Positions 1 through 64,000 of a stretch of 64,000 bases of DNA are shown in pieces; within the stretch, counting starts at the first letter, position 1; each line of letters starts with the position of its first letter. The notes beneath the pieces are model-generated. The model saw only the letters and a program-made list of their open reading frames with translations, was not told the DNA's origin and did no database searches. The stretch spans positions 62,001-126,000 of the forward strand of contig JAPOOG010000157.1 in the NCBI GenBank assembly GCA_026713545.1. The letters run 5' to 3'. Source of the stretch: Bryobacterales bacterium. GTDB taxonomy: Bacteria > Acidobacteriota > Terriglobia > Bryobacterales > UBA6623. The translations under genes and the position numbers were made by a program.

Positions 1-414
1 ACCATGACCCGATCCGCTGAAATGGTCGTCTGCGAACCAGAATGCACGTCAGTTCAGACTCTCTCCGAACGATTGATCGAACGGGTGAAGGAAATTGGCA
101 TAGAAGCCGCCAACGGCGGTAACACGGGCAGAGGGAATCGCTACTGACGTGCTATGTCTTCTTCTCCGACAGCATTGAACCGAGCCGTTCACGTCCCGTT
201 ACGACAGAGAATCGCCGTGTATCCCGGCCCTTCAGCCTTGCCAAATCATCACCGACGACTCGACGCCCAACGGGTTCGGCTTCTACCTACCACAGAACAG
301 AACCGCGATGAAGCGCGCGGGTATCGCGCCCAGTCCGCTTGCGGATTGCTTAAGGATGGAACGCGTTGATTAAGGATAAGCTCGATTGTGTTCGCAAAAA
401 TAATACGTTGTATC
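1..414 (+). other. Left-edge stretch, possible degraded coding remnants
   Basis: No intact gene is recognisable here. Frame 1 is open from base 1 to a stop at 145-147 (48 codons, with an ATG at 4), so it could be the 3' end of a gene that begins outside the window or a chance frame. A second open stretch in frame 2 runs from about 179 to a stop near 369 and includes the residues NGFGFYLPQNRTAMKRAG; a neighbouring frame reads CYVFFSDSIEP just upstream, which would join it after a single shift. This pattern is compatible with a decayed gene of unknown family, but I cannot assign one. Confidence 0.2.
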
Positions 415-456
415 TTATCGAAAAACTTCTGCTGCGCTTGTATCGAGCAGATACAC
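415..456 (-). pseudogene. Truncated PIN-domain (VapC-like) toxin remnant
   Basis: Five bases after the antitoxin stop, a GTG opens a 13-residue frame reading VYLLDTSAAEVFR and then TAA. The xYLLDTS/N pattern with its first catalytic aspartate is the usual start of VapC/PIN ribonucleases, which are normally about 130 residues and sit directly downstream of a Phd-type antitoxin. Nothing PIN-like continues in any frame after the stop, so the rest of the toxin has been lost. The position next to an intact antitoxin supports the reading; the motif is short, so it remains an inference. Confidence 0.5.
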
Positions 457-460
457 GGGA

Positions 461-724
461 TTACTCGAAGCTCGGCGACACTCGGCGGCGATGATGCGGC
501 GGCCGTGGCGGCGTCAGCGCCTCAGTGCGCGCCTGCGGAGCGAGCAGAAGTTCCTTGAGATCCGGTCTGGCGCGCTTCTCCAGACGACGCCACTCGTCAA
601 TGGACACCAGCACGGCCGTCTCCTCGCCTCGCTTGGTCACGATCTGCGGCCCTTCGCTGAGGCTCGTCTCGAGCAACTCGCTGAAGCGCGCCTTGGCATC
701 CTGCACCTGCCATGTCTTGCTCAT
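461..724 (-). CDS. Phd/YefM-family type II antitoxin
   Basis: This 87-residue protein starts with MSKTWQVQDAKARFSELL, the typical N-terminus of Phd/YefM (prevent-host-death) antitoxins, followed by the conserved segment GPQIVTKRGEETAVLVSIDEWRRLE. The N-terminal half of this family dimerises and binds its own operator, and the C-terminal tail wraps the toxin. A GAGG ribosome-binding site lies at 734-737 on the opposite strand sense, about nine bases before the ATG. A palindrome at 750-769 just upstream is a good candidate operator. The partner toxin directly downstream is reduced to 13 codons, so this is now a solitary antitoxin. The family call is firm; whether it is still expressed is unknown. 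Confidence 0.85.
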   Translation of the reverse strand: MSKTWQVQDAKARFSELLETSLSEGPQIVTKRGEETAVLVSIDEWRRLEKRARPDLKELLLAPQARTEALTPPRPPHHRRRVSPSFE

Positions 725-749
725 GCAGCGTTACCTCGGTCAAAAGAAT

Positions 750-769
750 GACTAGGTATAAAACTAGTC
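750..769. promoter_or_regulatory. Palindromic operator candidate of the antitoxin gene
   Basis: GACTAG and CTAGTC form a perfect 6-bp inverted repeat around the AT-rich spacer GTATAAAA, 26 bases upstream of the antitoxin ATG. On the minus strand the spacer reads TTTTATAC, which could contribute to a -10 element. Phd/YefM antitoxins usually repress their own promoter through such palindromes overlapping the promoter, so autoregulation is the natural inference. Confidence 0.5.
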
Positions 770-1066
770 TAACTCCTTGGGAAAGGCAACAAGAACCGGC
801 CGGGAGAAGAGATATGAAGCCGTTGCCCCGCGCCGCGTTGGCGGCTCGCAGTTCTTCGAGGGTTGCGAATAGGCCGGTCATCAATGTGTCTTTCCGGGCA
901 TCGGTAAGTTGACGCGGCCCGAGCGGCCATGTCGGCGCGATGGGCGACGTTCCCCTGGTGAGCTAGGCCCCCGCCAATGGTTCTCACAAATAACTGATAA
1001 CTAACCACTAACCCCGGCCTTTACCTTCCCCGCCCCTCCGGCGTTCCTTCCTGGAGCCACCCCAAG

Positions 1067-1138
1067 ACGCGGCCAACGGTTTTCACGAAACACGAATCAC
1101 GAATCACGAGACACGGCTTTTATGCTTTTTACGAATCG
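1067..1138 (+). repeat. CACGAA-type dispersed repeat module, copy 1
   Basis: Begins ACGCGGCC, continues through GGTTTTCACGAAACACGA and ACACGGCTTTTATG, and ends at TTTTTACGAATC. The same order of blocks recurs at 5601-5669, so this is a discrete repeated unit rather than simple low complexity. It lies in non-coding DNA. Confidence 0.7.
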
Positions 1139-1455
1139 ATACCTCTTGGTACTGAAGCCCTTCAGTCTTTTTTTTGCGCCCCGGCCGGCATAGCATGAGG
1201 ATTGCGAGGTGGAAATCATTGTTCTCGCGAAGAGAAAAGCGGAAAACATCGAGGAGGTGATATCACGCCCATTCGTCCCCAGCGAAGTGTGTTCTTCGTA
1301 GCGCCGGCAACCTTGGCCGGCACGCCCTCTCTCCGCAATCCCGGCGAGACCGTCAAGGCCATCTCCGGCCGAGCCGGCTGCGGTCTGCCCGGCGCTCCCA
1401 AGCCGCCCAGGGTTTCCGCGCCCGCCGCTCAGTTGCTGCTTGCCGGCACGTGTTC

Positions 1456-1495
1456 GCGCGGCATTGCGCGGCATTGCGCGGCACTGCGCGGCAAT
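1456..1495 (+). repeat. Tandem repeat, four 10-bp units
   Basis: Four adjacent decamers: GCGCGGCATT, GCGCGGCATT, GCGCGGCACT and GCGCGGCAAT. The first two are identical and the later two differ at one or two of the last three bases. The unit length is not a multiple of three and the region shows no supportable gene. Confidence 0.85.
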
Positions 1496-1520
1496 TTTGT
1501 TGCCGCTCACTGCTTCCCTA

Positions 1521-1575
1521 CCCACCATTTCCCGGCATTTCCCACCATTTCCCGGCATTATTTGTGGGGGGGGGG
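1521..1575 (+). repeat. Two 20-bp direct repeats followed by a G10 tract
   Basis: CCCACCATTTCCCGGCATTT is followed directly by a copy differing only at its last base (1521-1540 and 1541-1560). Each 20-mer is itself an imperfect doubling of a CCCxxCATTT decamer. Six bases later a run of ten G occupies 1566-1575. Homopolymers of this length are prone to slippage and to assembly error. Confidence 0.85.
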
Positions 1576-1790
1576 CGCCACGGAGCAAGTGTTCAAGCGC
1601 CGTTGTCTGCAGATCCCGTCGCCCTCCGGGCTGCTTCCGCTGCGGCTCACGCCGACTCAACCCATGCTGAGAAAGGGGAACTTCTATCGTGCGTAATCAG
1701 GTGAACTTTCTCGATTGCGTTGACACGGCGCAAGGGGCCTTTGCGGCTCCGCGGTGGCTCTGCTATGCTGCGATTGCCGCAGGGGACTCA

Positions 1791-4154
1791 ATGGTAACCG
1801 TAGATCGGACGCTGCGGGTCCATCCTTGGCTCGTGGGCTTGGTTGTTGCCGGCGTGTCCCTGTGCGCATTGCAGGCGCAGCAGCCCGCGCCGTCCCCTGC
1901 CCCGCACCAGCGCCTCGTCGAGCAATACTGCGCCTCCTGCCATAACGAGACTCTGAAAACCGCCGGTCTCGCGCTCGACCGGGCAAGCGCCCGCCCGGTG
2001 AGCGGGAATGCCCCGATCTGGGAGAAGGCGGTGCGGAAACTTCGCGGCCGCCAGATGCCTCCCGTGGGGTCTCGGCGTCCGGACGAGACGACCTATGAGG
2101 CGGTGATTTCTTCGCTGGAGGCCTCGCTCGACAGCGCCGCCGCGACCCGGCCCGACCCCGGCCGCACCGACACCTTCCGGCGGCTCACCCGGACGGAATA
2201 CCGGAACGCCATCCGCGACCTTCTTGCCCTCGAGCTGGACTTCTCGTCGATGCTGCCGCGGGATGAGTCCAGTTCGGGCTTCGACAACATCACGGTAGGC
2301 GGCCTCTCTCCGACGCTGCTCGAATCCTACGTAGCGGCGGCGGACAAGATTTCCCGCTTGGCGGTCGGGCGGCCGGTCACCTCTCTCTCCGTCGAGACGA
2401 TCAACAAGAAGCCGGACTTCACCCAGGAGTGGCATATCGATGTCCTCCCGATAGGGACCCGCGGCGGAACTCTCTTTCCTCACATCTTTCCGCTGGACGC
2501 CGAGTACGAGATCGTGATCCGGCTGACGCGCGACCGGGACGAGCAGGTCGAGGGTTTGCGAGAGCCGCACCAGGTGGAGCTGCTTCTGAACAACGAACGG
2601 GTCCGGCTGTTCGAGGTCGTGCCGCCGCGCCATGTCGGAGATCATTCGGCGGTCGACAAGCACCTCAAAGCCCGCATTCCGATCTCGGCCGGTCCGCACC
2701 GGCTTGGCGTGACGTTCCTCAAGAAGCCATGGGCCGTGCTCGAAATGGACCGGCAGCCGTACCAGGCTCACTTCAACGCGTACCGGCATCCCCGCGTCCA
2801 GCCGGCGGTCTACGAAGTCGCGATTATCGGTCCCTATAACGCGAAGGGCCCCGGCAACACGCCCAGCCGCGACCGCGTTTTCGTCTGCCGTCCGCAGGGC
2901 GCCGAAGACGAAGAAAACTGCGTCAGGCGGATTCTGGCGACGCTCATGCGCCGCGCTTACCGGCGGGAGGTAACGGAGAGAGACTTCGAAAGCCCGTTGG
3001 AATTCTATCGCCGGGGACGGTCCGAGGATGGCTTCGAAGCCGGGATCGAGATGGCCCTGTCATCGATCCTGGTCAGTCCGGACTTTCTGTTCCGTGTGGA
3101 GAGAGACCCTGCCGGGATCTCGCCGAATACCGCTTACCCCATAAGCGATCTGGAACTGGCGTCGCGGCTTTCCTTCTTTCTTTGGAGCAGCATTCCCGAC
3201 GATGAGCTTCTCGACATCGCGATTCGGGGAGAGTTGAGCCGCCCCGAGGTCTTGGAACGGCAAGTGCGTCGCATGCTGAGCGATCGGCGTTCTCATGCCC
3301 TGCTGTCGAACTTCGCCTCCCAGTGGCTGCACTTGCGAAATCTGGAGTCGGTATCCCCAGACATGCGCTTGTTCCCGAATTTCGATGACAATCTGCGGCA
3401 GGCGATGCGGCGCGAGACCGAACTGCTTCTCGAAAGCGTCATCAAGGAGGATCGCAGCGTCCTTGACCTGATCGCCTCCGACTACACGTTTCTGAACGAA
3501 CGCCTCGCCAAGCACTACCGCATCCCGCACGTGTATGGCAGTTGGTTCCGCAAGGTCATGCTTGACGGCGACAGCCGGCGCGGCGGACTGTTGCGCCACG
3601 GAAGCATCCTGACGGTGACGTCTTACAACACGCGGACCTCGCCGGTCATCCGTGGGCATTGGGTGCTGGACAACCTGCTCGGCGTGCCGCCGCCGCCGCC
3701 GCCGGCCAACGTTCCGACCCTGGAGGACAAGACGATCGATGGCAGCCTGTCCGTGCGGGAGCGGTTGAAGGAGCATCGCGCCAATCCCGCCTGCTTCGGC
3801 TGCCACAACTTGATGGATCCGGTGGGCTTTGCGCTCGAGAACTATGACGCCACCGGCCGCTGGCGCAAATCCGAAGAGGGACAGCCGATTGACGCAACGG
3901 GAAGTTTCCCCGGGGGCGCGGAGTTCGATGGGGTGTCGGGACTCGAGAAGGCTCTGTTGGAGCGGCCGACGCTGTTTGTAGGCACCCTGGTCGAAAAGCT
4001 GTTGACGTATTCCCTGGGCAGGGTGGTCGAGCACTACGATGCTCCTGCGGTTCGAAAGATCGTGCGGGATTCTCGCTCCGAGGATTTTCGCTCTTCGTCC
4101 CTTATACTTGGGATCGTGAAGAGCAAGCCGTTTCAGATGAGGAGATCACTATGA
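1791..4154 (+). CDS. DUF1592-family exported c-type cytochrome-like protein
   Basis: A 788-residue protein with an N-terminal hydrophobic export segment, then a haem-binding CASCH motif near residue 46 (PSCyt-like), followed in order by DUF1587 (RLTRTEYRNAIRDLL), DUF1595 (ILATLMRRAYRREVT), DUF1592 (ELASRLSFFLWSSIPDDELL), DUF1588 with a second CFGCH near residue 667, and DUF1585 at the C-terminus. This domain chain is known from planctomycetes and acidobacteria; its biochemical role is not established, though a periplasmic redox function is likely. An upstream in-frame ATG-equivalent at 1689 exists, but the ATG at 1791 places the signal sequence correctly. The stop overlaps the DUF1552 gene start by ATGA, so the two are translationally coupled. 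Confidence 0.9.
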   Translation: MVTVDRTLRVHPWLVGLVVAGVSLCALQAQQPAPSPAPHQRLVEQYCASCHNETLKTAGLALDRASARPVSGNAPIWEKAVRKLRGRQMPPVGSRRPDETTYEAVISSLEASLDSAAATRPDPGRTDTFRRLTRTEYRNAIRDLLALELDFSSMLPRDESSSGFDNITVGGLSPTLLESYVAAADKISRLAVGRPVTSLSVETINKKPDFTQEWHIDVLPIGTRGGTLFPHIFPLDAEYEIVIRLTRDRDEQVEGLREPHQVELLLNNERVRLFEVVPPRHVGDHSAVDKHLKARIPISAGPHRLGVTFLKKPWAVLEMDRQPYQAHFNAYRHPRVQPAVYEVAIIGPYNAKGPGNTPSRDRVFVCRPQGAEDEENCVRRILATLMRRAYRREVTERDFESPLEFYRRGRSEDGFEAGIEMALSSILVSPDFLFRVERDPAGISPNTAYPISDLELASRLSFFLWSSIPDDELLDIAIRGELSRPEVLERQVRRMLSDRRSHALLSNFASQWLHLRNLESVSPDMRLFPNFDDNLRQAMRRETELLLESVIKEDRSVLDLIASDYTFLNERLAKHYRIPHVYGSWFRKVMLDGDSRRGGLLRHGSILTVTSYNTRTSPVIRGHWVLDNLLGVPPPPPPANVPTLEDKTIDGSLSVRERLKEHRANPACFGCHNLMDPVGFALENYDATGRWRKSEEGQPIDATGSFPGGAEFDGVSGLEKALLERPTLFVGTLVEKLLTYSLGRVVEHYDAPAVRKIVRDSRSEDFRSSSLILGIVKSKPFQMRRSL

Positions 4155-5482
4155 TCATCACCAGGAAGGCTCTCCCGCGGCGGACGCTTTTAAGGGGAAT
4201 GGGCGCAACCGTGGCGCTTCCGCTGCTGGACGCGATGGTTCCGGCCATGACCCCGACGGCCGCTACGCCGGCCAGCCCCGTGCGCCGTCTGGGCTACATC
4301 TTCATTCCGATGGGATCGGATATCAACCGCTGGACCCCTCCAGGTGACCATTCGTTGACGGAGCTTTCACCCATCCTGCGGCCACTCGAGCGGCACAAGG
4401 ACTACGTCACGGTCGTGACGAACATGGAGCTGAAGAACGCCTATCCGGGCACGCACGCGACGTCCAACTCCTCCTACCTGAGCTGTGCGAAGGCGAAGTT
4501 CACCGAAAGCAGCGATTACTATCTCGGCACTACCGTCGATCAGATAGCAGCCCGGGAAATCGGCCAGGACACGCGGCTCCCGTCTCTCGAGCTGGGCATC
4601 GAACTCCTGGATATCGTGGGGCAATGCGACGATGGCTATGCCTGCGTGTACCAGAACAATCTCTCTTGGTCATCGCCCACCTCTCCCCTTCCCTATGAGG
4701 CGAACCCCCAGAAGGTTTTTGGGCGCTTGTTCGGCGAGGGCAGCCCGGAGGAGCAAAGCAGGACGCTAAAAAAGAAGGCCAGCATGCTGGATCGGGTCAA
4801 AAGCGATATTTCGCGCCTCAGGACGGAGCTGGGCTCGGGTGATCGCGTAAAAGTGGATCATTACCTGAACAGCGTGCGGGAAGTGGAGCGCCGCATTCAG
4901 ATCGCGGCAGCGGGAGTGAACGAGAATCCGGCGCCGGACGCGGAGCGGCCGGTCGGCGTGCCGGCTGCTTATGCCGATCATGTCCGGTTGATGTTCGACC
5001 TGCAGGTGCTGGCCCTCCAAGCCGATATCACCCGGGTGATTTCGTTCCAGATGGCGAGAGAAGGCAGCACTCGAAGCTACCACGAGATTGGAGTGTCCGA
5101 GCCGCACCACCCGCTGACCCACCACGGGAACGATCAGGAGAAGATCGCCAAGATGGCGAAGATCAACGAGTATCATGTGTCGCTGTTCGGGTATCTTCTC
5201 GAAAAACTCAAGACCACGCCGGATGGGGACGGGTCTCTGCTCGACCATTCGATATACATGTATGGCAGCGGCATGGGAGATCCGAATTTGCACGACCACA
5301 TCAACCTTCCGATTCTGGTGACGGGTGGTGCCGCCGGCAAGATGAAGGGCGGACGGCACATCAGCTATGAGGATCGTACGCCGCTCGCGAACCTGCATCT
5401 GACGCTGCTGGAAAAGGCCGGCGTGCGCATGGACTCGTTCGCCGACAGCAAGGGGAAGGTCGAGGAGCTGCTGTCGATCTGA
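4151..5482 (+). CDS. DUF1552 domain-containing protein, Tat-exported
   Basis: A 443-residue protein beginning with a twin-arginine signal (RRTLLRGMGATVALPLLDA), so it is probably folded in the cytoplasm and exported by Tat. The remainder matches DUF1552, a family related to DUF1501 with a presumed alkaline-phosphatase/sulfatase-like fold; conserved stretches include HHGNDQEKIAKMAKINEYH and the motif YMYGSGMGDPNLHDHINLP. Its start overlaps the stop of the DUF1592 gene by four bases. DUF1592 and DUF1552 genes are commonly adjacent, which suggests one periplasmic process, but no substrate is known. Confidence 0.9.
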   Translation: MIITRKALPRRTLLRGMGATVALPLLDAMVPAMTPTAATPASPVRRLGYIFIPMGSDINRWTPPGDHSLTELSPILRPLERHKDYVTVVTNMELKNAYPGTHATSNSSYLSCAKAKFTESSDYYLGTTVDQIAAREIGQDTRLPSLELGIELLDIVGQCDDGYACVYQNNLSWSSPTSPLPYEANPQKVFGRLFGEGSPEEQSRTLKKKASMLDRVKSDISRLRTELGSGDRVKVDHYLNSVREVERRIQIAAAGVNENPAPDAERPVGVPAAYADHVRLMFDLQVLALQADITRVISFQMAREGSTRSYHEIGVSEPHHPLTHHGNDQEKIAKMAKINEYHVSLFGYLLEKLKTTPDGDGSLLDHSIYMYGSGMGDPNLHDHINLPILVTGGAAGKMKGGRHISYEDRTPLANLHLTLLEKAGVRMDSFADSKGKVEELLSI

Positions 5483-5521
5483 TTCCGCACGGAATACGAC
5501 GGAGAGACCCCATGGCGCTGA

Positions 5522-5733
5522 ACCTGCTTTTCTCGTCTCGTGGCGAGGCGAAGTGCGTGAGAGGGCCGTCAGGACGAGGCGCGAGCCGTCCGCGCCGGCA
5601 ACGCGGCCTTTAAGGTTTTTCACGAAACACGAGTCACGAAACACGGCTTTTATGGTTTTTACGAATCACGAAACACGAAACATGGCCTTTTTACCGCGTG
5701 CTTCGGACGTCGGGTGGTGAGCAATGCAGGTTA
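5522..5733 (+). repeat. Terminal-inverted-repeat element, copy 1 (with nested insert)
   Basis: The left end reads ACCTGCTTTTCTCGTCTCGTG and the right end GGTGGTGAGCAATGCAGGTTA, a diverged version of the inverted termini seen in the copy at 15045-15247. The internal block GTGAGAGGGCCGTCAGGACG is shared with the other copies. Between the left half and the right half (GCGTGCTTCGG.CGTCGGGTGG) the usual core is replaced by a CACGAA-type repeat at 5601-5686. Non-coding; the ATG at 5724 falls in the right terminus. Confidence 0.75.
5601..5686 (+). repeat. CACGAA-type dispersed repeat module, copy 2 (nested)
   Basis: Repeats the block order of 1067-1138: ACGCGGCC, GGTTTTTCACGAAACACGAG, ACACGGCTTTTATG, TTTTTACGAATC, then an extra CACGAAACACGAAACATGGC. 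It sits inside an element of the other repeat family, so it arrived later or by recombination. Confidence 0.7.
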
Positions 5734-7331
5734 ATGCCGCCTGGAGCCATGACAACCCGGGAGCCGCAAGCGGGAGCAAGCGCTTATCGCGGCTTTGCTG
5801 CTTTACGGCCGTGCTCCTGTCAGCGATGAGTCTGGCGTTCGCGGCTGACTCGCCGCTGGCGAATGCGGCCCGGACCATGGATCGGGAGGCCGTCCGCGTC
5901 CTGATTGATCAGTCTGCGGACGTGAACGCAGCCCAGGTAGACGGCATGACGGCGCTGCACTGGGTCTGCCTTCACGATGATCTCGAGATGGCCAGGCTGC
6001 TGGTCGAGACTGGCGCCGACGTGAATAGCGCCAACCGATATGGGGTGACGCCGCTCACGTTGGCCTGCACCAACGGGAATGGCGCGCTCGTCGAGCTTCT
6101 CCTCGATGCGGGAGCGGACCCGAACAGCAGCCTTCCCGGAGGCGAGACCGCCTTGATGACCGCCTCTCGAACGGGGCGGGTCGAGCCTGTCAAGGCGCTC
6201 TTGGTCCGTGGAGCCGACGTTCACCGGAAAGTTCATGGAATGGGACGGCATGCGCTGGCCGGCGCCGGCGCCTTCCTCATCCGCTTGGCCGACCCTACGA
6301 TTTTCGACTTCGAGACGAAACCGGAACAGACAGCCCTGACCTGGGCGGCCGCGGAAGGGCACGCCGAGGTCGTCGTGGAGTTGATCAAGGCAGGCGCCGA
6401 TTTCCGGACCACTCTATCCTCGGGTTTCACGCCGTTGCTCTTCGCCGTGAGGAACGGCCACACGGAAGTCGTGAAGACGCTCGTGACAGCGGGAGCCGAC
6501 ATCAACAGACGCATTGACCCTCACAAGGACTGGCGTCATCGCGGCTACGGCGGGCGGCTGAGGCCCGGCGCCACGGCCCTGCATCTCGCGGTCGAGAACG
6601 GTCAATTCGAACTGGCGGCCCATCTGCTGGACATCGGCGCCGATGCCAATGCCGCCGACCCCATCGGCTACACAGCTTTGCACGCAGTTTCCGGGTCGCG
6701 CAGAGTCTCGCTGGGCGATGCCGATCCGCCTCCCGAGCCTACCGGCGGCATGACCAGTCTCGAGTTCGTCCGCGAGCTGGCGGCTCATGGCGCGAACTTG
6801 AATGCAAGGCTGAAGGGTCCGGGCATGATCAATATCGGCTCCGCCGTATACGGGCCGACGGCATTCCTGGCGGCCGCCCAGACCGCTGATGTCGATTACT
6901 TGAATACCCTGATCGACCTGGGTGCCGATCCCCACCTCAGGGATCGGGACAACAGCACCGCGTTAATGATGGCGGGCGCGAAGAGTACATCCGTGGAAGA
7001 TATCCTGCAGACGATCGGACTGTTGCTGGATCTCGGCGTCGATATCGATGCCGTCGACGCGAACGGCGAAACGGCGATGCATGCGGCCGCCTACAATGAT
7101 CGGCCCGAGCCCATCAAGCTGCTCGCCGCCAAAGGAGCCCGTATTGAAGTCTGGAATCGAAAAAACAAGTACGGGGCGACGCCATTGGCCATCGCCACGG
7201 GTTACCGGAGACCGGGAAGCTTTCGGCCCCAGCCCAGGGCCGAAGCGGCGATTCGTGAAGTGATGATTGCCGCCGGTGTCGCCCCGCCCGAAAAAGTCAC
7301 GCTTACTTTCGAAGCCAAGCAGGGCTATTAG
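5724..7331 (+). CDS. Exported ankyrin-repeat protein
   Basis: About 535 residues. A hydrophobic segment ending SAMSLAFAADS near residue 41 looks like a signal peptide, so the protein is likely periplasmic. The rest is a solenoid of roughly ten ankyrin repeats with clear consensus such as GMTALHWVCLHDDLEMARLL, ETALMTASRTGRVEPVKALL and GATALHLAVENGQFELAAHL. Ankyrin arrays bind partner proteins; no catalytic domain is visible. The first ATG at 5724 lies inside the terminus of a repeat element, so the true start may be further in, for example 5748 or a non-ATG codon. The gene follows the DUF1552 gene on the same strand but is separated by the repeat. Confidence 0.85.
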   Translation: MQVNAAWSHDNPGAASGSKRLSRLCCFTAVLLSAMSLAFAADSPLANAARTMDREAVRVLIDQSADVNAAQVDGMTALHWVCLHDDLEMARLLVETGADVNSANRYGVTPLTLACTNGNGALVELLLDAGADPNSSLPGGETALMTASRTGRVEPVKALLVRGADVHRKVHGMGRHALAGAGAFLIRLADPTIFDFETKPEQTALTWAAAEGHAEVVVELIKAGADFRTTLSSGFTPLLFAVRNGHTEVVKTLVTAGADINRRIDPHKDWRHRGYGGRLRPGATALHLAVENGQFELAAHLLDIGADANAADPIGYTALHAVSGSRRVSLGDADPPPEPTGGMTSLEFVRELAAHGANLNARLKGPGMINIGSAVYGPTAFLAAAQTADVDYLNTLIDLGADPHLRDRDNSTALMMAGAKSTSVEDILQTIGLLLDLGVDIDAVDANGETAMHAAAYNDRPEPIKLLAAKGARIEVWNRKNKYGATPLAIATGYRRPGSFRPQPRAEAAIREVMIAAGVAPPEKVTLTFEAKQGY

Positions 7332-7379
7332 ACTTTCCGACGATTGAAACCCCGCCGGATGCATTTGCCGCGTCTTTTG

Positions 7380-7385
7380 TATACT
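7380..7385 (+). promoter_or_regulatory. Possible -10 element (TATACT)
   Basis: TATACT, preceded by TTG as in extended -10 promoters, lies about 40 bases before the ATG at 7426. No good -35 hexamer is found at 16-18 bases, so this is a weak prediction. Confidence 0.25.
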
Positions 7386-7425
7386 ATCCCCATCCTGTAA
7401 TCCTCTTGGAAAAAGGTTCCTGATC

Positions 7426-8688
7426 ATGAAGATACTCGTTGCACTCTTAATGACCGCCGTTTGGGCGCTGCCCGCTTTCGCGCAGCCCGATGAAACGGCG
7501 AAGCGTTTCCATGTCTTTCCCCACATCGCCGACGGGGGTGGATGGCAATCCTCCCTGGTTGTCACGAACGCTGGCCAGTCGTCGAACTCCTGTACGCTCG
7601 AATTGCACGGCCTGACCGTGCACAGGTTTGAAGCCGCCGAAGGCATTATGGCGGAGGGTTCAATGGCGACATTCGACCTTACGGAATCCGGCGGTCATCT
7701 GGTATGGAGCACCCGGAACGAATTGGCCTTGGGAGACGGCTACGCTACTCTCGATTGCGTTGATCCTGTCGTGGCCCAGGTTGTGTTCGCGTCGATCAGC
7801 GGCTCGGGCGAGCCGACGGGAATTGCCACGGTATTCAGCGCGCAACCCGGGTATGTTTTCCAGTTCCCGATCCTGTCCCAAGACGCCTTGCCGGGTATCG
7901 CGATCGCAAACAATACGGACATCGACGCCGTATGCGACCTTACTCTTGAGAACCTTCAACGGGAGAATCTGGGCGAAACCACGCTGATGCCCATCTCATC
8001 GAATACTAAGTTCCTGGGACTGCTCAACAGCGTCATTTCGATTCCGGAAACCTTCCTCGGTGGGTCCGCGAGGATCGACTGTGATCAGCAAGTTACAGTT
8101 GTAGGGCTGCATTTCGAAAATCAGCCCGACGGAGTCACCCTCACCTTCAGCACGCTGCCGCCTACGATTCTCCCCACTACGCAGTTCCAGAATACCGACG
8201 GACTTTGGGAAGGGACCTGGAAGGATGCGATGATCGTCACGCAAATCACATCGACGAACCCTGCTTTGCAGCCTTGCCAGGGCCTGATCAGCTGCGGCGG
8301 CACGAATTTTGGGCTGACCGCTGAACTGGATCAGTCCGGCGCAATGGTTACCGGTACGCTGAACTCGGTCGTCTTCGGGTCAGATGTGGTGATGATGGTT
8401 GCGGGAGAGGTGTCCGATGATGGGACGCTCAGCTTGTCTTCCGAAGACCCGGCTGAGTTCGTCTTAAACGGGATACCGTTAATGGCGACTTTAGCGTCTT
8501 GGGAGTCGCGTCAGGACACCCTCGGCGCCATGACCGGATCGTTGCAATTCAACATCATGATTACCCCCACCATCACGATCGCAACCGCAAGGGGATGTTT
8601 GGGAGAGAAGACCCTGGAGGAAGCGGCGGGTTCGGATGTCAGCATGTTGTCCGCGGCATGCAGTGGATTGCGGCGCAGCGATCCATAA
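7426..8688 (+). CDS. Secreted protein of unknown function
   Basis: A 420-residue protein with a clear signal peptide (MKILVALLMTAVWALPAFAQ, cleavage after AFA). The mature part begins with a beta-rich domain containing VFPHIADGGGWQSSLVVTN, a pattern I associate with uncharacterised exported proteins of acidobacteria, followed by a second beta-rich region from about residue 260. There are several cysteine pairs, compatible with periplasmic disulfides. No catalytic motif was recognised. It lies between an ankyrin gene and a TonB-type receptor, all on the plus strand, but the 90- and 250-base gaps argue against a tight operon. Confidence 0.75.
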   Translation: MKILVALLMTAVWALPAFAQPDETAKRFHVFPHIADGGGWQSSLVVTNAGQSSNSCTLELHGLTVHRFEAAEGIMAEGSMATFDLTESGGHLVWSTRNELALGDGYATLDCVDPVVAQVVFASISGSGEPTGIATVFSAQPGYVFQFPILSQDALPGIAIANNTDIDAVCDLTLENLQRENLGETTLMPISSNTKFLGLLNSVISIPETFLGGSARIDCDQQVTVVGLHFENQPDGVTLTFSTLPPTILPTTQFQNTDGLWEGTWKDAMIVTQITSTNPALQPCQGLISCGGTNFGLTAELDQSGAMVTGTLNSVVFGSDVVMMVAGEVSDDGTLSLSSEDPAEFVLNGIPLMATLASWESRQDTLGAMTGSLQFNIMITPTITIATARGCLGEKTLEEAAGSDVSMLSAACSGLRRSDP

Positions 8689-8936
8689 TTGCTGCCCTGA
8701 CGGAAACCACCCGGGTGAGGGCCCGCCACGACCTCGGCCCGGCACATGTAGGTGCTTGCGGACCGTGCCGGTTGGTTCGGTCGCAGTTTCAAACTCCTTT
8801 CCCACGAGATGGCTTGGCTTGATGAACCTCGTCATCCAACACAGGATGGACTTGATCCTCGATGGCTCTGATTCACTAACTCCGGAGACCGAAATGTCCC
8901 TTGCCCACGGAGTTTGACCGTGATGAGGAATACTCG

Positions 8937-11900
8937 ATGAGACAACGGTTCCGTGCAGTTGCGGCAATAGCAATCTTCTTGAGCGTGCCCGACGCTGCCC
9001 TCGGTCAGGCGGCGGACGGACACCTCGTCGGAACCGTTCTCGACCAGACCGGTGCATCCATTCCGGGCAGCGCCGTGACGGTCGAGAACGTCAACACCGG
9101 CGTGCTATGGAACCAGCAGACCGACGAACGCGGTGCCTACCGATTCAACAATCTCCCGGTCGGGGAGTACACGCTGTCCGCCGCTTCGGAAGGCTTCGCT
9201 CCGGCGATGCTTTCCGGAATTGCCGTCTCCCTCAATCGCGCGACCACCGCCAACATCAGCCTCGAGTTGGGCGAGGTTCAGACGGCAGTCGAGGTCACCG
9301 CAGCCTCGGCGCAGATCGACACGACAACCGCGACCGTGGGAGAGTCTTTCGATGTCCGCCAAGCGCTCTACAGCCCGAGTTCCGATTTGGCTCTCGGAGT
9401 GCTGAACCTCTCGCTGCAAGGCGCCGGAGTCGCTTCGAGCGGGGGCACCGGCTTGGGTGAAGGTCCGTCGATCGGCGGCCAAAGGCCCCGTAATAACAAC
9501 TTCATGATCGAGGGGGTCGACAACAACGACAAGGGCGTCACCGGGAGGGTCGTCGATGTGCCCAACGAGGCAGTGGCCGAGTTCTCCCTGCTGCAGAACC
9601 AGTACGGTGCGGAATTCGGCCGCTCCACTGGTGGGCAGTTCAACACGGTCGTCAAGAGCGGGACCAACGAGATCCACGGTTCCCTGTACGAGTACTTCTC
9701 GAATCGTCATCTGAATGCGATCGACGAGTCCAACAAACGACGAGGCATTCATGAGAACCCGCGCCTGGACGACAATCGCTTCGGGGGCACGGTCGGCGGT
9801 CCCGTCATCCGGAACCGGCTCTTCTACTTCGGTACGTTCCAAATGAATCCAGTCGGGCTGGCCTCCGCCCCGGGCCGTCCCTTCTCGTCGCCAACGGCTG
9901 AGGGTTTCGCCGCCTTGGAACGCATCCAGGGACTTTCGAGCACAAATCTGGAAGTGTTGCAGCGCTACGTGCCTCCGGCTCCGGCTGCCGAGCGCACAAC
10001 GACGGTTTTGGGGACTGAGATTCCGATTGGGGTATTGCCGATCAATGTACCTGCGTTCCAGGACAATCGCTCCTGGCTGGTCAGCGTGGACTACACAGGG
10101 GAGCAAGGAGACCAACTACGTTTCCGCTACATCCGCAACGCGAGCAGAGCGATCGATCCGAGTACGCTCCCGGACCTTCCCGATTTCTCCAGCCAACGCA
10201 CTCTCTCCAGGCAACTCGTCTCGCTCTCTTACTTCCGCACTTTGTCTTCACGATGGTTCAACGAGACCAGGCTCGGTTTCAGCCGGTCGTCCGACAACAT
10301 CCCGGCGGGCGATTTCGAGTTTCCCGGGCTGGACTCTTTTCCGAATATCACGATCGAGCAGGATCTCGACATCCAGATCGGCCCGTACCCCGTCGCACCC
10401 CAGCGAGGAGTCCTGAACACCTACCAGCTCGTCAACAATGCAACCTTCGTAGATGGCAGGCACACGCTGAAGTTCGGCGTCGACGTCAGACGGAACATCA
10501 CCTCCGAATTGTTCGTGCAAAGGCAACGAGGCGATTACAACTACTCCTCCCTCGAACGCTTCCTGCTCGACTTGAACCCCGATATTCAAGCCGAGCGCAA
10601 CACCGGTGGAGGCGTTTACCACGGGAACAACACCGAGTTCTATTCGTATTTCAGCAGCGAGACCAAGATCCGACGCAACCTCACTCTCACTCTCGGCCTC
10701 CGCCACGAATACAAGGGCATACCGTACGGAGACACACTGCAACAGTTGAACTCGATCTCGAGCGTTCCGGGAGTGCTGACTTTCCGCGCACCGAGGCCGC
10801 AGAGACGCAACTTCGCACCCAGAACCGGGTTGGCCTGGTCACCGGGCTCCAAGGGGAAGACGGTCTTCCGTGCAGGCTTCGGGGTCGCGTACGACACCTA
10901 TTTCACGAACCTCGGCCAACTGCAGAAGCCGCCCCAGTTGGAGAACACGTTCCGGGGCGACCCCACAGTCGATACGCCGAATTACCTCGCGAACGGCGGC
11001 ATCCGCCCCGATCAGCGGCCGGAGGAGCTCGACGAGCAGACGGCCCGTGCAATCACTTCGACCTACATCCCCGACCAGCATCTGCCTTATTCCCTCCAGT
11101 GGAATTTCGGGATCGAAAGAGTTGTCGCAGAGGATTACACGCTGTCCGCGCGCTACCTCGGCACTCGCGGAGTCCGACTTTTTACGCAGACCGTCCTGCC
11201 GCTCATGGCCCGGGCAACTCCGCGTCGCTCGCTGCCCACGTTCTTCCAGCGGCCGTCGCAGTCCGAGCTGGACGCGCTGACCCTTACCCTTGACGACATC
11301 GACGCGCAGCCGATTTCCCTGCCGGAGTTCGCCAACGCCGGATTCAGCCCGTTTATCTTCGCCTTCCCGAACCGCGGCAACTCGATCTACCACGGGCTCG
11401 CGACCGAGGTGAAGCGGAGGTTCTCGAACGGTCTTCAGTTCATCGCCGCCTATACCTGGAGTAAGAACATCGACGACAGCACTGCCGATCTCTTCTCAAC
11501 GCTTCTAGCTCCACGGCGGCCTCAGGACTTCCAGGACATGCGCGCCGAACGCGGACGATCATTCCTCGACCGCACGCATCGCTTCACGATGACTTGGGTC
11601 TACGAGGCTCCGTGGTACCGCAAGTCGCGACACTGGTTTCGCAAGAACCTGCTGGGCAACTGGGTGCTTTCCGGCATGTACACGGCCGAGTCGCCGCAAT
11701 ACGCTACGGTGCAGAGCGGACTCGATTCCAACCGCAACCTGGACGGCGCCACGGATCGGGTCGTGATCAATCCCAACGGCGCCGACCGCACGGGTAGCGA
11801 TGTGACCGCGCTGACGAACAGTGACGGGCAAGTTGTCGGCTACCTGGCTGACAACCCCAATGCCCGCTACGTCAAGGCGGGGCCCGGAGTCCATCCGAAC

Positions 11901-12185
11901 GGTGGGCGCAACACGCTGCCGCTGCGAGGCATCAACAACTTTGACGTAAGCGTGAGCAAGCGGTTTTCGGTGGGCGAGTCCAAGGCGGTCGAGTTCCGAG
12001 CCGCGTTTTATAACGCGCTCAACCACCCCCAGTTCACTCCCGGGTCGCTCAACAGCGTGCGAGCGGTCTCCTCCAACATCACGCGCAACAACCTGATCCC
12101 CGGACACCCGGTGTTCGACCGGCCGGATCAGGTTTACCCCAGCCACGCCCGCGATATCCACTTGGTCCTGCGGTTTACGTTCTAA
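8937..12185 (+). CDS. Oar-like TonB-dependent outer-membrane receptor
   Basis: About 1082 residues. After a signal peptide ending DAALGQ, an N-terminal carboxypeptidase-regulatory-like (CarboxypepD_reg) domain is seen (GTVLDQTGASIPGSAVTVEN, DERGAYRFNNLPVGEYTLSA). A plug region follows (GGQRPRNNNFMIEGVDNND; GGQFNTVVKSGTNEIHGSLY), then a long beta-barrel that ends in the C-terminal aromatic DIHLVLRFTF needed for Bam-dependent assembly. Such receptors are strongly expanded in Acidobacteriota and transport unknown substrates, probably glycans or peptides. An ATG-equivalent at 8901 is in frame, but the start at 8937 directly precedes the signal peptide and has GATGAGGA upstream. Confidence 0.92.
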   Translation: MRQRFRAVAAIAIFLSVPDAALGQAADGHLVGTVLDQTGASIPGSAVTVENVNTGVLWNQQTDERGAYRFNNLPVGEYTLSAASEGFAPAMLSGIAVSLNRATTANISLELGEVQTAVEVTAASAQIDTTTATVGESFDVRQALYSPSSDLALGVLNLSLQGAGVASSGGTGLGEGPSIGGQRPRNNNFMIEGVDNNDKGVTGRVVDVPNEAVAEFSLLQNQYGAEFGRSTGGQFNTVVKSGTNEIHGSLYEYFSNRHLNAIDESNKRRGIHENPRLDDNRFGGTVGGPVIRNRLFYFGTFQMNPVGLASAPGRPFSSPTAEGFAALERIQGLSSTNLEVLQRYVPPAPAAERTTTVLGTEIPIGVLPINVPAFQDNRSWLVSVDYTGEQGDQLRFRYIRNASRAIDPSTLPDLPDFSSQRTLSRQLVSLSYFRTLSSRWFNETRLGFSRSSDNIPAGDFEFPGLDSFPNITIEQDLDIQIGPYPVAPQRGVLNTYQLVNNATFVDGRHTLKFGVDVRRNITSELFVQRQRGDYNYSSLERFLLDLNPDIQAERNTGGGVYHGNNTEFYSYFSSETKIRRNLTLTLGLRHEYKGIPYGDTLQQLNSISSVPGVLTFRAPRPQRRNFAPRTGLAWSPGSKGKTVFRAGFGVAYDTYFTNLGQLQKPPQLENTFRGDPTVDTPNYLANGGIRPDQRPEELDEQTARAITSTYIPDQHLPYSLQWNFGIERVVAEDYTLSARYLGTRGVRLFTQTVLPLMARATPRRSLPTFFQRPSQSELDALTLTLDDIDAQPISLPEFANAGFSPFIFAFPNRGNSIYHGLATEVKRRFSNGLQFIAAYTWSKNIDDSTADLFSTLLAPRRPQDFQDMRAERGRSFLDRTHRFTMTWVYEAPWYRKSRHWFRKNLLGNWVLSGMYTAESPQYATVQSGLDSNRNLDGATDRVVINPNGADRTGSDVTALTNSDGQVVGYLADNPNARYVKAGPGVHPNGGRNTLPLRGINNFDVSVSKRFSVGESKAVEFRAAFYNALNHPQFTPGSLNSVRAVSSNITRNNLIPGHPVFDRPDQVYPSHARDIHLVLRFTF

Positions 12186-12284
12186 CGCGAGGAGCAGATA
12201 CCCCCAGCGACCCCGTCGATGCTGTGCGGCAGTGACGTCTTGCGCCGGCCGCTCTCGGCCTGCACTCAAACGAACTCGGAGCTC

Positions 12285-12466
12285 TATCCTACATGTCTCA
12301 CCACGAGGCGAGGTGAAGTGCGTGAGAGGGCCGTCAGGACGAGGCGCGAGCCGCTTGGCGCGCGCAGGCGTACTTGACAGTACGTCGAGCACGGCCAGCA
12401 AGCGCAACGAAGTCATGGCGGTCGTATCGCGTGCTTCGACCGTCGGGTGGTGAGACATGCAGGCTA
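12285..12466 (+). repeat. Terminal-inverted-repeat element, copy 2
   Basis: Left end CTACATGTCTCACCACGAGG, right end GGGTGGTGAGACATGCAGGC plus TA, which are inverted copies of each other around CATGTCTCACCAC. The interior carries GTGAGAGGGCCGTCAGGACG, TTGACAGTACGTCGAGCACG and GTCATGGCGGTCGTATCGCG in the same order as copies 3 and 4. It occupies the gap between two convergent genes. It has no open frame that is conserved between copies. Confidence 0.85.
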
Positions 12467-12474
12467 TGGTCCGA

Positions 12475-12945
12475 TCAGGCGGGCCGGAGGAAGTCGACGG
12501 GAGCGAATGCGACGATGCTCCATTTCGCCCCGGCGCGTGCAACCCTGACGTCGATCATGCTCCTGCGGGTCTCAACGGATCCCGCACGACCAAGAGGCGA
12601 GATCTGCAACAGCCAATCGATCCGCCCGCGAAAGGAGTCCTCTTCCTCAACGATCTCTTCGATGCGGATCGAAGAGGCCAAGTCCCTTTGTTCGGTCAGC
12701 ACGACCACGTTCGCTTCAAGTTGCGGGTACGCTTCGAAGCGCTCACGATCAAAATGGTTCAAGAACAACGCCGCGTTGCGTGCTTGCAGGGCGCGGCTCG
12801 CATCCCGCAGCATGCGCGAGACGGCCGCCTGGTCCGCTCGAGCCTCAGGGTAAGCGGCAACGAAAACAGCCAGTTGCGTGAACCGCCGTCGAGTCAATCC
12901 CACCCAGGCGCTCCCGGAAAAAACTCTACGTTCGATACTCCGCAT
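12475..12945 (-). CDS. Exported NTF2-like protein of unknown function
   Basis: A 156-residue protein whose N-terminus contains LTRRRFTQLAVFVAA, resembling a twin-arginine or Sec signal. The mature part has the alternating helix/strand pattern typical of small SnoaL/NTF2-like domains (ALQARNAALFLNHFDRERF, then SIRIEEIVEEEDSFRGRIDW, and a final strand KWSIVAFAPVDFL). The first ATG lies 20 bases inside argJ, so it is probably translationally coupled to argJ; a later start is possible. The fold assignment is by pattern only and the function is unknown. Confidence 0.6.
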   Translation of the reverse strand: MRSIERRVFSGSAWVGLTRRRFTQLAVFVAAYPEARADQAAVSRMLRDASRALQARNAALFLNHFDRERFEAYPQLEANVVVLTEQRDLASSIRIEEIVEEEDSFRGRIDWLLQISPLGRAGSVETRRSMIDVRVARAGAKWSIVAFAPVDFLRPA

Positions 12946-14104
12946 TGATCCGGATGTAATCTTCGGTCATGTCGCAGGTCCAGAATCGAGCACACCCGGA
13001 GCCGCCGCTACGAATACGAAACCGAAGGTGGATCTCGTCCGCTTCCATTGTCTTCCGGACTTCCGGCTCGTCGAAATCCGCACGGCAACCGCAGCGGCAA
13101 ACGAGAAAGCCGTTCACATGGATATCCACCTTCGACGGCTCGAATTCGACGCCGCTCGCCCCGGCGGAGGAAAGAAAGCGCCCCCAATTCGGATCAGCCC
13201 CGGCAATCGCTGTCTTGACCAGCGGGGAGTTGGCGATCGCTCTCGCGATGGTTTCAGCGGCACGCTCGCTCACCGCGCCTTCAACATCGATGGTCAGAAG
13301 CTTGCGGGCGCCCTCGCCATCGCGGGCAATCGCTACCGCCAGCGATTCGGCAACGTTGCCGAGTGCGGACTCGAACCTCGCGCGGTTCGCTTTCGTGACC
13401 GTTACTCCCGACGCGCCGTTGGCCAGCAGCAGAACCGTGTCGTTCGTCGATGTATCCGAGTCCACGGAGATGCGGTTGAAGGTTCTTCCCAACACCGTCT
13501 TCAACATCTTTCGAAGCTCGTCGGCGGGAATGGCGGCATCAGTAAAAATGTAGCTCAGCATGGTCGCCATGTTCGGCTGGATCATCCCAGCGCCCTTGGC
13601 CATACCGGCAATCCGAACCTCGCCTTCCGGCATTTCGACCACGCTCCAAGCGGTCTTCGGGACCGTGTCTGTCGTCATGATCGCTCGGGCTGCTTCCGGA
13701 AAATGCTGCTGTGAAAGCTGTCCACACAGCGTGGGAAGGACCTCGATGATGAGCTTCTCGTCAAGCGGCTCGCCAATGACGCCGGTCGATGAAACCAGAA
13801 CGCGGTTCACAGGCACACCCACGGCTTTCGCTGTTGCGCTCGCCGTTGCACGTGCTACTTTCGACATCGTCGGCGTAGCACAGTTGGCATTGCCGGCGTT
13901 GACAATGATCGCTCTACAGCGGCCCTTGGATTTCTGCAAATGCCGTTCACAGAGAACAACCGGCGCCGCCTTGACCACATTGCGTGTGAAGGCGCCCGCT
14001 GCCGTGGCCTCCGAATCCGACACCATGAGAGCCAAATCGAGCTCCGGGTTCTTTCGGATCCCGGCATGCACGGCCGCGAAACGATAGCCCAGAGGTAGAT
14101 TCAC
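12926..14104 (-). CDS. argJ: Bifunctional glutamate N-acetyltransferase / N-acetylglutamate synthase ArgJ
   Basis: A 392-residue protein matching the full length of ArgJ, which moves the acetyl group from N-acetylornithine to glutamate in cyclic arginine synthesis. The autocatalytic cleavage site is clear (KGAGMIQPNMATMLSY, nucleophile Thr after MA), and the C-terminus DYIRINAEYRT is the family's usual ending. The start is GTG at 14104, overlapping the fmt stop as GTGA, so the two genes are coupled. Whether it also makes acetyl-CoA-dependent N-acetylglutamate cannot be read from sequence. Confidence 0.95.
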   Translation of the reverse strand: MNLPLGYRFAAVHAGIRKNPELDLALMVSDSEATAAGAFTRNVVKAAPVVLCERHLQKSKGRCRAIIVNAGNANCATPTMSKVARATASATAKAVGVPVNRVLVSSTGVIGEPLDEKLIIEVLPTLCGQLSQQHFPEAARAIMTTDTVPKTAWSVVEMPEGEVRIAGMAKGAGMIQPNMATMLSYIFTDAAIPADELRKMLKTVLGRTFNRISVDSDTSTNDTVLLLANGASGVTVTKANRARFESALGNVAESLAVAIARDGEGARKLLTIDVEGAVSERAAETIARAIANSPLVKTAIAGADPNWGRFLSSAGASGVEFEPSKVDIHVNGFLVCRCGCRADFDEPEVRKTMEADEIHLRFRIRSGGSGCARFWTCDMTEDYIRINAEYRT

Positions 14105-15039
14105 TGCCGGCTCTCTCCTAATCGTTCACCCTCTTCGGGTCGATATCCTCGCACAAAGTCAAAAGCGTCGATGCGTCTCTTGCCTTCAGGCTGCACCTCG
14201 TCCACTGCGAGCGACGATGATCCCCCACAGCCTACGTGAAGTCGGCCTTCCGATGTTGAAATGCGGCCCGGCGGCGGCCCACTCTTGTCGAGAGGCCGAG
14301 CGCGGTGGATTTGCAGCCGGCGTCCTCGAAAGTAGGTATGGATGCCTGGCCATGGAGTAAACCCGCGCAGACGGTCGTAAATCCGGTGAGCCGTCAGGCT
14401 CCAATCGATCTCTCCGTCTCCGCGTTTCAGGATCGGGGCCAACGTAACCTCGTCTTCATTTTGGGGGTCCGGGATGATAGAGCCGTCTGCCAAACCCTCG
14501 AGCGTCTCGATCAGCAATGCGGCTCCGATCGGAGCCAAGCGCTGACTGAGCTGTTCAGCCGTCTCGTCGAACCCGATCGGCGTCTCGCGCTTGAGCAGCA
14601 TGTCACCGGCATCCAACTCGAAAACGATCTTCATCGTCGTCACTCCGGTTCGCGCTTCACCGTTCGCAATCGCCCAGTTGATAGGCGCGGCGCCGCGGTA
14701 CTTCGGGAGCAAGGATGCATGGACGTTGATGCAACCATAGGGAGGCAAGTCGATGATGTTCCGGGGAATGATCTGGCCATAGCCCACAACCACAATCACT
14801 TCGGGAGCGATAGCTTGGAGTCGCTCGCATGAGTCGGGAGTCTTCACGCGAAGGGGCTGAAATACCGGCAGGCCCAGGTCAAGCGCCTTCTGCTTTACCG
14901 GCGGCGGCTTCAGTATCTGCTTCCGTCCGGCGGGCCGATCGGGCTGCGTGACGATCAGTTCCACAGAGTAGCCCGCATCCACCAGAGCGGAGAGTGTCGG
15001 CACGGCGAACGCCGGCGTACCCATGAACACCACCCTCAT
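14101..15039 (-). CDS. fmt: Methionyl-tRNA formyltransferase
   Basis: About 312 residues. It formylates Met-tRNA(fMet) before translation initiation. The formyltransferase core is clear: MRVVFMGTPAFAVPTL at the N-terminus, NVHASLLPKYRGAAPINW with the catalytic Asn-His region, and a C-terminal OB-like domain (FTPWPGIHTYFRGRRLQIHR). A frame-extending ATG at 15054 lies inside the repeat element upstream; homology favours the ATG at 15039. The element ends only five bases away, so any ribosome-binding site must come from element sequence. It sits in the def-fmt-argJ cluster; def-fmt pairing is a common arrangement. Confidence 0.95.
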   Translation of the reverse strand: MRVVFMGTPAFAVPTLSALVDAGYSVELIVTQPDRPAGRKQILKPPPVKQKALDLGLPVFQPLRVKTPDSCERLQAIAPEVIVVVGYGQIIPRNIIDLPPYGCINVHASLLPKYRGAAPINWAIANGEARTGVTTMKIVFELDAGDMLLKRETPIGFDETAEQLSQRLAPIGAALLIETLEGLADGSIIPDPQNEDEVTLAPILKRGDGEIDWSLTAHRIYDRLRGFTPWPGIHTYFRGRRLQIHRARPLDKSGPPPGRISTSEGRLHVGCGGSSSLAVDEVQPEGKRRIDAFDFVRGYRPEEGERLGESRQ

Positions 15040-15044
15040 GGGCT

Positions 15045-15247
15045 TAGCCTGCATTTCTCACCACGCGGCGAGGTGAAGTGTGTGTGAGGGCCGTCAGGAC
15101 GAGGCGCGCGCCGGGCGGAGGAAAAAGGCGCGCGCTGGTGTACTTGACCGTACGTCGAGCACGGCAAGCAAGCGTTGCGAAGGAAAAGCGAAGTCATGGC
15201 GGTCGTATCGCGTGCTGCAGCCGCGCGATGGTGAGAAATGCAGGCTA
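15045..15247 (+). repeat. Terminal-inverted-repeat element, copy 3 (best-preserved ends)
   Basis: A 203-bp element with perfect 19-bp terminal inverted repeats: TAGCCTGCATTTCTCACCA at 15045-15063 and TGGTGAGAAATGCAGGCTA at 15229-15247. The interior blocks GGGCCGTCAGGACGAGGCGC, CGTACGTCGAGCACGGCAAG and GTCATGGCGGTCGTATCGCG match the other copies; an extra segment around GGAAAAGGCGCGCGC and GCGAAGGAAAAGC is specific to this copy. It fills the whole interval between def and fmt, and its last three bases are the def stop codon on the minus strand. Confidence 0.92.
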
Positions 15248-15760
15248 GTCCCACTCGCCTTTTTTTCGTAACTTCCGGATCTTGCGCTTGATGAGTTCCC
15301 GCTTGAGCGGTGTCAGGTGCCGCAGGAACAGCACCCCGTTCAAATGATCGTTCTCGTGGAGGATCGCGCGCGCCAGCAGACCATCTCCTTCCACTTCGAA
15401 ACTCCCGCCCTTCGCGTCACGCGCCCTTACAACGACCCTCTGGGCGCGTTTGACGTCCCCTTGGAACCCGGGGATACTGAGGCACCCTTCCTCGCCGATC
15501 TGTTCGCCTTCCGTCTCCAAAATTTCCGGGTTGATGAGCACGAGTTTTTGCTCAGGATCTTCTCCCGCCGAGCAGTCGATGACCGTGAGCCGCTTCAGGA
15601 GCCCGACCTGGGGTGCGGCCAGTCCGACCCCGCGGGCATCGTTCATCGTCTCGAACATATCCGCGACGAGTTGATGCAACTCGGGCTCATCGAACTCCTC
15701 GACCGGTTCGCAGCGCTGTTCGAGGACCGTGTCTCCGTATTTGATGATTTTTCTGATCAT
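15245..15760 (-). CDS. def: Peptide deformylase
   Basis: About 171 residues. It removes the formyl group from nascent proteins. All three metalloenzyme motifs are present: GVGLAAPQVG (motif 1), EEGCLSIPG (motif 2, metal-binding Cys) and HENDHLNGVLF (motif 3, HExxH). The start at MIRKIIKYGD (15760) matches family N-termini better than the frame's first ATG at 15787. The stop codon TAG is formed by the terminal inverted repeat of the element that separates def from fmt. The C-terminus is basic (KRKIRKLRKKGEWD). Confidence 0.95.
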   Translation of the reverse strand: MIRKIIKYGDTVLEQRCEPVEEFDEPELHQLVADMFETMNDARGVGLAAPQVGLLKRLTVIDCSAGEDPEQKLVLINPEILETEGEQIGEEGCLSIPGFQGDVKRAQRVVVRARDAKGGSFEVEGDGLLARAILHENDHLNGVLFLRHLTPLKRELIKRKIRKLRKKGEWD

Positions 15761-15838
15761 GCAGCCGTTCGTTCGGACGTAATCCATTTCATTCTAGATA
15801 AGAACCGGAAGGCGGCGAGACCCTCTTTCCAGCGCGAA

Positions 15839-17035
15839 CTAACGGCTTCCAGTTGTTTCGCTCGCAGGCTCGACCCGTGTCTGCCTCATCCTGCCGCTGA
15901 CCAACACGCGGGCGAGCAACTGCACGACCATAAGGCTGAGGAGAACGGCGATGCCCATCTCGAAGGGCGTTCGGATGTCTGCCACGCTCACGAGGTATGC
16001 CCCTCCGAGCGCCCCGCCGGTGAATCCGAGCGCATAGGTGCCTTCATGGATTCCACTGGCGAGGCCTTTCCGCTCATGATGGAAGCTTGTCGTCGAATAG
16101 AAGATCCCGGTGAAATAGATGTAGCCGGTCATCACGCCCGCGCACATCAGGCCCGCGGTCAGCAAAGGAGCCGTGTTGCCCGTCGCTAACAGCAGCAGAC
16201 CGAATACTGCTACCGACTGAACAGCAAACGAAGGCCACATCCGATGCCGCCAGAACTGGCTGAAGTGCAACAGAATGTACATCCCGATCACGACCGCCCG
16301 CATCGCACCCAGCATGAAGCCATGCGTCGAAGAAGGAATCTCCAAAGACGTCGCGAGCTTCGGGAAGATGAAGATCATCAAACTCGCCGTGAACGCACCG
16401 CTGAGGTTCGCCAGCCAGGCTGTCACGGCGAAGAACCGCGGCGCCGCAGAATTCTCCGGTTCGGATCTGCGTGTCGTGTCCGTAGGGATTGAGGCTGGCG
16501 GCCGGCGGCGGACTCTCAGAATCAGCGGGGCGATGATCACGCCGGCCGTCAGTGCTGTATACAGACACGCCTCGGGACCGACTTGAAACAGCAAACCTCC
16601 ACTCGACTGCCCGAAGAACACGCCCACGTTCCACCAAATGCAAAACGCCACAATCGGCGCCGACGCCGCCCGGCCGTGATCGCCGGACACTTGCCCGGCC
16701 GTGATCAAAGCCATCACGGGTGGCAACACCATTCCGGCCGCCGTCCCCGACAGCACGACCGCCACATAAACCAGCGGTGGATCCAGCGATCGCAGCGCCA
16801 CCATGAACACTACGACAAAGCCGAGTGATCCCAGCACGATCAAACGTCGTCGTCCAAACCGATCCGACAAATGACCGGAAATGCCGCAACTCGCCGCATA
16901 GGCGACGAAGTTGCACGCCCCAAGAATGCCCAACGGCATGGCGCCCTGCTGGTGCTCTGCGATGTAACGTGTCGCAGCAAAGAGAAACAGCGCCTGTACG
17001 AAGTCCGTCAGCGCAGCGATGAAATAGAGTCGCAT
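15839..17035 (-). CDS. MFS transporter
   Basis: About 398 residues with the hydrophobic pattern of twelve transmembrane helices. The major facilitator signature between helices 2 and 3 is visible as GHLSDRFGRRRLIVLGSLG. The substrate cannot be predicted from sequence. An in-frame ATG at 17068 would add a non-hydrophobic leader; the start at MRLYFIAALTDF (17035) fits the family. It is divergent from the aminotransferase gene starting at 17126, so the two may share a control region of about 90 bases. Confidence 0.85.
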   Translation of the reverse strand: MRLYFIAALTDFVQALFLFAATRYIAEHQQGAMPLGILGACNFVAYAASCGISGHLSDRFGRRRLIVLGSLGFVVVFMVALRSLDPPLVYVAVVLSGTAAGMVLPPVMALITAGQVSGDHGRAASAPIVAFCIWWNVGVFFGQSSGGLLFQVGPEACLYTALTAGVIIAPLILRVRRRPPASIPTDTTRRSEPENSAAPRFFAVTAWLANLSGAFTASLMIFIFPKLATSLEIPSSTHGFMLGAMRAVVIGMYILLHFSQFWRHRMWPSFAVQSVAVFGLLLLATGNTAPLLTAGLMCAGVMTGYIYFTGIFYSTTSFHHERKGLASGIHEGTYALGFTGGALGGAYLVSVADIRTPFEMGIAVLLSLMVVQLLARVLVSGRMRQTRVEPASETTGSR

Positions 17036-17125
17036 CGATCCATTCACTCTCGCATCCCAAACATACAAATTGTCGAAGCGGTGTTAGAATTGCTCGGCTG
17101 ACCGTCACGCTTCGAGCAATACACC

Positions 17126-18466
17126 ATGACCACGACCACAGAAACGCAATCCTCAAACCAAGCCCTCTACCGTAAAGCGAAAACCCTAATGCCCGGGGGA
17201 ACACAACTCCTGAGCAAACGCCCCGAGCAGTTTGCGCCGGATCAGTGGCCGCCCTACTACCAGGAGGCTCACGGTTGCACAATCATCGACCTTGATGGAC
17301 GCGAATACCTCGACATGTCCATCATGGGCATCGGCTCGTGTTTGCTCGGCTACGCCGATCCTGATGTGACTGAAGCGGTCACGAGCCGCGTGCAACGCGG
17401 ATCGATGTGCACGCTGAACAACCCCGAAGAGGTCGAGCTGGCCGAGTTGCTCACCGATATCCATCCTTGGGCCGACCAGGTTCGCTACGCCCGCGCCGGA
17501 GGCGAATCGATGTCTATCGCCGCGCGGATCGTCCGCGCCGCCAACAAACGCAATCTCATCGCAATCTGCGGTTATCATGGCTGGCACGATTGGTATCTTG
17601 CCGCCAACCTCTCGCCCGGCGGCGCCATCGATGCCCTCCAAGGCCACTTGCTTCCCGGCCTGTCCCCAGTGGGCGTCCCGACATTGCTCGGTGGAACCAT
17701 CCTTCCTTTCGAGTACAACCGGCTCGATCAACTCGAAGCTATCGTCTCTCGACACAGATCGGACCTGGCCGCCGTCATCATGGAGCCGACGCGCTCCGCT
17801 GACCCCGAATCCGGCTTCCTCGAAGGAGTTCGCTCGTTGTGCGATGAGATCGGTGCGGCGCTCGTTTTTGACGAGATCTCGGTGGGTTGGCGGCTTGTCC
17901 TCGGAGGCGCTCATCGCAGATACAGCGTCAAACCCGACGTCGCCGTCTTTGCCAAAGCCATGAGCAACGGACATGCCATGGGAGCTGTGCTCGGCAGGGC
18001 CTCGGTGATGCAAGCTGCCCAAGACACTTTCATTTCGAGCACCTATTGGACCGAAGGCGTCGGCCCGGCCGCCGCTGTCGCCGCGATTCGCAAGATGCAG
18101 CGCATCGACGTCCCTGCTCACGCCGCTCAAATCGGGACTCTCTGGCGTACTGGCCTTATGCAGTTGTCTGAGAAGCATGGCGTTGTGATGAAGTTCAGCG
18201 GCCATGCCGCCATCTCGAAGTTCAGCTTCGAACATCCTGACGCGCTTGCTCTGGAAACTCTCTTCACTGTGCGCATGCTCGATCTCGGGATCCTTGCCGG
18301 CTCGGCCTTGTACGTTAGCCTCGCCCATGCCCCGGAGCACGTCGATCGCTATCTAGCTGCTGCGGATGAAATCTTTCCCGAGATCAAACAAGCCATCGGA
18401 AACAACGATGCCGCCGAACACATCGGCGGCCCCATCCACCACACCGGATTCCGCCGGCTGACTTGA
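17126..18466 (+). CDS. Class III PLP-dependent aminotransferase (GSA-aminomutase-like)
   Basis: A 446-residue fold-type I aminotransferase. It starts with LYRKAKTLMPGGTQLLSKRP, typical of glutamate-1-semialdehyde 2,1-aminomutase relatives, and has the PLP lysine in VAVFAKAMSNGHAMGAVLG, plus the ring-binding VFDEISVGWR. Many members act in nucleotide-sugar or LPS sugar amination rather than haem synthesis; the lack of other hemL context here leaves the substrate open. The gene stands alone on the plus strand, with an MFS gene divergent upstream. Confidence 0.85.
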   Translation: MTTTTETQSSNQALYRKAKTLMPGGTQLLSKRPEQFAPDQWPPYYQEAHGCTIIDLDGREYLDMSIMGIGSCLLGYADPDVTEAVTSRVQRGSMCTLNNPEEVELAELLTDIHPWADQVRYARAGGESMSIAARIVRAANKRNLIAICGYHGWHDWYLAANLSPGGAIDALQGHLLPGLSPVGVPTLLGGTILPFEYNRLDQLEAIVSRHRSDLAAVIMEPTRSADPESGFLEGVRSLCDEIGAALVFDEISVGWRLVLGGAHRRYSVKPDVAVFAKAMSNGHAMGAVLGRASVMQAAQDTFISSTYWTEGVGPAAAVAAIRKMQRIDVPAHAAQIGTLWRTGLMQLSEKHGVVMKFSGHAAISKFSFEHPDALALETLFTVRMLDLGILAGSALYVSLAHAPEHVDRYLAAADEIFPEIKQAIGNNDAAEHIGGPIHHTGFRRLT

Positions 18467-18552
18467 TTCACTCGGGGTCAGCAAGATTCTCGTGGATCAG
18501 GGAGGGATCTGACTTCTGAGGCTCCTGAGGAACGGCAGTCTACAATGACCCA

Positions 18553-18969
18553 GTGAACGAATACGAGATTCTGGAGCACACGGCCGATATCGGTTTCCGG
18601 GCTTGGGCTCCCTCCCCGGGTGAGCTTTTTCGCAACGCGGCGCGGGCCATGATGGCGATTGCAACAGAGCCGGAAACTCTGAGCGGCCTTGAAGAAAGAG
18701 AACTGGAGACTCGTGGCGTCGACTATCCCGACCTGATGGTCAATTGGCTCAGCGAAGTGCTCTATCTATTCGATACCAACCAATTTGCGGCCCGTGATTT
18801 TCGAGTCGACGACATCGCTGCCGACCGTCTGCGCGCTACGCTGATCGGTGAGCCGCGCGAACCGGAACGGCATCCGTGGGAGCTGATCATCAAGGCAGTC
18901 ACTTATCACCAACTAAAAGTAGAACAGCAGAACAGCCGCTGGAAGGCCGAAGTTTTTTTGGACATATGA
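18553..18969 (+). CDS. Archease
   Basis: A 138-residue archease, the activator that promotes guanylylation and turnover of the RNA ligase RtcB. Family features include the N-terminal EHTADIGFRAWAPS with the metal-binding His-Thr-Ala-Asp, the central DLMVNWLSEVLYLFD and the C-terminal VTYHQLKVEQ. It starts with GTG. It overlaps the rtcB start by ATGA, which agrees well with the known partnership. Confidence 0.93.
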   Translation: MNEYEILEHTADIGFRAWAPSPGELFRNAARAMMAIATEPETLSGLEERELETRGVDYPDLMVNWLSEVLYLFDTNQFAARDFRVDDIAADRLRATLIGEPREPERHPWELIIKAVTYHQLKVEQQNSRWKAEVFLDI

Positions 18970-20408
18970 GCGTTTCGCACCTCATCGAGCAGGTCGACGA
19001 CTACCGCTGGCGTATCCCGCGAGTCAATGGGACTGGCATGCTCACCGACGTTCGCGTCTATGCCAGCCGGGACATTCTCGAGAAGGTCGTCACTGACCGC
19101 TCTCTAGACCAAGCAGCCAACGTGGCCTGCTTGCCGGGGATCGTGGGGTCCAGTCTCGCGATGCCCGACATTCACCAGGGCTACGGCTTCCCGATCGGCG
19201 GTGTCGCGGCCGTCGACTGTGCGAGCGGCGTCGTTTCGCCCGGTGGAGTCGGATTCGATATCAACTGCGGAGTACGCTTATTGGGATCGAGCCTTTGTCG
19301 CGATGAAGTGCGGACCCGTTTGAAGGATCTCATCAATCAGATCTTTCGCGACGTCCCCTGCGGAACCGGCGGCACAGGCTACATCAAGATCAGTCGGAAG
19401 GAACTCGACGACGTGCTCGTGGATGGTGCGCGTTGGATGGTCCGTCATGGCTACGGAGAGAGCAACGATTGGGAGTACGCCGAAGCGCGTGGCGCACTGC
19501 TGGGTGCCGACCCGGACAAGGTATCCCCCCGAGCCAAGGATCGAGGCCGGCCGCAGATTGGTACGCTGGGCAGCGGCAACCACTTTCTGGAGATTCAGTA
19601 CGTCCAGCGTGTGGATGACGAGGAAGCAGCCAAAACGTTCGGCCTGTACCAAGGGCAGGTCGTCGTCCTGATTCATTCCGGCTCGCGTGGTCTCGGTCAC
19701 CAAGTCTGCACGGACTTCCTGCGCGATATGGGTCCGGCGATGCGGAAATACGGTATTGAACTTCCCGACCGCCAGCTCGCCTGCGTGCCGGTGACTTCCA
19801 GCGAAGGCCAAAGCTATCTCGCGGCCATGCGCGGCGCGGCGAACTTTGCCTGGGCAAACCGCCAGGGAATGACGCATTTCGTGCGCCAGGCCTTCCGGCG
19901 CATCTTCGGCAACGCCGTGCATCTCAAAGTGATCTACGATGTCTGCCACAACATTGCAAAGCAGGAGCGATACGAGGTCGCCGGTAAAACACAAGATGTG
20001 CTTGTCCACCGCAAGGGCGCTACACGAGCCTTCCCTCCGGGACATCCCGAAGTGACTCCCTCCTATCAGCAGGTCGGTCAGCCCGTCTTCATCCCCGGCA
20101 GCATGGGGACGGCATCCTGGGTCCTCGCGGGCCGATCAGGGTCCGTCGACGAGACCTTCGGGACGTGCTGCCACGGCGCCGGCAGGCTGCTCAGCCGCAC
20201 CGCTGCGAAAAAGGGACGTGATTTGAAACGAGTCATCAAAGACCTCGAGCGAGAGGGCATCCTCATTCGTAGCGATAGCAAAAGAGGCATCCTCGAAGAG
20301 GTTCCCGAGGCCTACAAAGACGTTGACGAGGTCATTGAAGTCGTGCACAAAGCAGGCCTTGCAAAAAAAGTAGCGCGCCTTCGCCCGATGGGCGTCATCA
20401 AAGGTTGA
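18966..20408 (+). CDS. rtcB: RNA-splicing ligase RtcB
   Basis: A 480-residue GTP- and Mn-dependent ligase that joins 2',3'-cyclic phosphate and 5'-OH RNA ends. Metal and GTP motifs are all present: GGVGFDINCGVRLL, GSGNHFLEIQ, IHSGSRGLGHQVC, IYDVCHNIAKQE, and CCHGAGRLLSR near the histidine that is guanylylated. The ATG at 18966 overlaps the archease stop. In bacteria RtcB serves RNA repair after ribonuclease cleavage, since there are no tRNA introns of the archaeal type to remove. No RtcR-type regulator is adjacent. Confidence 0.96.
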   Translation: MSVSHLIEQVDDYRWRIPRVNGTGMLTDVRVYASRDILEKVVTDRSLDQAANVACLPGIVGSSLAMPDIHQGYGFPIGGVAAVDCASGVVSPGGVGFDINCGVRLLGSSLCRDEVRTRLKDLINQIFRDVPCGTGGTGYIKISRKELDDVLVDGARWMVRHGYGESNDWEYAEARGALLGADPDKVSPRAKDRGRPQIGTLGSGNHFLEIQYVQRVDDEEAAKTFGLYQGQVVVLIHSGSRGLGHQVCTDFLRDMGPAMRKYGIELPDRQLACVPVTSSEGQSYLAAMRGAANFAWANRQGMTHFVRQAFRRIFGNAVHLKVIYDVCHNIAKQERYEVAGKTQDVLVHRKGATRAFPPGHPEVTPSYQQVGQPVFIPGSMGTASWVLAGRSGSVDETFGTCCHGAGRLLSRTAAKKGRDLKRVIKDLEREGILIRSDSKRGILEEVPEAYKDVDEVIEVVHKAGLAKKVARLRPMGVIKG

Positions 20409-20704
20409 ACGGGTGCATCGCGATAAGCTGCGCTAGGGTGCCCCTGTTCTGCAACGGAAGGAACTTCGAGCGCAGGAAGCAAGCCTCCAGTGGACCATCC
20501 GTAGCCTTGTTGGCAGGGGTTGTTGACAAGCCTCCTCCGTGTCTCATACGAGCGTGTTCAACAGACCTTCGGCCAGATCGCCTGGGATCTCGACGATGAT
20601 AATGCGGTCGGTCGGTTACACGGTGAATGCCTCACAAGATCGGTTCCCGATGACTGCGGGCCCTGCGAGAATGGAAACTTTCACATGTAATCCTCGTTTG
20701 ACCT
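20409..20704. other. Intergenic, nothing recognised
   Basis: About 300 bases between rtcB and deoC. Short frames occur on both strands (for instance a minus-strand stretch VKVSILAGPAVIGNRSCEAF), but each is interrupted by stops and none matches a family I know. It may hold the deoC promoter. Confidence 0.5.
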
Positions 20705-21505
20705 GTGACCCGTCAGGAAATTCAAAAACTGGCGCAAGAGATCGGAAGACAGGCATTCCAGCCCGAGAACTCCGAGTCCGCTGCCATGGCCGCTGATGAA
20801 CTCGCTTGTCCTGATTGGACTCCACCTTTGGAAGGCATCGCCGGGTTGATCGATCACACGCTTCTTCGGCCGGATTCCTCTGAGCGCGAAGTAATTCGCC
20901 TTTGTGATGAGGCCAGAAAGCACGGCTTCGCCTCGGCGTGCGTCCATCCTGACAAGATCGCTATTGCCGAACGCGAGCTACATGGATCAGGCGTGAAGGT
21001 TTGCACGGTGGTCGGTTTTCCGCATGGCGCGAACGTGACACTAGTGAAGCGTGTTGAGGCCGAGCAGGCGCTCAAGCTCGGTGCGCGGGAGCTTGACATG
21101 GTCGTGAATATCGGTGCTCTGCAGGCGGGGCGGCTGGATTTTGTCCACAGCGAGATATGCTCCATCGTGGAACTGGCTCGCGGGACGGGCACAGTGGTCA
21201 AAGTCATTCTCGAAATGGCCTTTCTTGATGATGCAGCCAAGGTGAACGGCTGCGTGCTGGCAAAGCTCGCGGGGGCCGACTTTGTCAAAACGTCTACAGG
21301 GTTCGGTCCCTCAGGAGCGAATCTGACGGATGTCGCCTTGATGCACAAGGTCGTCGGAGGGCAGATGGGCATCAAGGCGGCGGGCGGCATCCGCACGTAC
21401 GGCCGGTTTCGTGAAATGATGAGAGCCGGCGCTACTCGTATCGGAGCCAGCGCCAGTCTCGATATCCTCGAAGAGTTTCGAACCGTGCCCGACTCCGGCC
21501 GCTAG
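20705..21505 (+). CDS. deoC: Deoxyribose-phosphate aldolase
   Basis: A 266-residue class I aldolase that splits 2-deoxyribose 5-phosphate into acetaldehyde and glyceraldehyde 3-phosphate. The Schiff-base lysine is in DFVKTSTGFGPSG, and other family segments include LIDHTLLRPD, CTVVGFPHG and GIKAAGGIRTYG. It has an N-terminal extension of about 45 residues before the first barrel strand, which is common in this family's longer members. The start codon is GTG at 20705. The gene leads a same-strand run with the GAF-SpoIIE protein, lysA and miaA. Confidence 0.94.
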   Translation: MTRQEIQKLAQEIGRQAFQPENSESAAMAADELACPDWTPPLEGIAGLIDHTLLRPDSSEREVIRLCDEARKHGFASACVHPDKIAIAERELHGSGVKVCTVVGFPHGANVTLVKRVEAEQALKLGARELDMVVNIGALQAGRLDFVHSEICSIVELARGTGTVVKVILEMAFLDDAAKVNGCVLAKLAGADFVKTSTGFGPSGANLTDVALMHKVVGGQMGIKAAGGIRTYGRFREMMRAGATRIGASASLDILEEFRTVPDSGR

Positions 21506-21522
21506 CCGGCGCCGGCGGCCTT

Positions 21523-23280
21523 ATGTCACAACCAAGCCCACTCAGGGAGCTAAACGCCGAACCGCTGCATCTGCTGGTCGAGGCGGCCGAGATTGTCTCC
21601 GGTCACACGCTCGACCTCGATAGTCTTCTGGAAAAACTGGTAGCTCTCGTGCGAATGGTCGTGGACAGCGAGCTGGTCGCGATCATGCTCAAGACGGACG
21701 GCGATTCACTCCAGGTCCGATTCGCGCACGGTTTCGACGATGGCGTAGCTGACGACCTGTGCATCAAGCTGGGCAAGGGGATCACCGGAGCGGCCGCCAA
21801 GGCTCTGGAGACGATCGTTGTAAACGATGTGAATGTGGACCCTCGCTACATCGCGGCAGTTCCTTCAGTGCGTTCGGAACTGGCCGTACCCTTGATCGCG
21901 CGCGGAGATCTGGTCGGCGTGATCGACTTGCAATCGACGCAGATCGATGCATTCGGCGAACAAGAGCAAAGCATTCTCGAGCTGATCGCGTCGCGCTTTT
22001 CAATTGCCATTGAAGCAGCACGTCTTTATCGGGCAACTGCACGGCAGAACAGAGATCTGAAGGCGCTGTCGAAAATCGCTCAGGAGTTCACCCACATTCT
22101 GCAACTCGACGAGTTGTTGAAGAAGATCGCCTCTCAACTCCGCCCAGTGATTTCGTATGACGCTCTGAGCATACTGCTTCTGGAAGAAGGCGGTTCCGTG
22201 CTGCAACACTACTTCGGCGTGCGCTATGACCAACACATCCAGTGGGACAACATCGAGCTGGGGGTGGGCATCGTAGGAACGGCAGCGCAGACGAAGCAGC
22301 CGATTCTTGTGGTCGACACGCAACTCGATGACCGTTACGTCGCCGTGATCGAGGGCATTCGGTCCGAGGTAGCCGTTCCCTTGATGTGCAAGGACCAAGT
22401 GATTGGAGTGATTGACCTGGAATGCGAGCAGGTGGGTGCCTTCACTACGCGGCACGTACAGACCCTCTTGCTATTGGCTCCTCAGATTGCTACGGCGATT
22501 GAGAACGCCCGCTTGTACGAAGAGGTTGCACGCAACAAGGCTCGCATGGAGCAGGACCTGACCGCGGCCCGCGCTCTGCAGCAGAACCTGCTGTATGCGG
22601 CTACTCCGCAGTTCCCGGGAGTGGAAATCGCCGCTCACAACGAAGCCGCCCACGAAGTAGCTGGAGACCTGTACGACTTTTTTCCTGCGCAGGGCCTCGC
22701 TCTCGGCATTCTCATCGGCGACGTCAGCGGCAAAGGGGCCGCCGCGGCCCTATACGGGGCATTAGCAAATGGGCTGCTGAGAAACCTGGTCCAGCCGGAC
22801 CTGTCGCCGGCCATTGTGCTCGAGACAATCAACCGCGTTTTGATGGAAAGAAAAATCGATGCGCGCTATCTCACGGCGCTTTATGCTCAGTGGCGCCCGA
22901 TAGAAAGAAGCCTCGTCATCGCCAACGCCGGACAGCCGCGGCCCATTCTCCGTAGGTCGGGGAAGGTATCGGTGCTGGAGGCCGTCGGGATCCCGCTGGG
23001 TTTGCTCGAAGGAACCGTATACGAGGATCTCCGTATCAGGCTTGAGCCGGACGACCTGCTGGTGACGTTTTCGGATGGCATCACCGAGACAACTTCACCC
23101 ACCGGAGCCGACTATGATGAGAAGCGTCTCGTTCGTACGATCGAATCGCGTCCGAACGCCTCCGCGCAGGAATTGATTGACGCCATCTTCAATGATGTCA
23201 ACGCGTTCTCGGGCGGCTTCAACCCCGCGGACGACCGGACAGCAATCGTCGTCAAGATCTCAAATAGTGGCGATTCCTAG
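21523..23280 (+). CDS. GAF-GAF-SpoIIE (PP2C-type) phosphatase
   Basis: A 585-residue signalling protein. Two GAF sensor domains come first (residues about 20-165 and 185-335, each with an EVAVPL-type motif: RSELAVPLIARGDLVGVIDL and RSEVAVPLMCKDQVIGVIDL), then an RsbU/SpoIIE serine phosphatase domain with metal ligands in HEVAGDLYDFF, GILIGDVSGKGAAAALYGAL and FSDGITETTSPTG. Such proteins usually control anti-anti-sigma factors, but no STAS or anti-sigma gene is adjacent. No transmembrane segment is seen, so it is probably cytoplasmic. It follows deoC by 17 bases. Confidence 0.92.
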   Translation: MSQPSPLRELNAEPLHLLVEAAEIVSGHTLDLDSLLEKLVALVRMVVDSELVAIMLKTDGDSLQVRFAHGFDDGVADDLCIKLGKGITGAAAKALETIVVNDVNVDPRYIAAVPSVRSELAVPLIARGDLVGVIDLQSTQIDAFGEQEQSILELIASRFSIAIEAARLYRATARQNRDLKALSKIAQEFTHILQLDELLKKIASQLRPVISYDALSILLLEEGGSVLQHYFGVRYDQHIQWDNIELGVGIVGTAAQTKQPILVVDTQLDDRYVAVIEGIRSEVAVPLMCKDQVIGVIDLECEQVGAFTTRHVQTLLLLAPQIATAIENARLYEEVARNKARMEQDLTAARALQQNLLYAATPQFPGVEIAAHNEAAHEVAGDLYDFFPAQGLALGILIGDVSGKGAAAALYGALANGLLRNLVQPDLSPAIVLETINRVLMERKIDARYLTALYAQWRPIERSLVIANAGQPRPILRRSGKVSVLEAVGIPLGLLEGTVYEDLRIRLEPDDLLVTFSDGITETTSPTGADYDEKRLVRTIESRPNASAQELIDAIFNDVNAFSGGFNPADDRTAIVVKISNSGDS

Positions 23281-23305
23281 AATCGCTGACCATATCCCGA
23301 TACTC

Positions 23306-24580
23306 GTGTTGCTTCCCGGATTCACATACCGAGATCGAAAGCTCCTCTGCGAGGGCGTGCACTTGACCGAAGTGGCTCAACGCTTCGGCACGCCGTGCTA
23401 TGTCTATTCGACGGAAACGATCGCGACGAATTACCGAGCTTACAGGGATGCGCTCGGGCACTTACCGCACGAAGTCCATTACTCGGTGAAGGCGAATGGC
23501 TCGCTCGGCATTTTGTCTCTGTTGGCAAACCTCGGCGCCGGGTTCGACATTGTGTCCGGGGGGGAACTGTTCCGCGTCCTGAAAGCGGGTGGTGATTCGG
23601 CCAAAGTCGTTTTCTCCGGGGTCGGCAAGACAGCGGCTGAACTCGAATACGCGTTGCGTGCAGGCATCGGCTCGTTCAACTGCGAGTCGCAAGAAGAGGT
23701 CGAGCTACTGGACAAAATTGCCGGACAGCTTGAAGCTCGGCCCGTCGTCGCGCTGCGTGTGAACCCGGACATCAGCGCTGAGACACATCCCTATATTGCG
23801 ACAGGTCTGCGGGACCACAAGTTCGGCATCCCTTTCAAGGTGGCCGAGCGCATCTATCGCGATGCAGGGCGTTTTCCCCATCTCCGTTTCGAGAGCATCA
23901 GTTGTCACATCGGCTCGCAGATCTTCGATACCGGTGTGTTTTTCGAGGTGCTCGAAAAGGTGATGGCATTGGTCGATCGGTTGCGCGGCGCGGGAGTCTT
24001 CGTACGTCAACTCGATCTCGGAGGGGGTCTTGGAGTCTCTTACCGTCGCGATGAGAATGCGCCTTCCATCGCCGAATACGCTGCCGGCCTTGCCAACGCT
24101 CTGGAAGGCAAGGATCTGAGGCTGCTGATCGAACCAGGACGTTCGATCGTCGGTCCTGCGGGGATCTTGTTGACGCAGGTGGTCTATCGCAAGATCGCGG
24201 AGTCAAAGGAGTTTATCGTCGTCGACGCAGCGATGAACGATCTGATCCGACCTGCCCTATATCAATCGCATCACGAGATCATTCCTGTTGTTAACCGCAA
24301 CGTGGAAGTGCTTAACGCCGACGTGGTCGGTCCGGTTTGCGAAACAGGTGATTTCCTGGCTCGTGATCGCCGAATGCCTACCGTTGATACTGGCGACTTG
24401 CTGGCGGTTTGCACGGCCGGCGCCTACGGGTTCGTGCAGGCGTCGAACTACAATGCGCGCCCGCGCGCGGCCGAGGTTCTCGTTGAAGGCAGCAAGGCGA
24501 AGCTCATCCGTGAACGGGAGAGTTACGAGGATCTCATCCGTGGCGAGACGATTGACGGTGATTCACAGTCTGCATCGTGA
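23306..24580 (+). CDS. lysA: Diaminopimelate decarboxylase
   Basis: About 424 residues of a fold-type III PLP enzyme that decarboxylates meso-diaminopimelate to lysine. The PLP lysine is in HYSVKANGSLGILSLLA; HIGSQIFDTGVF, LDLGGGLGVSY, EPGRSIVGPAGILL and VGPVCETGDFLARDR are the other conserved stretches, with AGAYGFVQASNYN near the end. The frame continues upstream into the phosphatase gene; the GTG at 23306 (or 23267, overlapping the upstream stop) is the probable start because homology begins at GFTYRDRKLLCEG. The stop overlaps the miaA start as GTGA. Confidence 0.93.
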   Translation: MLLPGFTYRDRKLLCEGVHLTEVAQRFGTPCYVYSTETIATNYRAYRDALGHLPHEVHYSVKANGSLGILSLLANLGAGFDIVSGGELFRVLKAGGDSAKVVFSGVGKTAAELEYALRAGIGSFNCESQEEVELLDKIAGQLEARPVVALRVNPDISAETHPYIATGLRDHKFGIPFKVAERIYRDAGRFPHLRFESISCHIGSQIFDTGVFFEVLEKVMALVDRLRGAGVFVRQLDLGGGLGVSYRRDENAPSIAEYAAGLANALEGKDLRLLIEPGRSIVGPAGILLTQVVYRKIAESKEFIVVDAAMNDLIRPALYQSHHEIIPVVNRNVEVLNADVVGPVCETGDFLARDRRMPTVDTGDLLAVCTAGAYGFVQASNYNARPRAAEVLVEGSKAKLIRERESYEDLIRGETIDGDSQSAS

Positions 24581-25572
24581 GCGTCAGTTCGACCAACAGT
24601 AAGTCGCTCTTTCCCGTAGTCGCCGTCGTCGGGCCAACCGCGTCGGGCAAGAGTGCGTTGGCGCTCGACATTGCTGAGCGGTTCGGCGGGGAGATCGTCA
24701 ACTTCGATGCGGTTCAGGTCTATCGCCAATTCGACATCGGAACGGCGAAGCCCCCCCCCCAAGGGCGACGAGGCATTCCGCATCATCTTCTCGACATCCT
24801 GGAGCCGCATGCATTGTTCACTGCGGGCGACTACGCGGAATTGGCAAGACGCGTGCTGGCCGGCATCCGAGGCAGATCACAATTGCCGGTGCTAGTGGGC
24901 GGAACCGGCTTCTACCTGCGTGCTCTGCTGGATGGCCTGTTTGAAGGACCCAAGCGTGATGAGCAGTTGAGGCGAAGACTCCACATGCGGGCACAATCAA
25001 TGCCAGCGGGCTATCTGCATCGTCTCCTGACGCGTTTGGATCCTGCGTCCGCTGAACGCATCCACGCTAACGACACTCCTAAATTGATCCGCGCCATCGA
25101 GGTGAGCTTGTTGGCTCGCGCACCGATGTCCTCTCTGTGGCGAGCGGGGACGAAACGGCTGGATGGTTATGAAGTGATCCACATTGGACTCGATCCTCCT
25201 CGGGACATTCTTTATGCGGGAATCGAGCGGCGGGCAGAACGAATGTTCAGCTCCGGTCTCGTGGGTGAAACCCAACTGTTGGTCTCCCTGGGCATCCCCC
25301 GGTCAGCACGACCGTTTGGGTCGCTGGGCTACAGTCAGGCTCTGCACTATCTGGATGGGAAGATCACACGCGAAGAAGCAATCGTGATCACCAGCCGTAT
25401 GACGCGGCGGTACGCCAAGCGCCAGATGACGTGGTTCCGGCGAAACCCTGACACTCGCTGGTTCCATGGTTGCGGAACCGAAGACGAGATTCGGAACCAA
25501 GTGCTTTCTTATCTCGAGGGCTGCCTAAGGCCATACCCCTTCTGTCTTTGTGGACAAAGCCATGGTCAGTAG
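24577..25572 (+). CDS. miaA: tRNA dimethylallyltransferase
   Basis: A 331-residue enzyme that prenylates adenosine 37 of tRNAs reading UNN codons. The P-loop VVGPTASGKSALAL, the DSxQVYR-like NFDAVQVYRQFDIGTAKP, the segment GGTGFYLRALLDGLF and RRYAKRQMTWFRRNPDTRW are all as expected. The start is GTG, overlapping the lysA stop. A run of ten cytosines at 24751-24760 encodes the Pro stretch after AKP; the frame and spacing are normal here, but a one-base slip would inactivate the gene. The last 20 residues run past the usual end. Confidence 0.94.
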   Translation: MSVSSTNSKSLFPVVAVVGPTASGKSALALDIAERFGGEIVNFDAVQVYRQFDIGTAKPPPQGRRGIPHHLLDILEPHALFTAGDYAELARRVLAGIRGRSQLPVLVGGTGFYLRALLDGLFEGPKRDEQLRRRLHMRAQSMPAGYLHRLLTRLDPASAERIHANDTPKLIRAIEVSLLARAPMSSLWRAGTKRLDGYEVIHIGLDPPRDILYAGIERRAERMFSSGLVGETQLLVSLGIPRSARPFGSLGYSQALHYLDGKITREEAIVITSRMTRRYAKRQMTWFRRNPDTRWFHGCGTEDEIRNQVLSYLEGCLRPYPFCLCGQSHGQ

Positions 25573-25985
25573 GGAGAGAAACCGATCTGATTGCTGTCTT
25601 TCTCGACCCACAGATTGTTGCGCTGTTGACCGTTGATCGTGATCTGGATGATTACGCCGGTCCTCTGCTCATACCAAGCACCGAGCTCGAAGCTATCGAC
25701 GGGACCGATCTCGCTCTCCGGCCCCCAATCCGTCAGGAACGCATCATAGGAATAGTAGCGGCAAGGATCGCTGACGGAGCAGCCCCAATATTCATACGCT
25801 TCCTCGTAGCGGGCATCTTCGAGCGCATCAAGGAAGCTCCGCACCTGCCATTGCTGGGCCCAGGCGCGGAAGAAAATATAGTAAACAAGCCCGATCGCGA
25901 TGGTGAGCAGGAACAGCGCGACAATCGTCTTGAAGAACTGTTCCCTCCGGAGGTCGCTCTCCCCGTACTCATCCAGGAAAGACAT
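25566..25985 (-). CDS. Small single-pass membrane protein, unknown
   Basis: A 139-residue protein with one transmembrane segment near residues 20-40 (FFKTIVALFLLTIAIGLVYYIFF) and a C-terminal domain of about 95 residues that carries two cysteines (EYWGCSVSDPCRYYSYDAFL), plausibly a periplasmic disulfide. Domain pattern is compatible with a small NTF2-like or DUF4878-type fold, but this is a guess. It follows the OmpH-like gene by 19 bases and is probably cotranscribed with dxr-rseP-ompH. Its 3' end overlaps that of miaA by seven bases in a tail-to-tail arrangement. Confidence 0.7.
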   Translation of the reverse strand: MSFLDEYGESDLRREQFFKTIVALFLLTIAIGLVYYIFFRAWAQQWQVRSFLDALEDARYEEAYEYWGCSVSDPCRYYSYDAFLTDWGPESEIGPVDSFELGAWYEQRTGVIIQITINGQQRNNLWVEKDSNQIGFSPY

Positions 25986-26004
25986 GCACGAACGACCGTC
26001 CTCC

Positions 26005-26547
26005 CTACTGGGCGGGATGAGCCTCGTCGTAGGCGGCAGTGGCCGCGCTCGTCAGATCGAGCGCGGAATTGAGGTGCAATAAACGCCCTTCGAAAGGGTC
26101 GACGAGAGCCGCGCCGCTGAACACGACGTCGAGTCCTTTTTCCTCGGCAAGCTTGGCAATCACCCCGCGCATGCGCTGCGCCGAGTTACGCAGAATATCT
26201 TCCTGCTCATACTGCACGTCGGCCTGTAGATCTTCGTTGATGCGTTGAGCTTGGCGCTGCTTGGTTTGCCCCTCCAGTTGTAACTGCGCTGCTTCTTGGG
26301 GTTGGGCGGTTTGTAGCTTCTTTTGGATCTCCGCCAGTTCTTGGCTCAACTGTTGTAACTCGTCCCGGCGCGGCTTGAACTCAGCCTCGAGACTTTGCAC
26401 AGCCTTCTTGAACTCCGCCGTGTTCTGGAGCGCCGTACGGAAATCGATCGTGCCGATCTTCGTCTGCGCGCAAACGACTACGGGGAGGGTAAAAGCACTC
26501 ACCGCCGCCATTGTCAAAACAAGCGATTTCATTCGGGTCATTCGCAT
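26005..26547 (-). CDS. OmpH/Skp-family periplasmic chaperone
   Basis: About 180 residues. A signal peptide (ends VVVCAQ) is followed by KIGTIDFRTALQNTAEFKKA, the conserved beta-strand and helix of OmpH/Skp, then a long coiled coil (FKPRRDELQQLSQELAEIQK to QYEQEDILRN) and a final strand pair (GLDVVFSGAALVD). Skp-type trimers hold unfolded outer-membrane proteins in the periplasm. The start at 26547 has AAAGGAG upstream; the frame extends to 26646 but without signal-peptide character. Its position after rseP fits the usual dxr-rseP-bamA-skp order, though bamA is missing here. Confidence 0.9.
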   Translation of the reverse strand: MRMTRMKSLVLTMAAVSAFTLPVVVCAQTKIGTIDFRTALQNTAEFKKAVQSLEAEFKPRRDELQQLSQELAEIQKKLQTAQPQEAAQLQLEGQTKQRQAQRINEDLQADVQYEQEDILRNSAQRMRGVIAKLAEEKGLDVVFSGAALVDPFEGRLLHLNSALDLTSAATAAYDEAHPAQ

Positions 26548-26668
26548 CGAACCATTCACTCCTTTGCTTGGCGCTTCAGCATTCCGCCACGGCACTGCTC
26601 TTATTCTGCCATGGACCTGCCGTGTGGGACCATGTTGCCTCACCAAGGGATTGCATTCCGGGGATAGT

Positions 26669-27994
26669 TTAGCCGGGGCCGATGCTCTTCACGATATCGT
26701 TGTACATTACGAACGCAAAGAGAAGGATCAAGAACAAGAAGCCAAACTGAAGTACACGCTCCTTGACGGCGAGGCTCAAATCGCAGCGCAGCATTGACTC
26801 GATCAGCAGCATGGTAATCATGCCGCCGTCGAGGATGGGAATCGGCAGCAGGTTGAAAATTCCCAGGTTCAGACTAATGATCGCCATGATCATCACGAGT
26901 TGCGGTAAGCCGGAGCGAGCCGCTTCACCGGAGATACGCGCGATCCCGATCGGGCCTTCGATCGATCTCGCGGACATCTGCCCGACAACCAGCCGCCTCA
27001 AGAAGGTGAAGATCAGCGTTGCATTGTTCAGGTTGTAACGCACAGACTCGCTGACAGCGTCGCTGAACGGCAATGCAGTCTGAACCATCTCGTATTCCGG
27101 CCGCAGACCCACGCCGATCCGCCAGGCGTCCCCGCTGACCTCAGACTTGTGGAAGGCCGGCGCGATCCGAAGCATCAAGCGTTCTGTTCCACGTTCGATC
27201 TCGAAGCTGCCTTCCGATCCTTCCAGTTTCTTGACGAGTTCAGGCACTTGCCGCACGGCGTAAACACGTTCACCGCTAACGGACACCAAGCGGTCTCCCG
27301 GCTGGATGCCGGCTTCTTCAGCGGGTAGACCTTTCTCCACCGGGCCAAGCAACACGCCCGAATCAGGCATCCAGCCGGCATAGCCAACTCCGCTGGATTC
27401 CTCCACACCAACGTCCACCGGCACTTCGATCGTGCGGCCATTGCGGTCGACGGTAACCTGAATCGTCGAATTCGCAGCGGCGACGACGGCGAAGTTCACG
27501 CTCTCCCAGTCCGGAGTCAGACGGCCATTTATCGAGAGGAGCAAGTCGCCCCTCTGAATCCCGGCTCGAGCCGCTCCGGAGTCCTCGGCGACGAAGCCCA
27601 CGCGAGCAGGATCTTCAAGATAGGCCAGCTTCTCGTAATGCACCATGAATAGCCCAACAAGAAGTACACCGGCCAGGGCGAAATTGAAGACAGGACCGCC
27701 CAGTGCGATCACGATCCGCTGCCAGCGGGGCTTCGCCATGAAGTCGCGAGGATTGTCGGATGACTCGCCAGGGTTCTCGCCGGCCATCTTGACGAAGCCG
27801 CCGATCGGCAGAAGGCAGACCTTGTAGTCGGTTTCTTTCCCACGGAACCCAAACAGCCGGGGGCCGAAACCGAACGCGAAGGCATCGACCTTGACGTCGA
27901 AGTAACGTGCGGCCAGAAAATGTCCCAGCTCATGCACCAGGACCATCACGCCCAACACAAAAACAAACGCGACGGCAGAACTGAGAAATTCCAT
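26669..27994 (-). CDS. rseP: RIP metalloprotease RseP (site-2 protease)
   Basis: A 441-residue integral membrane protease that cleaves anti-sigma factors after a first cut by a DegS-type protease. The zinc site HELGH is in the first transmembrane helix (VMVLVHELGHFLAARYF), two PDZ domains follow at about residues 120-200 and 210-290, and the third zinc ligand is in NLLPIPILDGG. The gene sits 20 bases after dxr and 120 bases before the OmpH-like gene. Length and order are typical of the envelope cluster. Confidence 0.95.
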   Translation of the reverse strand: MEFLSSAVAFVFVLGVMVLVHELGHFLAARYFDVKVDAFAFGFGPRLFGFRGKETDYKVCLLPIGGFVKMAGENPGESSDNPRDFMAKPRWQRIVIALGGPVFNFALAGVLLVGLFMVHYEKLAYLEDPARVGFVAEDSGAARAGIQRGDLLLSINGRLTPDWESVNFAVVAAANSTIQVTVDRNGRTIEVPVDVGVEESSGVGYAGWMPDSGVLLGPVEKGLPAEEAGIQPGDRLVSVSGERVYAVRQVPELVKKLEGSEGSFEIERGTERLMLRIAPAFHKSEVSGDAWRIGVGLRPEYEMVQTALPFSDAVSESVRYNLNNATLIFTFLRRLVVGQMSARSIEGPIGIARISGEAARSGLPQLVMIMAIISLNLGIFNLLPIPILDGGMITMLLIESMLRCDLSLAVKERVLQFGFLFLILLFAFVMYNDIVKSIGPG

Positions 27995-28014
27995 TACCTG
28001 TTACCTGACTTGAA

Positions 28015-29208
28015 TCAAGAGCTTACGGGAGCGGCGTCGGCTTCGACGAGTGTTCGAGCCAGCACCCGGGCCTGCCAGTCGGCAGCAAGAACCTCATCCA
28101 GTGATCGTGGTTGGCCGATGCAAGCTTGCTCCAGAACACTCTCAACAACCTTCGGAATCGAGGGAAACGGAATTTTGGACTCCAGAAACGCTTCGACCGC
28201 AATCTCATCCGCTGCGTTCAAGACACAGCCGGCCGTCCCTCCCAATGCCAGAGCCTGATAGGCAAGTCCCAGCAGTGGGAACTTCCGCCAGTCCGGAGGC
28301 TCAAACTCTAATTGTCTCACACGGTCCCAGCTCAGTCGGGCGTCAAAGCCTCCGCTTAAGCGACCCGGATAGCTGAGAGCATAGCGGATCGGCAGTTTCA
28401 TGTCCGGAGCCGCCAACTGCGCAACGACCGAACCGTCGACAAACTCCACCATCGCGTGGACAATCGATTGCGGGTGAACGACCACATCGACTTGGTTCGG
28501 CGCCAGGCCGAACAATTGACATGCCTCGATCACTTCGAATCCCTTGTTCATGAGAGTGGCGGAATCGATGGTGATGCGCCGTCCCATCTTCCAAGTCGGG
28601 TGCTTCAGAGCAGCTCGTGGAGTTACCTGACCCATTTCAGATTGCGGCGTAGTACGAAACGGGCCGCCGGAGGCTGTCAGGATGACTTTCTCGACTTCGT
28701 CTCGGCGCCCTGAGCGCAGACATTGATGAAGACCACTGTGCTCGCTGTCCACGGGGAGCAGCTCGGCTCCGCTGCAGGCGGCTTCCTTCATGACGAGGTC
28801 GCCTGCCGACACGAGAACCTCCTTGTTGGCGAGGGCCACGCGTTTGCCGGCCCGCACCGCCTCGTAGGTGGCCTCCAGACCCGCCACACCGACCGCGGCC
28901 GAAATCACAATGTCATATGGGACGGATTGCACCGCCGCCAAGTTGCCGGCCGGCCCACACAGCAGTTCGGGACGATAGTCACCGATGCCGAGTTCTTGCC
29001 CGAGTCGAGTCCGGAAACGATCGAGGGTTTTCTCGTCGCCGAGAGACACCAACTCCGGCCGGAACTCCAGTGTCTGGCGAACCAACTCCTCGAAGTTACG
29101 ACCTGCTGCCAGCGAGACGACGCCTACTTCGGGCTTCATCTCGCGGACAACCTGCAAGGTATTCCGGCCGATCGAACCGGTCGAACCGAGTAATGCCACT
29201 CGTGTCAT
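28015..29208 (-). CDS. dxr: 1-deoxy-D-xylulose 5-phosphate reductoisomerase
   Basis: A 397-residue enzyme of the MEP isoprenoid pathway that converts DXP to MEP using NADPH and a divalent metal. NADPH is bound by LLGSTGSIGRNTLQ; catalytic-site segments ASGGPFR, LPVDSEHSG and LMNKGFEVIEACQLFG are present. It is the first gene of the dxr-rseP-ompH cluster. The start at 29208 with TTTCACCAAAC upstream has no strong ribosome-binding site. Confidence 0.96.
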   Translation of the reverse strand: MTRVALLGSTGSIGRNTLQVVREMKPEVGVVSLAAGRNFEELVRQTLEFRPELVSLGDEKTLDRFRTRLGQELGIGDYRPELLCGPAGNLAAVQSVPYDIVISAAVGVAGLEATYEAVRAGKRVALANKEVLVSAGDLVMKEAACSGAELLPVDSEHSGLHQCLRSGRRDEVEKVILTASGGPFRTTPQSEMGQVTPRAALKHPTWKMGRRITIDSATLMNKGFEVIEACQLFGLAPNQVDVVVHPQSIVHAMVEFVDGSVVAQLAAPDMKLPIRYALSYPGRLSGGFDARLSWDRVRQLEFEPPDWRKFPLLGLAYQALALGGTAGCVLNAADEIAVEAFLESKIPFPSIPKVVESVLEQACIGQPRSLDEVLAADWQARVLARTLVEADAAPVSS

Positions 29209-30009
29209 GTTTGGTGAAGAGTGCGCCGTTCAACAAACCCTATCACAAGACTCCGACGCTGCATGAGGGCGAACGGGTTCACGGCAAGAGAGTACGCCTG
29301 ACTGCGTTCGTACTCTAGCTCTTTGGTCTTGGGGAGGAAAGGGAGGGGCCGGGGAGGAGTAAAGTTTCAGGGGTCTTTTGGTTGAGGTTAGTCTCGCTTT
29401 GTTGGGGGTTGCCTCCCCGGCTTGAACTGAATATACCAAAGTTCATAGGTGTTGGCAAGGGCCTATTCCAAATCTTAAAGTTTCGAGAGGGTTTTTTCTC
29501 ACATTCAGGGTTCGGCAGTCGCTCGCCCGTCTGCTGTGGGTCAGCAGTCTTGAACCCTTTTGGAACTGATGAAAGCAACGAAAGGGATGTTCGCTGTATC
29601 CTCTCGTGGGTGATGCTCGAATTTTCCGGGAGTGTCACCGAGCACAAGAAACCGTCCGATTTCAAGACCGGCCTGGAGCCTTTCAGCTTGCTCAGCACTC
29701 TGCCGCCGTATTGACGATCAGGGTCGCGACTATACCTGTGTACAATAGACCGACTGTCCCCACCCTCACAGAAACGACGGCTCGTGGCAATACTGTTGCT
29801 ATAACGCGTCGCAACCGCGGTTTGTGGGTAAGCATCTCGCGCCCTGTCCTGAAAGCCTTCACACGAATCTCTCCTCGCCTCTTGCAAGCAACTTGATTCG
29901 CAGCGGCGAGGAACTCGGGCAATAGCGAGAGTGGAATCAGTTACTTAGCGGGTTCGACTCCGCTCTGCGTTCGATGTGTGAGCAGTTCGGTTTGTTCGAG
30001 GCAGGTGTT
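29209..30009. other. 800-bp intergenic region, no gene recognised
   Basis: This divergent-tail gap between dxr and the TrmB-like gene has short open frames on both strands with no family resemblance. It presumably carries the dxr promoter on the minus strand. A T-loop-like string GGGTTCGACTCC at about 29950 is flanked by complementary bases, but no tRNA or tmRNA can be built around it. Confidence 0.45.
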
Positions 30010-30825
30010 CTAAGTTTCGAGGGGGTCGCCACGGTTCCAGAAATCCTCGAAGAGGCGACTCATCGCGACGCAGAGGCTGCGATGCTCGAATACCAGCGCA
30101 GTGAGTTGCGGGTGACTGACAACCGGATCGTCAAGGGAGATCATTCCCCGTTGGTTGTCGAACAAGGCGAGTTTCAAAGGCAGTTCCCGGACCAGGCGCA
30201 CCTGGGCCCCTTCGTGATTGAGTCTCTGAAGGCGGGAGCTTTCCTCTTCGTCATCAAGCACGTGGCGATCATAGAGCAGGCGGCAATCGATACCGCGGCG
30301 CAGAAGATCGGGAAGGAGCGGTTCGCCGGCCGGATCAACAGCGTAGGGCGGCCGGGCAAACTCGAGGTACTCGTCTCTGCTCTGTAGCAGGAGACGACGG
30401 TATTCCTCGCCAATCTGACCGAGGTCAGCAACAATGCGCAGGTAATCCAGAGTCCCACGGACTTGAGTGCCGTCGGCAAAGACATCGGTCAAATCAGCTT
30501 CTACCTGGTGGGCCAGACTGTGGCGATCCTGCCACTCGCGCTCGAACATCACCTTTTTCTGAAACAGGTAGCCTTCGAGAGCCATCTTCGGTTCGACAGC
30601 CGAGTACTCCTTGGCCTTGCCCTGCACAACTTGGACGAAGCCTTTCTCGATGAGGCTTTCGAGCACCTCGTAAATCTTCTGACGGGGGATACGAGCGCGG
30701 CCGGCCACTTCAAGCGCTTTGAAACGAGAGTGGCCGATTAGAACAAGATACGCTCGCGACTCATAGGCATTCAGACCGATTTGTTGGAGACGGCGCGTTT
30801 GCAACTCGAACTGCACGTACTCCAA
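30010..30825 (-). CDS. TrmB-family transcriptional regulator
   Basis: A 271-residue protein. The N-terminal winged helix is seen in LQQIGLNAYESRAYLVLIGH followed by ALEVAGRARIPRQKIYEVLESL, the TrmB-type HTH, then a linker helix and a C-terminal effector-like domain (RLLLQSRDEYLEFARPPYAV, CRLLYDRHVLDDEEE, LFEDFWNRGDP). TrmB proteins regulate sugar transport and central metabolism, mostly in archaea, and are less frequent in bacteria. The gene is isolated, with gaps of 640-800 bases on both sides, so its target is not shown by context. Confidence 0.85.
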   Translation of the reverse strand: MEYVQFELQTRRLQQIGLNAYESRAYLVLIGHSRFKALEVAGRARIPRQKIYEVLESLIEKGFVQVVQGKAKEYSAVEPKMALEGYLFQKKVMFEREWQDRHSLAHQVEADLTDVFADGTQVRGTLDYLRIVADLGQIGEEYRRLLLQSRDEYLEFARPPYAVDPAGEPLLPDLLRRGIDCRLLYDRHVLDDEEESSRLQRLNHEGAQVRLVRELPLKLALFDNQRGMISLDDPVVSHPQLTALVFEHRSLCVAMSRLFEDFWNRGDPLET

Positions 30826-31470
30826 AGTAACATTCCCTGCGAAAAAGCCGCCACCTGATCGTCATCCTCTCCTGGTGAGTTTCTCGGCAGTGAGTCTCTC
30901 AGCCAAGGTAATCTCCACAAGCCCACTACCGAGCATCAGGTTGCAGTGGCTCTGCCGACAAAGCTTCGAGATCGGAAACGATTCCGCGTAAGGCACCTGT
31001 TCTTCTGACGGGAGACCTCCGCGAGGAAAACGCTCTACCTGTCGGATGCTGTCCTATGTAAGAGGCTCTTGCAGAGAGTATGACTCAATCGGGGATTACT
31101 GGCAGATCAGCGGATCCGCCCTCTGAAACAAGCTGCCGCCGCTGAGCGACGGTAATCTCATCGAGCGGGCCGCTCTCGTTCGTCCAACCGGAGTCGCGGC
31201 TGTAAGCAACCGCCACCCCGCAATCCAAACGTCATGAGTGGAATCGGGGCGCATCTGAAAAGCTGTGGATGTGGTTCCCGTCGAGCCGTAGTTCCATTTA
31301 CGATTTTATCCTCCGCCGTTGGTTCTTCCGAGCACCATATCGGAGAAGAAAATGGCTTGGTATGGCCGTGTTCGCCATACGCATTGCGGCCCGTCTTACT
31401 GTATGGTGCAATGTAGCTGTTTCCGCGAAGCGAATCCTGTCAACACGCCAGAAGGTGAATCCTGAAAACT
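30826..31470. other. Intergenic, nothing recognised
   Basis: About 645 bases between divergently placed genes. No frame has a recognisable product, and no strong hairpin-plus-T-tract or tRNA-like structure was found by eye. It probably contains the promoters of the flanking genes. Confidence 0.45.
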
Positions 31471-33414
31471 ATGAGAATGTCTCGCTGGTATCTCTTCGAG
31501 CTGTTTATTTTTTCCGCCGGTATTGCGGCTGCGCAGTCGTCCGTGCCAGTGTCGGAAATCAAGCTCCACAGCGACCCTGAAGATACCCGAGTACGGCCTT
31601 TCGAGAGCATCGCTATCCAGGTCCGGGCCTACGGCGAAGTCGAAGACGCTGGCGGAAACAAGAAGAAAGTGCGCCTCCGTGAGGGCGGCTCGTCCATAAA
31701 GCTCAGCGAGTCGAAGGCCGGCTGGATTTCAAAGCCTTTCCGGTTTCAGGGCAAGGATGACGAACCGTTCCATCAAAAGGAAAGCGCGGGGCTCGGTGCG
31801 ATTCTGCTTGGTCAAGCACAGAGCCTCTTTCTACTGCAAGACGCAGTGCTCTTCACTGCGGCGGATCGTCCGGGCAAGTATGAAGTCAAGGCTGAACTCA
31901 ACGGCAAGAAGGCGACCATGAAAATCCGGGGTGACCGCAACGCGCCCTCACGCGTCCCCAGAGAAATGATCGACTTCCACCGCGAGCCGGCATCGCGCGA
32001 TCCGTATCGCGGGCTCGTTGCACACTACGCGCCGATGATCGCTCAGGAGACATGGTTTCAACCCAAGTCGGACTACTTGTCGAGGGTCGATCTCGACGGC
32101 GACTGGCGCGGCGACAACAACTGGAAGAATACTCCGGAGGGCAGTTCACAAGCCTACGTCTATTACGCGGTAATGGAAACCGACACCCACTGGTTCCTTG
32201 TCTACAACTTCTTCCATCCGCGTGACTATTCGGACAGGTGCGTCGTGGGCACGTGCCACGAGAACGACAACGAGGGTCTCATCCTGACTGTCGCCAAGGA
32301 TGGCTCGAAGTTCGGACGCCTCCAGGTGATGGAGTCACTCGCACACAACAAAATCTATTCATATCGTCTCGATCGCTCTGTAAAGAAGGGTGTTCATAAC
32401 TTCGATGGCGATATCGAGCTGTACGAAAAAAGCCACTCCGTGATCTTCATCGAAGCAGGTGGACACGGAGTCTATGGTTCAGACGACAGCCATTCCAAGT
32501 ACTCCTTCCGCAACGATCGATTCGCAGCCACGGGTGTCACTTATGTCTACAAAGGAGTTGCAGAAAGGCCCAAGCATCCCAACGATCGCAAGGTCGGCTA
32601 CGAGTTGCTCCCCATCTACGAACACTGGTGGAAGCGAGCGCACGAGGGTAGCGGCAAGAAGGACCGCACCTTCGACGCCTATTACCGCTACGAACCATAC
32701 GGAAATCGCCCGCGCCCGCGCTACCCCAAGATTGCAGGAGCGTTCTACGGTCGGGCTCAATCATCCAACAAAGCGAAGCCATTCTGGGGTTGGCACGACG
32801 TTCGCACGCGCAAGAGAAAGGTGCTGGCCACCGGTCAATGGGGGCTCGATCCGGCCTACGGTGTTTCTCGGAACTTGCGCATGCCGGAACCCTTCTCGTT
32901 GAACTACACGTTTAATCCATATCTGGCAATCGGTGAACTCCCTTCCGTTGCACAGGCTCCATCAACAGCCACACCAGCTCCGTCGCCTGCTACTCCGTCG
33001 GTTACGGGTCCGCAACGGCAAGCTCCGCGTGCTGCTACTGTCGCGACTTCCTCGCCGAGATCCGAGCCGTCGAGTTTCACGGCTCGGCGCGCTGCCGATT
33101 TCGACCCCAGCTTGCACAAGGGCGAGTTTGACGTGCGGGTTCGAATTGACGGCGTGACCGATGTTCTGGTTCAGGACAACCAGGTTTCCTATCAGGTCAT
33201 CACACACCGGCCTCCGGTTCACGAGAGCTCGGAGTTCACCCAACCCGTGCCTCGCTCTGGTTTCAAGAAGTTCGAGGTTGAAAAAAGGGAGGGCCGCGGC
33301 CGCGTCATGCTCTTTCAACCGCCGGGAGCCGGAAACGACTACACCGCCCGGGTACGCGTCTCCGACCCGAAAGGCGGTGACGACCTCTATCACATCCGCC
33401 TCAAATGGAAATAG
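31471..33414 (+). CDS. Large exported protein, possibly VPS62/DUF-like
   Basis: About 647 residues with a signal peptide (LFELFIFSAGIAAAQS). Residues about 20-150 look like an Ig-like beta domain (ESIAIQVRAYGEVEDAGG). The central region, YVYYAVMETDTHWFLVYNFF, then CHENDNEGLILTVAKDG and VIFIEAGGHGVYG, resembles the VPS62-type and related secreted domains in which an aspartate/glutamate after a tryptophan-rich strand and a conserved HG motif recur. A Pro/Ala/Ser-rich linker precedes a C-terminal beta domain of about 110 residues. The start may be the ATG at 31477. The function is unknown; the family resemblance is tentative. Confidence 0.6.
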   Translation: MRMSRWYLFELFIFSAGIAAAQSSVPVSEIKLHSDPEDTRVRPFESIAIQVRAYGEVEDAGGNKKKVRLREGGSSIKLSESKAGWISKPFRFQGKDDEPFHQKESAGLGAILLGQAQSLFLLQDAVLFTAADRPGKYEVKAELNGKKATMKIRGDRNAPSRVPREMIDFHREPASRDPYRGLVAHYAPMIAQETWFQPKSDYLSRVDLDGDWRGDNNWKNTPEGSSQAYVYYAVMETDTHWFLVYNFFHPRDYSDRCVVGTCHENDNEGLILTVAKDGSKFGRLQVMESLAHNKIYSYRLDRSVKKGVHNFDGDIELYEKSHSVIFIEAGGHGVYGSDDSHSKYSFRNDRFAATGVTYVYKGVAERPKHPNDRKVGYELLPIYEHWWKRAHEGSGKKDRTFDAYYRYEPYGNRPRPRYPKIAGAFYGRAQSSNKAKPFWGWHDVRTRKRKVLATGQWGLDPAYGVSRNLRMPEPFSLNYTFNPYLAIGELPSVAQAPSTATPAPSPATPSVTGPQRQAPRAATVATSSPRSEPSSFTARRAADFDPSLHKGEFDVRVRIDGVTDVLVQDNQVSYQVITHRPPVHESSEFTQPVPRSGFKKFEVEKREGRGRVMLFQPPGAGNDYTARVRVSDPKGGDDLYHIRLKWK

Positions 33415-33487
33415 AAGGCATCAGCAGCTCCGCTTCCTCCTGAACAAGAGCTCGCTACCGCAAGTCTTGGCGCATCTACCCGGCGGC

Positions 33488-36400
33488 CTACTCGATGTCG
33501 ACGAAAACTTGGTTGCTGATAAAGCCGGCGGCGCGCATGACTAAGGTGTAGCGGCCCGGCGCAAGGTCCGTCGGCAGCTTGATGTTCACCTGATAGAGTC
33601 CTGAAAATCCCGGCGCCAATCCGCTGAAGAGGACGTTGGCCGATCGGCCATCGATTTCGGCTTCGACAGTCAGGACCGTTTCTGCGCGTGGATTGAGGGG
33701 TGCAGGCTGTCCGGTGCCGACAGTCGGTTCGACGGCGCCGAGGCCGGCGCAAAACACGGCGGCGGTGGCTCCGGCGGGAAGAGGCTGTTTCCAGAGGGTG
33801 ACCCCGGTCTCGATGTTGACCAAAGCACCAAGACCGGTTGTGGAATCGAAGAAGATTCCCGGCTGGGCCTGGTTGACATCAACCACGGCCGAGCTGGTCC
33901 CTGCTGGCATAGTGACAATGATCTCTGCAGTTTCACCCGTTGTCTCGAAGGGAATCTGGAGGTTGATCCGGGTGGGCGAGACAAAGAGAAGAGCAGCCGG
34001 GATGCCGTTGACAGTGACCGATGTCCCGCCGAGGTTGGTGGGTAGCGGCGATGTTTCGGCGTTTAGCGTTTCGGTGGCAAGACCGTTTCCGAAGATCGAA
34101 ACAAGACCGCCCGGTGACACGGCGGTGTTTTCCGAGGCCGGATCGAGGTTCAATCCCGCGGAGCCGATGACGGAAGCGACCGTCAAGGAGGGCTGGGAGG
34201 CAGAGTATCTCGCGGTGACCGTAGTGTTGACCGACGGAGCATCGTCGAGCTGCGCGGTGAGGGTGGGTAAATCACCGTCGGTGGGCAATCGCCAAATGAT
34301 CCGGATCTCACCGCTTGCGTCCGTAACGGCAGAGGAGGGAGTGACGACGCCGTCGCGGCTCACCATGAGATTGACTCGCAAGCCGGGGTACGGGAGGTTG
34401 TTCGTGTCGGTGACCCGGAGGACGATGGGGTCGGGGAGCCGTTCGCCGACGCTCCCGACCTGGTCGTCGCCGGAAATGACCTGCAGGTCGAGCACCGAGG
34501 CGGCGCCCTTGACGTCGATCAACGCTTGTGCGTTGTCATAGCCGGGATCAGTGGCATGGGCGGACAGGCGGGTCACACCCGTGGTGACTCCTTCCAAGGC
34601 AAACGACACGCTGGTCGCGCCGCTAGGAATCGTAACGACCGCGGGTGCTGTTACTCCGCCGTTGTCAGTGGTGAGCATCACGTCGAGGTCGGAGGAGCGA
34701 GCTTCGGAGATCTCAACCGTGGCCGTGGCTGGCACACCGACAACGAGTCCTGAAGCAGGCCACGTGGAAAGATGCAGTTCGCGGACGAGCTCGGTTTGGG
34801 CATCGGCGCGGAGGTCGGTGGCTTGTTCGAAGTAGGGTTCCCACTCGCTACGGATGGTTTCGAGTTTCTGAATGTCGGCCTCGGCGGGTTCCTCGCCCTC
34901 GTCCACAACCAGAACGAATGCGAAGTTGAACTTGCGCTGCGAGACGGAAGCGTCGGGGACACGCTTGCCTTCCGCCTCGATGATCATGTCGATGCTGATC
35001 TCCTTGCGCTCTCCGTCAAAGCTGACACCGGTTCGCGGCCTGCTGGATGCCGAGAAGTCATCTGGCTGAATGTTGGTGGGTTTCTCGATGAGGAAGGAGG
35101 GGGTCACTTCGTACGGAAAACGGAAGCCCATCAGGTATTGATCGAATTCGGAGTAGTGTTCGCCGTTAGCGCTGGTCAGGAAGCGCGGCGTCATCATGGC
35201 TTGATCCTCGATGCGATTGCCTTCGAGGAAGGAAGCATCGCTGTTGAAGAAAAAGCTCCAGTGGGCGAGTTGGCGGCCCAGCAGCGAATTGGACCGCTGG
35301 CCGGTCGTGGGGTCGACAAAATCGATAAAGGTCAGGAAGCGATGACCTGCCTCATGTGAGATGATGTCAAGCGTGTTGTCTTGGCCAAGAATGGGGAATG
35401 TGAGATCCAATAAATAGTTGACCAGCGGTCCCATGTTCATGAAACTCTGTAGGCGGCGCTCAGAACCGAATTCCTGTCCGAAGTCAATGATCCTCCGGTT
35501 AAGGAAAACCTCCCCGATTCCCAGAACTTCGTTACGAATGTTCAGTTGGAAGGCGAAGGCCCCATCGCCGACTTCAAGGCCAAGAGAGTTGAAAAAGACC
35601 AAGAAGTCGTAAGCATCTTCATGGTTGCGGTAGAACTTCTGTCCGGAAGCGAGCACGTCAAGATAGCGGTCTGACTGGAAAACCTCGGCGAGGGCGCCTT
35701 CGATGGGACCGGAGGCGCCTTCTGAAAGGTCGACTGCGGTCGGGTTCCCCTCGAGTCGGCCGGGGATGATGCCAACGACAGCATTCGAGATGAGCACCGT
35801 GCGGTAATGGAAGTCGATCGTCCCGTCACGGTGCAAAACAAGCTGAAACGTCTGGCGGAGGCCGATGGTTTGCCTGGTGTAAACCGGCACGGAGTTCCAG
35901 GTAACGAAAAAGCGGTCGGTTGTGGAGTAGGTGCTGACCGGCGTATCAACCCGGCTCGGGTCAAGGTCGCTGAATAGCGGCGCAATCCGAGGCGGGCCGC
36001 TCAAGGCGCGATCAAGCGAACGCCTGGTGCTGGAGCTTTCGGGTTCCTCGAACGTGAGGTTGCCGTCGGAATGCACGAAGGCCTGCGTGTGCGTCTGGTC
36101 GAAATAGGGAAACGGGAATGGTAGGGAGACCTCTTGAGCGTCGTCATCGCCGAGCGAGACAGGGACTCCTTCATCCCGCGATTGATCGCTGAAGGCCGTC
36201 GGACCGGAAGTGGCGGCGTAGCCGTTTTCGGTGCGTGTAAAGCTGACGGAAAGATTTAGGAGATCGAAGACATTGGGTTCGACAACGACACCCCCGGAGG
36301 TATCAATGACCGCGATGTTGCCGACATCGGGCCGGATGATGCCCTTAGGCTCCGGCGCAAATCGGGAAGCCTTGCTTTGGGCTCGTCGCGCAAGCGATTG

Positions 36401-36553
36401 TTCGTGAAGGAATAGCTCGGTGAGGATGCGTCCTCGATAGGAACCACTCCATGGCCCAAGGTCGTCGGAAGCGGCGAACAGGGGAGAGGTCCCGAGCAGA
36501 GCGATAACCAGGGCCTTGCAGAAGGGCAACCGATGACTTGGAATCGTCGTCAT
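33488..36553 (-). CDS. Exported multidomain protein with zinc-protease-like motif and TIGR03437 C-terminus
   Basis: A 1021-residue protein with a signal peptide. Residues about 140-265 resemble a NIDO-like adhesion module (PFPYFDQTHTQAFVHSDGNL). A HEAGH motif occurs at residues 400-404, followed by a YLMGF segment near residue 480, as in some metzincin-like secreted proteins. Bacterial Ig-like domains follow (LRVTDTNNLPYPGLRVNLMV). The last 220 residues match TIGR03437, a C-terminal domain found in Solibacter relatives (SPGGLVSIFGNGLA, PTRINLQIPFE, GLYQVNIKLP). It could be a secreted protease or an adhesin; the zinc third ligand is not identified. Confidence 0.75.
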   Translation of the reverse strand: MTTIPSHRLPFCKALVIALLGTSPLFAASDDLGPWSGSYRGRILTELFLHEQSLARRAQSKASRFAPEPKGIIRPDVGNIAVIDTSGGVVVEPNVFDLLNLSVSFTRTENGYAATSGPTAFSDQSRDEGVPVSLGDDDAQEVSLPFPFPYFDQTHTQAFVHSDGNLTFEEPESSSTRRSLDRALSGPPRIAPLFSDLDPSRVDTPVSTYSTTDRFFVTWNSVPVYTRQTIGLRQTFQLVLHRDGTIDFHYRTVLISNAVVGIIPGRLEGNPTAVDLSEGASGPIEGALAEVFQSDRYLDVLASGQKFYRNHEDAYDFLVFFNSLGLEVGDGAFAFQLNIRNEVLGIGEVFLNRRIIDFGQEFGSERRLQSFMNMGPLVNYLLDLTFPILGQDNTLDIISHEAGHRFLTFIDFVDPTTGQRSNSLLGRQLAHWSFFFNSDASFLEGNRIEDQAMMTPRFLTSANGEHYSEFDQYLMGFRFPYEVTPSFLIEKPTNIQPDDFSASSRPRTGVSFDGERKEISIDMIIEAEGKRVPDASVSQRKFNFAFVLVVDEGEEPAEADIQKLETIRSEWEPYFEQATDLRADAQTELVRELHLSTWPASGLVVGVPATATVEISEARSSDLDVMLTTDNGGVTAPAVVTIPSGATSVSFALEGVTTGVTRLSAHATDPGYDNAQALIDVKGAASVLDLQVISGDDQVGSVGERLPDPIVLRVTDTNNLPYPGLRVNLMVSRDGVVTPSSAVTDASGEIRIIWRLPTDGDLPTLTAQLDDAPSVNTTVTARYSASQPSLTVASVIGSAGLNLDPASENTAVSPGGLVSIFGNGLATETLNAETSPLPTNLGGTSVTVNGIPAALLFVSPTRINLQIPFETTGETAEIIVTMPAGTSSAVVDVNQAQPGIFFDSTTGLGALVNIETGVTLWKQPLPAGATAAVFCAGLGAVEPTVGTGQPAPLNPRAETVLTVEAEIDGRSANVLFSGLAPGFSGLYQVNIKLPTDLAPGRYTLVMRAAGFISNQVFVDIE

Positions 36554-36583
36554 GCGACAGTTGTTGCAGCGGCCTGATGGCCT

Positions 36584-37210
36584 TTAAATAATCACAACAT
36601 AAACTTCACGCGGGCCGTGGACGCCAAGTGTGAGCGACATTTCAATGTCACCCGTGCGGCTAGGTCCGCCGATAAGGACCAGCGAGCTGCTTTCAAGGGC
36701 GGGGTCTGGCAGAACGGCAAAGAGTTCATCGAGGCTTGTAAGGACCCGGTGTGCCGGGAGAACGGCGACATGACGCGGCGGGAGTAGCGAGATGAGCCGT
36801 TCTTCCTCATTGCTGGCCAGCACGGCAAGAGCACCCGGGTCGGCGATCGCGTAGGTCGCGCCGGTAAGGCCGGCGCCGGCCACGGCGCAGAGAACACGGA
36901 GCTCGTGGGGATCGTCCACGTTGACTCGGACGTCAGGGAGATTGACAAGGCCGAGGTCACAAAGGAATTCGTCTTTGGATGCGATCGTTTCGTAGCCGTC
37001 GATCTTTTCGGCGACAAAGTCGCGGGCTTCATCCGCACTGGGTGCAACGAAGGTCTCGCCACGGAAGTTTTTACTGAACCGGCGAATGCGCTCTTCGCGG
37101 CTCCACTGTGGGACAACAATGCGGGACGGCGGTGGATCGGGGGCGGGCTGTCCGACGCGTCGTCCCAAGGCGGACCGGACGTTGCTGAGGACTTGCTCGC
37201 GGTCAGGCAT
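36584..37210 (-). CDS. lutC: LUD-domain lactate utilisation protein C
   Basis: A 208-residue LutC/YkgG protein. The LUD domain is visible (VNVDDPHELRVLCAVAGAGL, TGATYAIADPGALAVLASNE) and the C-terminal ESSSLVLIGGPSRTGDIEMS is a family signature. LutABC oxidises L-lactate to pyruvate with iron-sulfur centres. The start at 37210 overlaps the lutB stop by eight bases, so translation is coupled. An in-frame extension to 37417 lies inside lutB and is not supported. The order lutA-lutB-lutC on the minus strand is the classical operon. Confidence 0.93.
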   Translation of the reverse strand: MPDREQVLSNVRSALGRRVGQPAPDPPPSRIVVPQWSREERIRRFSKNFRGETFVAPSADEARDFVAEKIDGYETIASKDEFLCDLGLVNLPDVRVNVDDPHELRVLCAVAGAGLTGATYAIADPGALAVLASNEEERLISLLPPRHVAVLPAHRVLTSLDELFAVLPDPALESSSLVLIGGPSRTGDIEMSLTLGVHGPREVYVVII

Positions 37211-38666
37211 CTTTTTTCTGCTTCCTAGCGGCGTGTGTGGGAATCCATCCTGACGAGGACTGGCGGGCGCGCCAGAGCTCGCGGAAGCTGCGCGGAGCCA
37301 GCGGAGGAAAGTCACGTGTGGCGGTCCAAGGGGCGAGCAGTGCAGGACCGGTTCGGACCCAGGAATGGTCATCTTGGCCGGACAGGAAGGCCTGGGCAAA
37401 AAATCCGGCCCATTCAAAAACCCGAGGCCGGCGCATGACCCAACTCCAACCTCGGAATGCGAGTTTTTCTGGCAGCCACCGGTTCTCTCGGGCTTCGCCT
37501 TTCTTGATGTCGCGGCGTAGCGCCAGCAACATCCGGGGGATATCGATCTTTACGGGGCAGACTTCGCCGCACGCGCCGCAGAGGCTCGAGGCGAAGGGTA
37601 GGGTGGGCTCGTGGCCGAGGCCCGCGAACTGCGGTGTGAGAATCGCGCCGATCGGTCCGGAGTAGGTGCCGGGATAGGAATGTCCGCCGATGCGGCGATA
37701 AACCGGGCAGACGTTCGAGCACGCTCCGCAGCGGATGCAATAGAGCGTTTGTCGCTTTTCCTTGTCCGCCAGCACGCGCGTGCGGCCGTTGTCGACGAGC
37801 AGCAGGTAGAACTCGTCAGGACCGTTGATCTCGCCGTCGCGTCGAGGGCCGGAGAGGAACGATGTGTAGCTGGTGATGGGCTGACCCGAACCGCTGCGTC
37901 CCAGCAGCTTCAGGAAGACGGCCAAGTCGGTGGCTCGGGGGATCAGCTTCTCGATTCCGGCGACGGCGACGTGAATGCGCGGCGCCGAGGTTGTCATGCG
38001 GATGTTGCCCTCGTTTTCGACGAGCACCACCGCTCCGCTCTCAGCGACCACGAAATTTGCTCCGGAAATGCCCATGTCAGCGTTGAGGAACTTTCTGCGC
38101 AGTACGCGGCGTGCCACTTGTGTAAGTTCTTCGGGCTCTTCATTGCGCTCAACGCCGAGTTTCTCGACAAATAAGTCCGCAACGTCGCCGCGCGTTTTGT
38201 GCAAGGCCGGCGCTACGATGTGATAGGGCCGTTCGCGGGCGAGTTGCTGAATGTACTCGCCGAGGTCGGTTTCGACCGGCTCGATGCCATTTTTCTCGAG
38301 AGCATCATTGAGGTGAATTTCCTCACTGACCATCGATTTGGATTTGACGGCAAGCTTGGCGTCGTGCTTGCGGGCGATAGCGATGACAGCGTTGACGGCG
38401 GCTTCGGCATCTGCGCACCAGACGACGTGTCCGCCGCGAGATTGCACACGGGCTTCGACGGTTTCGAGGTAGTAGTCAAGGTGGTCGATCGTGTGCCGCT
38501 TGATGTGATGGGCTTGATCGCGCAACTCCTGGTATTCAGGAAGAACGTTGGGCGCGACGACGTCTAGGCGCTTCTCAGAAAAGCGGTCGGTCGCTGTCGT
38601 GATGGTTTTCTGAAGCTTGAGATCACCGAGGGCAACATGGATCTCCTTCTGGAAGGCTGTGGACAT
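37203..38666 (-). CDS. lutB: Iron-sulfur L-lactate oxidation protein LutB
   Basis: A 487-residue protein. The N-terminal LUD-type domain (AKLAVKSKSMVSEEIHLNDA) is followed by a ferredoxin-like region with two clusters of cysteines, CIRCGACSNVCPVYRR and CGACGEVCPVKIDIP, each expected to hold a [4Fe-4S] cluster. The last 90 residues are basic and Trp-rich, as in LldF homologues. It is the middle gene of lutABC, five bases after lutA, and probably passes electrons to the quinone pool. Confidence 0.94.
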   Translation of the reverse strand: MSTAFQKEIHVALGDLKLQKTITTATDRFSEKRLDVVAPNVLPEYQELRDQAHHIKRHTIDHLDYYLETVEARVQSRGGHVVWCADAEAAVNAVIAIARKHDAKLAVKSKSMVSEEIHLNDALEKNGIEPVETDLGEYIQQLARERPYHIVAPALHKTRGDVADLFVEKLGVERNEEPEELTQVARRVLRRKFLNADMGISGANFVVAESGAVVLVENEGNIRMTTSAPRIHVAVAGIEKLIPRATDLAVFLKLLGRSGSGQPITSYTSFLSGPRRDGEINGPDEFYLLLVDNGRTRVLADKEKRQTLYCIRCGACSNVCPVYRRIGGHSYPGTYSGPIGAILTPQFAGLGHEPTLPFASSLCGACGEVCPVKIDIPRMLLALRRDIKKGEARENRWLPEKLAFRGWSWVMRRPRVFEWAGFFAQAFLSGQDDHSWVRTGPALLAPWTATRDFPPLAPRSFRELWRARQSSSGWIPTHAARKQKKDA

Positions 38667-38671
38667 CGGGA

Positions 38672-39397
38672 CTACCTGCTTGCAAGCACTTCGGCGAGGT
38701 GCAGCGTACGGACCGGGAGCCCTCTACGGCGCAGGCCACCCTCGATGTGCATCAGGCAACTGGCATCAAGGCCGATAACGCTGCTCGCCCCGGTGGCGAC
38801 AATCGATTGAATCTTGCCATTGAGCATGTCACTCGAAAGTTCGCTCAGCTTCACGGAGAAAGTACCACCGAATCCGCAGCACTCCTCGACCCGCTTCATC
38901 TCACGCAGTTCGAGACCCCGGACGTTTTCAAGAAGCCGGCGCGGTGCGGACTTGATACCGAGCTCTCGCAGGGCGTGGCAGGAGTCGTGAAAAGTGACGA
39001 CCTCTTCGTAACGCGCGCCGACATCATCAATCTGGGCCACCGACGTCAGGAACTCGGTGAACTCGTAAACCCGTGTGCCGAGTTCGGATGCCGCTTTTTG
39101 TGCGCCGGTGTCCTTGTGAAACAGATCGGCGAAGTGGTGGCGGATCATCGAGCTGCACGAGCCCGACGGGACGATGATGTGATCGGCGTCTTCGAATGTC
39201 TTCAGAAAGTAGCGAGCGACTTCACGGGCCTCGCCCGTAAAGCCTGAGTTGAACGCGGGCTGTCCGCAGCATGTCTGATCCCTGCGAAATTCGCACTCGT
39301 ACCCGACACGCTCCAGGACGTCGGACATAGCGAGTCCGATGCGCGGAAAGAACTGATCAACGAGACAGGTAACGAACAGCGAGACGCGCGTGCTCAT
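38672..39397 (-). CDS. lutA: (Fe-S)-binding oxidoreductase LutA
   Basis: About 241 residues with two CCG-type domains: VSLFVTCLVDQFFPRIG and CGQPAFNSG in the first, and CHALRELG with VEECCGFGGTFSVK in the second, which bind Fe-S clusters in LutA/GlpC-type proteins. The start at MSTRVSLFVT (39397) fits the family; an ATG at 39424 would add nine residues. The gene is the first of lutABC. The 360-base upstream region contains a TIR element, so the operon promoter is probably between them or within it. Confidence 0.93.
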   Translation of the reverse strand: MSTRVSLFVTCLVDQFFPRIGLAMSDVLERVGYECEFRRDQTCCGQPAFNSGFTGEAREVARYFLKTFEDADHIIVPSGSCSSMIRHHFADLFHKDTGAQKAASELGTRVYEFTEFLTSVAQIDDVGARYEEVVTFHDSCHALRELGIKSAPRRLLENVRGLELREMKRVEECCGFGGTFSVKLSELSSDMLNGKIQSIVATGASSVIGLDASCLMHIEGGLRRRGLPVRTLHLAEVLASR

Positions 39398-39556
39398 GAA
39401 GCGCTCGAGGGCGATGGGGAGCATTGTAGCGCAACACCGTGAAGGCTCGGTTTCCGCAGTTCCGATGTTCTCATGACCGGCTTAGGGAGCTTCCTGTGAG
39501 ACGGTGCACAATACACGTTACACAGAATGCGAGACGCCAAGGGAAAGAGCCTCCTC

Positions 39557-39732
39557 TGGCCTGCATTTCTGGAGAAGTGCGTGAGAGGGCCGTCAGGACG
39601 AGGCGCGAGCCGCTTGGCGCGCTTGACAGTACGTCGAGCACGGCAAGCAAGCGTAACGAAGTCATGGCGGTCGTGAAGTCATGGCGGTCGTATCGCGTGC
39701 TTCGGCCGTCGGGTGGTGAGACATGCAGGCTA
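39557..39732 (+). repeat. Terminal-inverted-repeat element, copy 4
   Basis: The left end GGCCTGCATTTCTG has lost the CACCACGCGGCGAGGT segment seen in copy 3; the right end is GGGTGGTGAGACATGCAGGC plus TA. Interior blocks GTGAGAGGGCCGTCAGGACG, TTGACAGTACGTCGAGCACG and GTCATGGCGGTCGTATCGCG are present. A 17-bp segment GAAGTCATGGCGGTCGT is directly duplicated at about 39659-39691. The element lies between the divergent lutA and rhodanese genes. Confidence 0.85.
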
Positions 39733-39769
39733 GCTGCACAATGGCGCGCGATGGCGCGCGATGTCTCGC

Positions 39770-39788
39770 TATACTAGTCCTCCAGGAG
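39770..39788 (+). promoter_or_regulatory. -10-like TATACT and ribosome-binding site for the rhodanese gene
   Basis: TATACT at 39770-39775 lies 20 bases before the ATG at 39796, and AGGAG at 39784-39788 is seven bases before it. Immediately upstream a 10-bp unit ATGGCGCGCG occurs twice in tandem. A -35 hexamer is not evident. Confidence 0.35.
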
Positions 39789-39795
39789 TTACCCT

Positions 39796-40245
39796 ATGAC
39801 CTGCCGATTCCCAGTAGCCCTGTTGTTCGCCTTGATGCTGGTTTTGCCGGGCTGCTCCAGCCAAGCGGACGGGGAGCCCGACAACACGAGCGGTCACCAA
39901 GAGCCTGTAGAAGTCGCGGAAGCGAAGCGTTTCGACCCCGCCGATCTCAAGAGCCGCCTCGACGGTGGAGAGAATGTCTATCTCCTCGATGTCCGCCGCC
40001 CCGACGAGCTCGTCGAGCACGGTGCGATCGAAGGCTATGTAAACATCCCGATCGACGAGTTGGAAGGCCGCATCTCCGAGATTCCCAAGGACGCCAAAGT
40101 GGTCATCTACTGCATGCGCGGCGGGCGCGCCGGGCGCGGAGCCGAGTTGCTGACTAAAAACGGTCATAGCGGCGTCGAATTCGGGGGTATTACCGAATGG
40201 AAAGAGGCGGGCTATCCGGTGGTGCAGCCGCAAGGCTCGGAATAG
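39796..40245 (+). CDS. Rhodanese-like lipoprotein
   Basis: A 149-residue protein. A lipobox LVLPGCSS near residue 19 predicts lipid attachment after signal-peptidase II cleavage. The rest is a single rhodanese domain with VYLLDVRRPDELVEHGAIEG, and the catalytic loop CMRGGRAGRG with cysteine at its start. It probably transfers sulfur or reduces oxidised thiols on the periplasmic side. The CDS has a clear AGGAG ribosome-binding site and no cotranscribed neighbour. Confidence 0.9.
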   Translation: MTCRFPVALLFALMLVLPGCSSQADGEPDNTSGHQEPVEVAEAKRFDPADLKSRLDGGENVYLLDVRRPDELVEHGAIEGYVNIPIDELEGRISEIPKDAKVVIYCMRGGRAGRGAELLTKNGHSGVEFGGITEWKEAGYPVVQPQGSE

Positions 40246-40568
40246 ACAAGCAACTCCTCCGCATCAAGGGTCGCTTCCTGCATCCGCGCCAACAATGATG
40301 TGCTTGGGAATGATCCTGCTGATCCTGGTCCTGGTGCGGCTGTAGATTCAACAGATGATCGCGGGTGTAACGGGCAATTCTCTCACCGCCGTCGTGCGAT
40401 AAGGCCCTGATGTACTTATGCGGCTCCAATCACCGACTTGTGGAAACCGGTTCTGCAGGCATTGGATAGGCGCATGCCGAGCGCGAGGATTGCGTGGGTT
40501 TTACAGGGCGCCGCGACCTTCGTTGGCAGGTGTCGAACGATACAATCGGGGCTTCGACCGATAGTGCC
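40246..40568. other. Intergenic, nothing recognised
   Basis: About 320 bases between the rhodanese and dapF genes, including a possible upstream extension of the dapF frame from 40494. No conserved motif, repeat or terminator is seen. Confidence 0.45.
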
Positions 40569-41411
40569 ATGGCGTTAGCATTCACCAAATGCCAAGCTGC
40601 CGGAAACGACTTTCTCATTGTCCGTTGGAGTGATCTGGATGAACTTGGACTTACTGAAAGCGATCTGCCTGAACTGGCGCGATCGATGTGTGACCGCCGT
40701 CAAGGGGTCGGTGCTGACGGTCTCGAAGTGCTCGGCGCGCCGGGCATCGACCACGGCGATACCGACGCTTCGTTGCGCATCTTCAACTCCGACGGCAGCG
40801 AAGCAGAGATTTCAGGGAACGGAACGCGCTGCGTGGCCGCCGCGTTGCAATACGAAGCTCCATCCGGTGAGTCATTGCGTATCACGACCCGAGCCGGCTT
40901 GAAGGTTCTGCGGCTCATCGAGCGGCGCGGGCGCAAGTTCATCTTCGATATGACGATGGGCACACCGTCCTACGACCTGCGGGACGTGGAGTGCAGGATC
41001 GATACGAGTCTCGGCACTCGTACGGTTACGGTGTTGAATGTGGGTAATCCGCAATGCGTGCTGTTTGTCGAAGATTTCGATTTTGACTGGCGGTCTCTGG
41101 GAAAGATGATCGAGAATCACCTTCACTTTCCGGCTCGGACGAACGTCTCGTTCGTCCGGTTAACCAATGCTCACGAGATCGATGTGAAGTTTTGGGAACG
41201 CGGCGCGGGGGAAACTCTCAGTTCCGGAACCGGATCAACGGGTGCGGCGGTCGCGGCGATTCTCGCCGGCAAGGCATCGAGTCCGGTGCACGTTGTCACG
41301 CCTGCGGGTGACCTGATCGTCACCTGGCACGGCGGAGACGTCACGATCCGCGGACCCGCCGAGATCGTGGTCGTGGGCGGCTACTACGGGTATCCGGTGG
41401 TCAGCCCGTGA
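40569..41411 (+). CDS. dapF: Diaminopimelate epimerase homologue with Ser at both catalytic Cys positions
   Basis: A 281-residue DapF-type protein. Family landmarks include FTKCQAAGNDFLIV, CDRRQGVGADGLEVL, FNSDGSEAEISGNGTRC, LNVGNPQCVLFVE and the C-terminal WERGAGETLSSGTGST. In characterised DapF enzymes two cysteines (Cys73 and Cys217 in E. coli) act as the acid/base pair, in CGNGARC and ACGSGAC. Here both positions are serine: codon TCA at 40812-40814 and TCC at 41223-41225. This could mean altered chemistry, a different substrate, or a lineage-wide change. The start at 40569 is preferred over 40494. The gene is separate from lysA. Confidence 0.85.
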   Translation: MALAFTKCQAAGNDFLIVRWSDLDELGLTESDLPELARSMCDRRQGVGADGLEVLGAPGIDHGDTDASLRIFNSDGSEAEISGNGTRCVAAALQYEAPSGESLRITTRAGLKVLRLIERRGRKFIFDMTMGTPSYDLRDVECRIDTSLGTRTVTVLNVGNPQCVLFVEDFDFDWRSLGKMIENHLHFPARTNVSFVRLTNAHEIDVKFWERGAGETLSSGTGSTGAAVAAILAGKASSPVHVVTPAGDLIVTWHGGDVTIRGPAEIVVVGGYYGYPVVSP

Positions 41412-41598
41412 GACGCTGTCGGCCGCTCCGGTACCACCTCTGCGGAGCCGCTCCCGATGCGGGCCGGGAATATCGTGAAAACACTGATATTGGGTAACTT
41501 GCTTACAGCAGCCCAGATGGCGATTGTGGAACCGTCGAATACAGGCCACTCATTGAGCCGAGAGGCGAGGCGGCGATTCGTTACACCGTTCACCGCAC

Positions 41599-42600
41599 TT
41601 GGCAGAGATGTGGAGGCGGGTGCGCTATGGTAGGTTTGTCGTGCACTTCCCCTCTCTACGCACCGTCGCATCCCTAGCGTTGACGCTGCTTTTGGCCGGT
41701 TGCTCGATCAAGAAGTATGCGATCAACTCTGTGGGTGATGCTCTCGCGGAAGGCAACTCGGTTTACGAGACGGACGAGGATATCGAACTCGTCGGCGAAG
41801 CCTTGCCTTTCGGCCTGAAGCTCGTCGAGAGCCTGCTGCAGGAGTCACCCAACCATCGCGGGTTGCTGCTGACGGCGACACGCGGGTTCGTGCTGTACTC
41901 CTACGCCTACGTGGACTATCCGGCGCAAGTCGCGGCGGACGAGGACATCGGGAAAGCTCGCAAGCTACGTACGCGCGCCCACAAGCTCTACATGCGTGCT
42001 CTCGGTTACGGCTTGCGGGGAATGGAGACTTCCTATCCGGGACTGGGGACGCGGCTCACAGCGGATCCTGCAGCCGCGGTCAGTGTGATCCAGAACAGCA
42101 AGAAGAAGCAGCAGGACTTGCCCTTTCTCTATTGGACGGCGGCGGCGCTCGGATCGGCGATTTCGGTGTCCAAGAATGATGCAGCTATGCTCGCGCGCAT
42201 CCCGGAAGTAGAGGCGATGATAGACCGGGCGCTCGAACTGGACGAGACATGGGACAACGGCTCCCTCCATGAGTTCCAGGTCACGTTGGCCGCCGCCAAG
42301 CCGGAAACCCCGGATGAAGCAACCGTCCGTCAACACTTCGAGCGGGCGCTCGCACTGTCCGAAGGCCGCCGGGGCGGGCTCTACGTTGCGCTCGCACAGG
42401 CTGTGTCGATCCCGTATCAGAAGCGCTCGGAATTCACGGCGCTCCTCAACAAGGCGTTGGCCATCGACCCGGACGAGAACGAGGAATACCGCCTCGTGAA
42501 TCTGCTTGCGCAACGGCAAGCACGGCGGCTGCTCTCGCAGACAGATGAGCTATTCTTTGAAGAAGAAGGCTCCGCCGACTCCTCAGTAGACAGCCCCTGA
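41599..42600 (+). CDS. TatT-type TRAP-associated TPR lipoprotein
   Basis: About 333 residues with a lipobox LTLLLAGCSIKKYAIN. The body matches the TatT family (TRAP transporter-associated TPR protein, known from TP0956 of Treponema pallidum), with tetratricopeptide-like helices such as FGLKLVESLLQESPNHRGLL, ARKLRTRAHKLYMRALGYGL and EFTALLNKALAIDPDENEEY. TatT proteins form a complex with the TRAP substrate-binding protein, which is encoded by the very next gene. The start is uncertain: GTG at 41641 gives a shorter leader. It overlaps dctP by one base (TGATG). Confidence 0.9.
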   Translation: MAEMWRRVRYGRFVVHFPSLRTVASLALTLLLAGCSIKKYAINSVGDALAEGNSVYETDEDIELVGEALPFGLKLVESLLQESPNHRGLLLTATRGFVLYSYAYVDYPAQVAADEDIGKARKLRTRAHKLYMRALGYGLRGMETSYPGLGTRLTADPAAAVSVIQNSKKKQQDLPFLYWTAAALGSAISVSKNDAAMLARIPEVEAMIDRALELDETWDNGSLHEFQVTLAAAKPETPDEATVRQHFERALALSEGRRGGLYVALAQAVSIPYQKRSEFTALLNKALAIDPDENEEYRLVNLLAQRQARRLLSQTDELFFEEEGSADSSVDSP

Positions 42601-43619
42601 TGGCCCACGTCACGCGCCGCTCTCTCGTCCGGCTGCCGCTCTATTTCACAGCCGGCTCCCTCACGACTCTCTTCGGACAGAGCGTACTCATCAAGCTCGG
42701 CACAGGCGCGCCGAAGGGATCGAGCTGGCATGACGCCCTCAACCAGATGAAGCAGGATTGGGCGCGCGTCTCCAACGGCGCCATCAGGGTGAACATCTAT
42801 GCCGGTGGGGTCGCTGGCGACGATACCGAGCTGGTCCGCAAGATCCAGAGGCGAGGTTTGGACGCGATCGGCATTTCGGGCCTCGGCTTGTCGCGGATCG
42901 AGCCGGGCGTCAACTGCCTGAACATCCCGATGATGGTCGAATCCTACGAAGAGTTCGATCACATCCGCGAGAAGGTGACACCGCTCATCGAGAAACGCAT
43001 CGAGAGCAAGGGCTTCCGCATTCTCAACTGGACGGATATCGGTTGGGTGCATTTCTTCACGAAGACTCCGGCGAAGACATTGGATGACATCCGCCAGCTC
43101 AAACTGTGGATTTCGACCGGAGACCCCAATACAGAGAAACTATATAAGCAGTTAGGATTCCGCGTCGTGCCCTTGCCCGTTACGGACGTTCTGACCTCCC
43201 TGCAGACCGGCCTGATCGAAGCTTTTCAGGCGCCTCCGCTGTTCGCGATGCTGGAGCGATCCTTCGAAGCCGTGAACAACATGATCGACATGCGCTGGGC
43301 TCCGCTAGTGGGCGCGACGATTATCAGCGACCGAGCGTGGCAACGAATTCCCGAGGACATCCGACCGCAAATGCTGACATCCGCGAGTAAGGCGGGGGAT
43401 CAGATGCGGGACGAAATCCGCTCCCTGGACCGCGATGCCATCGTGCAGATGAAGCAGCGCGGTCTCAACGTTATCGAACCCGACGCGGCAACGCTGGCGG
43501 ACTGGCGGCGGCAAGCCGAGGATGCCTATCCCACTTTACGCGGTACGATGGTGCCCGAAGATCTCTTCGATGAGGTCAAGCGCCACCGAGATGCCTACCG
43601 CGCCAGCAAATCCTCATAG
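42600..43619 (+). CDS. TRAP transporter substrate-binding protein (DctP family)
   Basis: A 339-residue periplasmic receptor. The N-terminus TRRSLVRLPLYFTAG resembles an export signal with paired arginines. The mature part has the DctP fold (IKLGTGAPKGSSWHDALNQM, GLDAIGISGLGLSRIEPG, GWVHFFTKTPAKTLDDIRQL, LKLWISTGDPNTEKLYKQLG). The substrate is not readable; DctP proteins bind small carboxylates, while the TatT-partnered ones may bind larger hydrophobic ligands. It is encoded between the TatT gene and the fused permease gene. Confidence 0.92.
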   Translation: MAHVTRRSLVRLPLYFTAGSLTTLFGQSVLIKLGTGAPKGSSWHDALNQMKQDWARVSNGAIRVNIYAGGVAGDDTELVRKIQRRGLDAIGISGLGLSRIEPGVNCLNIPMMVESYEEFDHIREKVTPLIEKRIESKGFRILNWTDIGWVHFFTKTPAKTLDDIRQLKLWISTGDPNTEKLYKQLGFRVVPLPVTDVLTSLQTGLIEAFQAPPLFAMLERSFEAVNNMIDMRWAPLVGATIISDRAWQRIPEDIRPQMLTSASKAGDQMRDEIRSLDRDAIVQMKQRGLNVIEPDAATLADWRRQAEDAYPTLRGTMVPEDLFDEVKRHRDAYRASKSS

Positions 43620-43666
43620 CCGACAAAACCAAGGACGGTTCGGATCGCACCGGCCTCTGACACCTG

Positions 43667-45481
43667 ATGTCTGAATCGTCCGAACCGAAAGGTTTGTCCG
43701 TACGCATCGAAGACGCGCTCTCGATTGCGGTGTTGACGCTGATGTCGGCGCTGCCTCTGATGGAGATTGCGGCGCGGAAGTGGTTGGGCGGTGGGATCCC
43801 CGGCTCGTTCCCCATCGTTCAACACCTCACTCTTTGGATCACATTCCTGGGCGCCGCACTGGCGGCGAGGTCCAACCGGCTGCTCGCTCTGTCGACAGCG
43901 ACGTTTCTTCCGAAGCATCTGCGCAGCCGTATACAACTCTTCACTTCGGCTCTGGCCGTCGGGGTTACCGGCTCTTTGATCTGGGCCGGAACGGACCTGG
44001 TAAGCGTTGACTTCGAGTTCGGCGGCCAAGTGGCGTGGGGCATACCGGTATGGGTGGCCGAGTGCATCATTCCGTTGGGATTCGCGGCGATTGCGGGGAG
44101 GCTGATCTACCGCGGGGCCTCGACGATCACCGGCCGCCTCTTGATTGCCCCGGGTCTGCTGATACCGCTTGCATTCGGCGTGATCGAGAACCCCCACGAG
44201 ACCGGCCTGGTGCTGCCGGCGAGCGTTGTCATCATCGTGGGCACGGCGTTGGGTCTGCCGATCTATTGCGCGCTCGGGGGCGCAGCCGCGCTGCTGTTCT
44301 GGGAAGAGGGCACACCCATCTCCGCCGTGCCCGGAGAGACTTATCGGCTGAGCACATCCCCGATGCTGCCTGCGATCCCGTTGTTTACGCTGGGGGGCTA
44401 CATCCTTGCCGAGGGGGGATCCGGCAAGCGGTTGATGCGCCTGTTCGAGGCATGGGTGGGGTGGCTGCCCGGTGGACTGGCGATCGTGGTTACCGTCGTT
44501 CTCGCTTTTTTTACACCGCTGACGGGCGCATCGGGCATCACCATCTTGTCGATGGGCGGGCTCTTGCTACCCATGATGGTGAAAGCGCAGTATCCGGAAC
44601 GCACATCCGTCGGATTGGTGACGGTGTCGGGGTCTATCGGGCTGCTTTTTCCGCCGAGCCTGCCGGTGATACTGTACGCGTTCTATGCCGAGCAGCCTAT
44701 CGAGAGGCTCTTTGTCGGTGGGCTACTACCGGGGTTTGTGTTGGTGCTTGCGGTGGCGAGTTGGGCAGCCTGGCGTGGCTGGTCGTCGGGGGCCGATCAG
44801 AAACCTTTCCGTATCCGTGAGGCGATGTCGGCGCTCTGGGAGGCGAAGTGGGAGATCCTGCTGCCGATCGTAGTGCTCAGCGGGATCTTCGGTGGCTACG
44901 CCACGCTCGTCGAGGCGGCAGCGATCACCGTGCTGTACGCGTTCGTCGTGGAATGCTTTGTCTTCAAGGACCTGAGCGTTTTCCGCGACTTGCCGCGGGT
45001 CTTCGTGGAGAGCGCCACGCTGGTCGGCGGATTCATGATCATCCTCGGTGTGGCGCTGGGGTTTACGAACTATCTCGTGATCGCCGAAGTTCCGTCGCAA
45101 GCGTTGGAATGGGTGCAGACGCACATCAGCTCGAAAATCCTGTTCCTTCTGGCATTGAATGTCTTCCTGATCATGGTCGGAGCGCTGATGGATATCTATT
45201 CGGCGATTCTGGTGATCGTGCCGCTGATCACGCCGATGGCCGTGGCCTATGGGATCGACCCAGTCCACCTGGGAATCATTTTCCTGGCGAACATGGAGCT
45301 GGGATATCTGATGCCACCGATGGGGGAGAACCTTTTCCTGTCGTCCTATCGCTTCGATCAGCCGCTTACGAGCATCTACCGAGCGACCCTGCCATATGCG
45401 GCGATCTTGCTGGTCGTGGTACTTCTCATCACGTATGTTCCTTCTCTCACGCTTTGGCTGGTGAGGTTAGCTGATGTATAG
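43667..45481 (+). CDS. Fused DctQ-DctM TRAP permease
   Basis: A 604-residue membrane protein. Residues about 15-155 correspond to the small subunit DctQ (four helices, MEIAARKWLGGGIPGSFPIV, LWITFLGAALAARSNRL), and the remainder to the large DctM subunit with GLPIYCALGGAAALLF, GASGITILSMGGLLLP, LFPPSLPVILYAF and LEWVQTHISSKILFLLALNVFL. The two subunits are usually separate; fusion is known in several TRAP lineages. It completes the TatT-DctP-permease cassette, a sodium-coupled importer. It follows dctP by 47 bases. Confidence 0.92.
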   Translation: MSESSEPKGLSVRIEDALSIAVLTLMSALPLMEIAARKWLGGGIPGSFPIVQHLTLWITFLGAALAARSNRLLALSTATFLPKHLRSRIQLFTSALAVGVTGSLIWAGTDLVSVDFEFGGQVAWGIPVWVAECIIPLGFAAIAGRLIYRGASTITGRLLIAPGLLIPLAFGVIENPHETGLVLPASVVIIVGTALGLPIYCALGGAAALLFWEEGTPISAVPGETYRLSTSPMLPAIPLFTLGGYILAEGGSGKRLMRLFEAWVGWLPGGLAIVVTVVLAFFTPLTGASGITILSMGGLLLPMMVKAQYPERTSVGLVTVSGSIGLLFPPSLPVILYAFYAEQPIERLFVGGLLPGFVLVLAVASWAAWRGWSSGADQKPFRIREAMSALWEAKWEILLPIVVLSGIFGGYATLVEAAAITVLYAFVVECFVFKDLSVFRDLPRVFVESATLVGGFMIILGVALGFTNYLVIAEVPSQALEWVQTHISSKILFLLALNVFLIMVGALMDIYSAILVIVPLITPMAVAYGIDPVHLGIIFLANMELGYLMPPMGENLFLSSYRFDQPLTSIYRATLPYAAILLVVVLLITYVPSLTLWLVRLADV

Positions 45482-45532
45482 GCTAAGATCTTCACCTGCC
45501 GGCTTTAATCAACACTTGGCGAGAAATGCAGG

Positions 45533-46906
45533 TCAGGTGGAGGTTTCGAGCCGCCGGAAGTAGTTCCGGGCGGCGGCCATGACTTTGGGTGCCAGGATGA
45601 TCGCCGATGTCGTTGTGGGAATGGCCATCAGCGCGTACATGGAATCGATCAAGTTGACGGCGGCGTCAATGCTGACGACGGCGGCAGCGAGGATTGACGG
45701 CACATAAAGGAAGTTGTAGAACCGCTGGTATTCGGCCCCGACAAGGAAACCCAGAGCTTTCGTCCCGTAGTAGTTGTAGGTAAGGACGGTGCTGGTCCCG
45801 AAGAAAAACACACATACCACGAGCAAGTAGGGGCCCACACCCGGCAGGTGCTGCTGAATTGCCTGCGCGGTGAGAGTGGTTCCGTTGACCTCGGAACCAC
45901 GCCACAAGTCGGTGCTGAGAATGATCAGCGCGGTCGCTGTGCAGACAATCAGCGTATCGATCACCGGACCCAACATGGCGACGAGTCCTTCGCGGACGGG
46001 TTCGTTCGTGCGGGCAGCGCCGTGGGCCAACGCCTCGGTGCCGATACCTGCTTCGTTCGAGAAGGCGGACCGGCGGATTCCGGTCATGATTACGCTGCCG
46101 ACCGCTCCGCCCATCACCGAATCGCCCGCAAAGGCGTCGCGAACGATCAGCGCAAAGAGGCCGGGGATCTCGGTAAAGTTGGTCGAAAGAATCCATAACG
46201 CCATCCCACCGTAGATGACGACCATGCTCGGCACAAGGCGCGATGCGACGACGGCGATCCGTTGGATCCCTCCCACCACGACCATCCAAACCACTGCGGC
46301 GAGAATGACACCGCACGTCAGGTTGAACGTGAACTGCGAGTCCGAGTCGGCAAGCCATCCATTGGGGATAAGGATGACTTCGCGCAGCGACTGCACGAGC
46401 TGGTTGATTTGGAAGACAGGCAGTGCGCCGACCAGCGTACAGATCGAGAACATGACAGCCAGTGGCCGCCACTTCCGCCCCAGCCCGTTGACGATGGTGT
46501 ACATGGGGCCGCCCTGAATGTGTCCCTGACTGTCGGGACCGCGGTAGAGAACGGCAAGCGTGCACGTAAAAAACTTCGTGGCGATCCCGAGGAACGCGGC
46601 GAGCCACATCCAGAAGATCGCGCCGGGGCCGCCCATGTGGATGGCGACGGCGACGCCCCCGATGTTGCCGAGTCCGATGGTGCCGGCCAAGGCGCTGGAG
46701 AGTGCGCGGAAGTGCGAGATGTCTCCTTGATCCGTCGTGTTGTCGTACTTGCCGCGCAGAATGTTGAACGCATGGAAGAAAAAGCGGAAGGGCAGCATGC
46801 GCGAGTACAGAAAGAAGTACGAGCCACCGCCCAGGAGCAGAACAAGCAGCCACGGGCCCCAGGCGAAAGTCGCGAAAGCGGCCAGGGAATCGTCAATGGC
46901 TTGCAT
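45533..46906 (-). CDS. Sodium/alanine symporter (AGCS family)
   Basis: A 457-residue integral membrane protein with about eleven hydrophobic segments. The AGCS signatures are seen: FRALSSALAGTIGLGNIGGVAVAI, GGPGAIFWMWLAAFLGIATKFF, and SNEAGIGTEALAHGAARTNEPV. It probably imports alanine or glycine with Na+. Its 3' end faces the TRAP permease gene across about 50 bases containing GAGAAATGCAGG, which resembles a degenerate end of the TIR repeat. Confidence 0.9.
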   Translation of the reverse strand: MQAIDDSLAAFATFAWGPWLLVLLLGGGSYFFLYSRMLPFRFFFHAFNILRGKYDNTTDQGDISHFRALSSALAGTIGLGNIGGVAVAIHMGGPGAIFWMWLAAFLGIATKFFTCTLAVLYRGPDSQGHIQGGPMYTIVNGLGRKWRPLAVMFSICTLVGALPVFQINQLVQSLREVILIPNGWLADSDSQFTFNLTCGVILAAVVWMVVVGGIQRIAVVASRLVPSMVVIYGGMALWILSTNFTEIPGLFALIVRDAFAGDSVMGGAVGSVIMTGIRRSAFSNEAGIGTEALAHGAARTNEPVREGLVAMLGPVIDTLIVCTATALIILSTDLWRGSEVNGTTLTAQAIQQHLPGVGPYLLVVCVFFFGTSTVLTYNYYGTKALGFLVGAEYQRFYNFLYVPSILAAAVVSIDAAVNLIDSMYALMAIPTTTSAIILAPKVMAAARNYFRRLETST

Positions 46907-47022
46907 GAGCTAGCTGTGGTTCACATCAGTAACGCTGTCGACAAGTGGCGTGTTCGATTAGGTCATCGCCGGTAGCCCGTGGTTGATGTCAGCGTAATGC
47001 GCTGAGAAAGCCATGCGAAACC

Positions 47023-48294
47023 CTAGGCGGCGTTCCGCACCTCTACATCGACTCCGGTCTCGCCTTCGGAGCGTGCGATGATTGCGGCGCCGCAGGAGTC
47101 GCTGAAAACGTTGACAACGGTGCGAAACATGTCGAGCGGCCGGTCCACGGCCAGCATCGCGCCGACGATGAGTTCAACCTGAGGACCGGTCAGGTTGACC
47201 GCCTGTAGCACGATGAAAATCACGACCAGCCCGGCTGAAGGAACGGCTGCCGCGCCGATCGACGCGAGAAGGGCGGTGAATACCACTACCAACTGCTGCT
47301 CGAATCCAAGCTGAACCCCCATGACCTGTGCAATGAACAGCACACCCGCACACTCATACAGCGCGGTACCGTCCATGTTTACCGTCGCGCCCATCGGCAG
47401 CACGAAAGACGTCACGCGGTTCGAGACTCCAACCTTGTTCTCGACCGTTTCGATGGTGACCGGAAGGGTCGCTCCGGAAGAACTCGTGGAAAACGCCATC
47501 ACGATGGGTTGCACCATGTTGCGGAAATGCGTAACCGGATTGATGCCGCCCAGGAACCGGAGAACCAGAGGCAGAGTGATGAACAAATGCAGACTCAAGC
47601 CGCATAACAGCATCAGGGCGTAAAGCCCCAAGGCTTTGAAGGCTCCCAGGCCGGTCGTGCCCATCAGCTTGGCGATCAGAGCAAACACTCCAATCGGGGC
47701 GAAGATGTGGATAATTCCTCCGGTCAACTTCATCATCGCCGCAAAGCCTGACTCGAAGAAAGACAACAGCGGTTCACGGTGGTTCTGCTTGAGAGTGCTG
47801 ATGCTGATGCCGAGCACGATGGAGAAGAAGATGATGGCCAGCATCTCGGTGTCGGCGGCGGCCGCGAAGAAATTGTCGGGCACGATGTCCAGGATCAGAT
47901 CAACGGGCGATTGGATGACCGTGAGATCCGGCATCTCTTCGGTCTCGCTCGAAACCAGGTCCGCTCCGACTCCGGGCTGGATCGTATTCACCATCAGAAG
48001 CCCCACCATGACCGCCAGGAAACTCGTAAGGATGTAGTAGCCGAGAGTCTTGCCAAAGAGCCGTCCCAGACCCGCACCGGCGCCTACCGAGGCGACGCCC
48101 GTGACGATCGACGTCAAGACCAGCGGGACGATGATCATCTTCAGAAGCTTGATGAACAATGTGCCGAGCCAGCCCACGCTATCCGCCAGAGGCTCGCCCC
48201 CGACTAGGCCCGCGATCACTCCGAGCAACATCGCCGCCGCAATGCGCCAGTGCAGTTGCATGTACCATCGCGAGCGAACATTCGAAACAGCCAT
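47023..48294 (-). CDS. Dicarboxylate/amino acid:cation symporter (DAACS family)
   Basis: About 423 residues. The GltPh/EAAT-type elevator fold is supported by the HP1 serine motif MAFSTSSSGATLPVTIETVE, the NMDGT motif in LPMGATVNMDGTALYECAG and the HP2/TM8 region GAMLAVDRPLDMFRTVVNVF. It couples uptake of glutamate, aspartate or C4-dicarboxylates to Na+ or H+. The start at 48294 has GGAAAGG eight bases upstream; in-frame ATGs at 48303 and 48372 are less likely. It lies on the same strand as the AGCS gene with a gap of about 115 bases. Confidence 0.92.
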   Translation of the reverse strand: MAVSNVRSRWYMQLHWRIAAAMLLGVIAGLVGGEPLADSVGWLGTLFIKLLKMIIVPLVLTSIVTGVASVGAGAGLGRLFGKTLGYYILTSFLAVMVGLLMVNTIQPGVGADLVSSETEEMPDLTVIQSPVDLILDIVPDNFFAAAADTEMLAIIFFSIVLGISISTLKQNHREPLLSFFESGFAAMMKLTGGIIHIFAPIGVFALIAKLMGTTGLGAFKALGLYALMLLCGLSLHLFITLPLVLRFLGGINPVTHFRNMVQPIVMAFSTSSSGATLPVTIETVENKVGVSNRVTSFVLPMGATVNMDGTALYECAGVLFIAQVMGVQLGFEQQLVVVFTALLASIGAAAVPSAGLVVIFIVLQAVNLTGPQVELIVGAMLAVDRPLDMFRTVVNVFSDSCGAAIIARSEGETGVDVEVRNAA

Positions 48295-48404
48295 TGAACC
48301 CATCCTTTCCCAGCGCCGGACCCTGATGCGGGGCCGGCTCTCTTTCAGTCCAGCCCGCACCATGGAGGGCAAGACTCTCGCGCCTCATTGTCACAAATTC
48401 CACC

Positions 48405-48429
48405 CAGCCTGAGCCGGGAGATCAGGCTG
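48405..48429. terminator. 8-bp stem inverted repeat at the pcrA stop
   Basis: CAGCCTGA and TCAGGCTG form a perfect 8-bp inverted repeat with a nine-base loop, overlapping the last codons and stop of the helicase gene. No T-tract follows on either strand, so an intrinsic terminator is not proven. Confidence 0.3.
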
Positions 48430-50773
48430 GTTGCAGACCGGCGTGCTTTACAACGAGCTTCTTCAGGCCAGCCGAGCGGAAGTAGACAGTAAGTTTGGTG
48501 TCGTCTCCGTCCCCTTCGAACTTCATCACGGTCCCGACACCGTACTTGCGATGCCGGACCTTGTCGCCTAGCCGGTAGCCGGTGCTGTGCGGTGCGCGGT
48601 GGGCGGGACCGCCGGCAGGTTTGCGGCGAGCAGGAGCGGCGCCGGGCTGTGTTCGAGGCGGGCGTTTGAGGTTCTCCGGAACGGGCAGGTTCCTCTTTGA
48701 GAAATATCCCGAGAGATTTTCGACCGAGTTATAGGCCGGCCCGTCGTAGAGCCTCCGCTGTACTGTCTCACGCACCTCATTTTGCTCGACCTGCAGGTCC
48801 ATTCCGTGTCCGTCGATCGTGTCCCAGGTAGGAGAGGAATACAGCGAAGCTTCTCGAAGAACGTCCCTTGGTATCTCTTTCAGAAAGCGGGAGGGGCTCA
48901 TCAGCTCGGAGGATCCGCCGCCAAATCGCCGCCGCCGCCGCGCGGCTGTCACAACCAACTGCTCTTGGGCGCGCGTCATCCCGACGTAGCACAGACGCCG
49001 TTCTTCCTCGAGTGCCTCGGAGTCCTCCAATGAGCGGCTGTGGGGAAAGACACCCTCTTCCAGGCCGGTCATCACGACGAGGGGAAACTCCAGGCCCTTG
49101 GCGCTGTGCAGGGTCATCAGCAAAACCGGTGAAACCGAATCCAACTGGTCGGTGTCGGCTACAAGAGCAGCTCGGTCAAGGAACTCGTCGAGGCTCTCGC
49201 CTCGACAGTAGGCATCGTCGGCGGCGTTCGCGAACTCGTTGATGTTCTCGAGCCGTCCGGCGGCCTCGATCGAACCGTCGGACTCCAGCATGTTGCGATA
49301 TCCCGACTCATCCATGATCCAGGAGATCGCCCGGTGCCATGGTTCCTCTTGGAGTTGATTCCGAAGACCCTCGATAAGCCTCCGGAACGAGCTTACGGCG
49401 GCTCGCGCACGCGCCGGGAATCGGTCCTCGACGAGCATCCTCCCCATTGCCTCCCATATCGAACAACCGGTTTGGCGAGCACAGCCTTCGATCTGCTCGA
49501 CCGTCGTCCGGCCAATACCCCGCGCCGGCACGTTGATGATCCGTAGCAAGCTGACGGCGTCGACCGACGACAGGGCCGACTTGAGGTACGCAACTACATC
49601 TTTGACCTCGGCGCGCTGATAGAAGCTCACGCCGCCCACGACCTTGTAGCCGCGGTCGATGCGCCGCAGGGATTCTTCGATCTGGCGTGATTGCCAGTTG
49701 GCGCGATACAGAATGGCCGCCCGCCGGTCCGGATGCTCATTCAGATATCGGTCGACATAGCGAGCCGCGAATCGCGCCTCGTCATCACCATCGGAAGCGT
49801 GATACAGCAAGACCGGCGCACCTTCTTCGCCCTCGACCCAAAGGTTCTTGCCTTTACGGTCGATGTTGTGGGCAACCACACCGCCTGCCGCGGCGAGAAT
49901 ACGCTTCGTGGAGCGGTAATTCTGCTCTAGCCGGACGACCTTGGCCGAGGGGAAGTCCTTATCGAAATCGAGAATGTTCCGGATGTCGGCGCCGCGCCAA
50001 CTGTAGATCGACTGGTCCTCATCACCGACGGCGCACACATTGTGGTGCGCACCGGCAATCAGCGTCATCAACTCGTATTGGGGCCGGTTGGTGTCCTGGT
50101 ACTCGTCAATCAGGAGGTAGCGGTAGCGTTCTTGCAGCGCGGCCCGCGTCGGTTCGCTATGCCTCAGAAGGCGGACGCTTTCGAGCAGCAGGTCGTCGAA
50201 GTCGAAGGCATTCGAGGCTTCGAGCAGCGCCTGGTACTTCTCGAAGACAACATCGATCTGTTCCTCCCGAGGACTGCTGGCGTCCAGATGGGGCCGTCCG
50301 TGGTTCTTGGCGTGGCTGATGATCGACAGCAGCGAGCGGGCCTTCATGAACTTATCGTCGAGCCCGATTTCACGATAGACGGATTTTATCGCGGCGACCT
50401 GGTCAGCCTCGTCGAAGATCGTGAAGCGTGGGGTGTAGCCGGGCCGCAGGGCGGCAAGGGGCGCGCCGTAGCGGCGCAGCAGGCGCACGCAAAAGGAGTG
50501 GAAGGTCGAGACGTGAGGCCATCGCTCGACCGTCATGCCGGTCCTTTCGAGGATGTCCCCGACCCGAGTGCGCATTTCGTCCGCAGCTTTGTTGGTGAAT
50601 GTGACGGCGAGGATCGACTCCGGCGCGGCGCGCGCGTTGTGGATGAGATAGGCGATGCGATGGATCAGGACTCGCGTCTTGCCGCTTCCCGCTCCGGCAA
50701 GGATGAGCAATGGACCCTCGGTATGAAGAACCGCCTCACGTTGACGGGAGTTGAGGGAAGCGAGAAGGTCCAT
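48422..50773 (-). CDS. pcrA: ATP-dependent DNA helicase, UvrD/PcrA type
   Basis: A 783-residue superfamily 1A helicase. Motifs in order: Q motif LNSRQREAVLHTEGP, Walker A LAGAGSGKTRVLIHR, motif II LLIDEYQDTNRPQYEL, motif III VGDEDQSIYSWRGADIRN, motif IV LEQNYRST, motif V LMTLHSAKGLEFPLVVMTG and motif VI YVGMTRAQEQLVVTA. The C-terminus ends in a Tudor-like DKVRHRKYGVGTVMKFEGDG, typical of PcrA. It acts in repair, replication restart and transcription-coupled processes. The symbol pcrA versus uvrD is by resemblance only. Confidence 0.94.
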   Translation of the reverse strand: MDLLASLNSRQREAVLHTEGPLLILAGAGSGKTRVLIHRIAYLIHNARAAPESILAVTFTNKAADEMRTRVGDILERTGMTVERWPHVSTFHSFCVRLLRRYGAPLAALRPGYTPRFTIFDEADQVAAIKSVYREIGLDDKFMKARSLLSIISHAKNHGRPHLDASSPREEQIDVVFEKYQALLEASNAFDFDDLLLESVRLLRHSEPTRAALQERYRYLLIDEYQDTNRPQYELMTLIAGAHHNVCAVGDEDQSIYSWRGADIRNILDFDKDFPSAKVVRLEQNYRSTKRILAAAGGVVAHNIDRKGKNLWVEGEEGAPVLLYHASDGDDEARFAARYVDRYLNEHPDRRAAILYRANWQSRQIEESLRRIDRGYKVVGGVSFYQRAEVKDVVAYLKSALSSVDAVSLLRIINVPARGIGRTTVEQIEGCARQTGCSIWEAMGRMLVEDRFPARARAAVSSFRRLIEGLRNQLQEEPWHRAISWIMDESGYRNMLESDGSIEAAGRLENINEFANAADDAYCRGESLDEFLDRAALVADTDQLDSVSPVLLMTLHSAKGLEFPLVVMTGLEEGVFPHSRSLEDSEALEEERRLCYVGMTRAQEQLVVTAARRRRRFGGGSSELMSPSRFLKEIPRDVLREASLYSSPTWDTIDGHGMDLQVEQNEVRETVQRRLYDGPAYNSVENLSGYFSKRNLPVPENLKRPPRTQPGAAPARRKPAGGPAHRAPHSTGYRLGDKVRHRKYGVGTVMKFEGDGDDTKLTVYFRSAGLKKLVVKHAGLQPA

Positions 50774-51026
50774 GAGGGAGCCTCATTCTAACAATCGGGG
50801 TTGATCGGCCCCGCTCCCGGATTGCAGTTCCTGATTCCTCCAATCGGACAGGTTAGGCTGATTCCGGTCCGCACAAGCTGCGAAACAGTCGGTTTCTCGA
50901 AGTGGAACTAGTGCAGCAAGGCCTTTCCGGCAATGCGGCCTGCAAGGAGAACCACGGTGTCAGGAAAACCCCTTGGAACGGGTAGCCAGCCGGCAGCCGG
51001 GAGGCGGAACCCTAGCTGAGCAACGG

Positions 51027-54000
51027 CTATCGTCTGTGGGCCGAGGCGGACCGCCGCGAGTGCAACAGGAAAGCCATGAGGTCGGCAAGCTCGGCGCGGC
51101 TCAACTCTTCTTCGATGCCCGCAGGCATGATGGAGACGGCGCCGGGGCGAGTCTCCTCAATGGCATCGCGGGCGATGCGGACCTGGGTATCGGCGCCGGT
51201 GGCAAGAAGAACAGAGTCGTCGGTTTCTTCGAGCGGTACACCGTTATACGTCTCGGTCGCCGTAGCGACCACCACGGGTTCGTAGCTTCGGACCAGGGTG
51301 GCGCTGGGGAAAATAATCGATTCCAGCAGGTCGGGCACGCTGCGGATCTTTTCGATTCTCGTCAGATCGGGGCCGATACGGCCGCCAAGATAGCCGATGC
51401 GGTGGCAGGCTGAACAAGCGGCTTTCGAACTTCGGAAGACCGCCTGGCCGCGGTCAACGTCACCTTCCTCAAGCGATGCCAGCAACTCTTCGAGATGCTC
51501 CTTTTGTTGGGCGCGATCGACATCGAGCGTCGCGAGCAGCTCTTCGCCTCTTGTGCGAATCGGCTCGGGAAACTTCTCGAGGGCGGCTTCAAGCACGTCG
51601 GTACGGAGGTTGGCCAGGCTTCGTGCGTTTTCAAGCGACTCCATCAAGGCCTCGCCGAGTTCCCCGACTCCGCCCTGCTCGAACGCGCGCAGCAAGACCG
51701 GCAGCTCCAGTGGACCGGCATCGCGCAGAACTTTTGCGAGCATGAATTGCTGTTCGCTATCGAGAGACGCCCCGGAAAGGGCGCGTGAAGCAGCGGAGCG
51801 AACGGGAACCGGTTTCGACGAATCGGTGTTTGACAGCAGGAAATCGAACAACTGCGGAGACACTGACTTTAGGGCTGCCGCGGAAGCCGCCAGGGCATCC
51901 GCTCTGATGTCGGTAGCAAGGATCTCGTTCTGTCCGACGGTCAACAAGGCGCGGTCCAGCGCGGCGGCGCGCTTTTCGCCCTGAGGGAGCGATTCGGCCG
52001 TCGACACCGCTTCACGCAGCAAGTCGTCGTCCGGACTCGCCAATGCCGCGGTGAGCGCGCCGGCCCAACTCACCGGTGTTTCATTCAGCGGCGCGGCGGC
52101 CATCGCACGGAGGGCGGTGATTCGAGACGCCTGGGTTCGAGCGGAGCGCGCCGTTTGGGCCAATAGGTCTTGTATCGCCGGATCGGTGGAAAAACGGGCT
52201 ATCTCGTCCGCAACTGCCGAGTCGTCCGAAACGAATTTGATAGCGTCAAGCCTCATCTGGAAATAGCCGGAAAGGGCGCCTCCCCATTCGACGTGACGCG
52301 ATACGAGCCAGCTTGCGGTGTCCCGCAGAACGGGATCACTCGACGAAAGGAGGGGGACCACCGCACTCGCGGGCAGGTCTCCTCCTTCCATCTGATCGAG
52401 CGCGAGCATCGCTGCGCGCCGGACGCTGCTGGACGAAGAAGACAATCCCTGCCGAGTAGCCTGCGGGTCAGCGATCTCGATGAGCGCGTAGGTAAGCGAG
52501 TGGATCAGAATCTCGTCTTCCGTCCGGCCGACGGCGGCCAGCAACGGTGCGACGGCTGAGCTGTCGCCCATGCGGCCGAGGGCTTCGGCGGCGGCACGTT
52601 GCAGCGGAGCGGCAGAGTGCGTCAGTTGATCGAGAAGTGGCACAACAGCTTCGGCATCCCGCCACACACTCACCGAGTGCGCCGCGGCGTGTCGCACTGA
52701 TTCTTCCGGATCCGCCAACGCCTCGCAGACCGCGGCACGGGCCGCCGGATCCTCAATCCGTGTCAGTGTCCAGACAGCATTCCGCCGAGCCGTTACCGAA
52801 CGCCCCCGGCTCCACACCTCGCGGAGAACCGGCAATGCCTTGCTGCCGTGCTTCGCGAGTTGAGTAATGGCCCTGTTGCGCACCGCCGGGCGCTCGTCAT
52901 CCAGTCTGTCCGCCAGTTCGCCGGGCGGAGCGGATGCCCAATCGAGAAGCAAGCCCCGTGCATCGTCGATCGTCCTGGAGCCTCGGCGGCGTACACGATA
53001 AATCGCCCCGTAGACCTCCGGCCTCGACAAGAAGGAACTGGGACAGCAAAGGACATACCAGGCTCCGGTATCAACCACGAGAAGACTTCCGTCGGCGTCT
53101 TCCGTCACGTCAGTCGGGTGGAAGTCATGACTCGTCGAGACGAGAAAGTCCGTCACTTCCGTCTCGAAGGTCGCCCCGCGCGGTTTCAGCTTGAGACGGA
53201 TGACTTTATTCAGGTTGAAGAGCGACGCGAAAAGGTCGCCCCGGTAGTTCCGTCCGAACACATCCGTCGAGTAGTAGGTCAGCCCGGCCGGAACGGCGGG
53301 CCCCAGTTGCGCCATCACCGGCTGATAGCCCCCGGTCATGGGATGGGAATCGGTCACACCGTGCACCTTGCCGTAGACACCGCCATAAACGGCGTGCAGC
53401 ACTCCGTCGCGGCGACCCAGCGCCGGCTGCTCGATAAACGTTGAGGTGAGGAAGCGCTCGCCCTCCGGGGTGAAGGCCACTTCGACGGGATTGTCCATTC
53501 CGCCGGTCAACACAGGTTCGATCAGTCCCCCTTCGGCGCGACGGCGGAAGATATGGGACGCTCGGGTGACAAACGGCGGACGGCCGGGACGCTCGTAGGT
53601 CTGCTCGGCGAAAGCGCCTTTGCACCAGTAGATCAAGCCGTCGGGACCTGCATAAGGTCCGTGCAAGTCGTTGGCGCAGTTTGTGAGAGTCTTGCCGTTG
53701 AACCACTCTTCGCGCCGGTCGGCAACGCCATCGTCGTCGGTATCGGTCAGCTTCCAGATGCTGGGCGGGGCCGCTACATAGACGGAGTCGTCATGCCAGA
53801 GGACGCCTTCGGGAAACATCATCTTGTCGGCGAATACGGTACGTCGGTCGTAGCGGCCGTCACCATCGGTGTCCTCCAGCCGCAGAATGCTGTGAGGACG
53901 CTCTTCGAGTTGGACCTTGACATTGTCGTTCGAACCGGATGACTCGGCTACATAAAGGCGCCCCTTTTCATCGATGTCAATGACGATCGGTCGTTTGACC

Positions 54001-54188
54001 AGCGGCGGACCGGCGGCGACTTCGAGTTCGAAACCGGGAGGAACGCTGATGACTGGGGCTCCGGTATCCAGAGGCCGGTCGCCCAGCCGGATGATGGCGC
54101 CGGCGGCGAGCAGGAGGGCGATGCTGACGGCCATGAAGAGAAGCGATGATCTTTGCAGAGGATTCGTTATCGATGCCGTTCGAGCCAT
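51027..54188 (-). CDS. PVC-type haem-binding CxxCH protein with HEAT repeats
   Basis: About 1053 residues. The N-terminal hydrophobic segment (LLFMAVSIALLLAAGAI) is an export signal or anchor. Residues about 40-420 form a six-bladed propeller-like domain (GFELEVAAGPPLVKRPIVID, GGYQPVMAQLGPAVPAGLTY) as found in PVC-type membrane-bound dehydrogenases. HEAT-like repeats follow (LADPEESVRHAAAHSVSVWR, AAEALGRMGDSSAVAPLLAA). The C-terminus carries a class I haem motif CSACHRIGYLGGRIGPDLT. It is probably a periplasmic oxidoreductase of unknown substrate. The start at 54188 is chosen because the frame upstream to 54362 is not signal-like. Confidence 0.9.
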   Translation of the reverse strand: MARTASITNPLQRSSLLFMAVSIALLLAAGAIIRLGDRPLDTGAPVISVPPGFELEVAAGPPLVKRPIVIDIDEKGRLYVAESSGSNDNVKVQLEERPHSILRLEDTDGDGRYDRRTVFADKMMFPEGVLWHDDSVYVAAPPSIWKLTDTDDDGVADRREEWFNGKTLTNCANDLHGPYAGPDGLIYWCKGAFAEQTYERPGRPPFVTRASHIFRRRAEGGLIEPVLTGGMDNPVEVAFTPEGERFLTSTFIEQPALGRRDGVLHAVYGGVYGKVHGVTDSHPMTGGYQPVMAQLGPAVPAGLTYYSTDVFGRNYRGDLFASLFNLNKVIRLKLKPRGATFETEVTDFLVSTSHDFHPTDVTEDADGSLLVVDTGAWYVLCCPSSFLSRPEVYGAIYRVRRRGSRTIDDARGLLLDWASAPPGELADRLDDERPAVRNRAITQLAKHGSKALPVLREVWSRGRSVTARRNAVWTLTRIEDPAARAAVCEALADPEESVRHAAAHSVSVWRDAEAVVPLLDQLTHSAAPLQRAAAEALGRMGDSSAVAPLLAAVGRTEDEILIHSLTYALIEIADPQATRQGLSSSSSSVRRAAMLALDQMEGGDLPASAVVPLLSSSDPVLRDTASWLVSRHVEWGGALSGYFQMRLDAIKFVSDDSAVADEIARFSTDPAIQDLLAQTARSARTQASRITALRAMAAAPLNETPVSWAGALTAALASPDDDLLREAVSTAESLPQGEKRAAALDRALLTVGQNEILATDIRADALAASAAALKSVSPQLFDFLLSNTDSSKPVPVRSAASRALSGASLDSEQQFMLAKVLRDAGPLELPVLLRAFEQGGVGELGEALMESLENARSLANLRTDVLEAALEKFPEPIRTRGEELLATLDVDRAQQKEHLEELLASLEEGDVDRGQAVFRSSKAACSACHRIGYLGGRIGPDLTRIEKIRSVPDLLESIIFPSATLVRSYEPVVVATATETYNGVPLEETDDSVLLATGADTQVRIARDAIEETRPGAVSIMPAGIEEELSRAELADLMAFLLHSRRSASAHRR

Positions 54189-54401
54189 GCCGTACTCCCG
54201 GATGCGGACCAGTATACGGCAAGCAGGCGGCAACAATCTCGGAGAGAACCTACGGGAAGTCCTATACCTTGCGCCATGTCGCGCCGAGACAGCGCGGAGC
54301 GGTCTACCGCGTCGGCTGATCGCGCACTCACGGACAGTTTCGGCCCAAGATCGGTTCGGCAACGATGGCCGGCATCATCGACAATAGAGAGAGGTCTGAT
54401 C

Positions 54402-54596
54402 ATGTTCGCCGTTCTCGCCTTTACGGTCGCCGCGATTGCCATCATCATGCTCGCCATGGCGGTCGGCGTGGTTATGAAGCGCCCCTGCCTGCGAGGTTCC
54501 TGCGGGGGGCCCGAAATTCTCAATCCCGACGGCGACCCGGTTTCCTGTGAAACCTGCCCGAACCGTCGAAGTGCGCACAACGCACCTGCCCGCTGA
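54402..54596 (+). CDS. NqrM-like small cysteine-rich membrane protein
   Basis: A 65-residue protein. An N-terminal transmembrane helix AFTVAAIAIIMLAMAVGVVM is followed by a cysteine motif CLRGSCGG and a second pair CETCPNR. This layout is that of NqrM (DUF539), a small factor needed to insert iron during maturation of the Na+-translocating NADH:quinone reductase. GAGAGAGG lies about eight bases before the ATG. No nqr genes are adjacent, so it is an orphan here. The call rests on the short motif and membrane layout. Confidence 0.7.
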   Translation: MFAVLAFTVAAIAIIMLAMAVGVVMKRPCLRGSCGGPEILNPDGDPVSCETCPNRRSAHNAPAR

Positions 54597-54680
54597 GGCG
54601 CCTTCCGGCTTCGGCGGGTATGGAGAGCAGCGCTGCGAGTCCTGATAGAATCGACTCTTCGTTACTCCATAGGACTCCCA

Positions 54681-55421
54681 ATGACTCGTAAACGTTTGAT
54701 GCTCATCATGGTGCTCGTGACTGCCGTCGTGCTTCTCTGGCCCATCGATGGGAGCTACACCCAAGCCAAGACGGGCGATCCTCTTGTCGATGGCTTTCTT
54801 CTCGTCGAGGTCGCGTCGGTGTCTGATGCCGTCGAGCAGATCACGGGTCAACGCGCTCATATGTCCAGCGATATTCAGCCGCTCTTCCCGGCCAAGATCG
54901 CGGGGCCCGCGGTTACGGTCGCGTTCAAGAAGGAGGAGCACAATGACGGAGCCGCCGACTTCCAGGGAGCGCTGGACGCGATCGACAGTGCGCCGCCAGG
55001 CTCGGTCTACGTCATCACGTTCGAGGACGGACAAGATGTCTCCGGCATCGGCGGGTTGATGGGTACAGCCATGAAGGTCAGAGATCTGGCCGGGGCCGTG
55101 ATCGATGCCGGAGCGCGCGACACGCCGCAGCTTCGCAAGATACAGTTCCCGACGTTCAGCCGCGGCCCGGTGCCCTCGACTTCGATCAATCACTATCGTT
55201 TCGTCGGCTCGAACATCGAGATCATGTGCGCGGGAGTCAAGGTTCGCCCTCATGACATCGTGGTGGCAGACGAAGACGGCGTCGCGGTAGTGCCCCGCGA
55301 TCGAGCCAAGGAAGTGCTGGACAAGGCCATCGAAAACGATCAGACGGAGCACGCCATGTATCCCTTCATCGAGAAGTTCAAATCGATCAAGAAGGCTGTT
55401 GCGGAGTATGGAAGGATCTAG
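54681..55421 (+). CDS. RraA-family protein with an N-terminal export segment
   Basis: A 246-residue protein. Residues 1-30 form a hydrophobic leader (MLIMVLVTAVVLLWPIDGSY), unusual because RraA proteins are normally cytoplasmic. The rest matches the RraA/HMG-aldolase family: VEVASVSDAVEQITGQRAHM, KIAGPAVTVAF, VSGIGGLMGTAMKVRDLAG, VIDAGARDTPQL and VRPHDIVVADEDGVAVVP. Members include aldolases and regulators that block RNase E. Twelve bases separate it from the Na+/solute symporter gene, so the two are probably one unit that takes up and breaks down a carboxylate. Confidence 0.85.
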   Translation: MTRKRLMLIMVLVTAVVLLWPIDGSYTQAKTGDPLVDGFLLVEVASVSDAVEQITGQRAHMSSDIQPLFPAKIAGPAVTVAFKKEEHNDGAADFQGALDAIDSAPPGSVYVITFEDGQDVSGIGGLMGTAMKVRDLAGAVIDAGARDTPQLRKIQFPTFSRGPVPSTSINHYRFVGSNIEIMCAGVKVRPHDIVVADEDGVAVVPRDRAKEVLDKAIENDQTEHAMYPFIEKFKSIKKAVAEYGRI

Positions 55422-55432
55422 CTCAGGCCCAT

Positions 55433-56950
55433 ATGGAAGACCCTGGCGGCTGGCTGGCAGAAAACTGGATTCCCGTCGCCATATTGAGCGCGTTTGTCGG
55501 GTTGATGGTTCTGTCGGCGTGGCGCGCCAACAGAGAACCTGAGCGCCGGCCCGGCGCCATCGTCATCGCGCTGTCGTTCTACGCGACTTTCCTGAGTACG
55601 AACACGTTTCTCGGACAAGCGGGCTTCGGATACAAAGTCGGCCTGGTTTGGATGCTGGGCGCTCTTGTCTTCGTCGTTTGTGGGTGGATCGCGTGGTTTG
55701 TCATCGCGCCGCGGATGGTTCGAGATGCTCACCGCACGCTCGGAGAAGGAGTGGGTTTGAACCAGGTCACCGTGCCCGGATATCTGCGCCGAAAGTATGA
55801 CAGCCCATTGGCGGGATACCTCAGCGCCGGCATCATTTTCATCGCCTCGTTGTTGTACATCCTGGCGGTTTTCAAAGGCATCGGGCACATCTTCGCGCAG
55901 ATCCTCAACGTTTCCTACGAGATCGCTGTGCTGTCGGTCTTCTTGCTGGTCGTGGTTTACACCTCGTGGGGCATGATCGGAGCGATCCTGCACACCGATA
56001 CCGTTCAGGGCGTTCTGATGCTTCTGGGGGCGCTCGTCCTTTGCGCGGCGGTCGCGCTCCACGCGGACTGGAGCCTCATTGCTCACAGCCTCGACGTTGA
56101 CGCCAACGGCCGGCCGCTCGGAGGCGATCTGGTTTCATGGAATGCCCTGATGTCCCCGATCTACGTGATGAGTCTTTCACTGGGAACAGGGATCAAGCTG
56201 ATCGTGGCACCGCGGCTCGTTGTGCGCTTTCTGCTGTTCCGGCACGCCGGACCTCGATCCCTACGTACGGCTCAATGGCTTTCCTTCGGGTTGATGGCCG
56301 TAACAATACCGATGTTGTTCGGACTGGGAATCATGGCGCATGGCATCGTGCCGTCGGAGCAGTCCGGGTACTTTTTCCGGAACACCGACCAGATTGTGCC
56401 GTTCCTTGTGGAATATCTCTTCGGACCGGCCTTGGGCGCGTTGATCCTCGGAGCCTTTCTGTGCGCCGCTCTCTCTTCCATCGATTCCGTCCTGCATGTG
56501 GCGGGGGCTGCTCTGGTCGTTGACCTGTGGGCCGAATGGAAAAAAGACATGCCGCTGCAAACGGTCGAACGTCTTCAACGGGCTTCGATTTTTCTTGTGG
56601 CTGCTCTACCGGGGTGGGTCGCGCTTGACCCGCCTGCGGATGTGGTCCCTCTGACCGCATTTTCAGGCGCTCTATTCGGAGGGTGCTTTTTCGCCGCTAT
56701 TGTCGTAGGTCTCTGGCATGAGAAGCCCCGTCGCGCTTCGGTTCCCGTCTCGATCTTCGCGGGAGCTTTCGGAGTCATGAGCTGGTTCCTGTTGCAGCAA
56801 GTCGGCTGGGTCGGCAAGGAAGTACATCCGGTCATCGTTGGTTTGTCCGTATCCCTGCTTGCCTACACTCTGACGGAGTATTTCAGCGCCGGACCATCAA
56901 CGAAACTCGATCGAGGAAAGTCGTCCACGTTCGGCGATATCCAACACTGA
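55433..56950 (+). CDS. Sodium:solute symporter (SSS family)
   Basis: A 505-residue transporter with about thirteen hydrophobic segments and the SSS/SLC5 pattern (FYATFLSTNTFLGQAGFGYK, VPGYLRRKYDSPLAGYLSAG, WGMIGAILHTDTVQGVLMLL, LGAFLCAALSSIDSVLHVAG). It likely imports a carboxylate, sugar or amino acid with Na+. It follows the RraA-family gene by twelve bases and ends with a hydrophilic tail. The substrate is not evident. Confidence 0.9.
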   Translation: MEDPGGWLAENWIPVAILSAFVGLMVLSAWRANREPERRPGAIVIALSFYATFLSTNTFLGQAGFGYKVGLVWMLGALVFVVCGWIAWFVIAPRMVRDAHRTLGEGVGLNQVTVPGYLRRKYDSPLAGYLSAGIIFIASLLYILAVFKGIGHIFAQILNVSYEIAVLSVFLLVVVYTSWGMIGAILHTDTVQGVLMLLGALVLCAAVALHADWSLIAHSLDVDANGRPLGGDLVSWNALMSPIYVMSLSLGTGIKLIVAPRLVVRFLLFRHAGPRSLRTAQWLSFGLMAVTIPMLFGLGIMAHGIVPSEQSGYFFRNTDQIVPFLVEYLFGPALGALILGAFLCAALSSIDSVLHVAGAALVVDLWAEWKKDMPLQTVERLQRASIFLVAALPGWVALDPPADVVPLTAFSGALFGGCFFAAIVVGLWHEKPRRASVPVSIFAGAFGVMSWFLLQQVGWVGKEVHPVIVGLSVSLLAYTLTEYFSAGPSTKLDRGKSSTFGDIQH

Positions 56951-57167
56951 AGCTTCGAGTTCCCTTCCTCCGGGGCGGACACAGGCATACATGCGCCCGC
57001 CGAATTGGGGCGGCGTTCCTGGCGGCTTGTCCCTTCTCCAGGCTTGACTACGGCACAGCCGCTTCAAGGCCGATGGCATGCTTGCGGACAGAATCGGCGG
57101 CCGGATTACTGGGCTGCGTCGATCCGGATCTCCAGGACGCGCACGGGCGAGAGCCCCGCAGGTTGTC

Positions 57168-58025
57168 TCAGGGGGATTCGATATCGTTGCTGTAGTTGAT
57201 GATCGTGTCGATCACGCCGATCTCCACGCGGCGATTCTTCTGGCGGCCCTGGCTGGTTGCGGTTCCCACGCGTGGGCTCGCTTCACCGAAGCCTTCGACA
57301 TCGATCACTTCGGAAGGGATTCCCGCGCTGACTAGGTAGCTGCTTACGGATTTGGCGCGACGCTCGGAGAGGTCTTTGTTGTAAACGGCCGGACCCAAGT
57401 CGTCCGTGTGTCCATAGACCTGTAACCGGTAGCCGTGTGATGCGAGCAGCACGCCGGCAATGCGGCTGAGCATCTCGCGATTCTCAGGACGGAGGGTGTC
57501 TTTGTCGAAATCGAAGAGGAACGAGTCTTCACCGAGATTGACGACCATGCCCATCGGTGTACGCCGGGTTTCGGCAATCTGGCTGAGCGCTTCCCTCATT
57601 CGATCGAGCTCTTCGATGCGCTGCTTACGCATGCGCTCGGTTTCCGCCTGCAACCGTGCCGCCTCTCTCTTCGCTTGTTCGGTCTTCTCGCGGGAGAGTT
57701 CGGCATCCTCGCGGGCCAGCTCGCGCTCGAGCTCGGCCTGATGCCGGGCGGCAGAAAGCGCGCGGGCCTGCTCGGCCGCTTCTTCGGCGCGAGATTGGGC
57801 TCGTGCTCCCTCGCGCCGCAACTCCTCGGCCTGCTGGCGAGATTCTTCCAGCCGGCCGGTCAGGGCGTCGGCTCGCTGCTCGGTTTCCCGCAACTGAGAC
57901 TCCAGGCTGACGGTTTGCCGCCACATCATGAACAGAACGAACAGGCAGACCATCAGCGACGTCAGGGCGAAAGCGACGGCCGGCGTGATACGGCCCGTCC
58001 GAGAGAGCCTGATTTCAGGTCGCAT
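57168..58025 (-). CDS. OmpA-family protein with a long coiled coil
   Basis: About 285 residues. A transmembrane segment FALTSLMVCLFVLFMMW is followed by a long Glu/Arg/Ala-rich coiled coil (TEQRADALTGRLEESRQQ to AETERMRKQRIEELDRM), then an OmpA-C peptidoglycan-binding domain with VYGHTDDLGPAVYNKDLSER and the arginine-containing NRRVEIGVID. It probably links the inner membrane to peptidoglycan. The start at 58025 (MRPEIRLSRTG) is the best fit; an ATG at 58067 would add a non-specific leader. The PQQ-type gene is upstream on the same strand. Confidence 0.9.
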   Translation of the reverse strand: MRPEIRLSRTGRITPAVAFALTSLMVCLFVLFMMWRQTVSLESQLRETEQRADALTGRLEESRQQAEELRREGARAQSRAEEAAEQARALSAARHQAELERELAREDAELSREKTEQAKREAARLQAETERMRKQRIEELDRMREALSQIAETRRTPMGMVVNLGEDSFLFDFDKDTLRPENREMLSRIAGVLLASHGYRLQVYGHTDDLGPAVYNKDLSERRAKSVSSYLVSAGIPSEVIDVEGFGEASPRVGTATSQGRQKNRRVEIGVIDTIINYSNDIESP

Positions 58026-58088
58026 GGCGATTGCCCTCATTTTCGCAGGGGAACTACTGACGATCAAACCGCAACTGACGGGACGAGC

Positions 58089-59312
58089 CTAGTTCTCGAT
58101 TCGGTACAAGTGGGTGTCCGTTCGCAAAAACATCGCTTTTCCCACGGTCGCTATCGAGGCGAACGTGCGGCCATCGAGTTGATTCTCTGCAACCTTGTTG
58201 AACGTCTTTCCGGGTGTGATCACGGTCGTGAGTCCGGTTTCATTCTGGAAGTAGATATGTCCTTCGGCATAGAGAGGAGAGGCGGAATAAGCGCCCGTCA
58301 TACGGGCGCGCCATTGCGGCTCGCCCGTCCTCGCATCGACACAACTGGCGATGCCCTTGTCACTGACGAAATACATTTCGTCTCCTACGACCACGGGGGA
58401 GGGCGTGAGCGGCACGCCGCGATTCATTTTCCAGACGACGTGTGTAGCGGTCACGTCGCCCCGGCCGTCCGGGCGGATCGCGTAGAGAGAGGGATTGTAG
58501 TAGCCCGACGAAAGGAAAACCAATCCGTGTGAGTAGACCGGACGGGGCACGTTGGAGAATCCTCCGTAACGGATCGACCACAGCTCACGACCGGTTTCCA
58601 AGTCATAGGAGACGGCACGGTTGGCGCCAGGGCTGACCACTTGCCAAGCACCGTCGTGCTCGATGACGAGCGGCGTGCTGAAGGCCATCGCCGCGCCCTT
58701 GCGTGGTGTATTCCAGCGAATCTTGCCGCTCGTCTTGTCCAGCGCCACGACGAACTGATGGTCCGTGCCGTCACAACTGATGATGAGCAGGTCCCTGGAA
58801 AGAGCCGGTGTTCCGCCTTGCCCGTGTCCGGGCTCATAGCGCAGTTCCCGATTCCTCCAAAGAATCTCGCCGTTGTCCTTGAGGGCGGCCGTCCCCTGGT
58901 GACCGAAGTGTACGTAGACGCGGTCGTCCTCCAGAATCGGCGTCGGCGTCGCATGACTGTTCTTCCTGTGCTTCTTCGATGGTTCGTCCTGTCGGAAAAC
59001 CCCGACATCATGGAGGGTTTCGCCCGACTCCGGATCGACTGCGATCGCCCGTAGCGAGCGGCCTCCTTCCGTCGCCGTCGTGAGCCACAATTGGCCGCCT
59101 TCAACGACGGGGGAGGACCATCCATGGCCAGGAATGGCCTTCTTCCAGGTGATGTTTTCCGTTTCGCTCCACGTAACCGCCAAGCCGGTTTCTTGGGAGA
59201 TGCCTTGGCCGGTCGGCCCGCGGAATTGCGGCCAGTCCGCTGCGAGAAGCCGGGCGCCGCCAAGGCAAAGAAGTGAGAACGAACCAAGACAGCAGATCAG
59301 GCCGCGAGACAT
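58089..59312 (-). CDS. PQQ-binding-like beta-propeller protein
   Basis: A 407-residue exported protein with signal peptide (ends ARLLAADW). The PQQ-like propeller repeats start at DWPQFRGPTGQGISQ and recur as GWSSPVVEGGQLWLTTATEG, TPTPILEDDRVYVHFG, TPALSRDLLIISCDG and SPLYAEGHIYFQNETGLTTV. Members of this family often lack PQQ chemistry and act as scaffolds, such as BamB-like assembly factors. Whether it binds PQQ cannot be told. It shares a strand with the OmpA-family gene 63 bases downstream. Confidence 0.9.
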   Translation of the reverse strand: MSRGLICCLGSFSLLCLGGARLLAADWPQFRGPTGQGISQETGLAVTWSETENITWKKAIPGHGWSSPVVEGGQLWLTTATEGGRSLRAIAVDPESGETLHDVGVFRQDEPSKKHRKNSHATPTPILEDDRVYVHFGHQGTAALKDNGEILWRNRELRYEPGHGQGGTPALSRDLLIISCDGTDHQFVVALDKTSGKIRWNTPRKGAAMAFSTPLVIEHDGAWQVVSPGANRAVSYDLETGRELWSIRYGGFSNVPRPVYSHGLVFLSSGYYNPSLYAIRPDGRGDVTATHVVWKMNRGVPLTPSPVVVGDEMYFVSDKGIASCVDARTGEPQWRARMTGAYSASPLYAEGHIYFQNETGLTTVITPGKTFNKVAENQLDGRTFASIATVGKAMFLRTDTHLYRIEN

Positions 59313-59651
59313 ATCGCCAGTCTAGCGGATAACGGAATCCGGCACTTCAGCTCGATAGGGCTGAAACACGTGCCCTGGGATCATTGCAGCGCCGCGTGTT
59401 GCCATCAGGAAGACGCTGCTCAACTGAGCCGGCATCAACGTGCGCTGTCTGCCGGCGGCTCGTGCCAAGCCGCAGTGAAGATACCGCCTGAAATCGTCGA
59501 GCGATCCAAGGTCATTCTGCAACCCGGGCTTGAAGAGGATCAAAAGACAGCTTTGTCTGATCTGGCAAGGCAATGCCGGCCGATGACGTAAAGCGGATGC
59601 ACTACAACCCGGCCCCCATGGGGGCGTCTGCTATCCACAACGGTTGGTGAT
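59313..59651. other. Intergenic, nothing recognised
   Basis: About 340 bases with only short overlapping frames on both strands. No repeat or structured signal stands out. Confidence 0.4.
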
Positions 59652-59948
59652 CTAAACCGGCGGTCCGTAGCCCGAAGACCCATAGCCGGTCGACGGGTTG
59701 CGGTTGCGCCCGCGCTTCCCTGTCGGTTGGCCGCCATTCCGCAACGCATTCAACAGATTGCGGTGGAATGTGCAGAGTTTGCCGTCCGGAGCCGGCTGCC
59801 CGCACTTCTGGCAGACGGCTGTGGCTTGCGGCTGCGGCTGCTGGCCCTGAGCGAGCCGGTTGCCGTTCCCGGCGCCGCCCTTTCTCTTCTTCTTGCGGAA
59901 GGGGCGCGCCGGCCTTCCCGACCGTTTATCTGAGGTTTGATTTCTCAT
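59652..59948 (-). CDS. Small basic zinc-ribbon-like protein
   Basis: A 98-residue protein starting at MRNQTSDKRSGRPARPF. It is very rich in Lys, Arg and Gly, with one putative zinc-binding pattern CQKCGQPAPDGKLCTFHRNL (Cys-x2-Cys and Cys-x2-His). The tail is Gly/Tyr/Ser-rich. The composition suggests nucleic-acid binding, but no specific family is recognised. An in-frame ATG at 60005 is possible. The gene is isolated; flanks are non-coding. Confidence 0.5.
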   Translation of the reverse strand: MRNQTSDKRSGRPARPFRKKKRKGGAGNGNRLAQGQQPQPQATAVCQKCGQPAPDGKLCTFHRNLLNALRNGGQPTGKRGRNRNPSTGYGSSGYGPPV

Positions 59949-60474
59949 GGTTGTCGAGGCTGCCCTCATACTCCTTCTGAGGGCCTGTGCAGATCCAGCC
60001 TGCAAATCAGCACTTGAATAACGCTTGGCGTTTGCTTGGCGATCAGCCCGTGTTGGTTGCCGGATGCAATCAGTACGTCCTGCTGGAGGGTCTGGACGCT
60101 ACACGTTATCGGCTGACCACCTTGCAGCATACATCAGCTTTTCTCTGAATACAAGTAGATTTTAAGGCAGAGCTTTTTCGGCAAGGCGGGAGAGAAGGCA
60201 GATCTTCGCCTCAAAGACACCCTCACCCTAAACACTGACAACGGCCCTTCTCTTTGTTCGGGACCGCAAACGGTCATCCGTCTCGGAGCTGGTTTGACGC
60301 TTCGCTGTGCAATCCGGTTGCGAGAACCCGCCGGCCGCAAGCCGTCCAGGCCTTTCAATACCTGCGGCTCTGCAAGGACCCCTCCGACATCGCGATGTCC
60401 ATGGTTTCTGTCTAAACAGGAAGCCGTCCTCAAGACGGGTCGAAGATCGGGGATAGATTCCCGGCCTACAATGA
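59949..60474. other. Intergenic, no gene recognised
   Basis: About 525 bases of unassigned DNA between the zinc-ribbon-like gene and the DCC-family gene. Open frames here do not resemble known proteins. No CRISPR-like or tandem repeat is present. Confidence 0.4.
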
Positions 60475-60897
60475 GTGAAAGTGGCAAGCACGGCGCAGAC
60501 CTTGTCCCGAGGCGTTCCGGAGAGGCCCGTGGTCGTCTATGACGGCGAATGCCCATTCTGCCTGAAGCAGTTGGATCGCATGCAGAAGCGTGACGCGAAT
60601 GGGTTTTTTGAGTACCAACCCAGACAGGCGAAGGGTCTCGAAGAACGCTTTCCCAAGCTTGCCGAGGGTGAATTCAACAGCGGGATGCGCTTGATTGACA
60701 CCGATGGGTCGATCAGCGCGGGTGCCGACGCGGTGTACGGTGTCGCCAGGAAGCTCAACGGCTGGAAGTATCTGGCCTGGTTGTATCGCGTTCCGGTGGT
60801 GCACTCCTTCTGCCGCGCGGCGTATGCCTGGATTGCCCGTAACCGCTATCGTTTCGCCAACAACTGCGAGGACGGAGTCTGCGATCGGGACGTCTAA
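60475..60897 (+). CDS. DCC-family (DUF393) thiol-disulfide oxidoreductase-like protein
   Basis: A 140-residue protein. The DCC motif VVYDGECPFCLKQLDRM, with its thioredoxin-like CPFC pair, identifies DUF393. Residues about 85-130 contain the family's usual GADAVYGVARKL and a hydrophobic stretch. It starts with GTG. The cysteines suggest thiol redox activity, but few members are characterised. It precedes the broken toxin-antitoxin remnant on the same strand. Confidence 0.88.
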   Translation: MKVASTAQTLSRGVPERPVVVYDGECPFCLKQLDRMQKRDANGFFEYQPRQAKGLEERFPKLAEGEFNSGMRLIDTDGSISAGADAVYGVARKLNGWKYLAWLYRVPVVHSFCRAAYAWIARNRYRFANNCEDGVCDRDV

Positions 60898-60916
60898 GCG
60901 AAATTAGCTGTTTCCG

Positions 60917-61191
60917 ATGTCGCTGAGGGTGCGGGACGACGAGGCCCGATCCTTCATGGGTAAGTTACACAAGCCGGGGAAGACTGCGCCGGACGGAGCG
61001 GGAATGCCGCCTGCTACGGAAGGACATCCTGCGGACCGGCGGCAGCGCGCCGAACTCTTCGAATCAACGGAGCACTTGCAAGAGTTCTTCCAGGCTTGCG
61101 ACGCCTTGGCAGGCCCGAGGCTGAACCGGAGTGGGAAGAGCACCTGAGCGTTATCGACGAGTCACGCCGGCGGGGCGCAGTCACCTCGTGA
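60917..61191 (+). pseudogene. Frameshifted antitoxin-like gene
   Basis: The first frame starts near 60917 with MSLRVRDDEARSFMGKLHK and reads to LQEFFQACDALAG. A shift at about 61108 joins it to RPEAEPEWEEHLSVIDESR, ending in RRRGAVTS and a stop that overlaps the next start as GTGA. The second part has no start of its own, so the pair reads as one gene of about 90 codons broken by an indel. The GTGA overlap with a PIN-type start is the usual antitoxin-toxin layout; the antitoxin family itself is not clear. Confidence 0.4.
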
Positions 61192-61304
61192 TTTTCGTCG
61201 ACACGAACGTATTCAAGAAGGCGGTACGGAACTTGTTATATTACTTTCCCAATTTGATTTGCGTGACCCGACGCCCGTGTCGGTCTCGACCAACTTGGGC
61301 GTAA
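61188..61304 (+). pseudogene. Truncated PIN-domain toxin remnant
   Basis: A GTG at 61188 opens a 38-codon frame beginning VIFVDTNVFKKAVRN, the classical N-terminus of a PIN (VapC-type) ribonuclease with its first catalytic Asp. After about residue 16 the sequence LLYYFPNLICVTRRPC no longer looks PIN-like and a stop follows at 61302. The rest of the toxin (normally about 130 residues) is missing and the long unknown gene begins almost at once, so the toxin was probably broken by insertion or recombination. Confidence 0.55.
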
Positions 61305-61315
61305 AAGACGCCGCC

Positions 61316-64000
61316 ATGACCCGGCTTCAGGAACCTGTAGAAGATCTGTCGCCCGAAAAGGACGGCGAAGCCGCTACGCTCGTCGCCGATGTCAGAAAAG
61401 CCGCCAAGAACCTCGACGCCAAGAACCTGGAACCGTCCGCGCTTGGTGCGCTCGACCACACTGTAGCCCGTCTGGCCGTCATCGCCAAGGAGCGCGAGGA
61501 CCGGCGAGAGGCGTCCGAGCGGCTGCGGTCGCGGTTCGAAGACTGGCGGGCGGCCCATTCGAAAGCTCTCGCCGATACAGCGGAGATCAAGGGCCGCCTG
61601 GGGGCGCTTGATGCGCAGATTGGCGCTGGCGATATGGATCAGGATCGTCTGAAGACGATTCTCGATCTCTTTGAGGAGGCTCTCGATATTGAGAGCCGTG
61701 CCCAAAAGACCCGCGAGGCGGGTTATCGGGCTTTCGCTGAAAACGATTCTACCTTGGCGAGATCCCTTGCTGATGATTTGCAGTCCTTGAATCTCGAACG
61801 CGATGAGGCTTACACGACAATCGACAAGGCCCTTGCCGAACCGCCGCACGACGATCAGGCGACCGAGAAACCTCCGCCTGAAGAGGAGAAAGCAAATCTG
61901 GACGCCGGTCTCGATGAATCGGCGGAAGTGAAAGAGCCCGACGAGTGGGTGCCCGAATACGAACCCGAGCCGATGCCGGAACAGGCCGCTGACGTAAAAG
62001 CGGAACCGCTTGACGAAGAGGCTAGGCACGGAGCGCGGGATGCAACTTCGGAAGACGAGGCAGCGATTTCCGATGACGGCGAAGACATTTCCCCCGAACG
62101 AATCGAAGCGGAGGTCGCGGCGGCGATCGAGCGCGGTCGTTTCGGGCTCGCCTACCATCTCGCCCTTGTTGCACCGCAGGTGTTGCCGAGCGCCAATGCA
62201 ATCAAGCTCGTCGCGTGCAACTATGTGACCGATGAGAGTGCCCTTGTTGATGCCGATCTACACGTCCTTGCAACCAAGCTGAAGGATGAAGCTGAGGCAG
62301 TTCTAAACAATGGACCGGATCAGTTAATTCAGCGCAGTTATGCCGTCCTGATAGCCGCCGCCACGTTGTCGCCCGCCCGGATCGCTCCCGGCGGACCGGT
62401 TGCTGAATTGCTCACGTTTCTGGAGCCTCATGTTGACCATGAGCCGCTCGACTATCTACCTCCTCATGATGAGGATATACCGCCGTTGAGAAAGCTGGTG
62501 AAGACCGCGGCTGAAGTGTCGATGAAAGGAATCGATCTTCCTGTCGAGTTGCTTCGAGAAGATGATTCCCTTGAGAAATGGACTGAGAAAGCAAGGGCCT
62601 TACACAGCGAGACAAGGAACTGGATCGAGAAAGAACAGAAAGCGAAGCTCAGATTTCAACCCGCGACCAGAGTTTGGCAACGGATACTCGACATCTGGGA
62701 TAAGAACGGCCGCGCCTCGATCGGACACATGTTCGAGGAGTTGTTGGAGGAATCATACATCGGCATCGATACCGGCCGCGTTTCAGAGATTGCCGAGTAC
62801 TGGCGCAGTAACCGAGAGAAAGAGATTGATCGAATCAACCGCGAGATCCGGAACACAGCATCAAGCAAGAAGATCGAGGGGGCTGGACGAGTGGATCTTC
62901 GGAATAAAATTGACGAAGCCATAACTTTCTCTCACCGCTGGCAAAAACTGCTTGCCGAGCGGCCGGACAACAGGCCGGAATTTCATACAAAACAGGCGAA
63001 GATTTTACGCGATGCGGTGCGCGAACACGCTGTAGTATCAATCGAAAAGATCGACGATGACGGAGCTATAGGTGAGTTGGCGGCACCTATAGCGCGCCGT
63101 GCCGTAGAACTGATCGGACGTTATGTTGCGATGTTCGAAGATCCGGCGACAGATGAGCCTGCCCTACCCATGAGTTTGTCCGATCTGCTGCATGGCGATT
63201 TGCTCGCGAACCCGAAAATAGGTTTCGGAGACACGGGCCAGCCGTCCGAGACTCCTGTCAAAGTCGACCTCCTGCTGGATCTTGCGAATCAGGACAAGCT
63301 CGATTTCAAGAACGCAGCTGTCGAACGAGCAAGACGCGGGGATTTTCTGGGTGCGGACAAGGCCATTGATTTCGCCAAACTATGCAGGTCCCTCGATGAC
63401 GACAGCGCGGGCCTAGCACAAGACATGGTCGATGCAGAGCGCACGCTCGTTCAACAAAAGTTCAAAGACAAGGTCAGTGAAACGAGCAACCGCCTCGATG
63501 CGGCCTATGCCCGAGGCGTTCTATCACAGGAAACGCTTGAACAACTGCGGGACAAGATTCCATCCATCGATTCTTACAGTAGCAAAGTATTCCAACCGCT
63601 TTTCGAAATACTCGACCAGATCACAAAAGAGATCGACAAAGCCCGGCAAAGCAGATACAAAGAGATACGTCAATGGCTTGGGAAGCTGAAGAAGGCATCA
63701 GATGATGACAGGAAGCGGATCGAGACCGCCCTCGACGGGGACCGCTTTCAGGTCGCTGTAGATTTTGTTGAACGAATCGAGCGTGGGAAGGAGTTGCCTG
63801 AACCCGAGAGGGTACATGATCGTCCCTTCGACCGCTTTTTCCCGAATTTCGTTGAGGAATACGCCGCCTTCCGGCAAAAGACTACGGACGCGTTCGCACA
63901 GGTCCGACTCACGGTCAAAAACCGCGAGCGCATAGGACCAATCGACGCTGCGCTGCTTTCCGAGGACGCAGCCCGTGATGGCGTCCTTCTCCTGAAAACG
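61316..64000 (+). CDS. Very large unrecognised protein, 3' end outside the window
   Basis: The frame is open for at least 895 codons from the ATG at 61316 and has no stop before the window end. An in-frame GTG at 61277 is an alternative start, and the frame is open back to 61148. Residues about 1-190 are charged and alpha-helical or coiled-coil-like (LDLFEEALDIESRAQKTREA); residues 190-260 form an acidic Pro/Glu-rich linker (EPDEWVPEYEPEPMPEQAA); then comes IERGRFGLAYHLALVAP, followed by a long helical repeat-like region. It is richer in ATA, TTA and AAA codons than neighbouring genes. No catalytic motif was seen; I do not recognise the family. Confidence 0.75.
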   Translation, partial: MTRLQEPVEDLSPEKDGEAATLVADVRKAAKNLDAKNLEPSALGALDHTVARLAVIAKEREDRREASERLRSRFEDWRAAHSKALADTAEIKGRLGALDAQIGAGDMDQDRLKTILDLFEEALDIESRAQKTREAGYRAFAENDSTLARSLADDLQSLNLERDEAYTTIDKALAEPPHDDQATEKPPPEEEKANLDAGLDESAEVKEPDEWVPEYEPEPMPEQAADVKAEPLDEEARHGARDATSEDEAAISDDGEDISPERIEAEVAAAIERGRFGLAYHLALVAPQVLPSANAIKLVACNYVTDESALVDADLHVLATKLKDEAEAVLNNGPDQLIQRSYAVLIAAATLSPARIAPGGPVAELLTFLEPHVDHEPLDYLPPHDEDIPPLRKLVKTAAEVSMKGIDLPVELLREDDSLEKWTEKARALHSETRNWIEKEQKAKLRFQPATRVWQRILDIWDKNGRASIGHMFEELLEESYIGIDTGRVSEIAEYWRSNREKEIDRINREIRNTASSKKIEGAGRVDLRNKIDEAITFSHRWQKLLAERPDNRPEFHTKQAKILRDAVREHAVVSIEKIDDDGAIGELAAPIARRAVELIGRYVAMFEDPATDEPALPMSLSDLLHGDLLANPKIGFGDTGQPSETPVKVDLLLDLANQDKLDFKNAAVERARRGDFLGADKAIDFAKLCRSLDDDSAGLAQDMVDAERTLVQQKFKDKVSETSNRLDAAYARGVLSQETLEQLRDKIPSIDSYSSKVFQPLFEILDQITKEIDKARQSRYKEIRQWLGKLKKASDDDRKRIETALDGDRFQVAVDFVERIERGKELPEPERVHDRPFDRFFPNFVEEYAAFRQKTTDAFAQVRLTVKNRERIGPIDAALLSEDAARDGVLLLKT

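Follow-up and report, generated by a model that had tools for sequence, protein, structure and literature searches.

A Ser/Ser variant of the diaminopimelate epimerase DapF in Acidobacteriota: active site, distribution and probable function

Diaminopimelate (DAP) epimerase, DapF, is the standard case of an enzyme in which a weak thiolate (pKa about 8.5) abstracts a proton whose pKa is about 29; the thiol pair, at which aziridine inhibitors are aimed, is held to be the heart of the mechanism. In the accepted mechanism this pair consists of a thiol and a thiolate with pKa values of 6.5 and 8.5; in DapF from Anabaena the residues alkylated by aziDAP (LL- and DL-aziDAP) are Cys75 and Cys224, and the catalytic cysteines lie at helix N-termini (PMC12039745). 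In DapF from C. glutamicum (CgDapF) the Cys pair forms a reversible disulfide on oxidation, and the alanine mutants of N15, N74, N85, N159, N194, E212, R213 and T223 are nearly dead (PMC5296763). His159 has been named as catalytic in DapF from H. influenzae (1BWZ; PMC3581254). The biochemically characterised relatives that we found carry a Cys pair in each case.

Serine is known at one of the two positions elsewhere in the superfamily. The 4-hydroxyproline 2-epimerase of proline racemase superfamily cluster 9 (e.g. B9JQV3) is active with a Ser/Cys pair, whereas the trans-3-hydroxyproline dehydratase t3HypD (B9K4G4), with Ser90/Thr256, is not a two-base epimerase (PMC4113996). Serine has also been engineered singly into the catalytic positions, in H. 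influenzae DapF (C73S, 2q9h; C217S, 2q9j) and in histidine racemase (HisR C67S and C209S), and the HisR single mutants are greatly impaired (PMC11602996). In the open-access literature we found no description of a Ser/Ser DapF, although subscription journals and database notes may hold one. Here, we describe a DapF homologue with serine at both positions, encoded in a 64,000-nucleotide stretch of a Bryobacterales genome (hereafter the window, meaning the whole stretch that was analysed), together with its relatives across the Acidobacteriota.

The window protein and its active site

Translation of the gene on the forward strand (Table 1) gives a 280-residue product in which EAEISGNGTRCV and WERGAGETLSSGTGSTGA are present, with EISGNGTRC at the first catalytic site and WERGAGETLSSGTGST at the second. 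The product matches TIGR00652 (DapF) with 200.2 bits against a cut-off of 114.65, over model positions 2–268 of 270, and PF01678 with 145.7 bits against a Pfam cut-off of 34.7, and it has the motifs GNDF, GVGADG, NSDGS, GNG, GNP and ERG in common with Cys/Cys DapF. In phmmer alignments Ser82 and Ser219 fall on the Cys columns of the Anabaena (9mro, C75/C224), Arabidopsis and B. anthracis enzymes, and the catalytic cysteines of Haemophilus DapF likewise occupy these positions. The original prediction of serine at both catalytic cysteine positions is thus borne out, in coordinates and motifs, by the translation and by alignment to solved DapFs, and no other cysteine aligns to a catalytic position. 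Because the protein is homologous to DapF and keeps its substrate site, but has Ser82 and Ser219 in place of the two cysteines that define DapF catalysis (C73 and C217 in E. coli), we refer to it as a Ser/Ser variant of DapF and not as an ordinary member.

Table 1. Positions in the window of the dapF-like gene, its active-site codons and other genes discussed in the text
Feature	Position	Strand	Remark
lysA, meso-DAP decarboxylase	23330..24547	+	TIGR01048, 496.6 bits (G000:C22:85330-86547); PF02784/PF00278
dapF-like CDS, Ser/Ser variant of diaminopimelate epimerase	40569..41411	+	280 aa; TIGR00652, PF01678, AF2 fold
Asn13	40605..40607	+	CgDapF N15, required for activity there
Asn73	40785..40787	+	CgDapF N74, distal DAP carboxylate
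Ser82 codon TCA	40812..40814	+	catalytic Cys73 (E. coli), Cys75 (Anabaena); directly N-terminal of helix 83-96
Asn160	41046..41048	+	CgDapF N159, distal DAP carboxylate; 103/103 in unselected Ser/Ser set
Gln162 codon CAA	41052..41054	+	His159 position (GNPH motif) of Cys-type DapF
Asn192	41142..41144	+	CgDapF N194, distal DAP carboxylate
Glu210-Arg211	41196..41201	+	CgDapF E212-R213 (DAP amino groups, distal carboxylate); kept 148/148 and 147/148
Ser219 codon TCC	41223..41225	+	catalytic Cys217 (E. coli), Cys224 (Anabaena); directly N-terminal of helix 220-232
TAtT-DctP-DctQM TRAP transporter operon	41599-45481	+	starts about 190 bases downstream of dapF; uninformative on function

Cysteines elsewhere in the window protein were considered as substitute catalytic residues and rejected: C88 also occurs in Cys-type DapF and is absent from 22 of 148 Ser/Ser sequences, C41 is common to Cys-type enzymes and non-catalytic there, and the columns of C163 and C224 vary among Ser/Ser sequences.

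The eight residues required in CgDapF correspond, in the order given above, to N13, N73, N84, N160, N192, E210, R211 and T221, and all residues of the distal DAP recognition site are conserved. These eight positions are near-invariant across the Ser/Ser clade, reading NNNNNERT in most of the Ser/Ser sequences listed, with the exception of some paralogues of family f25, in which N84 is replaced by D, and of some sequences with Ser for T221; Asp75 is near-invariant as well, as is Glu210. The His159 position is held by His in 79 of the 86 Cys/Cys rows; the exceptions are seven divergent proteins that also lack Asn73. Among the 140 Ser/Ser rows it is Gln in 73, His in 57, Val in 6, Asn in 3 and Phe in 1.

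In the AlphaFold2 model of the window protein (pLDDT 93), which has the DapF fold, helices 83-96 and 220-232 begin directly after Ser82 and Ser219, so that each serine sits at the N-terminal end of one of the central helices. Its top fold matches are ligand-bound DAP epimerases (9mro, Z 35.6; 3ejx, Z 34.8), with 5m47 at Z 32.7; O-ureidoserine racemase (7vdy) matches with Z 34.7. Proline racemase (ProR) and 4-hydroxyproline epimerase are less similar to it than DapF is, with identities of 11–18% and Z scores of about 23–27, compared with 26–37% and mostly 28–36 for DapF.

Relative to Cys/Cys DapF (Anabaena 9mro, Arabidopsis 3ejx, H. influenzae 1bwz, C. glutamicum 5m47; TIGR00652), the window protein has the same fold, size, DAP-binding residues and, probably, place in the pathway, but Ser for both catalytic cysteines and Gln for His159, and the disulfide redox switch of CgDapF is impossible in it. 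It shares the superfold and one serine with the B9JQV3-type epimerase, whose other residue is Cys and whose substrate is hydroxyproline; the Ser/Thr dehydratase likewise has no Cys in its pair but differs in its substrate site. Unlike the engineered single mutants, the two serines of the window protein are natural and conserved.

Distribution, selection and ancestry of the Ser/Ser pair

The rows of a phylum-wide survey, which include a few reference proteins, loci from another phylum and further loci from genomes already represented, comprised 155 Ser/Ser, 90 Cys/Cys, four Cys/Ser and two Ser/Cys. The Ser/Ser type was present in 48 of the 83 acidobacterial families with a sequence read, and the Bryobacterales relatives that were read were Ser/Ser without exception. 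Both serines are found in each of 148 distinct Ser/Ser-type sequences, a set selected as Ser/Ser with Asn160, so that the invariance of these three residues in it holds by construction. Independently of this selection, within the Ser/Ser clade of a 150-row tree no residue but Ser was read at any catalytic position. The pair is accordingly not the anomaly of one gene that had been supposed, but the fixed state of a clade with members in 48 acidobacterial families. In Vulcanimicrobiota, the only phylum surveyed beyond Acidobacteriota, 31 of the 32 genomes read were Cys/Cys and one Ser/Cys.

Codon usage at the two sites was tabulated for the 148 sequences. Ser82 is encoded by TCC (67), TCG (38), AGC (19), TCA (14) and TCT (10), and Ser219 by TCG (64), TCC (49), TCA (18), TCT (11), AGC (5) and AGT (1). 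Since switching between TCN and AGY has occurred with serine kept, serine itself is under selection, and the diversity of six codons across independent genomes excludes sequencing error, recoding or artefact. This also disposes of the concern that the raw reads might encode Cys: in relatives that were assembled independently, both positions are Ser and are written with codons of the TCN and AGY types. The dN/dS values were 0.03–0.25 for Ser/Ser pairs from other genera and 0.04–0.21 for Cys/Cys pairs; purifying selection acts in the Ser/Ser clade. For the window dapF and its nearest relative (L033), dN/dS was 0.54–0.59 (bootstrap 0.31–1.11), a figure underlain by few substitutions, and ten genes near it gave 0.04–0.42, below the value for the window dapF.

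Trees were built with the two catalytic columns masked. In the 150-row tree, the Asn160-type Ser/Ser rows formed one clade of 85 rows (SH-aLRT 97; one row is incomplete at the first site), which lay next to the Cys/Cys enzymes of plants, cyanobacteria, Bacillus and an archaeon; in a slower 59-row tree the main Ser/Ser clade had support of 99/99. A small divergent group (L079, L082, L088 and L168) was placed uncertainly among the Cys rows of the latter tree and may for this reason be either an additional origin of the pair or a branch that was wrongly placed. L187 (G120, family f6, 1492-2250, + strand), with Phe at the His159 position and one genome read, is a Ser/Ser protein inside the Val160-type acidobacterial DapF, set apart from the main clade by well-supported branches, and four Cys/Ser proteins share its part of the tree. 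By tree placement, the Ser/Ser pair of L187 arose separately from that of the main clade.

Mixed pairs and additional copies were also observed. The natural Ser/Cys DapF (L049 / L136) belongs to the Vulcanimicrobiota genome G513, whose relatives are otherwise Cys/Cys, and the natural Cys/Ser DapFs, in which the first Cys is kept and the second is Ser (L094, L175, L189 and L200), come from four acidobacterial families. A Ser/Ser copy and a Cys-type relative coexist in some genomes (G469, G179 and G466). Genomes of family f25 (loci L218, L220, L221, L224, L168, L169 and L268-L275) encode a divergent Cys/Cys DapF-like protein with Asn73 changed to Asp, and several of them have an extra Ser/Ser paralogue, in some cases with SGDG for SGNG.

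Routes to meso-DAP and gene neighbourhood

The source genome (5.6 Mb, 99.2% complete) contains one DAP_epimerase gene, that of the window, its two Pfam hits being the two halves of this gene. The original prediction had suggested a search of the genome for a second, Cys-type DapF or a DAP dehydrogenase (Ddh). No Cys-type DapF was found in this genome, leaving the window gene as its sole DapF, and Ddh (TIGR01921) was over its curated cut-off in none of 61 Bryobacterales genomes, the source genome included, and in none of 68 Ser/Ser genomes of other families, 129 genomes in all, with positive controls in both searches; the weak Ddh matches were short N-terminal stretches of 19–30 bits, under the cut-off. 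DapL (TIGR03542) was below cut-off in the source genome. The lysA gene lies in the window, as had been stated, and LysA was over cut-off in 40 of 41 genomes. The source genome also encodes DapB and a MurE with the DNPR motif, which we take to be the mark of a DAP-type enzyme.

In genomes of family f4, which belongs to the same class and is presumably Acidobacteriaceae, an LD-carboxypeptidase gene (ldcA) comes after the Ser/Ser dapF, and after it mpl, which encodes the ligase for L-Ala-gamma-D-Glu-meso-DAP. This order was seen in L239 and L240, and in L238 mpl is close by. The mpl product is over its cut-off; the LD-carboxypeptidase is a Pfam S66 protein with a weak match, under cut-off, to muramoyltetrapeptide carboxypeptidase. 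Its position beside ldcA and mpl ties the f4 gene to the recycling of meso-DAP murein. Outside Acidobacteriaceae-type genomes, the neighbours of Ser/Ser dapF formed no consistent pathway; upstream of the window dapF is a rhodanese gene, which is uninformative on function.

Proposed function and alternatives

We consider it likely that the window protein is a functional LL-/meso-DAP epimerase with the DapF fold, in which Ser82 and Ser219 replace Cys/Cys as the acid/base pair. The usual substrate is favoured because the DAP residues are kept, the protein is the sole DapF, no Ddh passed its cut-off, LysA and MurE need DAP, and the neighbours in f4 genomes belong to murein recycling. The Ser/Cys 4-hydroxyproline epimerase, active within the shared superfold, gives the proposed chemistry a partial precedent (PMC4113996). 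Where the original prediction left a choice between unexpected chemistry and a different substrate, the former is thus preferred, acting on the usual substrate, and the latter appears unlikely. An essential enzyme of lysine and cell-wall synthesis in much of the Acidobacteriota would then probably work by chemistry that textbooks assign to thiols. We also lean towards the broader view that this phylum has an essential, cofactor-independent and thiol-free epimerase that uses a Ser/Ser pair for two-base proton transfer at the alpha-carbon, with at least two origins in the DapF family and with Cys/Ser and Ser/Cys forms in nearby lineages.

In the mechanism that we propose, the domains would close around LL-DAP, with N73, N160, N192 and R211 holding the distal end of the substrate and N84/G83, G220/T221 and E210 the proximal end. 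Ser82, the counterpart of the Cys alkylated by LL-aziDAP, would remove the alpha-proton, and Ser219 would donate a proton from the opposite face; with meso-DAP as the substrate these roles would be swapped. Serine cannot supply a pKa pair like that of the thiols without strong activation, and the serine oxygen may be activated by desolvation on domain closure, by the helix N-terminus and by backbone NH groups. The His159 partner may now be dispensable, its position having drifted to Gln in the window protein. Escape from disulfide oxidation is a possible reason for the change from Cys to Ser. Against a Ser/Ser epimerase we count the impairment of the HisR mutants, the thiol pair of low pKa that the accepted mechanism calls for (PMC12039745), the genomes with an added Cys-type relative, the dN/dS of the window gene and the dehydratase function of the Ser/Thr relative.

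A DapF-fold epimerase or racemase could instead act on another substrate, such as a diamino acid, a murein peptide or lanthionine, with meso-DAP supplied by an unrecognised enzyme. Precedents are histidine racemase, which was first annotated as DapF (PMC11602996), O-ureidoserine racemase (7vdy), and the plant and cyanobacterial DapFs near the Ser/Ser clade, which also epimerise lanthionine (PMC12039745). We regard this as unlikely, however, given the conserved distal DAP site, the single DapF, the lack of a Ddh over cut-off, the presence of LysA, DapB and DNPR-type MurE, and the ldcA-mpl neighbours in Acidobacteriaceae-type genomes, whose products handle meso-DAP peptides. The same retained DAP-site residues, together with the want of a second DapF to make meso-DAP and a neighbourhood that gives no such hint, make it highly improbable that this DapF descendant has become a dehydratase or lyase in which the serines give elimination and not 1,1-proton transfer, even though t3HypD offers a model for such a change and glutamate racemase retains elimination from chloroglutamate after Cys-to-Ser mutation (PMC8142540).

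It is very unlikely that the protein is a DAP epimerase with a non-serine acid/base, for instance Glu210 or another residue that works by way of the serines. In favour of this reading, Glu210 and Asp75 are near-invariant and Glu208 has been named as catalytic in 1BWZ (PMC3581254); against it, the serines are conserved as well as Glu210, the codon switching shows selection for Ser, and the site has no basic residue that is peculiar to the Ser clade. It is barely credible that the gene is inactive or in decay, or that the serines stem from faulty assembly or base calling, despite the raised dN/dS between the window gene and its nearest relative, as the frame is open, the same residues recur in the 148 distinct sequences of independent genomes with six Ser codons, and dN/dS is low in the other Ser/Ser pairs. 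In the open-access literature we found no measured DAP isomer for Ser/Ser bacteria.

If the Ser/Ser protein is the DAP epimerase, a natural and conserved pair would show that the thiol is dispensable, and natural Cys/Cys, Cys/Ser, Ser/Cys and Ser/Ser enzymes could be compared for how a closed site lowers the barrier. One of the commonest soil phyla would make its lysine and cell wall with such an enzyme, which oxidation and thiol-directed inhibitors would not be expected to inactivate, and a check of catalytic residues would wrongly score it as inactive.

Elsewhere in the window, positions 18876-20405 (+ strand) encode an RtcB-family protein of 510 residues, whose best match, to the C-terminal part of NF038162 (intein-containing RtcB-related), scores 705.7 bits, below the cut-off of 1150.
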